Shown: one piece after another, positions 1 through 42,090 of the stretch
How positions within the stretch are numbered: position 1 is the stretch's first letter
Layout: the number at the start of each line of letters is the position of its first letter
DNA from: a bacterium
GTDB lineage: Bacteria; Patescibacteriota; Patescibacteriia; Patescibacteriales; GWC2-42-12
Direction of reading: 5' to 3'
DNA: 42,090 bases
Assembly: GCA_030650415.1 (NCBI GenBank)
Contig: JAUSEG010000003.1
Coordinates: forward strand, 1-42,090
Notes under the pieces: model-generated
Seen by the model: only the letters and a program-made list of their open reading frames with translations
Databases searched by the model: none
What the model was told of the DNA's origin: nothing
Translations under genes and position numbers: made by a program

Positions 1-164
1 ATTCGCCCGGGTTCTTTTGCGGTTTTCGCCTCGCAAAACGAGGCGACAATTTCAAGTTTTTCTTTGGCGGCATACTCTTGCAACTCTACGAGTTGCGCTT
101 CAATACTCAAAACCTGTCGGTCATCTTCTTCGGTAGATTTACGAGCGTAAAGTATGTATTTCAT
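1..164 (-). CDS. Serine recombinase, N-terminal fragment cut by the window edge
   Basis: Reading leftwards from the ATG at 164 gives 54 codons that run off the window. The protein begins MKYILYARKSTEEDDRQ, the start of a resolvase-type catalytic domain. In this family the Ser of the RKS motif (residue 10) is the nucleophile that attacks DNA. A later SIEAQ-x2-EL stretch also matches large serine recombinases. The recombinase and zinc-ribbon domains would lie beyond the edge. A piece of its coding sequence (the AAKEKLEIV codons) recurs at about 968-996 beside an inverted-repeat arm, which suggests local rearrangement. The family call is firm; whether the whole gene is intact cannot be seen. Confidence 0.75.
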   Translation of the reverse strand, partial: MKYILYARKSTEEDDRQVLSIEAQLVELQEYAAKEKLEIVASFCEAKTAKEPGR

Positions 165-181
165 ATTGTTTTTTGATTAAG

Positions 182-467
182 GATTAAAAAATTTTCTTCC
201 CCCAAAATGCGAAATCGTGAATTCGTTTTTACCCCCAAAATTGAATACGAATTAGTCGCCGAGCGAAGCGAGGCGAACCAAAACTCTTTGACTTTTCCTT
301 TCTGGTGCAGTATTCTTGAATTAGTCCGAACGCATTTCGGAAAAGAAATCCCCCCGCGAAAATTCGGAAAGGCGGCGGAGCCGCACCACTCAAAACCGCA
401 AAAGAACCCGGAGAAAAACATCGGCTCGAACCATATTTTAATTTTGGGGGAAGAAAGTTTTTTAATC
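182..467. mobile_element. 286-bp element with 27-bp terminal inverted repeats (MITE candidate)
   Basis: Positions 182-208 and 441-467 are inverted copies of one another with a single mismatch; the arms contain TTCTTCCCCCAAAAT. The interior has no convincing gene: an 88-codon frame across it matches nothing recognised. The left arm of the 87-bp inverted repeat (301-387) lies inside it. This is seen directly; calling it a non-autonomous mobile element is inference. Confidence 0.45.
301..387 (+). repeat. Left arm of a perfect 87-bp inverted repeat
   Basis: The sequence is the exact reverse complement of 1000-1086. The arms enclose 612 bp holding the small zinc-protein gene and its terminator. 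A repeat this long and perfect could support inversion of the enclosed DNA. Confidence 0.9.
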
Positions 468-488
468 ATATGAGTTAGGAAATTAGAA

Positions 489-512
489 ACCGCAACATCG
501 CGGATTTTTGTT
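489..512 (+). terminator. Possible rho-independent terminator
   Basis: A short stem CCGC/GCGG with loop AACATC is followed by ATTTTTGTT. It would stop transcripts entering from the left before the small zinc-protein gene. The stem is short, so confidence is low. Confidence 0.3.
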
Positions 513-616
513 GCCCCTTGACTTAACGTTGTAAATATGTAATGCTCTATCGAGCCCAGTAAATGAGCCTTTCGGCTTGTTGGCACATTCCCAAACCAAA
601 GAAACGGAGGTGAACC

Positions 617-826
617 ATGCCCAAATGCGAAATTCATCAGTGCTTCTACGACGGAGACACTTGCACCTACTGTACTCGTGAGGGTCGTCATATCACCGAC
701 GGGGAAAGCAATCATGCTCGTCTGCGTCGGGAAAATGACAAGTACTGTACCGCTCATGGGTGCTATTTCGACGGCGGTCAGTGTCCCTACTGCGCGCGAC
801 AGAGAAGAAAAGCCTTTGGTGATTAG
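617..826 (+). CDS. Tiny protein with two tandem Cys/His zinc-binding motifs
   Basis: This 69-residue protein holds two copies of one motif, C-x2-H-x-C-[FY]-[FY]-D-G-x2-C-x-Y-C-x-R. The first covers residues 4-24 and the second about residues 44-64. Each could bind one zinc through three Cys and one His, or four Cys. I recognise no named family. It has one of only two strong Shine-Dalgarno sequences I found in the window (GGAGGTGA just before the ATG) and is followed by a hairpin terminator, so it looks like an independently expressed gene. A TTGACT at 518-523 could be a -35 box, but no good -10 follows. It lies between the arms of a perfect 87-bp inverted repeat. Nucleic-acid binding is a guess from size, zinc motifs and basic residues. 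Confidence 0.75.
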   Translation: MPKCEIHQCFYDGDTCTYCTREGRHITDGESNHARLRRENDKYCTAHGCYFDGGQCPYCARQRRKAFGD

Positions 827-852
827 ATTCAGCCGAGGCTCGCGCAAATTCC

Positions 853-898
853 AGGGCCCCTTGCGAAACACGTTTTCGTTCGGGGCTCTTCTTTTTTC
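853..898 (+). terminator. Rho-independent terminator of the small zinc-protein gene
   Basis: The stem AGGGCCCC...CGAAA pairs with TTTTCG...GGGGCTCT around a CACG loop, with a few mismatches, and is followed by TTCTTTTTTCT. It lies 27 bases after the stop codon at 826. Confidence 0.75.
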
Positions 899-999
899 TA
901 AAATCATTGAAATTTTCATAAAAATCCTTTATTATTTAAGTATTCGCTTCACGAATTCTTGAATTGAATGCCGCCAAAGAAAAACTTGAAATTGTCAGC

Positions 1000-1086
1000 G
1001 GTGCGGCTCCGCCGCCTTTCCGAATTTTCGCGGGGGGATTTCTTTTCCGAAATGCGTTCGGACTAATTCAAGAATACTGCACCAGA
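1000..1086 (-). repeat. Right arm of the perfect 87-bp inverted repeat
   Basis: Exact reverse complement of 301-387. Directly to its left (about 968-996) is a duplicated fragment of the recombinase coding sequence found at the left edge of the window. Confidence 0.9.
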
Positions 1087-1102
1087 TAAAAAATCAAAAA
1101 TT

Positions 1103-1128
1103 CAGCAATTTTTTATTGCTGTTTTTTT
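1103..1128 (+). terminator. Rho-independent terminator
   Basis: CAGCAAT pairs with ATTGCTG around a five-T loop, followed by seven Ts. It separates the accessory patch from the helicase promoter that begins a few bases downstream. Confidence 0.7.
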
Positions 1129-1143
1129 GTTGACAAAATCTGT

Positions 1144-1172
1144 TTGACACAATAGCTTATTAATGCTAGATT
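1144..1172 (+). promoter_or_regulatory. Sigma-70 type promoter for the DEAD-box helicase
   Basis: TTGACA (1144-1149), a 17-base spacer and TAGATT (1167-1172). A second TTGACA lies at 1130-1135. Transcription would start near 1179 and give a leader of about 65 bases that ends in the hairpin at 1215-1244. Confidence 0.65.
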
Positions 1173-1214
1173 AATTCTATCAGTAACTTAGATCTCAAGT
1201 CATTTTTCATTAAG

Positions 1215-1244
1215 TAAGTGGCCGAAGAGGTCGCTTATTTTTTT
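1215..1244 (+). promoter_or_regulatory. Terminator-like hairpin directly against the helicase start codon
   Basis: TAAGTGGCC pairs with GGTCGCTTA over nine positions (two G-U pairs) around a GAAGA loop, followed by seven Ts and then at once the ATG at 1245. The only purine-rich stretch resembling a ribosome binding site (GAAGAGG) is in the loop and the 3' arm. The hairpin could therefore act as an attenuator or a translational block. Structure seen; function inferred. Confidence 0.55.
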
Positions 1245-2483
1245 ATGTCTACACCAATCAAACAAATTGAATCAGGTTTTAAAGAGTTGGGCGTTAGCGC
1301 CGCCATTTTAAACGCGCTTAAAAGCTTGAAAATAGAGAATCCCACTCCGATTCAAACTAAGTCTATCCCCGCAGGCTTGTTAGGGCAGGATTTAATTGGC
1401 GTGGCGCAAACCGGCACAGGCAAGACTTTCGCCTTTGGTATTCCCATGATTGAGCGATTGTTCGGAACCAACGGCCAGGGTTTGATATTGTTGCCGACTC
1501 GCGAATTGGCTATGCAGGTTGATGAAAATTTGCGCCAGTTAGGCGGCAAAATGGGTCTTAGAACGGTTTCCTTAATTGGCGGTCAGGCGATTGGCAGCCA
1601 ACTCTCAAGTTTAAGAAAAAATCCTCATATTTTTATTGCCACTCCGGGCAGAATGATTGATCACTTAAAAAGAGGTTCGGTCAGGCTGAATATGGTTAAA
1701 ATTCTGGTTTTGGACGAAGCTGATCGGATGTTTGACATGGGCTTCGCTCCGCAAATTGAAGAAATTATCAGACGAGTGCCTAAAGAGCGCCAAACTTTAT
1801 TATTTTCCGCGACTATGCCCAGAGCAATTTTAAAATTGGCCTCCGTCCATATGACCATGCCTATCCATATTGAAGTCGCGCCCCCGGGCACGACGGTTGA
1901 GCGCGTTGACCAGGAAGTCTATATTATGAGAAAAGAAGATAAGTATAAACAATTGGAAAAAATTCTCCATGAATATAAAGGCTCAGTCTTGGTTTTTACC
2001 CGGACTAAGCACGGGGCAAAAAATTTGGCCAGAAATCTTGAAATGGCAAGATATGAAGTGGCGGAAATTCATTCCAACCTGTCGTTTAATCAGCGCAAGG
2101 AATCCATGGCCGGATTTAAGTCGAAAAAATATCGGATTCTTATCGCCACGGATATTGCCGCGCGCGGTATAGATGTTTCGGATATTGAGCTGGTGGTGAA
2201 TTACGATTTGCCTGATGATTCTGAAGATTATGTTCATCGCATCGGCCGGACCGCTCGAGCCGGTAAAATCGGCAAGGCGATTTCTTTCGCTACGCCTGAC
2301 CAAGGCAGGGACGTTAGAAGTATTGAAAGATTGATCAACAAAAAATTAACTTTAAAAAAATTCGCCGAATTGGAGCAGGCCAATATGCGGCCGGTAGTAA
2401 GGCGGTATGGCCGAACCATGAGCTTCGGCCGGGTTGCCAGGCGCCCCGGAGCCGGTAATTTCGGCAGAAGAAGAGGCCGGTAA
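1245..2483 (+). CDS. ATP-dependent DEAD-box RNA helicase
   Basis: A 412-residue protein that uses ATP to unwind or remodel RNA, probably in ribosome assembly, mRNA decay or cold adaptation. The motifs appear in order: Q motif (PTPIQ), motif I AQTGTGKT, Ia PTRELAMQ, Ib TPGR, II DEAD, III SAT, and VI HRIGRTARA. A short Arg/Gly-rich tail (ending GNFGRRRGR) probably adds RNA affinity. I start it at ATG 1245. An in-frame GTG at 1218 lies inside the leader hairpin and would add nine unrelated residues. It has its own promoter at 1144-1172 and the hairpin at 1215-1244, as expected for a regulated helicase. Family certain; physiological role inferred. Confidence 0.95.
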   Translation: MSTPIKQIESGFKELGVSAAILNALKSLKIENPTPIQTKSIPAGLLGQDLIGVAQTGTGKTFAFGIPMIERLFGTNGQGLILLPTRELAMQVDENLRQLGGKMGLRTVSLIGGQAIGSQLSSLRKNPHIFIATPGRMIDHLKRGSVRLNMVKILVLDEADRMFDMGFAPQIEEIIRRVPKERQTLLFSATMPRAILKLASVHMTMPIHIEVAPPGTTVERVDQEVYIMRKEDKYKQLEKILHEYKGSVLVFTRTKHGAKNLARNLEMARYEVAEIHSNLSFNQRKESMAGFKSKKYRILIATDIAARGIDVSDIELVVNYDLPDDSEDYVHRIGRTARAGKIGKAISFATPDQGRDVRSIERLINKKLTLKKFAELEQANMRPVVRRYGRTMSFGRVARRPGAGNFGRRRGR

Positions 2484-2493
2484 TTTTGATGTT

Positions 2494-2749
2494 TGTCAAT
2501 GCGAGCGAAGAAAATTTATTTATTTTGTCATTCCCGAAGCCGAAGGCTATCGGGAATCCAGGAGGGAGAAGCAGGAATATTATTACTTCTCATAGGCTGG
2601 TTTAAATTTTTTGTATGGCGCAGGGTTTGGAAGAGGATATATATTTTTTACTGCTCACCCCTGGATTCCCGCCTGCGCGGGAATGACAAATTAGTGAGAT
2701 TGCTTCGTCTCCGCCGCCGGCTGGCGGATTGCGGATCCTCGCAATGACA
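2494..2749. repeat. Composite palindromic repeat, full form (family A)
   Basis: Nested inverted repeats. Outer arms are TGTCAATGCGAGCGAAG and CCTCGCAATGACA with GAGATTGCTTCG. Inner arms are GTCATTCCCGAAGCC...GGGAATCCAGGAGGG (from 2526) and CTGGATTCCCGCC...GGGAATGACA (2661-2688). The AT-rich middle contains no gene. The same composite recurs at 22381-22540, and partial forms occur elsewhere in the window. Confidence 0.85.
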
Positions 2750-2780
2750 TTTTAGATAAGCGCCCATAGCTCAACGGATA

Positions 2781-2889
2781 CCTGCCCGCCAGTGCCTTTG
2801 CCCTCATAGCTCAAAGGATAGAGCGCAAGCCTCCGAAGCCTGAAATAGAGGTTCAATTCCTCTTGAGGGCACAGGCAATGGCAGGCGGG
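2781..2889 (+). other. 109-base insert in the tRNA-Arg D-loop: stem arms around a tRNA
   Basis: The first 17 bases (CCTGCCCGCCAGTGCCT) pair with the last 17 (AGGCAATGGCAGGCGGG) with two mismatches and one G-U pair. Between the arms is an intact tRNA-Arg(CCG). The arms resemble the CCTGCC/GGCAGG palindrome found in frame in pilM at 9438-9484. No intron open reading frame or obvious group I core fits in the remaining bases. Confidence 0.7.
2800..2871 (+). tRNA. tRNA-Arg(CCG), inner complete copy
   Basis: A 72-base cloverleaf: acceptor GCCCTCA/TGAGGGC, D-stem GCTC/GAGC, anticodon loop CTCCGAA (anticodon CCG, reads CGG), T-stem AGAGG/CCTCT with loop TTCAATT, discriminator A and encoded CA. The anticodon stem CAAGC/GCCTG has one A-C mismatch. 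It differs from the outer copy in the acceptor and T-stems but keeps pairing, so both have been under selection or descend from different isoacceptors. Confidence 0.88.
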
Positions 2890-2975
2890 GAGCGCAAGCC
2901 TCCGAAGCCTGAGACCGAGGTTCAATTCCTCGTGGGCGCACAGTATAGATATGTTATAAATTAACAAAGCGCTAT

Positions 2976-3527
2976 ATGATGGGAGAAAATGTTGATCAAT
3001 TTTTTGAACAAGAAAAAATAAAACAAGAGAAAGTAAAAATATTGGAAAAATTAAATATTGGCTCTGTGGGGCAGGCCATAATTATGTTAGTGGCTCTTGA
3101 TTTGAAACCGGCGACAGAATTAGATTTATATAATAATAACGACAATGAGGAAGTTGTCAAAGATGCGTTGACTAAAGTTGGGCTTAAGTTTGCCAATAAA
3201 GACGTTAAAGGAAGGAAAAATGTAGTGGCGCGCTTAGCTATCGCGCGCGACAGAGAAACCTTAGATAGATTATTAGAGGTAAGTGGAAAAAAAGATCATG
3301 AGGCTTACGGTAGGCTAATGGGCTATCCTGAAACAGCGGTTCAGGCTTTTATTGCAAAGGATCTTTTAACGCATGAAGAACAGCCGCCGGAAATGGCCGA
3401 CAATATTTTTCCCATGAAGCTTTCAAAAGAACACTGGCGCGAAGAGCTGGAGAATTTAAGAATCTGGAACGAGGCGATAAAAAAATACGCCCCCGATACT
3501 TACAGACAGGCCAGAGGCATAAATTAA
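2976..3527 (+). CDS. Conserved-looking protein of unknown function
   Basis: A 183-residue soluble protein with no signal peptide or membrane segment. It has an acidic, Lys-rich, probably helical N-terminus (EQEKIKQEKVKILEKLN), a short hydrophobic helix (VGQAIIMLVALDL) and a helical C-terminal half with ALMGYPETAVQAF-like character (MGYPETAVQAFIAK). I recognise no family. Two consecutive ATGs (2976, 2979) can start it and neither has a ribosome binding site. It follows the tRNA-Arg locus and precedes recG, with its own terminator. Codon use looks like that of its neighbours, so I take it to be real. Confidence 0.7.
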   Translation: MMGENVDQFFEQEKIKQEKVKILEKLNIGSVGQAIIMLVALDLKPATELDLYNNNDNEEVVKDALTKVGLKFANKDVKGRKNVVARLAIARDRETLDRLLEVSGKKDHEAYGRLMGYPETAVQAFIAKDLLTHEEQPPEMADNIFPMKLSKEHWREELENLRIWNEAIKKYAPDTYRQARGIN

Positions 3528-3553
3528 AATTCTTATAATTCATACGTCCTTTA

Positions 3554-3583
3554 CCAGATTTATTGAAAGTCTGGCTTTTTTTG
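3554..3583 (+). terminator. Rho-independent terminator
   Basis: CCAGA(T)TT pairs with AA(A)GTCTGG and is followed by C and a seven-T run. It ends the 2976-3527 gene and lies just before recG. Confidence 0.7.
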
Positions 3584-3597
3584 TGTAAAATGAAGAC

Positions 3598-5754
3598 ATG
3601 TTGACTTTAGAAACCGATATAATCAATATCACCCGTGTCGGCGCGGCCACGGCTAAGAAGCTTAAAAAATTGGGCATAGCCACGGCGCGCGATTTACTAT
3701 TTTATTTTCCTTTTCGCTATGATGATTTTACTAAAGTTACGCCGATTAAAGACCTTCAGGCCGGCTCAATCGCTAATGTAGTCGGGCAGATTGACCTCTT
3801 GCAGAATAAGCGCAGTCCGAGGCGGAGAATGAATATTACCGAAGCTTTAATAACCGACGGCACGGAAACTTTAAAAGTTATTTGGTTCAATCAGCCCTTT
3901 ATTGCGCGTATTTTAAAAGTGGGTGATCGGGTGTCTCTCGCCGGCAAGGTAGATGAGGATTATGGTTCTTTAACTATGAATTCGCCGGTTTATGAAAAAA
4001 TTTATGAAATTTCCAACGCCGGCGGCGACTCAGCCGTGCACACGCAGGGCCTGGTGCCGAACTATCATTTAACCGCCAATTTATCGCATAAGCAGGTGAG
4101 ATTTTTGATTAAGCAGGTGATAGGTTCGGTTGCGCTGGTCACAGATTATTTACCTGATACGGTGAAAAAAAACGCGAAGCTAATAAGCCTGGGCGAGGCC
4201 ATAAAAAACATTCATTTTCCAAAAGATAATAATGAGATTAAAAAAGCTCGCGAGCGCTTGGCGTTCGATGAGCTTTTTTTGGTTCAACTGCAGTCACAGC
4301 TGGTTAAAAGAAATCTGGAATTAAGTTTGGCGCCGGCGATTAAATTTTATGAGGCGGAGACGAAAACCTTCGTGGACAGCCTGCCGTTTAAGTTAACCGA
4401 CGCGCAGCGGAAAGCCGCCTGGGAAATACTTAAAGACATAGAACAAGGCCAGCCTATGTCGCGGCTCTTAGAAGGCGACGTTGGCTCTGGTAAGACCGTA
4501 GTGGCCGTTATCGCCATGCTTAACGTGGTTTTAAACGGCCAGCAGGCGGTTTTTATGGTACCAACGGAAATATTGGCCAGACAGCATTATGAGACGGTGT
4601 CTAGATTATTAGCGGGCTTTGATGTAAAGACTGGGTTAGTAACGAGGACAAATAAGCTAATGTCAAATGACAAATTTCCAATGACAAACCAATGTCAAAA
4701 TCTTAATGACAAAAAATTAAAGTTGGATTCGGCGGGTATAGTAGAGAAAGCCGACATCATTATCGGCACGCAGGCTTTAATTCAAGATGATATTAAGTTT
4801 AGAGATTTAGGCCTAGCCGTAATCGATGAACAGCATCGGTTCGGCGTCGAGCAGAGAAAGACTCTAATGGAAAAAAGCGGCGCTAAGTTGGTGCCTCATC
4901 TCTTGAGTATGACGGCTACGCCCATACCCAGGAGTTTAGCTTTAGCCATGTACGGCGATCTGTCTTTATCCGTGATTGATGAAATGCCGAAAGACAGGAA
5001 GAAAATAATTACTAAAGTGGTGCCGGAAGAAAAACGCCAGCTGGCTTATGAATTTATTCGCGAGCAGATTCGCGCCGGCCGGCAAGTTTTCGTAATTTGC
5101 CCTTTAATTGATATATCTGATAAATTGGGCGTAAAGTCGGTCGAAGAAGAGTATAAAAAACTTGATAAAATTGTTTTTCCGGAAATTGCCATGGGGAAAT
5201 TACACGGCCGATTGAAATCCGCGGAAAAAGAAAAAATTATGAGTGAGTTCTTGGCCGGAAAAATAAAAATTATCGTGGCCACTTCGGTCGTTGAAGTCGG
5301 CGTGGATGTGCCTAACGCTTCGGTTATGATGATTGAGGGCGCGGATCGTTTTGGTTTGGCTCAGCTTCATCAGTTTCGCGGCCGAGTCGGCCGGAGCGTT
5401 CATCAGTCTTATTGTTTTTTATTTACCCAGTTAAATAGTCGCCAAGCGAATTTAACGGGGCAAGCCTCGAGCCAGGCGGATAAAACTTTAGCCAGATTGG
5501 CCGCTCTGGTAAAATACCATAACGGCTTTGAATTGGCGAAAATTGACCTAAAATTCAGAGGGCCGGGCGAGGTTTACGGCCTGGAGCAGAAAGGTTTTCC
5601 CGAGTTTAAAATGGCCACGCTGTTTGATTATGACTTAATGAAGAAGGCCAGGGAAGAGGCGGTAAAATTAATTGAAATTGATCCGAGTTTAAATAGTTGG
5701 TCTGATCTTAAAGAGAAGTTAGGCGAATGGGAGAGGGGAGTGCATTTAGAATGA
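3598..5754 (+). CDS. recG: ATP-dependent DNA helicase RecG
   Basis: This 718-residue helicase regresses stalled replication forks and migrates branched recombination intermediates. The N-terminal wedge/OB domain is followed by motif I GDVGSGKT (about residue 292), the DEQH box (about 409), TATPIPRSLA and motif VI QFRGRVGR. The C-terminus carries the usual accessory region. An insertion at about residues 350-377 (LMSNDKFPMTNQCQ...) separates motif Ia from IIGTQALIQ. Family members have about 17 residues there and this one has about 45. The extra DNA (about 4654-4735) belongs to the same AT-rich repeat family found between genes in this window. It converges on radA, with a palindromic repeat between. 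Confidence 0.95.
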   Translation: MLTLETDIINITRVGAATAKKLKKLGIATARDLLFYFPFRYDDFTKVTPIKDLQAGSIANVVGQIDLLQNKRSPRRRMNITEALITDGTETLKVIWFNQPFIARILKVGDRVSLAGKVDEDYGSLTMNSPVYEKIYEISNAGGDSAVHTQGLVPNYHLTANLSHKQVRFLIKQVIGSVALVTDYLPDTVKKNAKLISLGEAIKNIHFPKDNNEIKKARERLAFDELFLVQLQSQLVKRNLELSLAPAIKFYEAETKTFVDSLPFKLTDAQRKAAWEILKDIEQGQPMSRLLEGDVGSGKTVVAVIAMLNVVLNGQQAVFMVPTEILARQHYETVSRLLAGFDVKTGLVTRTNKLMSNDKFPMTNQCQNLNDKKLKLDSAGIVEKADIIIGTQALIQDDIKFRDLGLAVIDEQHRFGVEQRKTLMEKSGAKLVPHLLSMTATPIPRSLALAMYGDLSLSVIDEMPKDRKKIITKVVPEEKRQLAYEFIREQIRAGRQVFVICPLIDISDKLGVKSVEEEYKKLDKIVFPEIAMGKLHGRLKSAEKEKIMSEFLAGKIKIIVATSVVEVGVDVPNASVMMIEGADRFGLAQLHQFRGRVGRSVHQSYCFLFTQLNSRQANLTGQASSQADKTLARLAALVKYHNGFELAKIDLKFRGPGEVYGLEQKGFPEFKMATLFDYDLMKKAREEAVKLIEIDPSLNSWSDLKEKLGEWERGVHLE
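4654..4735. repeat. AT-rich ATGACAAAT-type repeat inside recG, in frame (family B)
   Basis: It contains AATGACAAATTTCCAATGAC, identical over 20 bases to the intergenic repeat at about 21479-21498 and close to that at 36059. The frame stays open, adding about 25 Asn/Lys-rich residues to RecG. Confidence 0.7.
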
Positions 5755-5782
5755 TTAGTTTAGTTTTTTGATTGTCCGAAAA

Positions 5783-5864
5783 TTGTCATTCCCGCGCAGG
5801 CGGGAATCCATAAACGATTTTTTTACTTCGCGCGCCTGGATTCCCGCCTGCGCGGGAATGACAA
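5783..5864. repeat. Palindromic repeat pair between convergent recG and radA (family A)
   Basis: TTGTCATTCCCGC...GGCGGGAATCCA (5783-5810) and CTGGATTCCCGCC...GCGGGAATGACAA (5836-5864) are inverted copies around a 25-base spacer. The large hairpin in RNA could serve as a bidirectional terminator for both genes; no other terminator is visible there. Confidence 0.85.
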
Positions 5865-5888
5865 AAAATAATAATTTGCAATGAGAGA

Positions 5889-7238
5889 TTAATTCTTAGC
5901 CAGGTATTTTATAATTTCGGCTAAGTTTTTTATTTTAATCATTTGAATTTTTTTTGCTTCATAGGCGCCGGCCGGGATGATGGCTTTAGTAAAGCCCAAT
6001 CTCTCGGCTTCTTTTAATTTTTGTTCCAGTTTGGCCACGGGTCGAATTTCTCCGCCCAAACCGACTTCGCCTAAAACCAAAGTTTTATTAGAGATGACTT
6101 GGTTTAAAAGCGAGGAGGCGATGGCCAAGCAAACGGCTAAGTCCAGACTGGGGTCGCTGACTTTTAAACCGCCAACCACGTTTAAAATAACGTCCTGATT
6201 GGTTAAATTTAAACCGGCGCGCTTAGTAAGAACCGCGATTAGAACCGAGAGGCGGTTTAAATCAAAACCCGAAGCTTTTCTCTGCGGATAGCCAAAAACC
6301 GTCTTGGTGGCTAAGGCCTGAACTTCGGTTAAAAAGGCGCGCGTGCCCTGGATTACGCAGCTTATCACCGAGCCGGTGATATTTTGGTTTTCTTCCATGA
6401 AGATCAAGGACGGGTTAGGCACTTCTTTAAAACCGCCGGCCGTCATTTCGAAAATGCCAATTTCATTGATTGAGCCAAAACGATTCTTAGTGGCGCGCAA
6501 TATCCGATAATCATGATTGGTTTCGGTTTCTAAATAGAGTACGGTATCAACAATATGTTCTAGCGTTTTCGGGCCGGCTAGCGTCCCGTCCTTGGTAATA
6601 TGGCCGATTAAGATAATGGCGATATTATTTTTTTTGGCCGATTCTAAAAAGCCGACGGTTGAACCGCGGATTTGATTTATGCCTCCGGCCTCGCCGGCGA
6701 TAGCGGAGGAATAAATGGTTTGAATGGAGTCAATAATCACCAGTCCGGGTTTTAGCTGATTAATGGTAGAAATAATTTTTTCCGCGTTGGTTTCACTCAG
6801 GAATTTAATTTTTTCCGGTTTGATTCCCAGCCGGTTGAATCTCTCTTTGATTTGGCCGGCCGATTCTTCGCCGCTAACGTAAATTACTTCGCTCTTTCTC
6901 TGGATGGCCGCGGCGATTTGTGCGACTAAAGTTGACTTGCCGATACCCGGTTCGCCGCCAAGCAAGACCAAGGAGCCGGCAGTCAGCCCGCCGCCTAAGA
7001 CTCGATCCAGCTCTTCGATATTAGTGCGGCGTCGATTAAATCCGGACGGTTGGTCTAATTTTTCTAAATCAACTATTTCGGCCGGGCTGGCTCCTGGCGT
7101 CTTTTCGATCGGCTTAAAATCCACAGTTTTTAGCTCCAAAGTTCCCCAGCCGCCGCACTCTAAACAACGCCCGCTCCACTTAGGAGATTGGGCGTCGCAA
7201 TTTTTACAGACGTAGAGCGTGGAGGTTTTGTTTGACAT
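5889..7238 (-). CDS. radA: DNA repair protein RadA/Sms
   Basis: RadA is a RecA-like branch-migration ATPase that helps resolve recombination intermediates. This 449-residue copy has the full family layout: zinc finger C11-x2-C14 / C25-x2-C28, Walker A GGEPGIGKST at 94-103, Walker B VIIDSIQT, the KNRFG motif that marks RadA, and a C-terminal Lon-like domain (about 310-449) ending in the VLGEVGLGGEIRPV region. Length is normal. The ATG at 7238 lies inside the 3' end of the upstream membrane-protein gene (35-base overlap), so the two are probably co-transcribed. With recG next door, this is a recombination-repair neighbourhood. Confidence 0.96.
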   Translation of the reverse strand: MSNKTSTLYVCKNCDAQSPKWSGRCLECGGWGTLELKTVDFKPIEKTPGASPAEIVDLEKLDQPSGFNRRRTNIEELDRVLGGGLTAGSLVLLGGEPGIGKSTLVAQIAAAIQRKSEVIYVSGEESAGQIKERFNRLGIKPEKIKFLSETNAEKIISTINQLKPGLVIIDSIQTIYSSAIAGEAGGINQIRGSTVGFLESAKKNNIAIILIGHITKDGTLAGPKTLEHIVDTVLYLETETNHDYRILRATKNRFGSINEIGIFEMTAGGFKEVPNPSLIFMEENQNITGSVISCVIQGTRAFLTEVQALATKTVFGYPQRKASGFDLNRLSVLIAVLTKRAGLNLTNQDVILNVVGGLKVSDPSLDLAVCLAIASSLLNQVISNKTLVLGEVGLGGEIRPVAKLEQKLKEAERLGFTKAIIPAGAYEAKKIQMIKIKNLAEIIKYLAKN

Positions 7239-7566
7239 GAGTATAAGATATTATTAGAAAAGCCATTAGCAGAAAGTATCCGCCTAATAAAAGTAGTGAT
7301 ATCAAGGACGTTTTCCATCGCTTTCTAAAGAGCTGGACTACTATTGCTACAAAAATACCAAAAAGGGCTATAGCTCTAGCAGAACTTAATAATATAAATA
7401 CTTTTAGAAGAAAATTTTGAGTATAGGTTATCGTAGCTGGAGTGGTTATATTACCCATAACTGCCCGCGATATTAAGGTACAAGATATATCCAGGATTAC
7501 ATATATAAATAAAGGAAGCCAGGCGCTATTAAGATAACCATTTAATACTTTTTTTATAATTTTCAT
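7204..7566 (-). CDS. Small membrane protein of unknown function
   Basis: A 120-residue protein with three likely membrane segments: about residues 15-35 (WLPLFIYVILDISCTLIS), 50-78 and 88-108. A basic start (MKIIKKV) and a basic loop RKRWK suggest inside orientation. No family recognised. It overlaps the start of radA by 35 bases in another frame, so translation may be coupled. A single family A palindrome (7582-7610) separates it from the propeller gene upstream. Confidence 0.6.
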   Translation of the reverse strand: MKIIKKVLNGYLNSAWLPLFIYVILDISCTLISRAVMGNITTPATITYTQNFLLKVFILLSSARAIALFGIFVAIVVQLFRKRWKTSLISLLLLGGYFLLMAFLIISYTHVKQNLHALRL

Positions 7567-7581
7567 GCTTTTTTGACACTT

Positions 7582-7610
7582 CTGGATTCCCGCCTTCGCG
7601 GGAATGACAA
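7582..7610. repeat. Single palindromic unit (family A)
   Basis: CTGGATTCCCGCC...GCGGGAATGACAA, one half of the composite seen elsewhere, lying between two minus-strand genes. Confidence 0.8.
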
Positions 7611-7617
7611 ATAATGG

Positions 7618-8859
7618 TTATTTAAGCTTTATCTTATTTATCCTGCCCGTGTTAGTATCCGTAAAGTAGAGATAATAACCATTATCAGAAACTATTAAAT
7701 CGGACATGGTGAATTGCCCGTCCGGTATGGCCACCAATCTTTTAAGGCCGGTTTGAGTATCAATTTTATATAGGCTGTCCTTAACGCCGTTAGCCAGCTC
7801 TCTGAATAAACCGGCGCCTTCTTCAAGTTGTTCCGGCACAGCGCAGTAAACGTCGGTTTTAGAAGCAAAGACGCATTTATCCGCCCAGGTCTGGACATTT
7901 AATTTGGCTCGTCCGCCGCCAATGCTTTCGCCTTGCGCGTCAGCTATCCAAAGTTCCGGTTTAAGGTCATTAGAACTTGAATAAACGCTATAGAGCAGGC
8001 GATCGCCTTGAGGCGACCATTCGGTCGTAAGACCGCGGCCCTCGATAGTCAGGGATTTAAAATTTTCATTGTTTAATCCGACAAAGAAGACGGATTGCTG
8101 GTCAAGTCCGATGCCCTCGGTAAACATAGCCACGGTTTGGTTGTTTGGCGACCAGGAAGGATAAACCGTGCCATCATTTTCGCCCAAGGCGGCAATCCTT
8201 TGCGCTTCGGTGCCCTGGTCGTTAATTACCGCCAGCCAGCGATTATCAACCGCTTCGGCCAGGCTCTTCATAACAATTCTTGAGCCATCCGGAGAAAAGT
8301 CAAAATCCTGCCAATGCTTGGGCAGGCTGATTTGTTTGTTAGTTTTAAAATCGTAAATAATTTTTGCCTGATCAGGATATTCTAAAATCGCTTTGTTCTT
8401 ATTTGGCGACCAGGTAATTTTTTGAACTTCATGAAAAACCGCGCTCGAGAGCGGAGTGATTTTTCCATCCTTGGTCACTTGGTAAAATTTGCCGTCTGTT
8501 TTGTCATAATAAAAAAGGTCATTGCCATCAGACGATAGAGTCGCGCCAAGACTTTGAGTTTGATTCAGCTCGGTTGTTTGCGTTAATCCGCCTTGGGCGG
8601 TAAGACTGGCTTGAATTTTTCCATCGGGTTCAGATATCAGGCCGTTTCCCGAACCTTGGCCCGGTTCGACTATCTGGCCTGTGCCGGTTTGGGCGATTGG
8701 CAGTCCGCCTTGGCTGGTGGAAGTTCCTGTCCCCGGGGTTATGGCCGGAGGCAGGCTAGGTTTAAAAAACATGATGTAAAGCAGATAGCCGAAGATAAGA
8801 ACCGCTAAAATAAAGCCAATGACGATGAAGATTTTTTTATATTTGCTTAGAAAGTCCAT
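7618..8859 (-). CDS. Membrane-anchored WD40/TolB-like beta-propeller protein
   Basis: About 413 residues. A Lys-rich start and one membrane helix (IFIVIGFILAVLIFGYLLYIMF) are followed by a Pro/Gly/Thr/Gln-rich linker and then repeated beta-blades with the PD40-type signature: ITWSPNKNKAIL, DFSPDGSRIVM, YPSWSPNNQTVAMF and TEWSPQGDRLLY. The propeller should face outside the cell and probably binds protein or glycan. I start it at ATG 8859; a TTG at 8886 would add nine residues but has no ribosome binding site. It is divergent from the pilus operon, sharing the 8860-9048 intergenic region, so a pilus-linked or surface role is possible but unproven. Confidence 0.8.
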   Translation of the reverse strand: MDFLSKYKKIFIVIGFILAVLIFGYLLYIMFFKPSLPPAITPGTGTSTSQGGLPIAQTGTGQIVEPGQGSGNGLISEPDGKIQASLTAQGGLTQTTELNQTQSLGATLSSDGNDLFYYDKTDGKFYQVTKDGKITPLSSAVFHEVQKITWSPNKNKAILEYPDQAKIIYDFKTNKQISLPKHWQDFDFSPDGSRIVMKSLAEAVDNRWLAVINDQGTEAQRIAALGENDGTVYPSWSPNNQTVAMFTEGIGLDQQSVFFVGLNNENFKSLTIEGRGLTTEWSPQGDRLLYSVYSSSNDLKPELWIADAQGESIGGGRAKLNVQTWADKCVFASKTDVYCAVPEQLEEGAGLFRELANGVKDSLYKIDTQTGLKRLVAIPDGQFTMSDLIVSDNGYYLYFTDTNTGRINKIKLK

Positions 8860-8896
8860 ATGAATTAATGAAAGTTTATTAAACAAGGGAAAATTT

Positions 8897-8996
8897 TTGT
8901 GAAATTGAAAATTTGTGGTATAATAATCTGAGGCAGGTAAGAAATTATTTAGTCATCTCTTTAACCTTTAGCGTTATTGTTATATAATTATATAAT
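8897..8996 (+). promoter_or_regulatory. Promoter region of the type IV pilus operon
   Basis: TTGTGA (8897-8902), a 16-base spacer and an extended TGG-TATAAT (-10 at 8919-8924). A second TATAAT at 8991-8996, with a weak TTTAGC upstream, would start transcription about 45 bases before pilM. Nothing else is seen in this divergent intergenic region. Confidence 0.55.
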
Positions 8997-9048
8997 ACGA
9001 TAGCCCTTGATGTCAAAGCGCGGCTATTTATTATCTAATTCAATTTTT

Positions 9049-10131
9049 ATGAGTTTATTTTTTCCCAGAGAAAGCTGCTTAGGCATAGATATCGGTTCTT
9101 CAAGCATAAAAATAGTTGAGCTGAAAAATGAAGGCGGCAAAATTAAGCTTTTAACCTATGGTTTTAGTGAAAGTTTTAATGATTTAGACCAGGCTAGTCC
9201 GAAAGAAATAGCGGCGATTATTAATAAGATTTGCCAAGAAGCCGGCGCTACCAGCCGTAAAGCGATTTCCGCCTTGCCGACTTTCTCGGTTTTTTCTTCC
9301 ATTATAAGCCTATCCGGCGTAGATAAAAAAGATTTAGCCTCAGCTATCAATTGGGAAGCAAAGAAAGTGATTCCTTTGCCGCTCGAAGAAATGATTTTAG
9401 ATTGGAAAAAAATCGTTAATGTCGGTGAAGAAAAAACCGGCCTGCCTGCCTTGCCTACCGACAGGCCGGCCGGACAGGCAGGCAATAAGGGTGACACAAA
9501 GATTCTATTAACCGGCGCGCCGCGGACTTTGGTTAAAAAATACATTGAAATTTTTAAAAATGCCCAGATAAATTTATCAAGTCTGGAAACCGAAACCTTC
9601 GCGCTTATTCGGTCGCTTTTGGGCAATGATAAGTCAACCGTCATGATTGTCGAAATTGGCACTAAAACCTCCAGTTTTAATATCGTTGATCAAAACATTC
9701 CGATTTTAAATAGAAGCATTGATATCGGCGGCTGGACTATAACTAAAGCGATCAGCGATAATCTTAATATCGGCCTGGATCGAGCTGAGCAATTTAAATA
9801 TGATATGGGTATAAGTTCAATCGATTCGGCGGACAATACTATTCCAAAAACCATAGTTGAGAGTATTTCCCCGATTATAAATGAAATAAAATACGCTCTG
9901 AATATCTATCAAAATAAGAGCAATAAAAAAGTTGATAAAATTATTTTAAGCGGCGGTTCGGCCTTGCTTATAAACTTTACCAGCTATCTATCAAAAATGT
10001 TGAATATTAATGTCTTGGCCGGCGATCCTTGGGCAAAAGTTTCTTGTCCAGTCGACTTAAAACCGCTCTTGGATGAAATTGCGCCCCGTATGGCCATAGC
10101 CATAGGTTTGTCGCTTAGAGGGATGGAATAA
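9049..10131 (+). CDS. pilM: Type IV pilus inner-membrane platform protein PilM
   Basis: PilM is an actin-like cytoplasmic ATP-binding protein that binds the N-terminus of PilN. The phosphate-1 motif GIDIGSSSIKIVEL opens the protein, VEIGTKTSSFNIV is the second phosphate loop, and IILSGGSALL is the adenosine-binding motif. I start at ATG 9049 (360 residues), where the family alignment begins; in-frame TTG 9007 and ATG 9010 would add 13-14 residues. Residues about 131-147 (GLPALPTDRPAGQAGNKG) are encoded by a palindromic repeat with no counterpart in the fold. First gene of the pilus operon, with pilN next. Confidence 0.93.
   Translation: MSLFFPRESCLGIDIGSSSIKIVELKNEGGKIKLLTYGFSESFNDLDQASPKEIAAIINKICQEAGATSRKAISALPTFSVFSSIISLSGVDKKDLASAINWEAKKVIPLPLEEMILDWKKIVNVGEEKTGLPALPTDRPAGQAGNKGDTKILLTGAPRTLVKKYIEIFKNAQINLSSLETETFALIRSLLGNDKSTVMIVEIGTKTSSFNIVDQNIPILNRSIDIGGWTITKAISDNLNIGLDRAEQFKYDMGISSIDSADNTIPKTIVESISPIINEIKYALNIYQNKSNKKVDKIILSGGSALLINFTSYLSKMLNINVLAGDPWAKVSCPVDLKPLLDEIAPRMAIAIGLSLRGME
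9438..9484. repeat. Palindromic repeat inserted in frame in pilM (family C)
   Basis: GCCTGCCTGCC and GGACAGGCAGGCA form an inverted repeat around ACAGGCCGGCCGG. The frame stays open. The arms resemble the stem around the inner tRNA-Arg at 2781-2889. Confidence 0.7.
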
Positions 10132-10135
10132 TAAA

Positions 10136-10257
10136 TTTTTAATTTTTAATTTCTAATTTCTAAACAATGATTTAATATCTCAATTTTCAAACAACGCGGT
10201 TTTTTATAATTGAAAATTAAATCATTGAAAATTGAAAATTAGAAATTGAAAATTATA
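10136..10257. repeat. AT-rich repeat between pilM and pilN (family B)
   Basis: Alternating TTTTTAATTTCTAATTTC and GAAAATTAGAAATTGAAAAT blocks can fold back on each other. Similar blocks lie before pilC, before pilin 1, before the O-antigen-ligase gene, before pilD and before dnaG. Confidence 0.65.
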
Positions 10258-10262
10258 TTAAT

Positions 10263-11762
10263 ATGTCCGATATTGATTTTTTAGCCAACAATAAATTGGC
10301 TGATGATAAAGAGTCCAAGGATCAGAATAATCGAAAAGAAAAAATAGCCTGGACAAAGCCGGATGAAAATAAACCCCTGGTTAAAGAAGCGCCTTTTTCT
10401 CTGCTGTCTTTTTTTGGCGGGAAAAAACCGGTTAAAAAGCCAACCGTGGAAAAGCCGAGTATTGATAAAAATAAAATCAGAGATTCGCGTCGAGAAATTT
10501 TAAAATTGATAAAACATAACGAAAGTTCAGCGGTCAAAGAAAAAATCCAGCCGGGCAAGGGCTGGCTGGCCGGTTTAATGGAAAAATTAAAAAAACAGCC
10601 CGATCATAAAGAAGCTTTAATAAGTTATCACCAGATTTTTAGCCAAGAAAAAAATAAAAGAAGCCTGCCTGTTTCTCCTCCGCCTCCGCTAGCCGATAAG
10701 TTAAGCGCGGCGAAGTTCAGCTCGCCCGTCTCGCCTGGCGCGAGCCCTCGCTCCGTCTTCGACCAGTCGAAGCGGGGAGGCGAAGCGGTTCGCCAGGCCG
10801 AAATTCCCGTTAAACCGATAATTTCGCCCCTAGTTGTCAAGCAGCTCTCTAACGAGGCTCTTCTGGCAATGGATAACCGCGCGCTATGGGCTGATCAGAA
10901 TAAAAAAACCTTTAAGGCAGAGGCCTTAGTAGAAAAAAAACCGCTCGCGGCGAAGCCGGAAAAAGCGGTAAAGAGTAGCTTTTTAAGCAGATTTTTAAAG
11001 ATGATAAAGGACAGCCTGGCGAATTTAAGCCAGCCGAGAATAAAGCCGGCTAAAGTTATTTCGGCAGAAGCTTTGAAAAAAACTGAAGCGCCAATCATTC
11101 AACCGCCGCCGGTCAAACCGGTCCAGGAAGAAAAAACGGAAGTTAAGAAAAAACCCTTAGAAAAAAAAGAGCCGCCTCAAATAAAATTTAAGCAGGCAAA
11201 AGTTTTAGAAACAAACCTGATTAAAGGGGAAATAATAACTTTCTTTGATTGGCGCAGGAAAATTATTACTTTAATAAATGCTATTTTAATTCCGATTTTT
11301 TTATTGGTAATAATTCATTTTGGGCTGATCTTTTACCAAGGGCAGAATCAAAAAAAACTTCAGGAGCAGGCCAAGAGTCTTAATGACTTAACGGAAGAAA
11401 CCAAGCAGGAGGAAGTCGGCTTGAAGGAAATTCTTGATTTTCAGGCCAGGTTGAAAATAGTTTCTCAAATATTCGCCAAGCACATATATTGGACGAACTT
11501 CTTTAAATTTTTAGAAGATAATACGATCAAAGACGTTTATTACGCCGGTTTTAGCGGAGCTACCGGAGGCAGCTATTCGTTAGAGGCGGTTGCTTCAGAC
11601 TTTAGTAATATTTCCGAGCAAATCAATATTTTAAGAGATAATGAAAAAATAACCGAGGCTCGCACGCTGGGCGGAGAATTTATGACCGATGATTCGGCCG
11701 ATGGGAATAAGGTTAAATTTACTTTAGATTTTACAATTTCAAAAGATATTTTTATTGAGTGA
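10263..11762 (+). CDS. pilN: PilN-like pilus assembly protein with a long disordered N-terminus
   Basis: PilN links cytoplasmic PilM to PilO through one membrane helix. The PilN part is here the C-terminal third: FDWRRK, then a helix at about residues 337-358 (LINAILIPIFLLVIIHFGLIFY), a coiled coil (QEQAKSLNDLTEETKQEEV) and a ferredoxin-like end. The first 320 or so residues are Lys/Pro-rich and low-complexity. Typical PilN is about 200 residues, so 499 is unusual. Residues about 150-180 (around SPGASPRSVFDQSKRGG) lie in a GC-rich stretch with inverted CGCCTGGCG/CGCCAGGC ends and are probably repeat-derived. The call rests on position after pilM and before pilO, plus the topology. Confidence 0.8.
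   Translation: MSDIDFLANNKLADDKESKDQNNRKEKIAWTKPDENKPLVKEAPFSLLSFFGGKKPVKKPTVEKPSIDKNKIRDSRREILKLIKHNESSAVKEKIQPGKGWLAGLMEKLKKQPDHKEALISYHQIFSQEKNKRSLPVSPPPPLADKLSAAKFSSPVSPGASPRSVFDQSKRGGEAVRQAEIPVKPIISPLVVKQLSNEALLAMDNRALWADQNKKTFKAEALVEKKPLAAKPEKAVKSSFLSRFLKMIKDSLANLSQPRIKPAKVISAEALKKTEAPIIQPPPVKPVQEEKTEVKKKPLEKKEPPQIKFKQAKVLETNLIKGEIITFFDWRRKIITLINAILIPIFLLVIIHFGLIFYQGQNQKKLQEQAKSLNDLTEETKQEEVGLKEILDFQARLKIVSQIFAKHIYWTNFFKFLEDNTIKDVYYAGFSGATGGSYSLEAVASDFSNISEQINILRDNEKITEARTLGGEFMTDDSADGNKVKFTLDFTISKDIFIE
10711..10800. repeat. GC-rich palindromic insertion in frame in pilN
   Basis: TCGCCTGGCGCGAG at the left pairs with GGTTCGCCAGGC at the right, in an otherwise AT-rich Lys codon region. 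The inserted peptide is rich in Ser, Pro, Arg and Gly. Confidence 0.45.
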
Positions 11763-11766
11763 TAAT

Positions 11767-12471
11767 ATGGAAAATAAAGACAAAAACATTGTCCATCCGC
11801 CAAGCGGCGAAGAATTGGATGATAAACAGGAAAAAAAGTTTGACAGTTTATTAAAAAGACGGATAAACCTTTTTTTGATTGATTATTTCGGCTATTTAAG
11901 CTTGGCTTTGGTTTTTATAATTTTTGCCTCCGGCTTGCTATTCTTTGTCTACCCCCAATATCAAAAGACGATTAAGGGCGACGAAGCGGCAAAAAAAAAT
12001 CTGCAAGGCGATTATGAAAATAAAAATCGCGACTTAAAGGCCATTCGCAGCCTAAAAGATTCATATCAGTCAATTAGCGACGCGGATAAAAAAAGGCTTG
12101 CCGAAATGGTTCCGGCCGGCGATAATAATATACATTTGATTACCGAGATTGAGTCGATGGCTTTAAAAAACGGCGTTATTTTAAACTCCATTAAGATTGA
12201 AGAAAATCTTAAAAGCCAGCTTAAGCCTAAATTAAGAGTTGATTCTGATGAAAAAAAAGTAATTTCAGCGGGAATTTTTGAGCAGTTGCCCGAGGGAATC
12301 GGTTCAATAAAAATGGATATTAGCCTAAGTTCGGTGAGCTATTCGATTTTAAAAAACCTGTTTAAGACTTTTGAAAATAATTTGCGGCTTATGGATATAG
12401 CGAAAGTGGACTACGATTCGGAAAAAAATAAGGTTATTTTTACCATTTATTCCTATTATTCAATTCGTTAA
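11767..12471 (+). CDS. pilO: PilO-like pilus assembly protein
   Basis: A 234-residue bitopic protein: a charged cytoplasmic start, one helix at about residues 42-64 (YLSLALVFIIFASGLLFFVYP), a coiled coil (about 70-115) and an extracytoplasmic alpha/beta domain. PilO pairs with PilN in the alignment subcomplex. I use ATG 11767, four bases after the pilN stop; a TTG at 11755 overlaps that stop. The sequence is divergent and the name rests on order and topology. Confidence 0.8.
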   Translation: MENKDKNIVHPPSGEELDDKQEKKFDSLLKRRINLFLIDYFGYLSLALVFIIFASGLLFFVYPQYQKTIKGDEAAKKNLQGDYENKNRDLKAIRSLKDSYQSISDADKKRLAEMVPAGDNNIHLITEIESMALKNGVILNSIKIEENLKSQLKPKLRVDSDEKKVISAGIFEQLPEGIGSIKMDISLSSVSYSILKNLFKTFENNLRLMDIAKVDYDSEKNKVIFTIYSYYSIR

Positions 12472-12523
12472 ATTATTACGCGCCCCAGTTTAACGGGGGT
12501 TTAAATGAGCAAAAAAATAATTT

Positions 12524-12841
12524 ATGCTGGTATTAAAAAAGCTATCAACTAAAAAATTAACAATTTATATTTTTATTATCGCCCTGATGCTTGGCAGTAT
12601 TGGTTTTGTCTTATATAAAAATCGCGGTTCAAGCGATAGCGCGCCCGCGGCCGTAGAAAGTCCCGCGCCGGGCGCTTCTTCCCTCGAACCAGCCAATCCG
12701 GAAGTAAGCAAGGTTAAAAATATCAAAGGCTTGGATTTAACAATTTTTTCCAGTAAAAAATATAATGAATTAAGAGAAAATATCTTGGGCCCTCAGGAAA
12801 ATTTGGATTTGGGCAAGAGAGATCCCTTTAAACCCAACTAA
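12524..12841 (+). CDS. Short single-helix protein, PilP-like
   Basis: A 105-residue protein with one membrane helix (about residues 11-31, LTIYIFIIALMLGSIGFVLY), a Ser/Pro/Ala linker, and a C-terminal end KRDPFKPN. The RDPF-x-P motif is characteristic of the PilP linker, where it precedes the globular HR domain. Here the protein stops right after it, so it is PilP-like without that domain, or a different small pilus protein. Its place between pilO and pilB fits PilP. A GGGGG at 12493 belongs to a short hairpin CCCCAGTTTAACGGGG rather than a clear ribosome binding site. Confidence 0.7.
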   Translation: MLVLKKLSTKKLTIYIFIIALMLGSIGFVLYKNRGSSDSAPAAVESPAPGASSLEPANPEVSKVKNIKGLDLTIFSSKKYNELRENILGPQENLDLGKRDPFKPN

Positions 12842-12887
12842 TCGTCAAGCGGCCGCTCAATATATTAATTATTATAATGATCATATA

Positions 12888-14678
12888 ATGACAAAACTAG
12901 AAGAACTAATAGATTTATTAGTTAAAAATAAATTAATAACCGCCGCAGCGCTGGCGGAAATAAAAACCTTGCCGGTTTTTAGCGTTAATCCGGAAGAAGC
13001 GATCGTTAAGAACGGCTCGGTTGATATTGAAGAACTTACCAAGCTAAAAGCCAAAGTTTATGGCTTCACTTATCAAAGCTTGCTGGATAGAAAAATTTCC
13101 GATCAGGCATTAAATTCGATTCCTTTGGAAGCGGCCGGTAATTATAAAACCATTTGCTTCCAAATTAATACGAAAAAAATGCTGGTAGGCATATTTGATC
13201 CGGAAAATTATAAAGCGATTGAGGCCATAGATTTCTTAGCCAAGAAACAACGTTTAAGCCCCGAATATTTTTTAATTTCCAGATTAAGTTTCGAGCAGGC
13301 CTTAGCCCAATATAAAGTTTCTGAGGGAGAGGCTTCGGCCTTAGACTCCGAAGATTCTTCGGTGCATTATAAGCGCTTGAATGAAGAGGTTTCCGGAGCG
13401 TTAAAATTTAAAGACGAGGAAGACGCTTTAGATCAAGCTAAAAATAGAACCGAAGATGAAAAAATTGAAGAAATTATAAGAGTGGCTCCGGTCTCAAAAA
13501 TCGTTTCCGTAATTATCAGGCACGCGGTTGAGGGCCGGGCTTCGGATATTCATATTGAACCGATGCAGAAAGAGAGCCGAGTTAGATATAGAATTGACGG
13601 CATTCTTCATACTTCGTTGATTTTGCCGAAAAATGTTCATAGCGCGATTGTCGGCAGAATTAAGGTTTTAGCCGAATTAAGGCTTGATGAAACTAGAATG
13701 CCTCAGGACGGGAGAATCAGAATAAATATTAATAATCGAGATATTGATTTAAGAGTTTCGGTTTTACCCTTGCTTGAAGAAGAAAAAGTCGTGATGAGAA
13801 TTCTAGATATAACCAAGGGCGCCCCAACTCTCGAAGATTTGGGCTTTATGGGCCCGGGCTTAAAAATAATTTTAAAAAATTTGGAAAAAACCGATGGCAT
13901 GTTCTTGGTGGCCGGGCCGACCGGTTCGGGTAAATCAACCACGCTTTTCTCCGTTCTCACCAGTCTTAACGAGGAAGGTATAAATATTTCTACGCTCGAG
14001 GATCCGATAGAATATTACGTTAAGGGAGCTAATCAGTCGCAAGTTAGGCCGGAAATCGGTTTTACTTTTGCCTCCGGATTGCGTTCGCTTCTGCGCCAGG
14101 ATCCGGACGTTATAATGGTTGGAGAAATCAGAGATAACGAAACCGCCGAATTGGGCATTCATGCCAGTCTGACCGGGCACTTTGTTCTATCAACCCTGCA
14201 CACTAACGACGCCTTGGGCGCCATACCCAGGCTTCTAGATATGAAGATTGAGCCTTTTCTCTTGGGCTCGACATTAAATCTTGTTTTGGCTCAAAGGCTG
14301 GCCAGAAAAATTTGCACGCATTGCAAGGTTGAGCAGAAATTACCGGATGATGTCATCGAAAATATTAAAAAAGAATTGGCAGTTACCCCAAGCGCGGTGA
14401 TTAAACAAATGCTGCCGGATTTTGCTATAAATAAAATTAAATTCTATAAAGGCGAGGGCTGCGCCCGCTGCGGTTCAACCGGCTATCTGGGCAGAGTCGC
14501 TTTAGCCGAAGTGCTTGATGTTAATGATAAGATAAAAGAAATTATCATGGATAATAAAAAAAACTTAACGATTGACGACTTGGTAAAAAATCAGGATTTT
14601 ATAACCATGAGGCAAGATGGTATAATAAAGGCGCTGCTGGGCTTAACCACTGTGGAAGAAATAATCAGGACGGTTTGA
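12888..14678 (+). CDS. pilB: Type IV pilus assembly ATPase PilB/GspE
   Basis: The hexameric motor that powers pilus extension. This 596-residue protein has an N-terminal MshEN-type domain (about 1-150), then ASDIHIEP, Walker A GPTGSGKST (about 344-352), the Asp-box region EDPIEYY, Walker B PDVIMVGEIRD (about 405) and the His box STLHTND. A tetracysteine zinc motif (CTHC at about 475 and CARCG at about 524) marks extension ATPases and is absent from PilT. All catalytic residues look intact. It follows the pilMNO cluster and is separated by 68 bases from the response regulator. Confidence 0.97.
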   Translation: MTKLEELIDLLVKNKLITAAALAEIKTLPVFSVNPEEAIVKNGSVDIEELTKLKAKVYGFTYQSLLDRKISDQALNSIPLEAAGNYKTICFQINTKKMLVGIFDPENYKAIEAIDFLAKKQRLSPEYFLISRLSFEQALAQYKVSEGEASALDSEDSSVHYKRLNEEVSGALKFKDEEDALDQAKNRTEDEKIEEIIRVAPVSKIVSVIIRHAVEGRASDIHIEPMQKESRVRYRIDGILHTSLILPKNVHSAIVGRIKVLAELRLDETRMPQDGRIRININNRDIDLRVSVLPLLEEEKVVMRILDITKGAPTLEDLGFMGPGLKIILKNLEKTDGMFLVAGPTGSGKSTTLFSVLTSLNEEGINISTLEDPIEYYVKGANQSQVRPEIGFTFASGLRSLLRQDPDVIMVGEIRDNETAELGIHASLTGHFVLSTLHTNDALGAIPRLLDMKIEPFLLGSTLNLVLAQRLARKICTHCKVEQKLPDDVIENIKKELAVTPSAVIKQMLPDFAINKIKFYKGEGCARCGSTGYLGRVALAEVLDVNDKIKEIIMDNKKNLTIDDLVKNQDFITMRQDGIIKALLGLTTVEEIIRTV

Positions 14679-14746
14679 AGTCTGTCGGCCGCGGCTTTTA
14701 CGGCTCGCGCGCGAGCTTCAATAGCTAATTAATTCTATATAATAAT

Positions 14747-15127
14747 ATGCCGAAAGAAAAAATAAAGATACTTTTAGCCGAAGATGATTCGTTCTTGCTG
14801 GGCATGTATGCCACTAAGTTTGAGCTAGATGGTTTTAAGGTAATTATGGCTGAGGACGGGGAGAAGGCCGCGCGAGCTGCCTTAAAAGAGCTGCCCGATG
14901 TTGTGCTTTTAGACATCGTTCTGCCAAAATTAAACGGCTTTGAGGTTTTAAAACAGCTTAAGCAGAATCCGGCAACCGCTAAAATTCCGGTAATTCTTCT
15001 AACTAATTTAAGCCAGAGAGACGAGATTGAACAGGGCATGAAAATGGGAGCGGAAGATTATTTGATTAAAGCTCATTTTATGCCGTCGGAAGTGGTGAAT
15101 AAAATAAAAAATATTTTAAATAAATAA
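14747..15127 (+). CDS. Single-domain response regulator (CheY-like receiver)
   Basis: A 126-residue receiver domain without an output domain. The acidic pocket AEDD (residues 10-13), the phospho-acceptor Asp in VVLLDIVLP, the conserved Thr in LLTNLS and the Lys in YLIKAH are all present. No histidine kinase is in the window. Its stop is one base before the PilT-like gene starts, so translation is probably coupled, pointing to control of pilus motor activity as PilG/PilH do elsewhere. That role is inferred from context. Confidence 0.93.
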   Translation: MPKEKIKILLAEDDSFLLGMYATKFELDGFKVIMAEDGEKAARAALKELPDVVLLDIVLPKLNGFEVLKQLKQNPATAKIPVILLTNLSQRDEIEQGMKMGAEDYLIKAHFMPSEVVNKIKNILNK

Positions 15128-15128
15128 T

Positions 15129-16163
15129 ATGGAAGTGCCATCGATTTTATTAAATAGAATTTTGTCTGAAATGGCTAAAAAAAATGCCTCGGATTTGCAT
15201 CTGGCCGTTGGCAGTCCGCCGATGATCAGGGTGGACGGAGAATTTTCGGCTCTGGCCGGCCAGGAGATGATGACCAGCGAGATCTTAAGCAAGTTCGCGG
15301 AAACTTTTTTAAGCCAGGAGGAAGTGGTAAAACTAAGCGAAAATAAGAGTCTGATTTTAGTGAAAAATATCACTAATTTTCGTTTTAGAATCAACGTTTT
15401 TTATCAAAAAGATTTATTGTCCCTGTCTTTCCACTATATCTCCAGCGCCATAAAAAACTTTCTTGAGCTGGGTTTGCCCGAAGAGACTAATAATTTTTTA
15501 AAAGTTAATTCAGGTTTATTAGTAATCGCCGGAGCTTATAATTCGGGAAAAACCACTACGGCCGTTTCTTTAATTGAAGAAATTAATAAAACCGCGGTAA
15601 AAAATATTATTACCATAGAAGATCCGATTGAATGCCTGTTTGTCAGTAAGCAAAGCCTTATAACCCAGAGGCAGGTGGGGAGCGACGTTAAGACGGTTAT
15701 GGACGGGCTGGATTACTGCTTGAATGAAGACGTTGATGTCGTTTATATAAATGAAATAAAAGATGAAGAGGTTTTTAATCAATCGATGCAGAAAATTTTT
15801 GAATTAGCTTCGGGAAACTGCCTGGTGGTTTTAGAAATTAACACCGATAGTTCGGTTAGAGTTTTAGAAAAAGTTTTAGCCGGCGTTAGCCAAAAAATGA
15901 CGCTTGAAGCCGCTCGTTATAATTTAGCCGATATCTTGGTGAGCGTGGTGGTTCAGAAATTGGTTAAACGGCGAGGCGGGGGTTTAATTTTGGCCAATGA
16001 AGTATTGCTGAATAATTCCGCGGTTAAAGCTTTAATCAGAGAAGGAAAAATTTATCAGCTGGAAAGCATCATGCAAATATCCAAGAAAGAAGGCATGATT
16101 ACTTTGGAAAAATCATTGGACAGGTTGATTGAATTAGGCGAAGTCAGGAGAGAAGACCTTTAA
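15129..16163 (+). CDS. Divergent PilT-like retraction ATPase
   Basis: A 344-residue PilT/GspE-superfamily protein starting one base after the response regulator. It keeps the ASDLHLAVG opening, a P-loop of altered form (GAYNSGKTTT at about 136-145 instead of GPTGSGKST), the EDPIECLF region and the C-terminal KALIREGKIYQLESIMQ helix typical of PilT. The Walker B/Glu region is INEIKDEE instead of GEMRDLET, and the His box reads LEINTDSS instead of GTLHTNSA, losing the conserved His. The P-loop Lys and catalytic Glu remain, so ATP binding is likely but turnover may be weak. PilT-like with a PilU-like or regulatory role is possible. Confidence 0.85.
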   Translation: MEVPSILLNRILSEMAKKNASDLHLAVGSPPMIRVDGEFSALAGQEMMTSEILSKFAETFLSQEEVVKLSENKSLILVKNITNFRFRINVFYQKDLLSLSFHYISSAIKNFLELGLPEETNNFLKVNSGLLVIAGAYNSGKTTTAVSLIEEINKTAVKNIITIEDPIECLFVSKQSLITQRQVGSDVKTVMDGLDYCLNEDVDVVYINEIKDEEVFNQSMQKIFELASGNCLVVLEINTDSSVRVLEKVLAGVSQKMTLEAARYNLADILVSVVVQKLVKRRGGGLILANEVLLNNSAVKALIREGKIYQLESIMQISKKEGMITLEKSLDRLIELGEVRREDL

Positions 16164-16174
16164 TAAATTTTCAA

Positions 16175-16338
16175 TTTACAATTATCAATTTTCAATGAAT
16201 TTTTAATGGCTTAATTTTCAATGCTCTTAGCATTAAGTCGGATTTAATTAAGTGTCCATTACCGGCGGTTTGAAAATTAAATCATTAATTCATTGGTCAT
16301 TGATTGAAAATTATGTAAATTGAAAATTGAAAATTATT
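16175..16338. repeat. AT-rich repeat upstream of pilC (family B)
   Basis: Repeated CAATTTTCAATG and GAAAATTAAATCATTAATTC blocks in both orientations flank a short GC-richer core (GTCCATTACCGGCGG). No gene. Confidence 0.65.
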
Positions 16339-16343
16339 ATAGT

Positions 16344-17546
16344 ATGCTGATTTATAAATATAAAGCCTATACCGAAGATAAGAAACTGCAGGTCGGCATG
16401 GTCGAAGCCAATAGCCGGGACTATGTTGAGGAAATATTGAAAGAAAAAGGCTTCTCTATAGTTTCAATCTCGGAAGTGCCAACCAGTAAGGGAATTAACT
16501 TAGCTTTTTTAAATCGGGTTAAGGGCAAGGACATCGTGATTTTTTCGCGCCAATTTTCCGTCTTGATTTCAGCTAACGTCGCCATGGTTCAATCGCTTAA
16601 AATTTTAATTGAGCAGACCGAAAATATCACTTTAAAGATGATAGTTTCGGAAATCGCCGATGAGGTTGACGCCGGCTCGCCCTTATCCGAGGCGCTGGCT
16701 AAGCGCCCGAAAGTTTTCAGCAGTTTTTATGTTAGCGTAGTTAAGTCGGGTGAAACCTCGGGTAAACTGGACGAAGTGCTTAGCTATTTGGCTGATGAAA
16801 TGGAAAAAGACTATGATATGATGAGTAAAATCAAGGGTGCGATGATTTATCCGATTTTTGTTCTCTGCTCTTTAGCCGTGGTTGGCGTGGTAATGATGAT
16901 TTTCGTGGTACCTAAACTCACCTCGATTTTAACCGAAAGCGGCACAGAATTGCCCATAACCACCAGAATATTAATCGGCACTTCCGGGTTTATGGCGAAT
17001 TATTGGTGGCTGATTATAGCGATCGCCGGCGGCCTGTTTTTCGGCATTAAATTTTATACCAAACGCCCCTCGGGCAGGCGTCAATTTGATTTTATTAAAT
17101 TGAAATTGCCGATTTTCGGCCACCTGTTTCAGCTGATTTATCTGGTGCGTTTTACCCGTTCCATGAATACTTTGATCGTCGGGGGCGTGACGATTTCCAA
17201 CAGCTTAAAAGTCGCTTCCGAAGTGGTTGGCAATAAAGTTTATCAGGAACTGATCGAGAAAACCATTAAGGAGGTTGAAGACGGAAATTCAATTTCCAGC
17301 GTTTTTATGGAAAGCCGGACCATTCCTAAAATGGTTTCGCAAATGATGAATATCGGGGAGAAAACCGGAAAAATGGATATTATTTTGGGAAGAATCACGG
17401 ATTTTTATAGTCGGGAAATTTCTACGATGGTCGCCAACCTAATGACTTTAATGGAGCCGATAATTATGGTAATTATGGGTATAGCCGTAGGTATTATGGT
17501 GGCGGCGATAATTTTACCCATGTATAATTTAGCCAGCAACTTCTAG
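16344..17546 (+). CDS. pilC: Type IV pilus inner-membrane platform protein PilC
   Basis: A 400-residue polytopic protein of the T2SSF family on which pilins are assembled. Two T2SSF domains are visible. The first starts at about residue 66 (FSRQFSVLISANVAMVQSL) and its end is marked by membrane helices near IYPIFVLCSLAVVGVVMMIFVV and YWWLIIAIAGGLFFGI. The second starts with FTRSMNTLIVGGVTISNSL and ends in the helix PIIMVIMGIAVGIMVAAIILPMY. I use ATG 16344; an upstream in-frame TTG at 16320 falls in repeat DNA. Complete and of normal length. Confidence 0.95.
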   Translation: MLIYKYKAYTEDKKLQVGMVEANSRDYVEEILKEKGFSIVSISEVPTSKGINLAFLNRVKGKDIVIFSRQFSVLISANVAMVQSLKILIEQTENITLKMIVSEIADEVDAGSPLSEALAKRPKVFSSFYVSVVKSGETSGKLDEVLSYLADEMEKDYDMMSKIKGAMIYPIFVLCSLAVVGVVMMIFVVPKLTSILTESGTELPITTRILIGTSGFMANYWWLIIAIAGGLFFGIKFYTKRPSGRRQFDFIKLKLPIFGHLFQLIYLVRFTRSMNTLIVGGVTISNSLKVASEVVGNKVYQELIEKTIKEVEDGNSISSVFMESRTIPKMVSQMMNIGEKTGKMDIILGRITDFYSREISTMVANLMTLMEPIIMVIMGIAVGIMVAAIILPMYNLASNF

Positions 17547-17547
17547 A

Positions 17548-17640
17548 ATTTTCAATTTTCAATGGAAAATAATTAAATAATAATTGGAAATTAAAACATT
17601 AAATCATTGTTTAGAAATTGAAAATTATAAATTTAAAATT
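17548..17640. repeat. AT-rich repeat upstream of pilin 1 (family B)
   Basis: AATTTTCAATTTTCAATGG at the left and AGAAATTGAAAATTATAAAT at the right; same family as at 10136 and 16175. Confidence 0.6.
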
Positions 17641-17651
17641 AATTAATATTT

Positions 17652-18149
17652 ATGAAGCAAAAAAACATGAAAAAAAATCTTTTTTTTAAGCCAAACGGTT
17701 TTACCCTGATTGAACTCCTGGTGGTAATAAGCATCATCGGCATTCTTTCGTCCTTCGCCGTGGTCTCGCTTAATAACGCCCGCAATAAGGCCAGAGACGC
17801 TTTAAGAAAAGCCGATATGGCGCAGATGAGAACCGCTCTGGCTCTTTATTATGATGATAATAATGAATATCCGGCCTGCGGCAGTTGGGATAATACAAGA
17901 GAGGATTTTGGCGCTGTTGCCAATCAGGCTTACGCGGATTGCTATATGGTTGCTTTGGGGGCGGCTTTAACCGGCGGCGCCAGACCTTATTTAAATCCTA
18001 TGCCTAAAGATCCGAAAAATCCGACTAATAATCCGGCCGTTGACTCCACTTATCTGTATCGCTATGTCAGCAAAGCCGATGGTTCCGAATATGCTTTAGT
18101 TTATCGGATTGAAGATAATACCAGTTTACAGGTTATTAGGGGCTGGTGA
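17652..18149 (+). CDS. Type IV pilin 1
   Basis: A 165-residue prepilin. The basic leader ends in PNG, with cleavage before [20 protein letters not shown], a textbook pilin helix carrying Glu5. The mature part has the usual helix continuation ([33 protein letters not shown]) and a small globular C-terminus with two Cys (PACGSW and ADCYMV) that may form a disulfide. A second in-frame ATG (17667) would give a shorter leader. No ribosome binding site is obvious, unlike pilin 2. Confidence 0.93.
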
Positions 18150-18150
18150 A

Positions 18151-18256
18151 GTCTCAAAGCTCACAGCTCGTAACTCATAACTCCTTTAGCTCGGCATTTT
18201 GAGTTATGAGATGCGGGCTATGAGTTACGAGACTAGTGAGCTATGAGTTATGAGAC
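18151..18256. repeat. Inverted repeat of GAGTTATGAG/CTCATAACTC units
   Basis: Outer ends GTCTCA and TGAGAC, with internal CTCGTAACTCATAACTC, TTTTGAGTTATGAGA, GCTATGAGTTACGAG and GCTATGAGTTATGAG. It lies between the two pilin genes and its right end supplies the weak -35 of the pilin 2 promoter. Confidence 0.7.
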
Positions 18257-18277
18257 TTATGGTTTTTATGGTATAAT
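18248..18277 (+). promoter_or_regulatory. Extended -10 promoter for pilin 2
   Basis: TGG-TATAAT with the -10 at 18272-18277, and a weak TTATGA (18248-18253) inside the upstream inverted repeat. Transcription from about 18284 gives a leader of about 90 bases before pilin 2. Confidence 0.5.
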
Positions 18278-18375
18278 TGTGGATAAGTGATTAGTGAATA
18301 ATAAATTAATTTCACGATTTAATTCCCATGCTTGTGATTGGGTTAATCTTCGTGTAAAGAGAGGGGAGGTGAAAA

Positions 18376-18843
18376 ATGAGAAAACAAATTTTTCGACACG
18401 GCTCAAAACGGGCGGGTTTTACTTTAATTGAGTTGTTGGTGGTTATCGCCATCATCGGCTTATTATCAACTTTAGCGGTAGTAGCTTTGAATAATGCCAG
18501 AATGAAGGCCAGAGACGCCAAACGCGTTAGCGACATCAAGCAAATTCAGACGGCTTTGGAGTTATACTATAATGATTGTAATAGCTATCCTGATGGAACA
18601 GCCGCAGGGCAGGAAGTTGATGCCAATACGGATTTAACCGGACCGGCAGCTTGTGGCACCGTTACTTATATGGCGACCGTCCCGTCTAACCCAACCCCGG
18701 TTGATACAGGCTGCACCGGTTCAATCTACACCTATACTCAGACATCGAGCGGCGCTTCCTATACCTTAGCTTATTGCTTGGGCGGAATAACCGGCGGCGT
18801 ACCAGCGGGAGTAAGAACGGCCAGCCCGGCTGGCATCCGATAA
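18376..18843 (+). CDS. Type IV pilin 2, probable major pilin
   Basis: A 155-residue prepilin: basic leader MRKQIFRHGSKRAG, then [20 protein letters not shown] with Glu5, and the helix continuation NARMKARDAKRVSDIKQIQ. The globular end is Thr/Ser/Gly-rich with Cys residues (PAACGT, DTGCTGS, LAYCLG), a plausible glycosylation target. It has its own promoter, an exceptionally strong Shine-Dalgarno GGGGAGGTGA seven bases before the ATG, and its own terminator. This is the expression pattern of a major pilin. Which pilin dominates is inference. Confidence 0.93.
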   Translation: MRKQIFRHGSKRAGFTLIELLVVIAIIGLLSTLAVVALNNARMKARDAKRVSDIKQIQTALELYYNDCNSYPDGTAAGQEVDANTDLTGPAACGTVTYMATVPSNPTPVDTGCTGSIYTYTQTSSGASYTLAYCLGGITGGVPAGVRTASPAGIR

Positions 18844-18875
18844 AGAGTCTTTAAAAGGGTCCTATTAAGGATTTA

Positions 18876-18930
18876 CCCCTGTTAAATAAATTTGCCTTTG
18901 GCAAATTTCCGCCTTGCGGATTTAACGGGG
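18876..18930. repeat. CCCC-GTTAAAT palindromic repeat, intergenic copy (family D)
   Basis: CCCCTGTTAAAT at the left and GATTTAACGGGG at the right, with internal TTTGCCTTTGGCAAA. The same ends are found in frame in a minor prepilin gene at 24399-24448, and a minimal CCCCAGTTTAACGGGG is at about 12484-12499. Confidence 0.7.
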
Positions 18931-18937
18931 TGAAAGG

Positions 18938-18970
18938 AAAAACAGGGTTTTAATCCGCCCTGTTTTTCTT
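18938..18970 (+). terminator. Rho-independent terminator of pilin 2
   Basis: AAAAACAGGG pairs perfectly with CCCTGTTTTT around TTTTAATCCG, followed by CTT. It separates the pilin 2 transcript from the next gene. Confidence 0.85.
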
Positions 18971-19009
18971 ATGGTGATAATTGGGGTATAATATTGGTAT
19001 GGTAGAAAA

Positions 19010-19140
19010 TGTAAAGTTAAAAAATCAAAATGAAAAATGACAATGCAAAATGTAAAATTTATTAAATTAGACATTTTGGCATTTTAAACTGTCATTTTTC
19101 ATTTTAAGATTTACATTTTTAATTATTCATTGTTCATAAA
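19010..19140. repeat. AT-rich repeat upstream of the O-antigen-ligase gene (family B)
   Basis: Left half ATGTAAAGTT...AATGAAAAATGACAATG is inverted in the right half GTCATTTTTCATT...AAGATTTACAT. A TATAAT at 18987-18992 just before it may be a promoter for the downstream gene. Confidence 0.65.
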
Positions 19141-19147
19141 ATAGAAT

Positions 19148-21472
19148 ATGATTGGTAATTTGATATTAAAGGAAAGATTAATCAAAATTTTTGACTATAT
19201 CATTGAATACGGTATCTTAGCCATAGTTTTTTTTATTCCTTTAATTTTTGATTTTACCGGTTTAAGCTATAATATCGTTGATCTTTATAAAATTGTTTTT
19301 TTTAGAATAATCATCTCTCTTATATTTTTGGCGTATTTGGCTAAAGTTTTCATAACCGGCCGATTAAGCTACCGAGGCAGTGGAAAAATATTTTTGTTTG
19401 TCTTTTTTTTATTGTCGTCATTTTTTATAAGTTCATGGTTTTCGCTTAATCCCAGTCAAAGTTTTTTCGGGAATTTTTTACGCCAGCAGGGTTTTTATAA
19501 TTATTTTAATTATTTATTGTTTTTTATTTTGCTAATTTTAAATATTAGAGATTTTAAGCAGATTAAGCGGATAGTTGCCGCAGTTATTCTCTCGGCGTCT
19601 TTAACCGCCGTTTATGGTTTAATTCAATATTTTAATTTAGACCCGGTGCATTGGTCGGAGAAAGCCGTAGATCTTGGCCGTATTTATTCGACTCTTGGCC
19701 AGCCGAATTTTTTCGGCCATTATCTGATTTTAGTTTTGCCTTTTTCACTTTACGCTTTAATTTTTATGGCCAAGGGGATATTACCGAGATTTTTTGTTAT
19801 TTTAGCCATTTTAATGCAATTATTTTGTTTGATTTTTACCTATTCTCGGGCGGCTTGGCTAGGGTTTTTCGGCGCGACAGCTTTTTTGTTATTAATTTGG
19901 CTGGTGTTTGGGCCGCGGAAAAAATTGGTTATTAGTTTCGTCGGCTGCTTATTAATCGGTCTAATAATTATTATTGGCTTAAACGCTATTAAGCCGATTG
20001 AGCAAAGTCATTCGTCTGGCATAGGCGTGATTAACCGGTTAAAAAGCTTAACCGACCCTAAGAGCGGTTCCAATAAAATGCGGCTTTATTACTTAGAGTC
20101 AGCGGTTAAAGAAATAAAGGGGGAAAGTTTCGGCCGGCTGATCTTCGGCTATGGCCCCGAGACACTATCAAGCATTTTTATAAAACATTACCGGCAAGAT
20201 TGGGGCGTGTATGAAGCCATTAACGGTTATCCGGACAGAGCGCATAATTGGCTGTTTGATCAAATTTTGACTCTAGGTTTTTTAGGGCTGATGGCCAATT
20301 TAGCGTTTTATTTTTATCTTATCTATAAAGCAATCATATTTTTACGCGCTAGGAATAAGCTTGGCTCGGAAGATTGGCTGATCATATTTTTGTCCGCATC
20401 CTTAGTTGGGTATTTTATAAATAATCTTTTTAGCTTTTCTCTGTTCACAAACTATGTCTATTTATTTTTAATTTTAGCTCTGGCGTGGCTGATTATTAAT
20501 TACGAAGAAAAGAACCGAGAAATAGAAATTAAGCTGACAAATTTTTCAAAGTTTTTGATTTGGTTTTCACTCTTGGCCGTGGCTCTAATCTTTTTTTATA
20601 CCAATAATTTAAATCAAATCAGAGCGGAAATCTACTATGTGAAAGCCCTAAAGTCAATGGAATCTCCCGGTTGCCAGGGGGTAATTAATAATATGGAGAA
20701 GGCTTTAAACTTAAGCCCGAGCAATAACTATTATCAGGAACGATACTTAGTTCTATTTTTAAATTGTTTTCCTTCGGTTAGCGAAATAACTCAGCCGGAA
20801 TCGCGTAAAGATTCATTGTCGAGGATTATTGAATTAGTTGATGATAAAGAATTTTATGACAATAGAATTAATTTGGCTCGCGCTTACGCTTTGCTTGGAT
20901 CTAACTTAGATAAAGCTTATTACGAAAAAGCGGAAAAGATATATGTCGGCTTAATCAAGGATTTTCCATATTTTACCACTGCTTATGAGGATTTAGGCAG
21001 GCAAAAAATGATGCAAGAAGATTATCAGGGAGTTCTAGATGTTTATAAGCGGGCGCTGGAGGTTTTACCGTCGCTGGATCATCCGGATTTGAATGACCAG
21101 CATCGCACTCAGATTTCTTCAATCGCGGTTCGTCTTTACGAGGGCTTGGGTCAAGCTTATTTTAAAATAAAAGACTACGATCTGGCGCTTGATTATTATA
21201 AAGAAGGCTTGAAGCTTGATCCTTACCGAGCGACTTTATATAAAAATATCGCTGATATTTATTATGTTCAAGGTCAATTTGATAAAGCCATTGCCTGGAA
21301 TAAGCGAGGACTGATGTTAAGTCCGACCGATTATAATTGGCCGCTGGCTTTATCCTTGCTTTATCGCGATAAAAAAGATTTAATCAAAGCCAAAGAATAT
21401 TTAGATCAGGCTTTAAAGTTAGCGCCGGAGAATCAAGATTTGAAGAATTATTATAACGAGTTAAATAAATAA
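19148..21472 (+). CDS. O-antigen ligase (Wzy_C-like) membrane protein with C-terminal TPRs
   Basis: A 774-residue protein. The first 490 or so residues have about ten to twelve membrane helices with the Wzy_C/O-antigen ligase signature FTYSRAAWLGF (about 227) and an RAHNWLFD loop (about 365) typical of this glycan-polymer transferase family. The C-terminal third (about 500-774) is TPR repeats (for example AYFKIKDYDLALDYYKEGLKL). Members move lipid-linked glycans onto lipid or protein; the same fold includes pilin O-oligosaccharyltransferases (PglL/TfpO). Lying between the pilins and pilD, it may glycosylate pilin; this is inferred from context only. Confidence 0.85.
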   Translation: MIGNLILKERLIKIFDYIIEYGILAIVFFIPLIFDFTGLSYNIVDLYKIVFFRIIISLIFLAYLAKVFITGRLSYRGSGKIFLFVFFLLSSFFISSWFSLNPSQSFFGNFLRQQGFYNYFNYLLFFILLILNIRDFKQIKRIVAAVILSASLTAVYGLIQYFNLDPVHWSEKAVDLGRIYSTLGQPNFFGHYLILVLPFSLYALIFMAKGILPRFFVILAILMQLFCLIFTYSRAAWLGFFGATAFLLLIWLVFGPRKKLVISFVGCLLIGLIIIIGLNAIKPIEQSHSSGIGVINRLKSLTDPKSGSNKMRLYYLESAVKEIKGESFGRLIFGYGPETLSSIFIKHYRQDWGVYEAINGYPDRAHNWLFDQILTLGFLGLMANLAFYFYLIYKAIIFLRARNKLGSEDWLIIFLSASLVGYFINNLFSFSLFTNYVYLFLILALAWLIINYEEKNREIEIKLTNFSKFLIWFSLLAVALIFFYTNNLNQIRAEIYYVKALKSMESPGCQGVINNMEKALNLSPSNNYYQERYLVLFLNCFPSVSEITQPESRKDSLSRIIELVDDKEFYDNRINLARAYALLGSNLDKAYYEKAEKIYVGLIKDFPYFTTAYEDLGRQKMMQEDYQGVLDVYKRALEVLPSLDHPDLNDQHRTQISSIAVRLYEGLGQAYFKIKDYDLALDYYKEGLKLDPYRATLYKNIADIYYVQGQFDKAIAWNKRGLMLSPTDYNWPLALSLLYRDKKDLIKAKEYLDQALKLAPENQDLKNYYNELNK

Positions 21473-21475
21473 TGA

Positions 21476-21576
21476 AGAAAATGACAAATTTCCAATGACC
21501 AATGACTAATGAATTAATTTTTTGATATTTGAACTTTGACATTGATTTGTCATTAGACATTAGTCATTCGTCATTA
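21476..21576. repeat. ATGACAAAT/GTCATT inverted repeat (family B)
   Basis: AATGACAAATTTCCAATGACCAATGACTAATG at the left is mirrored by CATTAGACATTAGTCATTCGTCATT at the right, giving a long AT-rich hairpin between the ligase gene and pilD. The left part matches the insert in recG. Confidence 0.75.
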
Positions 21577-21584
21577 AAATAATT

Positions 21585-22373
21585 ATGCCCACCTCAATAA
21601 TTATTATTTTCGTCTTTGTTTTCGGTTTAATCATCGGCTCATTTTTAAACTGCTTGATTTGGCGTTTGCGCCAGGGCGAGGGTTTAATGAACCGCTCTTA
21701 TTGCCCTAAATGCCGAAAACAAATTGCTTGGTATGATAACATTCCGGTGCTTAGCTTTGTTTTGCTTTTGGGAAAGTGCCGGCATTGCGGGAAGGCAATT
21801 TCAGTTCAATATCCATTGGTGGAGCTAACCGCAGGCATTCTTTTTGCGGTTTCTTTTGCTATTAATTCAAGAGCAGCGTTTTTTGGCGAATTCACGAATT
21901 TTCAATTTTCAATGTTGATGTTGCGCGATTTCTTTTTAATTTCCGTGATGGTCGTGATTTTTATTTACGATTTACGCTGGTATGAAATTTTAGATAAAGT
22001 GACTTTACCGGCCTGTTTAGTAGTTTTTTTAATGAATTTAGTGCTGGGTTTTAGTTTGTGGAATCTCTTAATTTCTGGTATAATAGGAGGTAGTTTTTTC
22101 TTAATTCAGTTCCTAATTTCTAATGGAAAATGGATTGGCGGGGGAGATATTAGGCTCGGGCTTCTCATGGGTTTGGCTCTGGGCTGGCCGGCGGTAATAC
22201 TCGCGATTTTTATTTCCTATTTTATCGGTTCAATCGTTGGCGTGGGTTTAATTCTGGCTGGTAAGAAAAAATGGGGCAGTGAGGTACCGCTCGGCGTATT
22301 TTTAGCCGTTGGTTCAATCATCAGTTTATTTTGGCACACGGAGATTTTAAATTGGTATTTGAATATATTTTAG
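21585..22373 (+). CDS. pilD: Prepilin peptidase PilD
   Basis: Membrane aspartyl protease that cuts prepilin leaders after Gly and usually N-methylates the new Phe1. The 262-residue protein has the N-terminal methyltransferase-type region with two zinc Cys pairs (YCPKC at about 39-42, KCRHC at about 65-68), then about seven more membrane helices. Both catalytic Asp motifs are present: IYDLRWYEILD and GGGDIRLG. It should process all six prepilins encoded here. Confidence 0.96.
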   Translation: MPTSIIIIFVFVFGLIIGSFLNCLIWRLRQGEGLMNRSYCPKCRKQIAWYDNIPVLSFVLLLGKCRHCGKAISVQYPLVELTAGILFAVSFAINSRAAFFGEFTNFQFSMLMLRDFFLISVMVVIFIYDLRWYEILDKVTLPACLVVFLMNLVLGFSLWNLLISGIIGGSFFLIQFLISNGKWIGGGDIRLGLLMGLALGWPAVILAIFISYFIGSIVGVGLILAGKKKWGSEVPLGVFLAVGSIISLFWHTEILNWYLNIF

Positions 22374-22380
22374 ACCATTA

Positions 22381-22540
22381 TGTCGTTGCGAGCGTAGTCT
22401 TGTCATTCCCGAAGCCACAGGCTGTCGGGAATCCAGGAGGGAGCAGTATAAACTACATTTCTGGATTCCCGCCTTCGCGGGAATGACAAATAAAAGAGAT
22501 TGCTTCGCCACCCTGATTACAGGAGTGGCTCGCAATGACA
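22381..22540. repeat. Composite palindromic repeat, full form (family A)
   Basis: Same nested architecture as at 2494-2749: TGTCGTTGCGAGCG, GTCATTCCCGAAGCC...GGGAATCCAGGAGGG, CTGGATTCCCGCC...GGGAATGACA, GAGATTGCTTCG...CTCGCAATGACA. Its right end runs up to the start of the next gene. Confidence 0.85.
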
Positions 22541-22548
22541 AACGCATT

Positions 22549-24102
22549 ATGAAAAATTATTTTAAGCCAAAGGCTTGGTTAATTATGATTTTAATGCTGA
22601 TTATTGCCATTGGCTTTAGTTCGGCGGTTGTTTATTTTGAATTCGGCTTAGAAAAAAATATAAAAATTACCAGAGCCAGCGCCGCCGATAACGTTACCGG
22701 CTGGGCTTGGAACGCCAATACCGGCTGGATCAGTTTTAACTGTGATCATACAACTGATGGCACTTCGCCTCCGATCAACACCTGCGGCACCAGCGAATAC
22801 GGTGTAAAAATAGATTTAGTTACGGGAGATTTTAGCGGTTATGCCTGGAGCTCCAGTGTGGGCTGGATAAGCTTTAATCGAAGCGACACCGGCGATCCAC
22901 CAGACCAGCCTTATAAAAACGGTGTTGAAATAGCTAATAATAACAGCGCCGGTGTAGTCGATGGCTGGGCAAGAATTTTATCTTTTAAGCCTTCTTCGGG
23001 AGTCGATGATAATAACGGTTGGGTTAAGCTTAGAAAGTTTCCTGCCGATGGCGGGTCGGATTATGGCGTAACCATAAATCCGGCGACCAGTGAATTCAGT
23101 GGTTGGGCCTGGAATGCTAATGATGGCGGAGCCGGCGGTATCGGCTGGATAAGTTTTAATTCAACTGATTGTGATAAAAACGGCAACAGTTTTGTAGATT
23201 CAAATATTATCACTAACGGGTGCAATGGAAATGATGATAGTTCCACACCAGTAATAAATTATAAAGTGATCGGCAATATCAACAGTCCGCCAACGGCCAT
23301 TAATCTGACCGCGCCTAATTGGAGTTATAATGACGCCAGAACGAATGCTCTATATGCTAATTTAAAATTTAGTTTTGTTGATACTGATGCCGGTTCATTC
23401 GCCAATAAATATCAGATTATAGTAACGAGGGCAGAGGACAATTTCGTAGTATTAAATACAGGCGAATGTACTGGGGCCGGCGTACCTTCGGCTGATTGTA
23501 AAATTGATAATAGTATTTGCATGAAAAATGGCGTAATCGGCTGCATTGATTCAACTAAGTGCGTTTGCCAATTCCCATTGCAGGCCGAATTAAATTATGG
23601 CGCCGGCTATAAATGGTCGGTTCAGGTTTGGGATAATCATGGCGCGGCTTCGGTGCCGGCACAATATGACTGTTCTATCCCTACGAACTGCAATGGCACG
23701 GGCAAGGATACGGATAATAATGACGGCGTGGTCGCGACCTTTACTACCTATAAACATAAATTTCCTTTGCCAAACGCTACCTGGTTTCCTTTGAATCCAA
23801 GCCGAGGAGAAGAAGTTGAATTTACAGATGATAGCAGGAGATATTTTTCTGCTCCCAAAGATCCGACTAATCCGGAACTATGCACCGCCGCTACTTGCGA
23901 CTGGTCTTGGAAGATTAATGGAATAGAGGTCGCCAACGTTCAAAATCCGACAATAATTTTTGATAGCACTGGCGTAGTCAATGTAAAATTAACAGTAACT
24001 GACGAAACCGATACCGGCAATACTCCTTATTACAACGAAAAAACTCTGGATGTTGATGTGAATGCCAACTTGCCAGGGTGGAAAGAGGTTAAGCCGGAGT
24101 GA
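22549..24102 (+). CDS. Secreted or anchored surface protein with GWAW/GWISFN repeats and a PKD-like domain
   Basis: About 517 residues. An N-terminal hydrophobic segment (AWLIMILMLIIAIGFSSAVVYF) acts as signal or anchor. At least four repeats follow, of the type GWAWNANTGWISFN, GYAWSSSVGWISF and GWAWNANDGG...GWISFN, a motif often seen in Parcubacteria surface proteins. The C-terminal part is Ig/PKD-like (VEFTDDS...DWSWKINGIEVANVQNP...VKLTVTDETDT). Six or more Cys lie in the middle. I use ATG 22549; an upstream frame from 22483 is only translated repeat DNA. Its place between pilD and minor prepilins suggests a cell-surface or pilus-tip adhesin. Confidence 0.8.
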   Translation: MKNYFKPKAWLIMILMLIIAIGFSSAVVYFEFGLEKNIKITRASAADNVTGWAWNANTGWISFNCDHTTDGTSPPINTCGTSEYGVKIDLVTGDFSGYAWSSSVGWISFNRSDTGDPPDQPYKNGVEIANNNSAGVVDGWARILSFKPSSGVDDNNGWVKLRKFPADGGSDYGVTINPATSEFSGWAWNANDGGAGGIGWISFNSTDCDKNGNSFVDSNIITNGCNGNDDSSTPVINYKVIGNINSPPTAINLTAPNWSYNDARTNALYANLKFSFVDTDAGSFANKYQIIVTRAEDNFVVLNTGECTGAGVPSADCKIDNSICMKNGVIGCIDSTKCVCQFPLQAELNYGAGYKWSVQVWDNHGAASVPAQYDCSIPTNCNGTGKDTDNNDGVVATFTTYKHKFPLPNATWFPLNPSRGEEVEFTDDSRRYFSAPKDPTNPELCTAATCDWSWKINGIEVANVQNPTIIFDSTGVVNVKLTVTDETDTGNTPYYNEKTLDVDVNANLPGWKEVKPE

Positions 24103-24150
24103 TAAAATATCATTATTAAAATATTTATTGCAAACGATTACTCCCACCAT

Positions 24151-24275
24151 TGTCATTCCCGAAGCCGAAGGCTGTCGGGAATCCAGGGGTAAAAGGTATA
24201 ATTGTTATTTAATATTCCCACCATTTTAATAGTTCTGGCGTTCCCTCCTGGATTCCCGCCTGCGCGGGAATGACA
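24151..24275. repeat. Composite palindromic repeat (family A, inner part only)
   Basis: TGTCATTCCCGAAGCCGAAGG...GGGAATCCAGGGG and CCTGGATTCCCGCC...GCGGGAATGACA flank an AT-rich spacer in the 247-base gap before the minor prepilin genes. Nothing else is seen in that gap. Confidence 0.85.
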
Positions 24276-24349
24276 AAAATAAAATTGCGTTCCCCGCAAT
24301 ATTATGAAAAATTTATAGCGTGGCTCTACCGCGCTAATTTGAAATTAAC

Positions 24350-24952
24350 ATGTTAGATAAGAATAAAAATAAAATTTTAAGCAATAGCGCCGGCTTTACC
24401 CCGTTAAATCCGGCCAGGCCGGTGTGGCTAAGCCGCAATTTAACGGGGTTTACCCTGATTGAGCTGTTGGCTAGCGTTTTTATTATTGGCCTGGTCAGCA
24501 GCGTCTTTATGGTTAATTATCATAATACCAATAAGCGCTCGGAGCTTAAGATGGCGGCGCAGAAATTAGCCTCGGATATAAGGTTGGCGCAAAATTACAG
24601 CTTAGGCTCAAAAACTTATGATGGCATTACCACGCCTTCGGGCGGCTGGGGCGTGCATTTTGTTTCCGGCGCGTCTAATTATATAATTTTTGCTGATAAA
24701 GACGGTGATTATATATATAATAACGACATTAATAAAGACGTGGCTAAAGAAATAAAAAATTTACCGGCCGGAGTAACTATCAGTTCTTTGAGTCCGGCTA
24801 GTCCGCTTAATATTGTTTTCTTTCCGCCCGACCCAACGACTTATGTTAATGGTTCTGCTGCCGACAGCGCGCAAGTTGTTTTAAGGGAAAATATAAATAA
24901 TTCAACGGCCGCGGTGACCGTGAATCCTTTCGGGCTAATAGACGTGAATTAA
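24350..24952 (+). CDS. Minor prepilin (GspH/FimT-like) with a repeat-duplicated cleavage site
   Basis: A 200-residue prepilin with two potential cleavage sites. G15-F16-T17 is followed by P18-L-N, without Glu5. G33-F34 is followed by TLIELLASVFIIGLVSSVF with Glu5 and a proper helix, so the second site must be the working one. The DNA between (24395-24448, 54 bases, 18 codons) is a family D palindrome flanked by direct repeats TTTACC. Removing it restores a normal AGFTLIELL prepilin with a 15-residue leader. The mature domain has GspH/FimT features (KMAAQKLASDIRLAQNYSL). First of four minor prepilin genes in a row. Confidence 0.85.
   Translation: MLDKNKNKILSNSAGFTPLNPARPVWLSRNLTGFTLIELLASVFIIGLVSSVFMVNYHNTNKRSELKMAAQKLASDIRLAQNYSLGSKTYDGITTPSGGWGVHFVSGASNYIIFADKDGDYIYNNDINKDVAKEIKNLPAGVTISSLSPASPLNIVFFPPDPTTYVNGSAADSAQVVLRENINNSTAAVTVNPFGLIDVN
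24399..24448. repeat. CCCCGTTAAAT palindromic repeat inside a prepilin gene (family D)
   Basis: CCCCGTTAAAT and ATTTAACGGGG bound an inner GGCCAGGCCGG and GGCTAAGCC. Direct repeats TTTACC lie on both sides (24395-24400 and 24449-24454), like a target-site duplication. Confidence 0.75.
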
Positions 24953-24957
24953 AACCA

Positions 24958-25683
24958 ATGAAATCGAAATTTTATAACAACCGAGGCATCAGTATCGTTG
25001 AAGTAATCGTGGCGACTATGATAATTACCATGGGTATGATTGGCGTTTCATCCCTGGTAATTCAAAACATCCAGGTGCAATATATTAATAAAAATGTTTT
25101 GATTGCCTCCGGGTTGGCGCAAGAAGGTTTGGAATTAGTCAGAAATACCAGAGATTTAAATTGGCTGACGCCTAGTAATGGCTGGGATCAGGATATAAGC
25201 GCTAGTTCATATGTTATAGATTACGGCGGTCGAAGCAGTATAGACATTATAGCCGCCGGTAGCGCTTGCGGTAACGGGTTTTGCGATCCGCTGCTTGGAG
25301 AAAGGATTGAATCCTGCGACGATTGCCATTGCGGAGACGGCGTTTGCGATCAGGGCGGCGAAAATATCGAAAATTGCCCCGTTGACTGCTCGGCTACCTG
25401 TAAAAATGGCGTTTGCGATTCTGGCGAAACCAGTTCTACCTGTCCCTCTGACTGCCCGCCGCCGGCGGATTTTTTTAATGAAATCGAATCTAGGCTATAT
25501 ATTAATGGCGGCGGTTTTTATACTCACACAACTGGTGGAAATTTGCCCACTAACTTTTATCGCTTGATTACCGTGGACAATAGCCAGGCTGAATATTTGG
25601 ATGTTAAATGCGCTATCCGCTGGAAAGATGGTAATAATAATCATGATTACACGGCGGAAACTTATTTATATGATTGGCGGTAA
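24958..25683 (+). CDS. PilV-like minor prepilin with a Cys-rich repeat insert
   Basis: A 241-residue prepilin. Leader MKSKFYNNRG, then ISIVEVIVATMIITMGMIGVS (Ile1, Glu5), followed by ASGLAQEGLELVRNTRDLNW as in PilV. Residues about 101-170 form three Cys-rich units of the type CGxGxCDxxxGExxxxCxxDC (for example CGDGVCDQGGENIENCPVDC). Such units occur in secreted bacterial proteins and may bind metal or be disulfide-knotted. A pilin-like beta region follows. It starts six bases after the previous prepilin gene. A tip adhesin or metal-stabilised minor pilin is a reasonable inference. Confidence 0.85.
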   Translation: MKSKFYNNRGISIVEVIVATMIITMGMIGVSSLVIQNIQVQYINKNVLIASGLAQEGLELVRNTRDLNWLTPSNGWDQDISASSYVIDYGGRSSIDIIAAGSACGNGFCDPLLGERIESCDDCHCGDGVCDQGGENIENCPVDCSATCKNGVCDSGETSSTCPSDCPPPADFFNEIESRLYINGGGFYTHTTGGNLPTNFYRLITVDNSQAEYLDVKCAIRWKDGNNNHDYTAETYLYDWR

Positions 25684-25705
25684 AAAGAATAATGAATCAT
25701 GAATT

Positions 25706-26258
25706 ATGAATTATGAAAAAGTAATAAAAAAACTAAGGACTGAAAAAGGCACAAGTTTATTAGAGTTATTGGTGGCGATAACCTTATTTACTTTTATGAT
25801 TTTGGTTGCGACCCAAATATTTAAAATGGTTATCGACGGTCAAAGGAATGCTATCAGCGCGCAGAATGTGCAGGAAAACATGCGCTATGCTTTAGAGAAG
25901 ATGAGCAAAGAAATCAGAATGGCGCAAAAAAGCGATACTGACTGTTTGCCCGGAGCAACCAATAAAGTTTTTAATGTAACTACCGATGGCATTAATGATA
26001 CAATATATTTTAAGAATAAAGACGGCGCTTGTGTTTCCTATTATTTGTTAGATAGCCGTTTAGGCGTAACGGCCGGCGGCGTTCCTGATTTCGCGACTCC
26101 GGCGAAAATTAAAGTCAGCAATTTAAGATTTAACGCGGTTGACGATGGTATCGGCGATGTTCAGCCTTACGTTACTATGTCGATGGACGTTGAGGCAATC
26201 GGTCTAGCCATACATAAGCAAAAGATGAAGCTGCAAATTACCGTTTCATCAAGATATT

Positions 26259-26266
<8 letters not shown>
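25706..26266 (+). CDS. PilW-like minor prepilin
   Basis: A 186-residue prepilin: leader MNYEKVIKKLRTEKG, then TSLLELLVAITLFTFMILVATQIFKMV with Glu5. The mature start is Thr rather than Phe, which is tolerated in minor pilins. ENMRYALEKMSKEIRMAQ is typical of the PilW/GspJ type. The 3' end overlaps the next gene by eight bases, indicating one operon. Confidence 0.87.
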
Positions 26267-28771
<2,505 letters not shown>

Positions 28772-28798
28772 TTAGTGATAGAATTTATATGGTTGTTT

Positions 28799-28985
28799 GG
28801 CGGTCGGCTGAGATTAGTGATTTTTTCGTTGCGGAACTCGCCCACATCATTTTTTATTATTCATTTTTAAAAAATTTATATTAAAGTTAAAATATAAAAT
28901 TTATCAAAACTTGGGACATAGAGAAAAAAGTGATGGGGGCTCGAACAGTCCTCGCTTCAAAAATTACTAATCTCAGCCGACCGCC
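28799..28985. repeat. 187-bp element with 27-bp terminal inverted repeats and an extended imperfect hairpin
   Basis: The ends 28799-28825 and 28959-28985 are inverted with one mismatch (they contain GGCGGTCGGCTGAGATTAGT). Pairing continues imperfectly inwards (GCGGAACTCGCCCACATCA with TGATGGGGGCTCGAACAGTCC) around an AT-rich centre. It fills the gap between ligA and the next gene. It could be a MITE or a structured RNA; no other copy is in the window. Confidence 0.7.
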
Positions 28986-29010
28986 TTAAGTGAGTATCAT
29001 AAATAATTTT

Positions 29011-29526
29011 ATGTCAAAAAAGCAGCAAATTGCATTATTGGTTTTAACCGCCGTTTTAATTTTGGGCGGCGTCTCTTATGGCTTATATTATTTTTGGCAA
29101 AATACCGGCGGTTGTATTTTGGATGCTAAATTATGTTCGGACGGTTCATCTGTCAGCCGTGTTGGTCGGAATTGCGAGTTTGCGAAGTGTCCTTTTGGGA
29201 CTTCGAAGCCTGCCGGAGATATAAACCAAAAAGTTTGTACCATGGAAGCTAAATTATGTCCTGACGGTTCTGCCGTTGGCCGTTCCGGCGCCAATTGCGA
29301 ATTTGCGGAATGTCCGAAAGCAGTTGAGGATCAAAAAGCTTGCCGAACTGCTGAAGATTGCGTTTGTGGCACAAAAATTAATACGAATGAATGTTTTTTC
29401 GGTAATAGAAAATATGTTAACGTTGAAAAACAGTGTCCGGATTATTGTACTGGAATTACTGGCCGACTAATGATTGGTTGTGTTGACGGCTTATGCCAAC
29501 AGATAGATAATAAAGCCGTCTATTAG
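29011..29526 (+). CDS. Membrane-anchored Cys-rich protein with two CPDGS/NCEFA repeats
   Basis: A 171-residue protein: short basic start, one hydrophobic helix (IALLVLTAVLILGGVSYGLYYFW), then two similar 30-residue units with the pattern C-x-A-K-L-C-x-D-G-S-x-V-x-R-x-G-x-NCEFA-x-CP, then a third Cys-rich region (CRTAEDCVCG...CFFGN...CPDYC). Probably disulfide-bonded outside the cell; the DsbA-like protein nearby could form the bonds. I use ATG 29011; an upstream GTG at 28990 would add seven residues. Function unknown. Confidence 0.78.
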   Translation: MSKKQQIALLVLTAVLILGGVSYGLYYFWQNTGGCILDAKLCSDGSSVSRVGRNCEFAKCPFGTSKPAGDINQKVCTMEAKLCPDGSAVGRSGANCEFAECPKAVEDQKACRTAEDCVCGTKINTNECFFGNRKYVNVEKQCPDYCTGITGRLMIGCVDGLCQQIDNKAVY

Positions 29527-29547
29527 CAGACAAATAAAGAATAAATT

Positions 29548-29841
29548 ATGCTATTATCAAAACAAGAAATACAACATATTGCCAAACTGGCGCGGTTGGA
29601 TTTAACCGAAACCGAGTTAGAAAAATACGGCGGACAGCTGTCCAATGTTTTAAATTATATCGACCAGCTTAAAGAAGTTGATGTTAGCGGCGTGGAACCG
29701 ACGGCGCAAGTTACGGGCCTGACCAACGTTTTACGCGAAGATAAGGCGGAAGATTGGGATAAAAAAGAAATTGAACAAGCCTTAGCCGATGCCCCGGAAA
29801 AAGAAGATAGATTTATTAAAGTGAAGAGGGTGATAGAATAA
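29548..29841 (+). CDS. gatC: Aspartyl/glutamyl-tRNA(Asn/Gln) amidotransferase subunit C
   Basis: A 97-residue subunit that stabilises GatA-GatB in the amidotransferase converting Glu-tRNA(Gln) or Asp-tRNA(Asn) to the cognate amide. The family pattern is clear: IAKLARLDLTETELEKYGGQLSNVLNYIDQLKEVDVSGVEPTAQ, then LREDK and the C-terminal FIKVKRVIE. gatA follows after a 200-base repeat; gatB is not in the window. Confidence 0.95.
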   Translation: MLLSKQEIQHIAKLARLDLTETELEKYGGQLSNVLNYIDQLKEVDVSGVEPTAQVTGLTNVLREDKAEDWDKKEIEQALADAPEKEDRFIKVKRVIE

Positions 29842-29849
29842 AAAAATAT

Positions 29850-30032
29850 TGTCATTCCCGAAGCCGCAGGCTATCGGTCATCGCTACGCGAGATCTGGCG
29901 TAGCCATGAGAATCCAGGGGTTAAACATACTATTATTATTTATAGTATATATTTTTAGATATATATTCATTTGGCTATTTTTTATTATTTTTGCTTTTTC
30001 CTCCTGGATTCCCGCTTTCGCGGGAATGACAA
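29850..30032. repeat. Composite palindromic repeat between gatC and gatA, with a second palindrome nested in it (family A)
   Basis: TGTCATTCCCGAAGCCGCAGGCTATCGG ... GAATCCAGG and TCCTGGATTCCCGCTTTCGCGGGAATGACAA. The left arm is split after CTATCGG by a 32-base palindrome, TCATCGCTACGC...GCGTAGCCATGA. An open frame reads through all of this into gatA but is repeat translation. Confidence 0.8.
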
Positions 30033-30043
30033 ATAGAAAAATT

Positions 30044-31531
30044 ATGCGATTAAATCAACTTACCATAAAACAAGCCAGCGAACTTCTGAAAAATAAAGAA
30101 ATCACCTCTTTGGAATTAACCAAGGCCTGCTTAGCGCGGATTAAAGATACCGACGGGAAAATTAAGGCCTGTTTAACCGTTTGCGAAAAAGAAGCTTTAA
30201 AAGAAGCGAAACAAGCTGATGAACGGCGGTCTCAAGGTGAAACTGAAAATTTATTAGGCATTCCATACTTGGCTAAGGATAATATTTTAACGCGAGGCGT
30301 CCGAACTACGGCCGCATCTAAAATTTTGGAAAACTATATCGCGCCTTATGACGCGACGATAATAAAAAAATTGCGAGAAGCCGGCGCCGTGCTCTTGGGC
30401 AAAACCAATCTGGATGAATTCGCTCATGGCGCGTCTACGGAAAATTCCGCCTTTGGCCCGACCCATAATCCTTGGGATTTAACGCGTGTACCGGGCGGTT
30501 CTTCGGGCGGTTCGGCCGCGGCTGTGGCTGCTGATATGTGTATTTTTGCTCTCGGCACGGATACAGGTGGTTCGATTAGATATCCGGCGGCTTTTTGCGG
30601 GGTTATTGGACTTAAATCGACTTATGGCCGAAGTTCTCGTTTTGGGCTGATTTCTATGACCAGTTCAACCGATGTGCCCGGGTCTTTAACTAAAACCGTG
30701 GAAGATGCTAGTTTAGTACTGTCGGTAATCACCGGAGTGGATAAGTATGACGCGACAACGGTAAACGCGAAAACCCCCCTTACCCCCCTTTTGAAGGGGG
30801 GCTTAGATAAAATAACCATCGGTTTGCCAAAAGAATATTTTGTTGACGGTACGGACCAGGGCGTGACCGAAGCGATCGATAAAGCAATTGAAGATTTTAA
30901 AAAGTTAGGCGCGAAGTTTAAACAAGTGAGTTTGCCGCACACCAAGTATGTCGTGCCGGTTTATTATATTATTACGCCGTCGGAGATTAGTTCAAATTTA
31001 GGCAGATTTGACGGCATAAAATATGGTTTAAGCGTAATGAAAAATCCCCCCCAGCCCCCCTTTGTCAAGGGGGAAGAAAAAGCGGATTTAATGAGCATTT
31101 ATACTAAGAGTCGAGGCCAGGGCTTTGGCCCGGAAGTCAAGCGCCGCATTATGCTCGGTACCTATGCTTTATCCGCCGGTTATTATGATGCCTATTATTT
31201 ACAGGCGCAGAAAGTCAGAACAAAAATAAAACAAGAAATGGATAAAGTTTTAGAAGAGGTTGATTGCTTATTAACGCCGACCGCTCCGCACGCGGCCTTT
31301 AAGATCGGCGAGCAAGTTCAGGATCCGTTGAAGATGTATCTGGAAGATATTTTTGTGGCCGGCGCGTCGCTAGCCGGCTTGCCGGCGATTTCTATTCCCT
31401 GCGGCTTTGATAATGGCCTGCCGGTCGGTTTGCAATTAATCGGTAAAAGATTTGACGAAGCGACGATTTTGAAAATGGCGCAGGGCTATGAGTTGGCGAC
31501 CGAGTGGCATTTAAAGAAAGCGGGAATATAA
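30044..31531 (+). CDS. gatA: Aspartyl/glutamyl-tRNA(Asn/Gln) amidotransferase subunit A
   Basis: The amidase subunit that frees ammonia from Gln for tRNA transamidation. The amidase signature GGSSGGSAAAVAADM and catalytic triad are visible: Lys in LAKDN (about 74), Ser in GGSSGG, and Ser in TDTGGSIRYPA. I start at ATG 30044 (495 residues); the longer open frame from 29849 is translated repeat. Two insertions interrupt the fold: residues about 242-254 (KTPLTPLLKGGL) and 332-345 (KNPPQPPFVKGEE). Both come from the C-run/G-run palindrome also found in ligA, in the same frame. Both sit where loops are tolerated. Confidence 0.96.
   Translation: MRLNQLTIKQASELLKNKEITSLELTKACLARIKDTDGKIKACLTVCEKEALKEAKQADERRSQGETENLLGIPYLAKDNILTRGVRTTAASKILENYIAPYDATIIKKLREAGAVLLGKTNLDEFAHGASTENSAFGPTHNPWDLTRVPGGSSGGSAAAVAADMCIFALGTDTGGSIRYPAAFCGVIGLKSTYGRSSRFGLISMTSSTDVPGSLTKTVEDASLVLSVITGVDKYDATTVNAKTPLTPLLKGGLDKITIGLPKEYFVDGTDQGVTEAIDKAIEDFKKLGAKFKQVSLPHTKYVVPVYYIITPSEISSNLGRFDGIKYGLSVMKNPPQPPFVKGEEKADLMSIYTKSRGQGFGPEVKRRIMLGTYALSAGYYDAYYLQAQKVRTKIKQEMDKVLEEVDCLLTPTAPHAAFKIGEQVQDPLKMYLEDIFVAGASLAGLPAISIPCGFDNGLPVGLQLIGKRFDEATILKMAQGYELATEWHLKKAGI
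30770..30803. repeat. Family E palindromic repeat in frame in gatA, first copy
   Basis: AAAACCCCCCTTACCCCCCT with TTTGAAGGGGGG, read as KTPLTPLLKGG. Confidence 0.8.
31040..31074. repeat. Family E palindromic repeat in frame in gatA, second copy
   Basis: AAAAATCCCCCCCAGCCCCC with CTTTGTCAAGGGGGA, read as KNPPQPPFVKGE, in the same orientation and frame as the copies in ligA and earlier in gatA. Confidence 0.8.
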
Positions 31532-31537
31532 CTTTAC

Positions 31538-31719
31538 TGTCATTGCGACCCCGGCCTTGAGCCGGGGGAAGCAATCTCTGGTGAGAAAGAAAAATATGGG
31601 GAAGAGAAAAACTAATTAAAATAAGTTTAATTTTATTTAAAAAGATTTATTATAAATTAATAAGTGCTTGCAACCTGAGATTGCTTCGTCGCCTGATTAC
31701 AGGCTTCTCGCAATGACAG
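31538..31719. repeat. Outer part of the composite repeat alone (family A)
   Basis: TGTCATTGCGACC...GGGGGAAGCAATCTC (31538-31576) and GAGATTGCTTCG...CTCGCAATGACA (31678-31719) are inverted arms around an AT-rich spacer, between gatA and the DsbA-like gene. Confidence 0.75.
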
Positions 31720-31730
31720 GCAATAAATTT

Positions 31731-32414
31731 ATGTCTAAACAAAATAAAACAGTTTTGATTATAGCGATTGCCATAATAGCGGTGGTCGGCTTGATTATGA
31801 TTAATGGTAAAAAATTGCCGTCGAATGATCAGAATAATAATGGCAATAAATATGAAGCCGGTAAATTGAGTCCGATTGATTCGACCGACCATATTTTCGG
31901 GAAATTAGGCGCGCCGATCCAGATGATAATTTATAGCGATTTTGAGTGTCCGTTTTGCGCCGATTTTTCAGAGACTATAAAACAAATAGAAAGAGATTTT
32001 GCCGATAAAGTGACAATTGCTTTTAGGCATTACACTTTACCCGGCCATGCGGAAGCGAAAAAAGCGGCCGAGGCTTCGGAATGCGCGGCTGAGCAGGGAA
32101 AATTTTGGGAAATGCATGATAAATTATTCGCTGATAATAAGGCTGGCCGTTTAAGCGAGGATCAGCATAGAATAGACGCGGCCGATTTAGGTTTAGATAC
32201 GGCCAGATTCAACCAATGCTTGGATAGCGGAAAATTTGCGGCCAAGGTGGCCGAAGTCATGGCCGGAGGCAAGAACGCCGGCGTTTCCGGCACGCCGACC
32301 AGTTTTATTAACGGTAATATTTATCCGGGTGCCTATCCGTTTGAAGATTTTACCACGCCTGACGGACAGCAGGAATCGGGTATGAAAAATATAATTAACA
32401 ATTTATTGAAATAG
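31731..32414 (+). CDS. Membrane-anchored DsbA-like thiol:disulfide oxidoreductase
   Basis: A 227-residue protein: N-terminal helix (TVLIIAIAIIAVVGLIMI), a short Asn/Gly linker, then a thioredoxin-fold DsbA/Thioredoxin_4 domain. The active site is FECPFCADF (CPFC), HYTLPGH follows, and the cis-Pro loop is GVSGTPTSFING. It should oxidise or isomerise disulfides in exported proteins, and there are several Cys-rich secreted proteins and pilins in this window. I start at ATG 31731; the open frame upstream to 31668 is repeat DNA. maf follows after nine bases. Confidence 0.92.
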   Translation: MSKQNKTVLIIAIAIIAVVGLIMINGKKLPSNDQNNNGNKYEAGKLSPIDSTDHIFGKLGAPIQMIIYSDFECPFCADFSETIKQIERDFADKVTIAFRHYTLPGHAEAKKAAEASECAAEQGKFWEMHDKLFADNKAGRLSEDQHRIDAADLGLDTARFNQCLDSGKFAAKVAEVMAGGKNAGVSGTPTSFINGNIYPGAYPFEDFTTPDGQQESGMKNIINNLLK

Positions 32415-32422
32415 CCTTAATT

Positions 32423-32998
32423 ATGCAAAAGAGAAAAATTGTTTTAGCTTCGGGATCGCCCAGGAGGAAAAAATTAATGGAACAAATCGGTTTGGAATTT
32501 GAGATTGTTGAGAGTAATTTTGACGAAGATAGCGTAAATTTAGCCGACCCAATTGAGTTGGCTAAATTTTTAGCTTTAAAAAAAGCCCAAGCCGTAGTTG
32601 CGCGTTACGACGACGCCATTATTATCGGCGCGGATTCAGTCGTAATTTTTAAAGGCCAAGTCTTAGGCAAGCCTAAAACCGCGGTCGACGCCAAAAGAGT
32701 TTTGCGCGAGCTGTCGGGCAAAAAGAATAGGGGCATCACCGGTTATTGCCTGATTGACACTAAGAATAAAACCGTGGTAAATAAGCATAGCGAGGCCGTA
32801 GTCAAATTTAGAACTTTAAGCGACGCGGAAATTGACGAGTATGTAGCGACCGGCGAACCCTTGGACATGGCCGGGTCTTATGGACTAATGGACAAAGGTG
32901 CGGTTTTAATGGAAAGCATCAGAGGAAACTTTTATTCCATTGTCGGCTTGCCGATTAATGAAGTGTATGTTGAATTAAAGAAAATGGGAGCAATCTAG
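32423..32998 (+). CDS. maf: Maf-family nucleoside triphosphate pyrophosphatase
   Basis: A 191-residue housecleaning enzyme that hydrolyses non-canonical or modified nucleoside triphosphates. The family opening LASGSPRRKKLMEQIG, the catalytic region ADSVVIFKGQVLGKP (metal-binding Asp), and YVATGEPLDMAGSYGLMDKG are present. It is close to the DsbA-like gene (8-base gap) and so probably co-transcribed. Confidence 0.94.
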   Translation: MQKRKIVLASGSPRRKKLMEQIGLEFEIVESNFDEDSVNLADPIELAKFLALKKAQAVVARYDDAIIIGADSVVIFKGQVLGKPKTAVDAKRVLRELSGKKNRGITGYCLIDTKNKTVVNKHSEAVVKFRTLSDAEIDEYVATGEPLDMAGSYGLMDKGAVLMESIRGNFYSIVGLPINEVYVELKKMGAI

Positions 32999-33017
32999 AA
33001 TTATGATTTTAAGAATT

Positions 33018-33045
33018 CTGGATTTCCGCCTGCGCGGGAATGACA
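33018..33045. repeat. Single palindromic unit (family A)
   Basis: CTGGATTTCCGCC...GCGGGAATGACA between maf and tRNA-Ser. Confidence 0.75.
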
Positions 33046-33053
33046 ATTAAAAT

Positions 33054-33140
33054 GGAGGGTTCGCATAGTGGTCGAGTGCGCATCCCTGGAAAGGATGTAT
33101 GTCCGAAAGGGCATCGAGAGTTCGAATCTCTCACCCTCCG
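33054..33140 (+). tRNA. tRNA-Ser(GGA)
   Basis: An 87-base class II tRNA: acceptor GGAGGGT/ACCCTCC, anticodon loop CTGGAAA (anticodon GGA), long variable arm (TGTCCGAAAGGGCA region), T-loop TTCGAAT, discriminator G and encoded CA. The DedA gene begins 24 bases later. Confidence 0.95.
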
Positions 33141-33164
33141 CACTTTAAAATAATCAAAATATCA

Positions 33165-33818
33165 ATGGAAATTTTTGCCGTTATTTTTAATTTTATTCTT
33201 CATATTGATATTCACTTGGGCGAAATCATCGCTCATTACGGAATATTGTCTTACGCGATTCTCTTTGCAATCATCTTCGCCGAAACCGGCTTGGTGTTTA
33301 CGCCGTTCTTGCCCGGAGATTCTCTGCTTTTTGCGGCCGGCGCCTTTTCGGCCATTGGCGCTTTTAATATTGTAGCTTTATTTTTTTTGCTTTGGGCGGC
33401 CGCTTTCCTGGGCGATACGGTAAATTATTGGCTGGGGCGCTACTTTGGCCGGAAAATAATTGATAATCCGAAAATTCCCATTAATCAGGAGCACATAGAT
33501 AGAACGCAAAAGTTTTATGATAAATACGGGGGCAAAACAATTTTTCTGGCGCGCTTCATACCGATTATAAGAACCTTCGCTCCGTTCGTCGCCGGCATAG
33601 GCAGGATGGATTATAAAAAGTTTGTTTATTATAATCTTGCCGGAGGATTTACGTGGGTTTTCGGCTTTACCATGCTTGGCTATTTTTTCGGCAACTTGCC
33701 CGGCGTAAAGGAAAATTTTTCCCTGGTGATTATCGGTATTATCATACTGTCGGTTATGCCAATAATTATTGAGCTGGTTAAGGCTAGATATAATAGATGG
33801 GAGCCTCCCGCAAATTAA
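33165..33818 (+). CDS. DedA/SNARE-associated family membrane protein
   Basis: A 217-residue polytopic protein of the DedA family, associated with lipid carrier flipping and membrane homeostasis. The family motifs are clear: FAETGLVFTPFLPGDSLLFAAGA, GDTVNYWLGRYFGRK, and ARFIPIIRTFAPFVAGIGRMDYKKF, with a glycine-rich re-entrant region and three or four further helices. I use ATG 33165; the longer open frame begins inside tRNA-Ser. An undecaprenyl-phosphate or phospholipid role is known for relatives only. Confidence 0.92.
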   Translation: MEIFAVIFNFILHIDIHLGEIIAHYGILSYAILFAIIFAETGLVFTPFLPGDSLLFAAGAFSAIGAFNIVALFFLLWAAAFLGDTVNYWLGRYFGRKIIDNPKIPINQEHIDRTQKFYDKYGGKTIFLARFIPIIRTFAPFVAGIGRMDYKKFVYYNLAGGFTWVFGFTMLGYFFGNLPGVKENFSLVIIGIIILSVMPIIIELVKARYNRWEPPAN

Positions 33819-33822
33819 TAAT

Positions 33823-34158
33823 ATGAAATTTTTATTATCAATAAATTATTTGATTTGGCTGACTTTGTCGGCTTTGTTTTTCGCCGGCGGCGAATTTTTT
33901 TCAAAAAAGTTCGCGCTTAATCCGAAAGCATTGTTAGTGGTTGGCATTTTGGCGATTTATTCTCTGGGCGTGCTAGCCTGGCTACCGGCGATTTTACAGA
34001 AAAATCAATTATCCATCGTGGGCGCGATCTGGTCAGTCATGAGTTTGTTAGCCACGGTTTTAATTGGCGTTTTAATTTTTGGCGAAAGATTAAGCATAGT
34101 GGGAATCTTGGGTGTGGTCGCCGCTTTCGTTGCCGTCGCTTTATTATCTCTTAATTAG
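33823..34158 (+). CDS. Small multidrug-resistance (SMR/EamA-like) transporter
   Basis: A 111-residue protein with four membrane helices. The last two, WSVMSLLATVLIGVLIFGERLS and IVGILGVVAAFVAVALLSL, have the SMR pattern with the conserved Gly-Glu (FGER). The second helix contains a Glu (FAGGEFFSKK) rather than the usual helix-1 Glu14. It may work as a homodimer. ATG 33823 follows the DedA stop by four bases, indicating an operon. A terminator comes after it. Confidence 0.8.
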   Translation: MKFLLSINYLIWLTLSALFFAGGEFFSKKFALNPKALLVVGILAIYSLGVLAWLPAILQKNQLSIVGAIWSVMSLLATVLIGVLIFGERLSIVGILGVVAAFVAVALLSLN

Positions 34159-34168
34159 ACAGGAAATT

Positions 34169-34199
34169 AAAATACCTCGGCCTGAACCGAAGTATTTTT
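34169..34199. terminator. Rho-independent terminator, probably bidirectional
   Basis: AAAATACCTCGG pairs with CCGAAGTATTTTT around CCTGAA (one bulge). A-run and T-run on both sides suit the convergent genes (SMR plus, 34217-34609 minus). Confidence 0.75.
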
Positions 34200-34216
34200 A
34201 TTTGCGAGTGGTTTAA

Positions 34217-34609
34217 TTATTTTAAAATGGCCGCCAGATCAACATAAACCGCGTAGATTATAGCCAGAAAAGAAAAAAAGAATATCGCGATATAATTCCA
34301 TTTAGCCAAACTCGTTTCCAGACTTTTTAAAATATAGAGCAGAGCGGACTTATCTTCGGCTTTAAACGACTGGCTGACCTCGATTTTATTAATCAGCTGA
34401 AGTTTCTCAATTAATTTATCGCGGCGGTTTTCCACACGATAGCGATGGCCGAAGTACCAGATAAAACCGATGGTGCCGATATACCACACTACCTCTACCC
34501 AGAATTGGCTGTAATGATTTAAAACTACGACGATTCGGTAAGCGATGGTGGCAATAACGCCGACAGCAAAAATTAAAATTCTATAAAAATGGTTGTTTAA
34601 ATGGGGCAT
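34217..34609 (-). CDS. Small membrane protein of unknown function
   Basis: A 130-residue protein: two N-terminal helices (ILIFAVGVIATIAYRIVVVL and VVWYIGTIGFIWYFG), a charged cytoplasmic helical stretch (RVENRRDKLIEKLQLINKIEVSQSF) and a C-terminal helix (YIAIFFFSFLAIIYAVYVDL). No family recognised. Convergent with the SMR gene and separated by a family A repeat from the ZIP gene. Confidence 0.7.
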   Translation of the reverse strand: MPHLNNHFYRILIFAVGVIATIAYRIVVVLNHYSQFWVEVVWYIGTIGFIWYFGHRYRVENRRDKLIEKLQLINKIEVSQSFKAEDKSALLYILKSLETSLAKWNYIAIFFFSFLAIIYAVYVDLAAILK

Positions 34610-34648
34610 ATGGTTGAGAGCGCTGGATAACTGTTAAACATTCTTTTT

Positions 34649-34717
34649 GTCATTCCCGCGAAGGCGGGAATCCAGAAATTCTAACAGAAATGGATTCCCG
34701 CTTTCGCGGGAATGACA
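34649..34717. repeat. Palindromic repeat pair (family A)
   Basis: TGTCATTCCCGCGAAGGCGG...TCCAG and TGGATTCCCGCTTTCGCGGG...TGACA around a short spacer, between two minus-strand genes. Confidence 0.85.
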
Positions 34718-34764
34718 GTAGAAGAGAGTTAACCAACGGCGTGATAATTATTAACTTATATTTT

Positions 34765-35514
34765 TTAACCGAGTTTTTTAAGCGCCAGCATTAAGCCGAT
34801 GCCGATAATTATGCTGGCTAATTGTAAAAAGGCTTGGTGGAGCTTGTCATTATCTTTCTTTAATTCGGGAAATAAGTCGGAAGTGGCGATATAAATAAAG
34901 TTGCCGGCCGCGAAAGGGATAATAAAATTTGTAAGATTTTCCATCTTGTCGCCAACGACTAAGACTAAGAGCGCGCCTAGGATAGCTAAGCTCGCGGATA
35001 ATAAATTTAGAAATAAAGCCTTAGCTCGACTAAAGCCGGCATGGAGCAAGACACCGAAGTCGCTGATCTCTTGGGGAATTTCATGAGCGATGACGGCGAT
35101 GGTCGTGGCGACGCCCAAATTTATATCAACCAAGAACGAACCGGCGATAATCAGGCCGTCTAAAAAATTATGCAGTCCATCGCCGACTAGGTTCATTAGG
35201 CCGAAAGGATGAGGATGTTCTTCAGTCGTCGGTAGATGGCAATGGCGCCAATGGATAACTTTTTCTAAAATAAAAAAGAATAAGATGCCGGCTAAGAGCC
35301 AGAGCCAGGTTTCTACGCCGTCATTTTTTTTTACGGCTTCGGGGATAAGGTGCAGAAAACTGTCGCCTAAGAGCGTTCCGGCCGAAAGACTAACTAAGAA
35401 GATGGTTAGCTTATTTAAATTACTTCGTTTAACGGGCAGGAGAAAAACTCCGATGAGCGAGAGCAGGGAAACGATCAAAACACTGGCTATAGTATAGAAA
35501 TAGATGTTTAGCAT
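34765..35514 (-). CDS. ZIP-family divalent metal transporter
   Basis: A 249-residue membrane transporter, probably for zinc or iron uptake. About eight helices. The metal-binding helices carry the ZIP signatures LVGDGLHNFLDGLIIAGS (TM4) and VIAHEIPQEISDFGVLL (TM5, HEIPQE). A His-rich loop (HWRHCHLPTTEEHPHP) lies between TM3 and TM4 as usual. ATG 35514 is chosen; an in-frame ATG at 35532 would add six residues. It is divergent from the 35607 gene, whose promoter overlaps this 5' region. Confidence 0.93.
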   Translation of the reverse strand: MLNIYFYTIASVLIVSLLSLIGVFLLPVKRSNLNKLTIFLVSLSAGTLLGDSFLHLIPEAVKKNDGVETWLWLLAGILFFFILEKVIHWRHCHLPTTEEHPHPFGLMNLVGDGLHNFLDGLIIAGSFLVDINLGVATTIAVIAHEIPQEISDFGVLLHAGFSRAKALFLNLLSASLAILGALLVLVVGDKMENLTNFIIPFAAGNFIYIATSDLFPELKKDNDKLHQAFLQLASIIIGIGLMLALKKLG

Positions 35515-35544
35515 ATAAATTAATTTTACCATATTTTTTTGCCT

Positions 35545-35573
35545 TTGACCTAATCAAATTTTTAAACTATGAT
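35545..35573 (+). promoter_or_regulatory. Sigma-70 type promoter for the 35607 gene
   Basis: TTGACC (35545-35550), a 17-base spacer and TATGAT (35568-35573). The start point would be about 35580, leaving a leader of about 25 bases. Confidence 0.65.
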
Positions 35574-35606
35574 AAAATCATCAATAGGCAAGTAAGTCGT
35601 AAAATT

Positions 35607-36041
35607 ATGAAGCTAATATTAGATAAAAATAACCTAAGAGAGTCGCCGGCGCAGTTACTAAGACAGGCCGGCTACGCCTATTTGGTCGATAGAAATACCG
35701 GCCAGGAAAGTTTTGTCCGAGGTTTTGGCCGAGGGTATTACCCGAGATTTCATTTATACTTAGTTGAGCAAAATGGCCGGTTAATTTTAAATTTGCATTT
35801 GGATCAGAAGCAGGCCAGCTACGCCGGAGCGCGCGCGCATAACGCGGAGTATGATGGAGAAACGGTGGAGGCGGAAATGGCAAGAATAAAAAGGTTCATA
35901 GTTAACGAATCCGGGCCGGCAATTTTTACTGCTGGAAAAAACTTTAATTCCGAGGGAATTTTAGATAGAATAAGGCCAAAACATTTTGAAGGTACAGCCA
36001 AGAAAGAAGTGAAGCCGAGTTGGTGGAAATTTTGGAAATAA
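35607..36041 (+). CDS. Conserved-looking protein with a YPRFHLYL / NLHLDQK core
   Basis: A 144-residue soluble protein. N-terminal MKLILDKNNLRESPAQLLRQAGY, then an aromatic/beta core (GYYPRFHLYLVEQNG, LILNLHLDQKQASY, HNAEYDGETVEAEMARIKRF), and a basic aromatic tail SWWKFWK. The conserved-looking His, Asp, Glu and Gly (FHLYL, LHLDQK, AHNAEYDG) suggest a small enzyme or metal site, but I cannot name the family. It resembles hypothetical proteins I associate with Parcubacteria. It has a good promoter and is separated from dnaG by a family B repeat. Confidence 0.75.
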   Translation: MKLILDKNNLRESPAQLLRQAGYAYLVDRNTGQESFVRGFGRGYYPRFHLYLVEQNGRLILNLHLDQKQASYAGARAHNAEYDGETVEAEMARIKRFIVNESGPAIFTAGKNFNSEGILDRIRPKHFEGTAKKEVKPSWWKFWK

Positions 36042-36055
36042 TAAAAAAATTTTAA

Positions 36056-36138
36056 GAATGACAAATTTTCAATGACTAATTAATTTTTTGACATTTGGAT
36101 TTGATTTGTCATTTGACATTAGCCATTTGTCATTTAAA
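36056..36138. repeat. ATGACAAAT/GTCATT inverted repeat upstream of dnaG (family B)
   Basis: AATGACAAATTTTCAATGAC at the left, ATTTGTCATTTGACATTAG and CATTTGTCATT at the right. The open frame upstream of dnaG (from 36095) is only translation of this repeat. Confidence 0.75.
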
Positions 36139-36142
36139 TATT

Positions 36143-38074
36143 ATGCCCAACCCAAGCGATGAAATAAAAGCTAAACTTGATATTGTGGAAGTCATCCGCG
36201 AATATATTCCGCTTAAAGCGGCCGGTTTTAATTTTCGCGCCAATTGCCCGTTTCATCGGGAAAAAACCCCGTCGTTTATGGTTAGTCCGGAAAAGCAAAT
36301 TTGGCATTGCTTCGGTTGCGGAAAAGGCGGGGACGTTTTTTCTTTTGTCATGGAAATTGAGAGCCTGACCTTCATCGAAGTTTTGCGCCTGTTGGCTAAA
36401 AAAGCCGGAGTAACCTTAAAAAGAGGCGCCGATCCGGCGCTAACCTCAAAAAGAAATGTTCTACTGGATATTGTGGAATTATCGGCTAAATTTTATCATA
36501 AAGTTTTACTCGCCAGCCCGGCGGCCGCGGTGGCGCGAGAATATTTAAAAAAACGCGGTTTAATCGAGGAAACGATTGAAACCTGGCAAATCGGCTATAG
36601 CCCGGATACTTGGGAAACCCTAACCAATTTTTTGAAGAGCAAGAATTTTTCTGAAAATGAAATTTTTTTAGCCGGTCTGAGTGTTAAAAAAGAAAAAAAT
36701 CCGGGATTTTATGATCGTTTTCGCGGCCGAATTATGTTCCCGATAAACGATATTAACGGCAATGCCGTAGGTTTTACGGCTCGCGTCAACCCGGAAAAAG
36801 AGGCAACCGAAAAGATGGGGAAATATATTAATACGCCGGCGACCATGATTTATGAAAAATCAAAAATTTTATTCGGTTTGGATAAAGCCAAGATGTCGAT
36901 TAAGAGCGAGGACGCGGTAGTCTTAGTTGAAGGCCAGATGGACGCGATTACGGCTCAGCAAAACGGTTTTATCAACGTGGTGGCTTCTTCGGGCACCGCG
37001 CTAACGAGCGATCAGGTTAGTTTAATTAAACGTTATTCCAATAACTTGCTCTTATCTTTTGACATGGATAAAGCCGGCGACCTGGCATCAGAGCGCGGTA
37101 TCGCTCAAGCCATGCAAGCGGAAATGCAAATTAAAGTTATAGAAATTAAGGATGCCAAAGATCCGGATGAATGCATAAAAAAGAATCCTGACGGCTGGCG
37201 TCAGGCGGTCGCGGCCGCTAAGCCGGTGATGCAGTATTATTTTGATAAGACTTTCGCGAAATTTAATATAAAGGATTTTGACGGCCAGCGTCAAAGCATT
37301 AATATTTTATTGCCGGTAATTTCTAAGTTCGGCTCAAAGATTGAACAGGATTTTTGGCTTAAAAAATTAAGCCAGGAAGTCGATACTAATGAAAGTTTAT
37401 TAAGAGCTGAATTTAATAAAATTGTCGAGCGAATGGAGCAGAAATTGAAGACGCCGATTTTATCGGTTAAACCGGACGATCGGCAGAAATTTGAATTTAA
37501 AGATCAAAAGCAGAGCCGTGAATCCAGGTTGTCCGAATTGCTCCTGGCGCTTGGCTTAAAATATCCGGCGCACCTGGAATATATCATTAATCATATCGCG
37601 CCCGAGCACTTGGTTGGAGACGACTATAAGCTATTTTACAAAAATTTGATTATCTATTATAATAAACTCATAGATTTCTGGACTCATGAAGGAGGAGATT
37701 TTGATTTGGCCATAAATTATCAGGATTTAAAAAATTGGTTTAATAACCTGGAAGATTTAGAACAAGATGATAAAAATGAAGTTAATAATAGAGAAAATAA
37801 TCATAAGTACGCCAGCTTGCTAGATAAGCTGGTGCTTTTAGCTGATAAAGATTTTTACGATTATACGCCGGAAAAAGCCAGAGCCGAGATGATTGAATGG
37901 GTGGGAATTTTAAAAGTTAATTATTTAAGCGACCGGCGCCGACAAATTATCAAGCTTATCGTTTTGGCGGAAAAAGAAATTTTAGAACCTCAGGAGAAAG
38001 CGGAAAAACTGACGACGTTGATGCAGGAATACAAGGCTTTAACTGAAGAAATAAATTTAATCGGTTTAAAATAA
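36143..38074 (+). CDS. dnaG: DNA primase DnaG
   Basis: Synthesises RNA primers for replication. The 643-residue protein has an N-terminal CHC2 zinc finger ([13 protein letters not shown] and [11 protein letters not shown]), the primase core ([20 protein letters not shown]), a Toprim domain with [13 protein letters not shown] and [12 protein letters not shown] (metal-binding Glu and Asp pairs), and a C-terminal helical region for helicase binding. I use ATG 36143, where the family alignment starts ([16 protein letters not shown]). rpoD follows after 31 bases, the conserved dnaG-rpoD pairing of the macromolecular synthesis operon; rpsU is not upstream here. Confidence 0.96.
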
Positions 38075-38105
38075 TTCAGACAGCTCAAAATTATTCAGAA
38101 TATTT

Positions 38106-39437
38106 ATGTCTAAAAAAAATAAAAGCGGCTCTAAGGGGAAAAAGAATCAACCGCAGGCCCGCCTAGATTCGGCGAGGCAAGCAAAATTCGGAGCGAAAAA
38201 AGCCAATAAAGTAAAAAATAAATTTTTTAGAAGATATGCTAAAAAGATAAAAAAGTCTGCCGGGGGTAAAGCCCACGGCTGGCGCGGCGCGATTCATGGA
38301 AAAGAAGCTAAGAAAAAAGCCAAGGCTCCGGTTGAACACGAAACAGTTAAGCCCACGGGAGAGCAAATAAAAAATTTAATTGTGAAGGGCAGATCGCGCG
38401 GTTTTATTACCGAAACCGAATTACTCCATATTTTTCCGGAAGTTGAAGAATATATTTTTGATTATGAGTTAACTTTAGAAGAATTACAGAAAAATGGCAT
38501 TCAGATAATTGAAGACACGGGCGGATTTTTAGGCGTGAGCGATGATTTAAAGAAAAAAACTTCACAAATCAGCGGTTTTAATGAAAAGAAAAAATTTGAT
38601 ATTTCCGAATTAAGCGCCGATTCCATTCAGATGTATTTAAGGGAAATCGGCAAAGTGCCGCTTCTTTCAGGCGCCGAGGAAATTGAATTGGCCAAGAGGA
38701 AGGAAAAGGGCGATAAAGAAGCGGAGAAAAAAATTATTGAAGCCAACCTGCGCTTGGTCGTTTCCATCGCTAAAAAATTTACCGGCTCTAAGGGCTTGAG
38801 CCTCTTGGATTTAATTCAGGAAGGCAATATCGGTTTGTTCCGCGCGGTGGAAAAGTTTGAATACAGAAAGGGTTATAAATTTTCCACTTACGCTACCTGG
38901 TGGATCAGGCAGGCGATTACTCGTGCCTTAGCCGATCAATCCCGGACGATTAGAATTCCGGTGCATATGGTGGAAACCATCAATAAATTTCAGCAGGTTC
39001 AGCGCCAGCTTATTCAGGACTTGGGCCGCGAGCCTCTGCCCGAAGAAATCGCCGCCGAGATGGGCGAGGATATCGATAAGGTTAGGCATGTTATAAAAAT
39101 TTCCCAAGACACGATTTCTTTGGAAACGACGATCGGTGAAGATGATGAAGATTCGACTTTGGAAGATTTTATTGAAGACGTTAAAAACGTTTCGCCCGAC
39201 CGTTCGGCCGCTTTACGATTGTTAAAAGATTATGTTAAGGCGGTGATCGCCGAATTAACTCCGCGCGAGCAGAAAATTTTGGAAATGCGTTTTGGCTTGA
39301 CCGACGGCGTGGCCCATACTTTAGAAGAAGTCGGGCAGGAGTTTGACGTAACCCGCGAGCGCATCAGGCAGATTGAAGCTAAGGCCATAGAAAGAATTCA
39401 GAAGCATCCTGGCATTAAAAAGTTAAGGGATTATTAA
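38106..39437 (+). CDS. rpoD: Primary RNA polymerase sigma factor RpoD
   Basis: The 443-residue housekeeping sigma factor. After a very basic N-terminal extension (residues 1-75, about a third Lys/Arg) comes a region 1.1-like fold ([30 protein letters not shown]), region 1.2 ([27 protein letters not shown]), region 2 ([16 protein letters not shown] through [20 protein letters not shown]), region 3 and region 4 with the -35-binding helix-turn-helix ([22 protein letters not shown]). Length is near normal for this group; the Lys-rich head replaces the acidic start usual in region 1.1. Confidence 0.97.
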
Positions 39438-39471
39438 ATCAATTAGCAATTAAAAATTACGAATTACGAAT

Positions 39472-40089
39472 ATGCCGGAGAGGTTTGAAAATGGGGTAAA
39501 AATGATTGATTATTTAAGGTCAAAAGATGCTCAGGGCGATACAATTGGCTTTAATGAAGATTTAGCTTCAAAAATTTTGGCTAAGGGCGATGCCGCAGAA
39601 TTAGCTGATTTACGACTTTTTTGGCGAGAAAATGGCAGAACAGTAAGTGAAGAGAGGATGGGAGTTTTTAGTTATTATGAAAAGTTAAGGCAACAAGTCC
39701 ACAGAGACCGCCAGGCCGCTCTAGCAAAAAGAAAGGCGGAAATTGCAGAGAAGACAGAAGAGGAACAAGCTTTAGACTGTTATCTGGAAGAAATAGAACC
39801 TCAAGTCAGACAAGCAGTTTTAAATTTGAACCGCAAAGGTTTTAAAACACAGGGCTCGGGTTTTGCTTCGGAAAACACTCAGAAGATATATTGCAAGGAT
39901 GATCAGTTTAATAAATTGAATTTTCCCGATGGTTTATTAGCCGAATTAAAGAAGCGGGGAGTTGTATTAAAGGTTGATCCAAGAAGCATTACAATATCGT
40001 TGGATAGAAAATTAAATCTGGCTGAAATTGAGGCTATTTGGCTAGAAATTGAAAAATGGGTTAAGTCAAAAGATAAATCATTGACTTAA
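39472..40089 (+). CDS. Hypothetical protein with a coiled-coil middle
   Basis: A 205-residue soluble protein. The N-terminal region (MIDYLRSKDAQGDTIGFNEDLASKIL) is followed by a helical charged stretch (RQQVHRDRQAALAKRKAEIAEKTEEEQAL, about 75-105) likely to form a coiled coil, and an alpha/beta C-terminal domain (LNLNRKGFKTQGSGF ... VDPRSITISLDRKL). I recognise no family. It follows rpoD after 34 bases of short AT-rich repeat and ends in its own terminator. Confidence 0.7.
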   Translation: MPERFENGVKMIDYLRSKDAQGDTIGFNEDLASKILAKGDAAELADLRLFWRENGRTVSEERMGVFSYYEKLRQQVHRDRQAALAKRKAEIAEKTEEEQALDCYLEEIEPQVRQAVLNLNRKGFKTQGSGFASENTQKIYCKDDQFNKLNFPDGLLAELKKRGVVLKVDPRSITISLDRKLNLAEIEAIWLEIEKWVKSKDKSLT

Positions 40090-40111
40090 TATTATAAGTT
40101 TGTATAATAAT

Positions 40112-40135
40112 AAAACCTGCCTTTGGGCAGATTTT
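40112..40135 (+). terminator. Rho-independent terminator
   Basis: AAAACCTGCC pairs with GGCAGATTTT around TTTG, 23 bases after the stop of the 39472 gene. It also lies at the 3' end of the convergent recombinase gene. Confidence 0.7.
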
Positions 40136-40146
40136 AGTTTGATTAT

Positions 40147-41796
40147 TTACCATTCCCGGGTAGCCCCTCGTTGAGCTCCCCTCGGCCTGAGCTCGGGACG
40201 AAGGCGGGACAAGTGTAAATTGAAAGTTTGTAATAAAATAAGAGTTTTACGTTTTGAAGCGTAATCTGAAATCTTCCCGGGTAGCGCAGTGGTAGCGCAG
40301 CTCGCTGTTAACGAGTTGGTCGTCAGTTCGAATCTGACCCCGGGAGCATAACATAACGAAACGAACTCATCTTCAGTTTTCCGCCTAAGGGCGGAAAAAC
40401 TTTCAGACGAGAATTTAGCCCCGCCCCGCACTTCGGGGGCGGGGCTTTGAGTTTGGAGCGAATTAAAAAGATTTTCCCCTAAAACAAAAGAAATTTTAAT
40501 GCTTTCGGGCGAATAGGTTATTTTTTCAAGAAATCTTTTAGCTAAAAGATTTCTTTCGACTCCCGTCTTAGTTTTGAGGGCGGAAAGGAAAAATTTTAGA
40601 GTGTGAGCAATTTTCTCTGACGAAAATTGCGAAAATTTAGAGCATGCTGGCGTTAGTTCGTATCCGGCCTCGTGCCCCGTCGGTGAAGCCCTATTTTGCA
40701 AAATAGGCGAGGTTATTGGCAGGTCGTGGTTTAACCGAAAAACAAGATTTTCAATATAATCGCTGTCAACGGAAATTCGCTCTAAATTTTCAATACAAAA
40801 ATTTTCCAATCTTTCGGCGGATACTTGTTTCACCGAACAAGCCTGCCAGTCGTGCCCTAAGGTGGAAGTACAGCGATAGTAATAATATCTTGTCAGCTTT
40901 CCATTCGTTCTTTTATTCGTAAAATAGGAGGTCATTTTAGAGCCGCACTTTTCGCATTTTATTAAACCGCCGAAAAGAAAATTTTTGTATACTCTAAAAT
41001 TTTTCCTTTTGTTTTTGTGTATTTTTTGAGCAAGGGCAAAAATTTCCTCCGAGACTATCGGTTTGTGCGTACCTTGATAAATTTCATCGTTATATTTTAT
41101 TTTTCCGATGTAAACGACATTTCTTAATATAGAGAAAATAGTGGTTTTAGAGAAATTTTTGCCCCGCTTATTCTTAATTCCTTTTTCTATCGCCATTTTA
41201 TATACTTTTGACAATGAGCCGGTTTCAAGATAGTTTTCAAAAATTGATTTTATTTCTTCAGCTTCTTTCGGGCAGGGGATAAGTTTTTTGTTTTCCCGCA
41301 TATATCCGTAAGGCGTATTTCCGCCATTGCACATGCCTTTTTTAGCTCGCTCCAGCATTTTATCTTTTGTTCGTTCGCTGGTTAGCTCTCTTTCAAATTG
41401 GGAAAAAGTAAGCATAATATTTCTAAGCAGTCTGCCTGCGGGCGTTGAGGTATCAAATCTTTCAGTAATAGAAATAAAATCAATTTTTGCTTGCTCAAAA
41501 AATTCGATCAACTGATAGAAATCCTTGGGCGAACGGGTGAGCCGGTCAATCTTATACACAAAAACAATATCAATTTTTTCTTTTTTTAAATCCGAAAGCA
41601 ATTCCTGCAATGCCGGCCTGTCGGTGGTTGCCCCTGAATAGCCGGCGTCAGTATAAACTTTAAAAATTTGCCAGTTATCCTGGCTGGCAATAAACGACTT
41701 CATTTTTTGCTCTTGGGCTTCGCAAGACGAAAACTCTTTTTCCGCTTGGTTGTCGGTTGAAACTCTGGTATAAATCGCGCAATTTTTTATAGTCAT
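40147..41796 (-). CDS. Large serine recombinase whose 3' end runs antisense through tRNA-Asn
   Basis: A 549-residue recombinase. Catalytic domain: IYTRVSTDNQ (Ser nucleophile), DAGYSGATTDRPALQELL, VYKIDRLTRSPKDF and the SQFERELTSERTKDKM helix. Then the recombinase domain (NTPYGYMRENKKLIP, NVVYIGKIKYNDEIYQGTHKPIV) and a zinc ribbon (CEKCGSKMTSYF...YRCTSTLGHDWQACSV). After the coiled-coil region (LLAKRFLEKITYSPESIKISF) the last 90 or so residues look non-native: they include the antisense translation of tRNA-Asn and a palindrome-encoded SPAPEVRGGAK. About residues 370-410 (PILQNRASPTGHEAGYELTP) also contain a palindrome. ATG 41796 is chosen. Confidence 0.85.
   Translation of the reverse strand: MTIKNCAIYTRVSTDNQAEKEFSSCEAQEQKMKSFIASQDNWQIFKVYTDAGYSGATTDRPALQELLSDLKKEKIDIVFVYKIDRLTRSPKDFYQLIEFFEQAKIDFISITERFDTSTPAGRLLRNIMLTFSQFERELTSERTKDKMLERAKKGMCNGGNTPYGYMRENKKLIPCPKEAEEIKSIFENYLETGSLSKVYKMAIEKGIKNKRGKNFSKTTIFSILRNVVYIGKIKYNDEIYQGTHKPIVSEEIFALAQKIHKNKRKNFRVYKNFLFGGLIKCEKCGSKMTSYFTNKRTNGKLTRYYYYRCTSTLGHDWQACSVKQVSAERLENFCIENLERISVDSDYIENLVFRLNHDLPITSPILQNRASPTGHEAGYELTPACSKFSQFSSEKIAHTLKFFLSALKTKTGVERNLLAKRFLEKITYSPESIKISFVLGENLFNSLQTQSPAPEVRGGAKFSSESFSALRRKTEDEFVSLCYAPGVRFELTTNSLTASCATTALPGKISDYASKRKTLILLQTFNLHLSRLRPELRPRGAQRGATREW
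40275..40346 (+). tRNA. tRNA-Asn(GTT)
   Basis: A 72-base cloverleaf: acceptor TCCCGGG/CCCGGGA, D-arm GCGC...GCGC, anticodon loop CTGTTAA (anticodon GTT), T-stem GTCAG/CTGAC with loop TTCGAAT, discriminator G and encoded CA. It lies on the strand opposite the recombinase gene, within its 3' part. Confidence 0.95.
40417..40583. repeat. Inverted-repeat arm in the 3' part of the recombinase gene
   Basis: Positions 40417-40526 match the reverse complement of 41980-42089 with four mismatches in 110. After a 44-base stretch absent from the other arm, 40571-40583 match 41967-41979 exactly. The 44-base stretch holds a perfect 22-base palindrome (AAATCTTTTAG/CTAAAAGATTT, 40531-40552). Confidence 0.85.
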
Positions 41797-41809
41797 ATTT
41801 TTAAAACTA

Positions 41810-41925
41810 AAGGGGCAACCCTGCGAACCCAATCCCGCTTTCGCGAAATTGACAGGAGTTGCCCCTTCGGTATTACAACAATTAAGTTATAATAAAAAAT
41901 CGCGGAGCGTATGGATTGGGTTCGC
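41810..41925. promoter_or_regulatory. Nested inverted repeats upstream of the recombinase
   Basis: AAGGGGCAAC (41810-41819) with GTTGCCCCTT (41858-41867), and GCGAACCCAATCC (41823-41835) with GGATTGGGTTCGC (41913-41925), both perfect. They sit just before the recombinase start and could be an operator or recombination site. AT-rich TTATTATAAC on the minus strand (about 41888-41897) may be the -10. Confidence 0.45.
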
Positions 41926-41966
41926 TCTTATTATACCAAAGATTTAAAAAAAAGAAAAAATTGATA

Positions 41967-42089
41967 CCGCCCTCAAAACAAAAAATAACCTATTCGCCCG
42001 AAAGCATTAAAATTTCTTTTGTTTTAGGGGAAAATCTTTTTAATTCGCTTCAAATGCAAAACCCCGCCCCCGAAGTGCGGGGCGGGGCT
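41967..42089 (+). pseudogene. Inverted partial copy of the recombinase 3' region
   Basis: The plus strand repeats recombinase codons for the YSPESIKISFVLGENLFNSL region, with a 44-base deletion that shifts the frame. It points away from the intact gene and is cut by the window edge, so what lies beyond is unknown. Confidence 0.7.
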
Positions 42090-42090
42090 G

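Follow-up and report, generated by a model that had tools for sequence, protein, structure and literature searches.

Same-isoacceptor tRNA genes nested within tRNA genes of Patescibacteria, a probable sign of in-place gene replacement

A complete tRNA gene lying inside a loop of another tRNA gene of the same kind raises the question of how the arrangement arose and which of the two copies serves the cell. Bacterial tRNA genes are described, in the review passages concerned, as structurally uniform except for self-splicing introns (PMC4033280). The corresponding passages on tRNA gene structure cover introns, split genes and permuted genes, with nested tRNA genes unmentioned there (PMC4033280, PMC4390854). 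No description of nested tRNA genes in bacteria was found in the open-access literature; an earlier description elsewhere is possible. The locus considered here is located in a stretch of 42,090 nucleotides, referred to below as the window, which belongs to a genome (G000) of 1.29 Mb in 45 contigs.

All elements of the locus are located on the plus strand. The outer tRNA-Arg(CCG), which appears to be of the resident, ancestral type, is divided into a 5' part of 21 nt (2760-2780, nt 1-21) and a 3' part of 51 nt (2890-2940, nt 22-72, including the discriminator A), giving 72 nt. The insert between them comprises 109 nt (2781-2889), and the junction falls in the outer D-loop at A21|G22. Read from the left, the insert consists of arm L (CCTGCCCGCCAGTGCC, 2781-2796), a TTT linker (2797-2799) whose T2797 is able to pair with A2873, a complete inner tRNA-Arg(CCG) (2800-2871), presumed to be the functional newcomer, a CA linker 3' of its discriminator base (2872-2873), and arm R (GGCAATGGCAGGCGGG, 2874-2889), which pairs with L. 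The arms and the CA linker were identified from the sequence and from other nested loci, and comparison with those loci indicates that a 3-nt linker is usual for this arm family. The inner gene is detected by both ARAGORN and Rfam RF00005 at 2800-2872 with anticodon CCG (67.5 bits, E 7e-14), which confirms that a second full tRNA-Arg(CCG) lies within the 109 bases, as the first-pass annotation had claimed. The outer tRNA is not called as a gene by either; a tRNA match below threshold is found for its 3' part (2878-2933, 24.7 bits). Direct reading reveals perfect outer stems (acceptor GCGCCCA/TGGGCGC, D GCTC/GAGC, T CGAGG/CCTCG), and excising the insert and joining the halves yields 20 of 20 of the inner's stem pairs with anticodon CCG, so the joined 72-base tRNA-Arg(CCG) proposed at first pass stands. 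The outer anticodon stem contains one A.C mismatch, also present in the inner, and both tRNAs have in common a derived, unusual anticodon arm, CCGAAGCCTG. The arms pair over 17 positions (2781-2797 with 2873-2889), comprising 14 Watson-Crick pairs, one G-U pair and two mismatches, exactly as first described. The RNA fold of the region reaches -81.3 kcal/mol, whereas shuffled sequences average -62.2 (z -4.1). Just 5' of the nested tRNA, at 2530-2755, there are two palindromic stretches resembling dispersed repeats (ctggattcccgcctgcgcgggaatgac; ggcggattgcggatcctcgcaatgac).

The orthologous locus was located within the family by means of the adjoining DEAD-box helicase. In the window, this syntenic anchor is a putative DEAD-box RNA helicase ORF recognised by its motifs (1218-2483, plus strand), and a putative RecG-like helicase ORF downstream (3598-5754, plus strand) serves as a second anchor; in G008 and G010, too, the tRNA locus is followed by a similar coding start. 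Two relatives, G006 and G008, carry an outer-type gene without interruption (GCGCCCA...TGGGCGC), to which the window's outer tRNA is 64/72 and 63/72 identical, with one difference in the 5' part. The window is nested with an intact outer copy, and G007 is nested with the 3' half of the outer copy interrupted. In G011, the outer 5' half and the arm are all that precede the inner gene. In G003, the newcomer gene is followed by an apparent fossil of the outer 3' part (TTCGATTCCTCATGGGCGCA), and in G012 the newcomer is found alone, 70/72 identical to the inner gene of G007. Identity between the latter and the ancestral type of the locus is only 52/72. The locus looks recombined in G002, and no tRNA is called there in G010. 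This series across relatives suggests that the outer gene is the old resident, that the inner gene is the newcomer and that the window represents an early stage, the order being drawn from comparison rather than from a dated tree.

Two further nested pairs are present in the genome of the window. On contig 45, an Arg(CCT) gene lies within an Arg(CCT) gene at the same D-loop position and with related arms. On contig 8 (about 25509-25739, minus strand; L263 1-240), a Gln(TTG) gene lies within the T-loop region of a tRNA-Gln, between long AT-rich arms. These arms are unrelated to the CCTGCCCGCC family, which shows that the sequence of the arms is not enough to define the phenomenon. Of 51 positions that can be compared between the inner and outer Gln copies, 2 differ, and together they form one paired anticodon-stem change. 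No CCG or CCT tRNA gene was found outside the nested pairs in this genome. An intact CCG gene of the outer type at another site in the genome, which the first pass had named as evidence against its reading, is therefore lacking, and CCG occurs only in the nested pair.

The arrangement is not confined to this genome. A pattern search combining an arm with the 5' end of the inner tRNA yielded further nested loci across the order. About 60 distinct nested candidates of isotypes Arg, Thr, Ala, Ser and Gln were found in independent Patescibacteria assemblies, and the same pattern idea applied to GTDB contigs gave at least 115 loci, with about 40 nested tRNAs among the matches listed. Almost all of the nested loci among these listed matches come from records that bear the label of a Patescibacteria group, namely Falkow-, Moran-, Magasanik-, Nealson-, Taylor-, Vogel-, Zambryski-, Sungi- or Doudnabacteria. 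Since nesting occurs twice more in the same genome and in many other assemblies, the architecture is not due to chance. The search of related genomes suggested at first pass thus returned both the same arrangement and an uninterrupted copy. Insertion sites are located at the edge of the D-loop (21|22 or 23|24), in the anticodon loop (35|36 or 37|38) and, for Gln, in the T-loop. The inner anticodon equals the outer one wherever the anticodon region of the outer copy is intact, with L305 as the sole exception: in this locus (L305/L207), a structurally intact outer Arg has changed its anticodon from TCT to TTT, and the inner copy still has TCT. Three-level nests are found for Thr (L092/L151 and L306), with the innermost copy intact; in L306, the inner arms are reversed in orientation and the tRNA is still sense. 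A second arm family is represented by a Ser(TGA) gene (L009, in G008; arms GCCCCGCACAAGA / TCTTGTGCGGGG) and a Gln(TTG) gene (L280, in G011; arms TCCCGCGCAAAGC / TTTGTGCGGGA), each within an apparent outer remnant of its own isotype. One record labelled Candidatus Methylomirabilis, by label another phylum, contains an Arg(GCG) gene with the same arms (L162).

Which copy stays intact was assessed in two ways. In the join test, outer halves of 62 distinct candidates were joined by brute force and scored against the inner copy. About 13 outers retain at least 95% of stem pairs, including both Arg outers of the window's genome, and the remainder grade into sequence that is no longer recognisable; many of them contain additional hairpins. 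The inners were called as tRNAs throughout, having been preselected by ARAGORN detection. Several intact outers differ from their own inner by paired, compensatory changes, which indicates that these outers have lost their function only recently or retain it to this day. The second approach, the only one free of that preselection, was an inner-agnostic search of 381 genomes of the class in which the outer 5' half plus arm was used as the query. It gave 28 matches in 25 of the 381 genomes, against one match for a reversed control pattern, and 27 of the 28 are tRNA 5' halves. For 26 of these 27, an intact tRNA of the same isotype is nested in the arms or located close downstream of a hairpin-broken copy; the remaining one (L323) is masked by Ns. 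An intact outer with a decayed inner was not seen among these matches. At a few of these loci, the intact copy lies beside the hairpin and not within it. Copies or halves of Thr, Asp, Thr, Gln and Gln genes (L313, L321, L326, L290 and L302, respectively) are split by hairpin-like inserts, with an intact copy of the same tRNA adjoining.

The structure, the recurrence, the isoacceptor match and the replacement series, as read from the sequences, are probably the result of in-place tRNA gene replacement caught midway, in which a cassette is inserted into the resident gene, the inner tRNA takes over and the outer one decays. The cassette would be a complete tRNA gene between short, imperfect inverted arms, entering a loop of a resident tRNA gene with the same anticodon, in this case the D-loop. 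Transcription would presumably still begin upstream of the resident gene, and RNase P together with 3'-end processing would free the inner tRNA, which caps the arm stem. The inner gene would then take over the supply of tRNA-Arg(CCG), and the superseded resident would decay until the newcomer alone is left. As for the route of insertion, either incoming DNA recombining through tRNA halves or a hairpin-ended element would be favoured. Imported DNA recombining through tRNA halves would explain the isoacceptor match; selection would explain it as well, since a like-for-like swap alone would be harmless. The unusual anticodon arm common to the window's two tRNAs suggests later gene conversion or local copying.

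The arms are conserved in sequence, including fixed T.G and C.A positions, and their variable core pairs no better than shuffles in a set of 15 loci, which were picked with the arm pattern and hence lean toward conservation. Conserved sequence with a core lacking covariation is more readily explained by an insert defined by its sequence than by an RNA helix under selection, and RNA-level selection on the arms was rejected because the core positions pair like shuffles. Another idea was that a plain hairpin with these arms existed beforehand and received the tRNA at its tip; it was dropped in that form, since 0 empty hairpins of this kind were found in 109 genomes. Mobilisation by RAYT was rejected because the window's genome contains no Y1 transposase (PF01797), a family present in 41 of the 61 genomes searched. 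Instead of the many genomic palindrome copies expected of a REP/RAYT system, only scattered matches with one or two mismatches occur outside the nested loci. An integrase gene and a restored tRNA 3' end, as in tRNA-integrating elements, were not found; the 109-nt insert is too short and lies in the D-loop.

Several described systems resemble the nested locus in part. Group I and group II introns also reside in bacterial tRNA genes, some at position 37/38 as in the Ala case, according to passages of one review (PMC4033280). In contrast to these introns, the nested insert comprises 109 nt, has no ribozyme match, lies mostly in the D-loop and carries a tRNA; an Rfam search of 1500-4500 at E<=0.1 listed tRNA and a weak antisense match to Plastid-ycf2 alone, and no group I ribozyme core. 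Short imperfect palindromes within genes are also known from the REP/GTAG families and from Rickettsia palindromic elements (PMC3733652). The cassette differs from them in bearing a whole tRNA at its tip, in targeting tRNA loops of the same isoacceptor, in its low copy number and in residing in a genome without a Y1 transposase. In Caldiarchaeum, a mobile element disrupted a tRNA-Thr, of which a fragment persists, and a second copy of that tRNA does the work (PMC3293823); together with the palindromic elements, this is the closest parallel. However, that case involves a 1.8-kb recombinase-encoding element and introns, whereas the nested locus consists of arms and a tRNA only, one gene within the other.

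Archaeal split and intron-containing tRNAs, processed through EndA and bulge-helix-bulge motifs, share with the nested locus a loop-interrupted tRNA and GC-rich complementary arms at the exon ends, as outlined in parts of two reviews (PMC4033280, PMC4390854). By analogy, both tRNAs might be used: the inner one would be cut out, and the outer halves would stay bound through the arm helix and form a nicked or rejoined second tRNA-Arg. This possibility is consistent with the roughly 13 loci whose outer is intact, several of them differing from the inner by compensatory changes, with a stable fold whose arm pairing reaches the exon ends and with insertion sites within D, anticodon or T loops or at their margins. 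It is nevertheless quite unlikely, given that outers in relatives are broken, truncated or gone while the inner is intact, that the otherwise intact outer of L305 has an altered anticodon and that the arm core lacks covariation. The insert, moreover, contains a complete tRNA with the same anticodon, which sets it apart from archaeal split tRNAs. The PF01974 splicing endonuclease was found in 0 of 41 genomes, including the window's own (archaeal controls, 4/4 positive), and the arm helix begins directly at A2780|C2781 and G2889|G2890, without 3-nt bulges around a 4-bp helix. Archaeal-type splicing is thus not supported, and a bacterial split tRNA without EndA, in which one transcript gives a normally processed inner tRNA and an outer tRNA used in two pieces or re-ligated on the 17-position helix, is very unlikely.

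A local origin, with the inner gene copied on the spot from the resident by template switching or palindrome-associated duplication before one copy decays, would account for the same isoacceptor in both positions, for the derived anticodon arm common to both copies in the window, for the small Gln difference, for L133, where inner and outer read as identical, and for broken copies with an intact neighbour (L313, L321). Many pairs, however, are 20-30% different with both structures intact, which implies that the inner had already diverged; the same arm sequences reappear across distant genomes and with different isoacceptors, and the G007 inner is far from its local ancestral type. Local copying is therefore judged unlikely. 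The chance of an assembly or binning artefact is practically negligible: the assembly is of metagenome type and assemblers may be confused by tRNA repeats, but this genome has its three nested loci on three separate contigs, and loci built alike, with matched arms, recur in many independent public assemblies. Consequently, of the three readings offered by the first-pass annotation, assembly error is excluded by the recurrence in independent genomes, and a new interrupted, split-like tRNA is not supported. Its third reading, an insertion that killed the outer gene, is supported with one addition: the insert carries a replacement tRNA, a pattern that recurs across Patescibacteria.

Nested loci are a source of mis-annotation, as the finder used picks up the inner gene but not the outer one, and they offer a tractable model for tRNA gene disruption. 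In bacteria such as the ultra-small host of the window, hairpin-flanked tRNA genes appear, from the sequences compared, to land repeatedly in tRNA genes of the same kind and to replace them, sometimes two deep. Such recurrent replacement from within, with intermediates frozen in living lineages, would allow essential single-copy RNA genes to be swapped without a functional gap.
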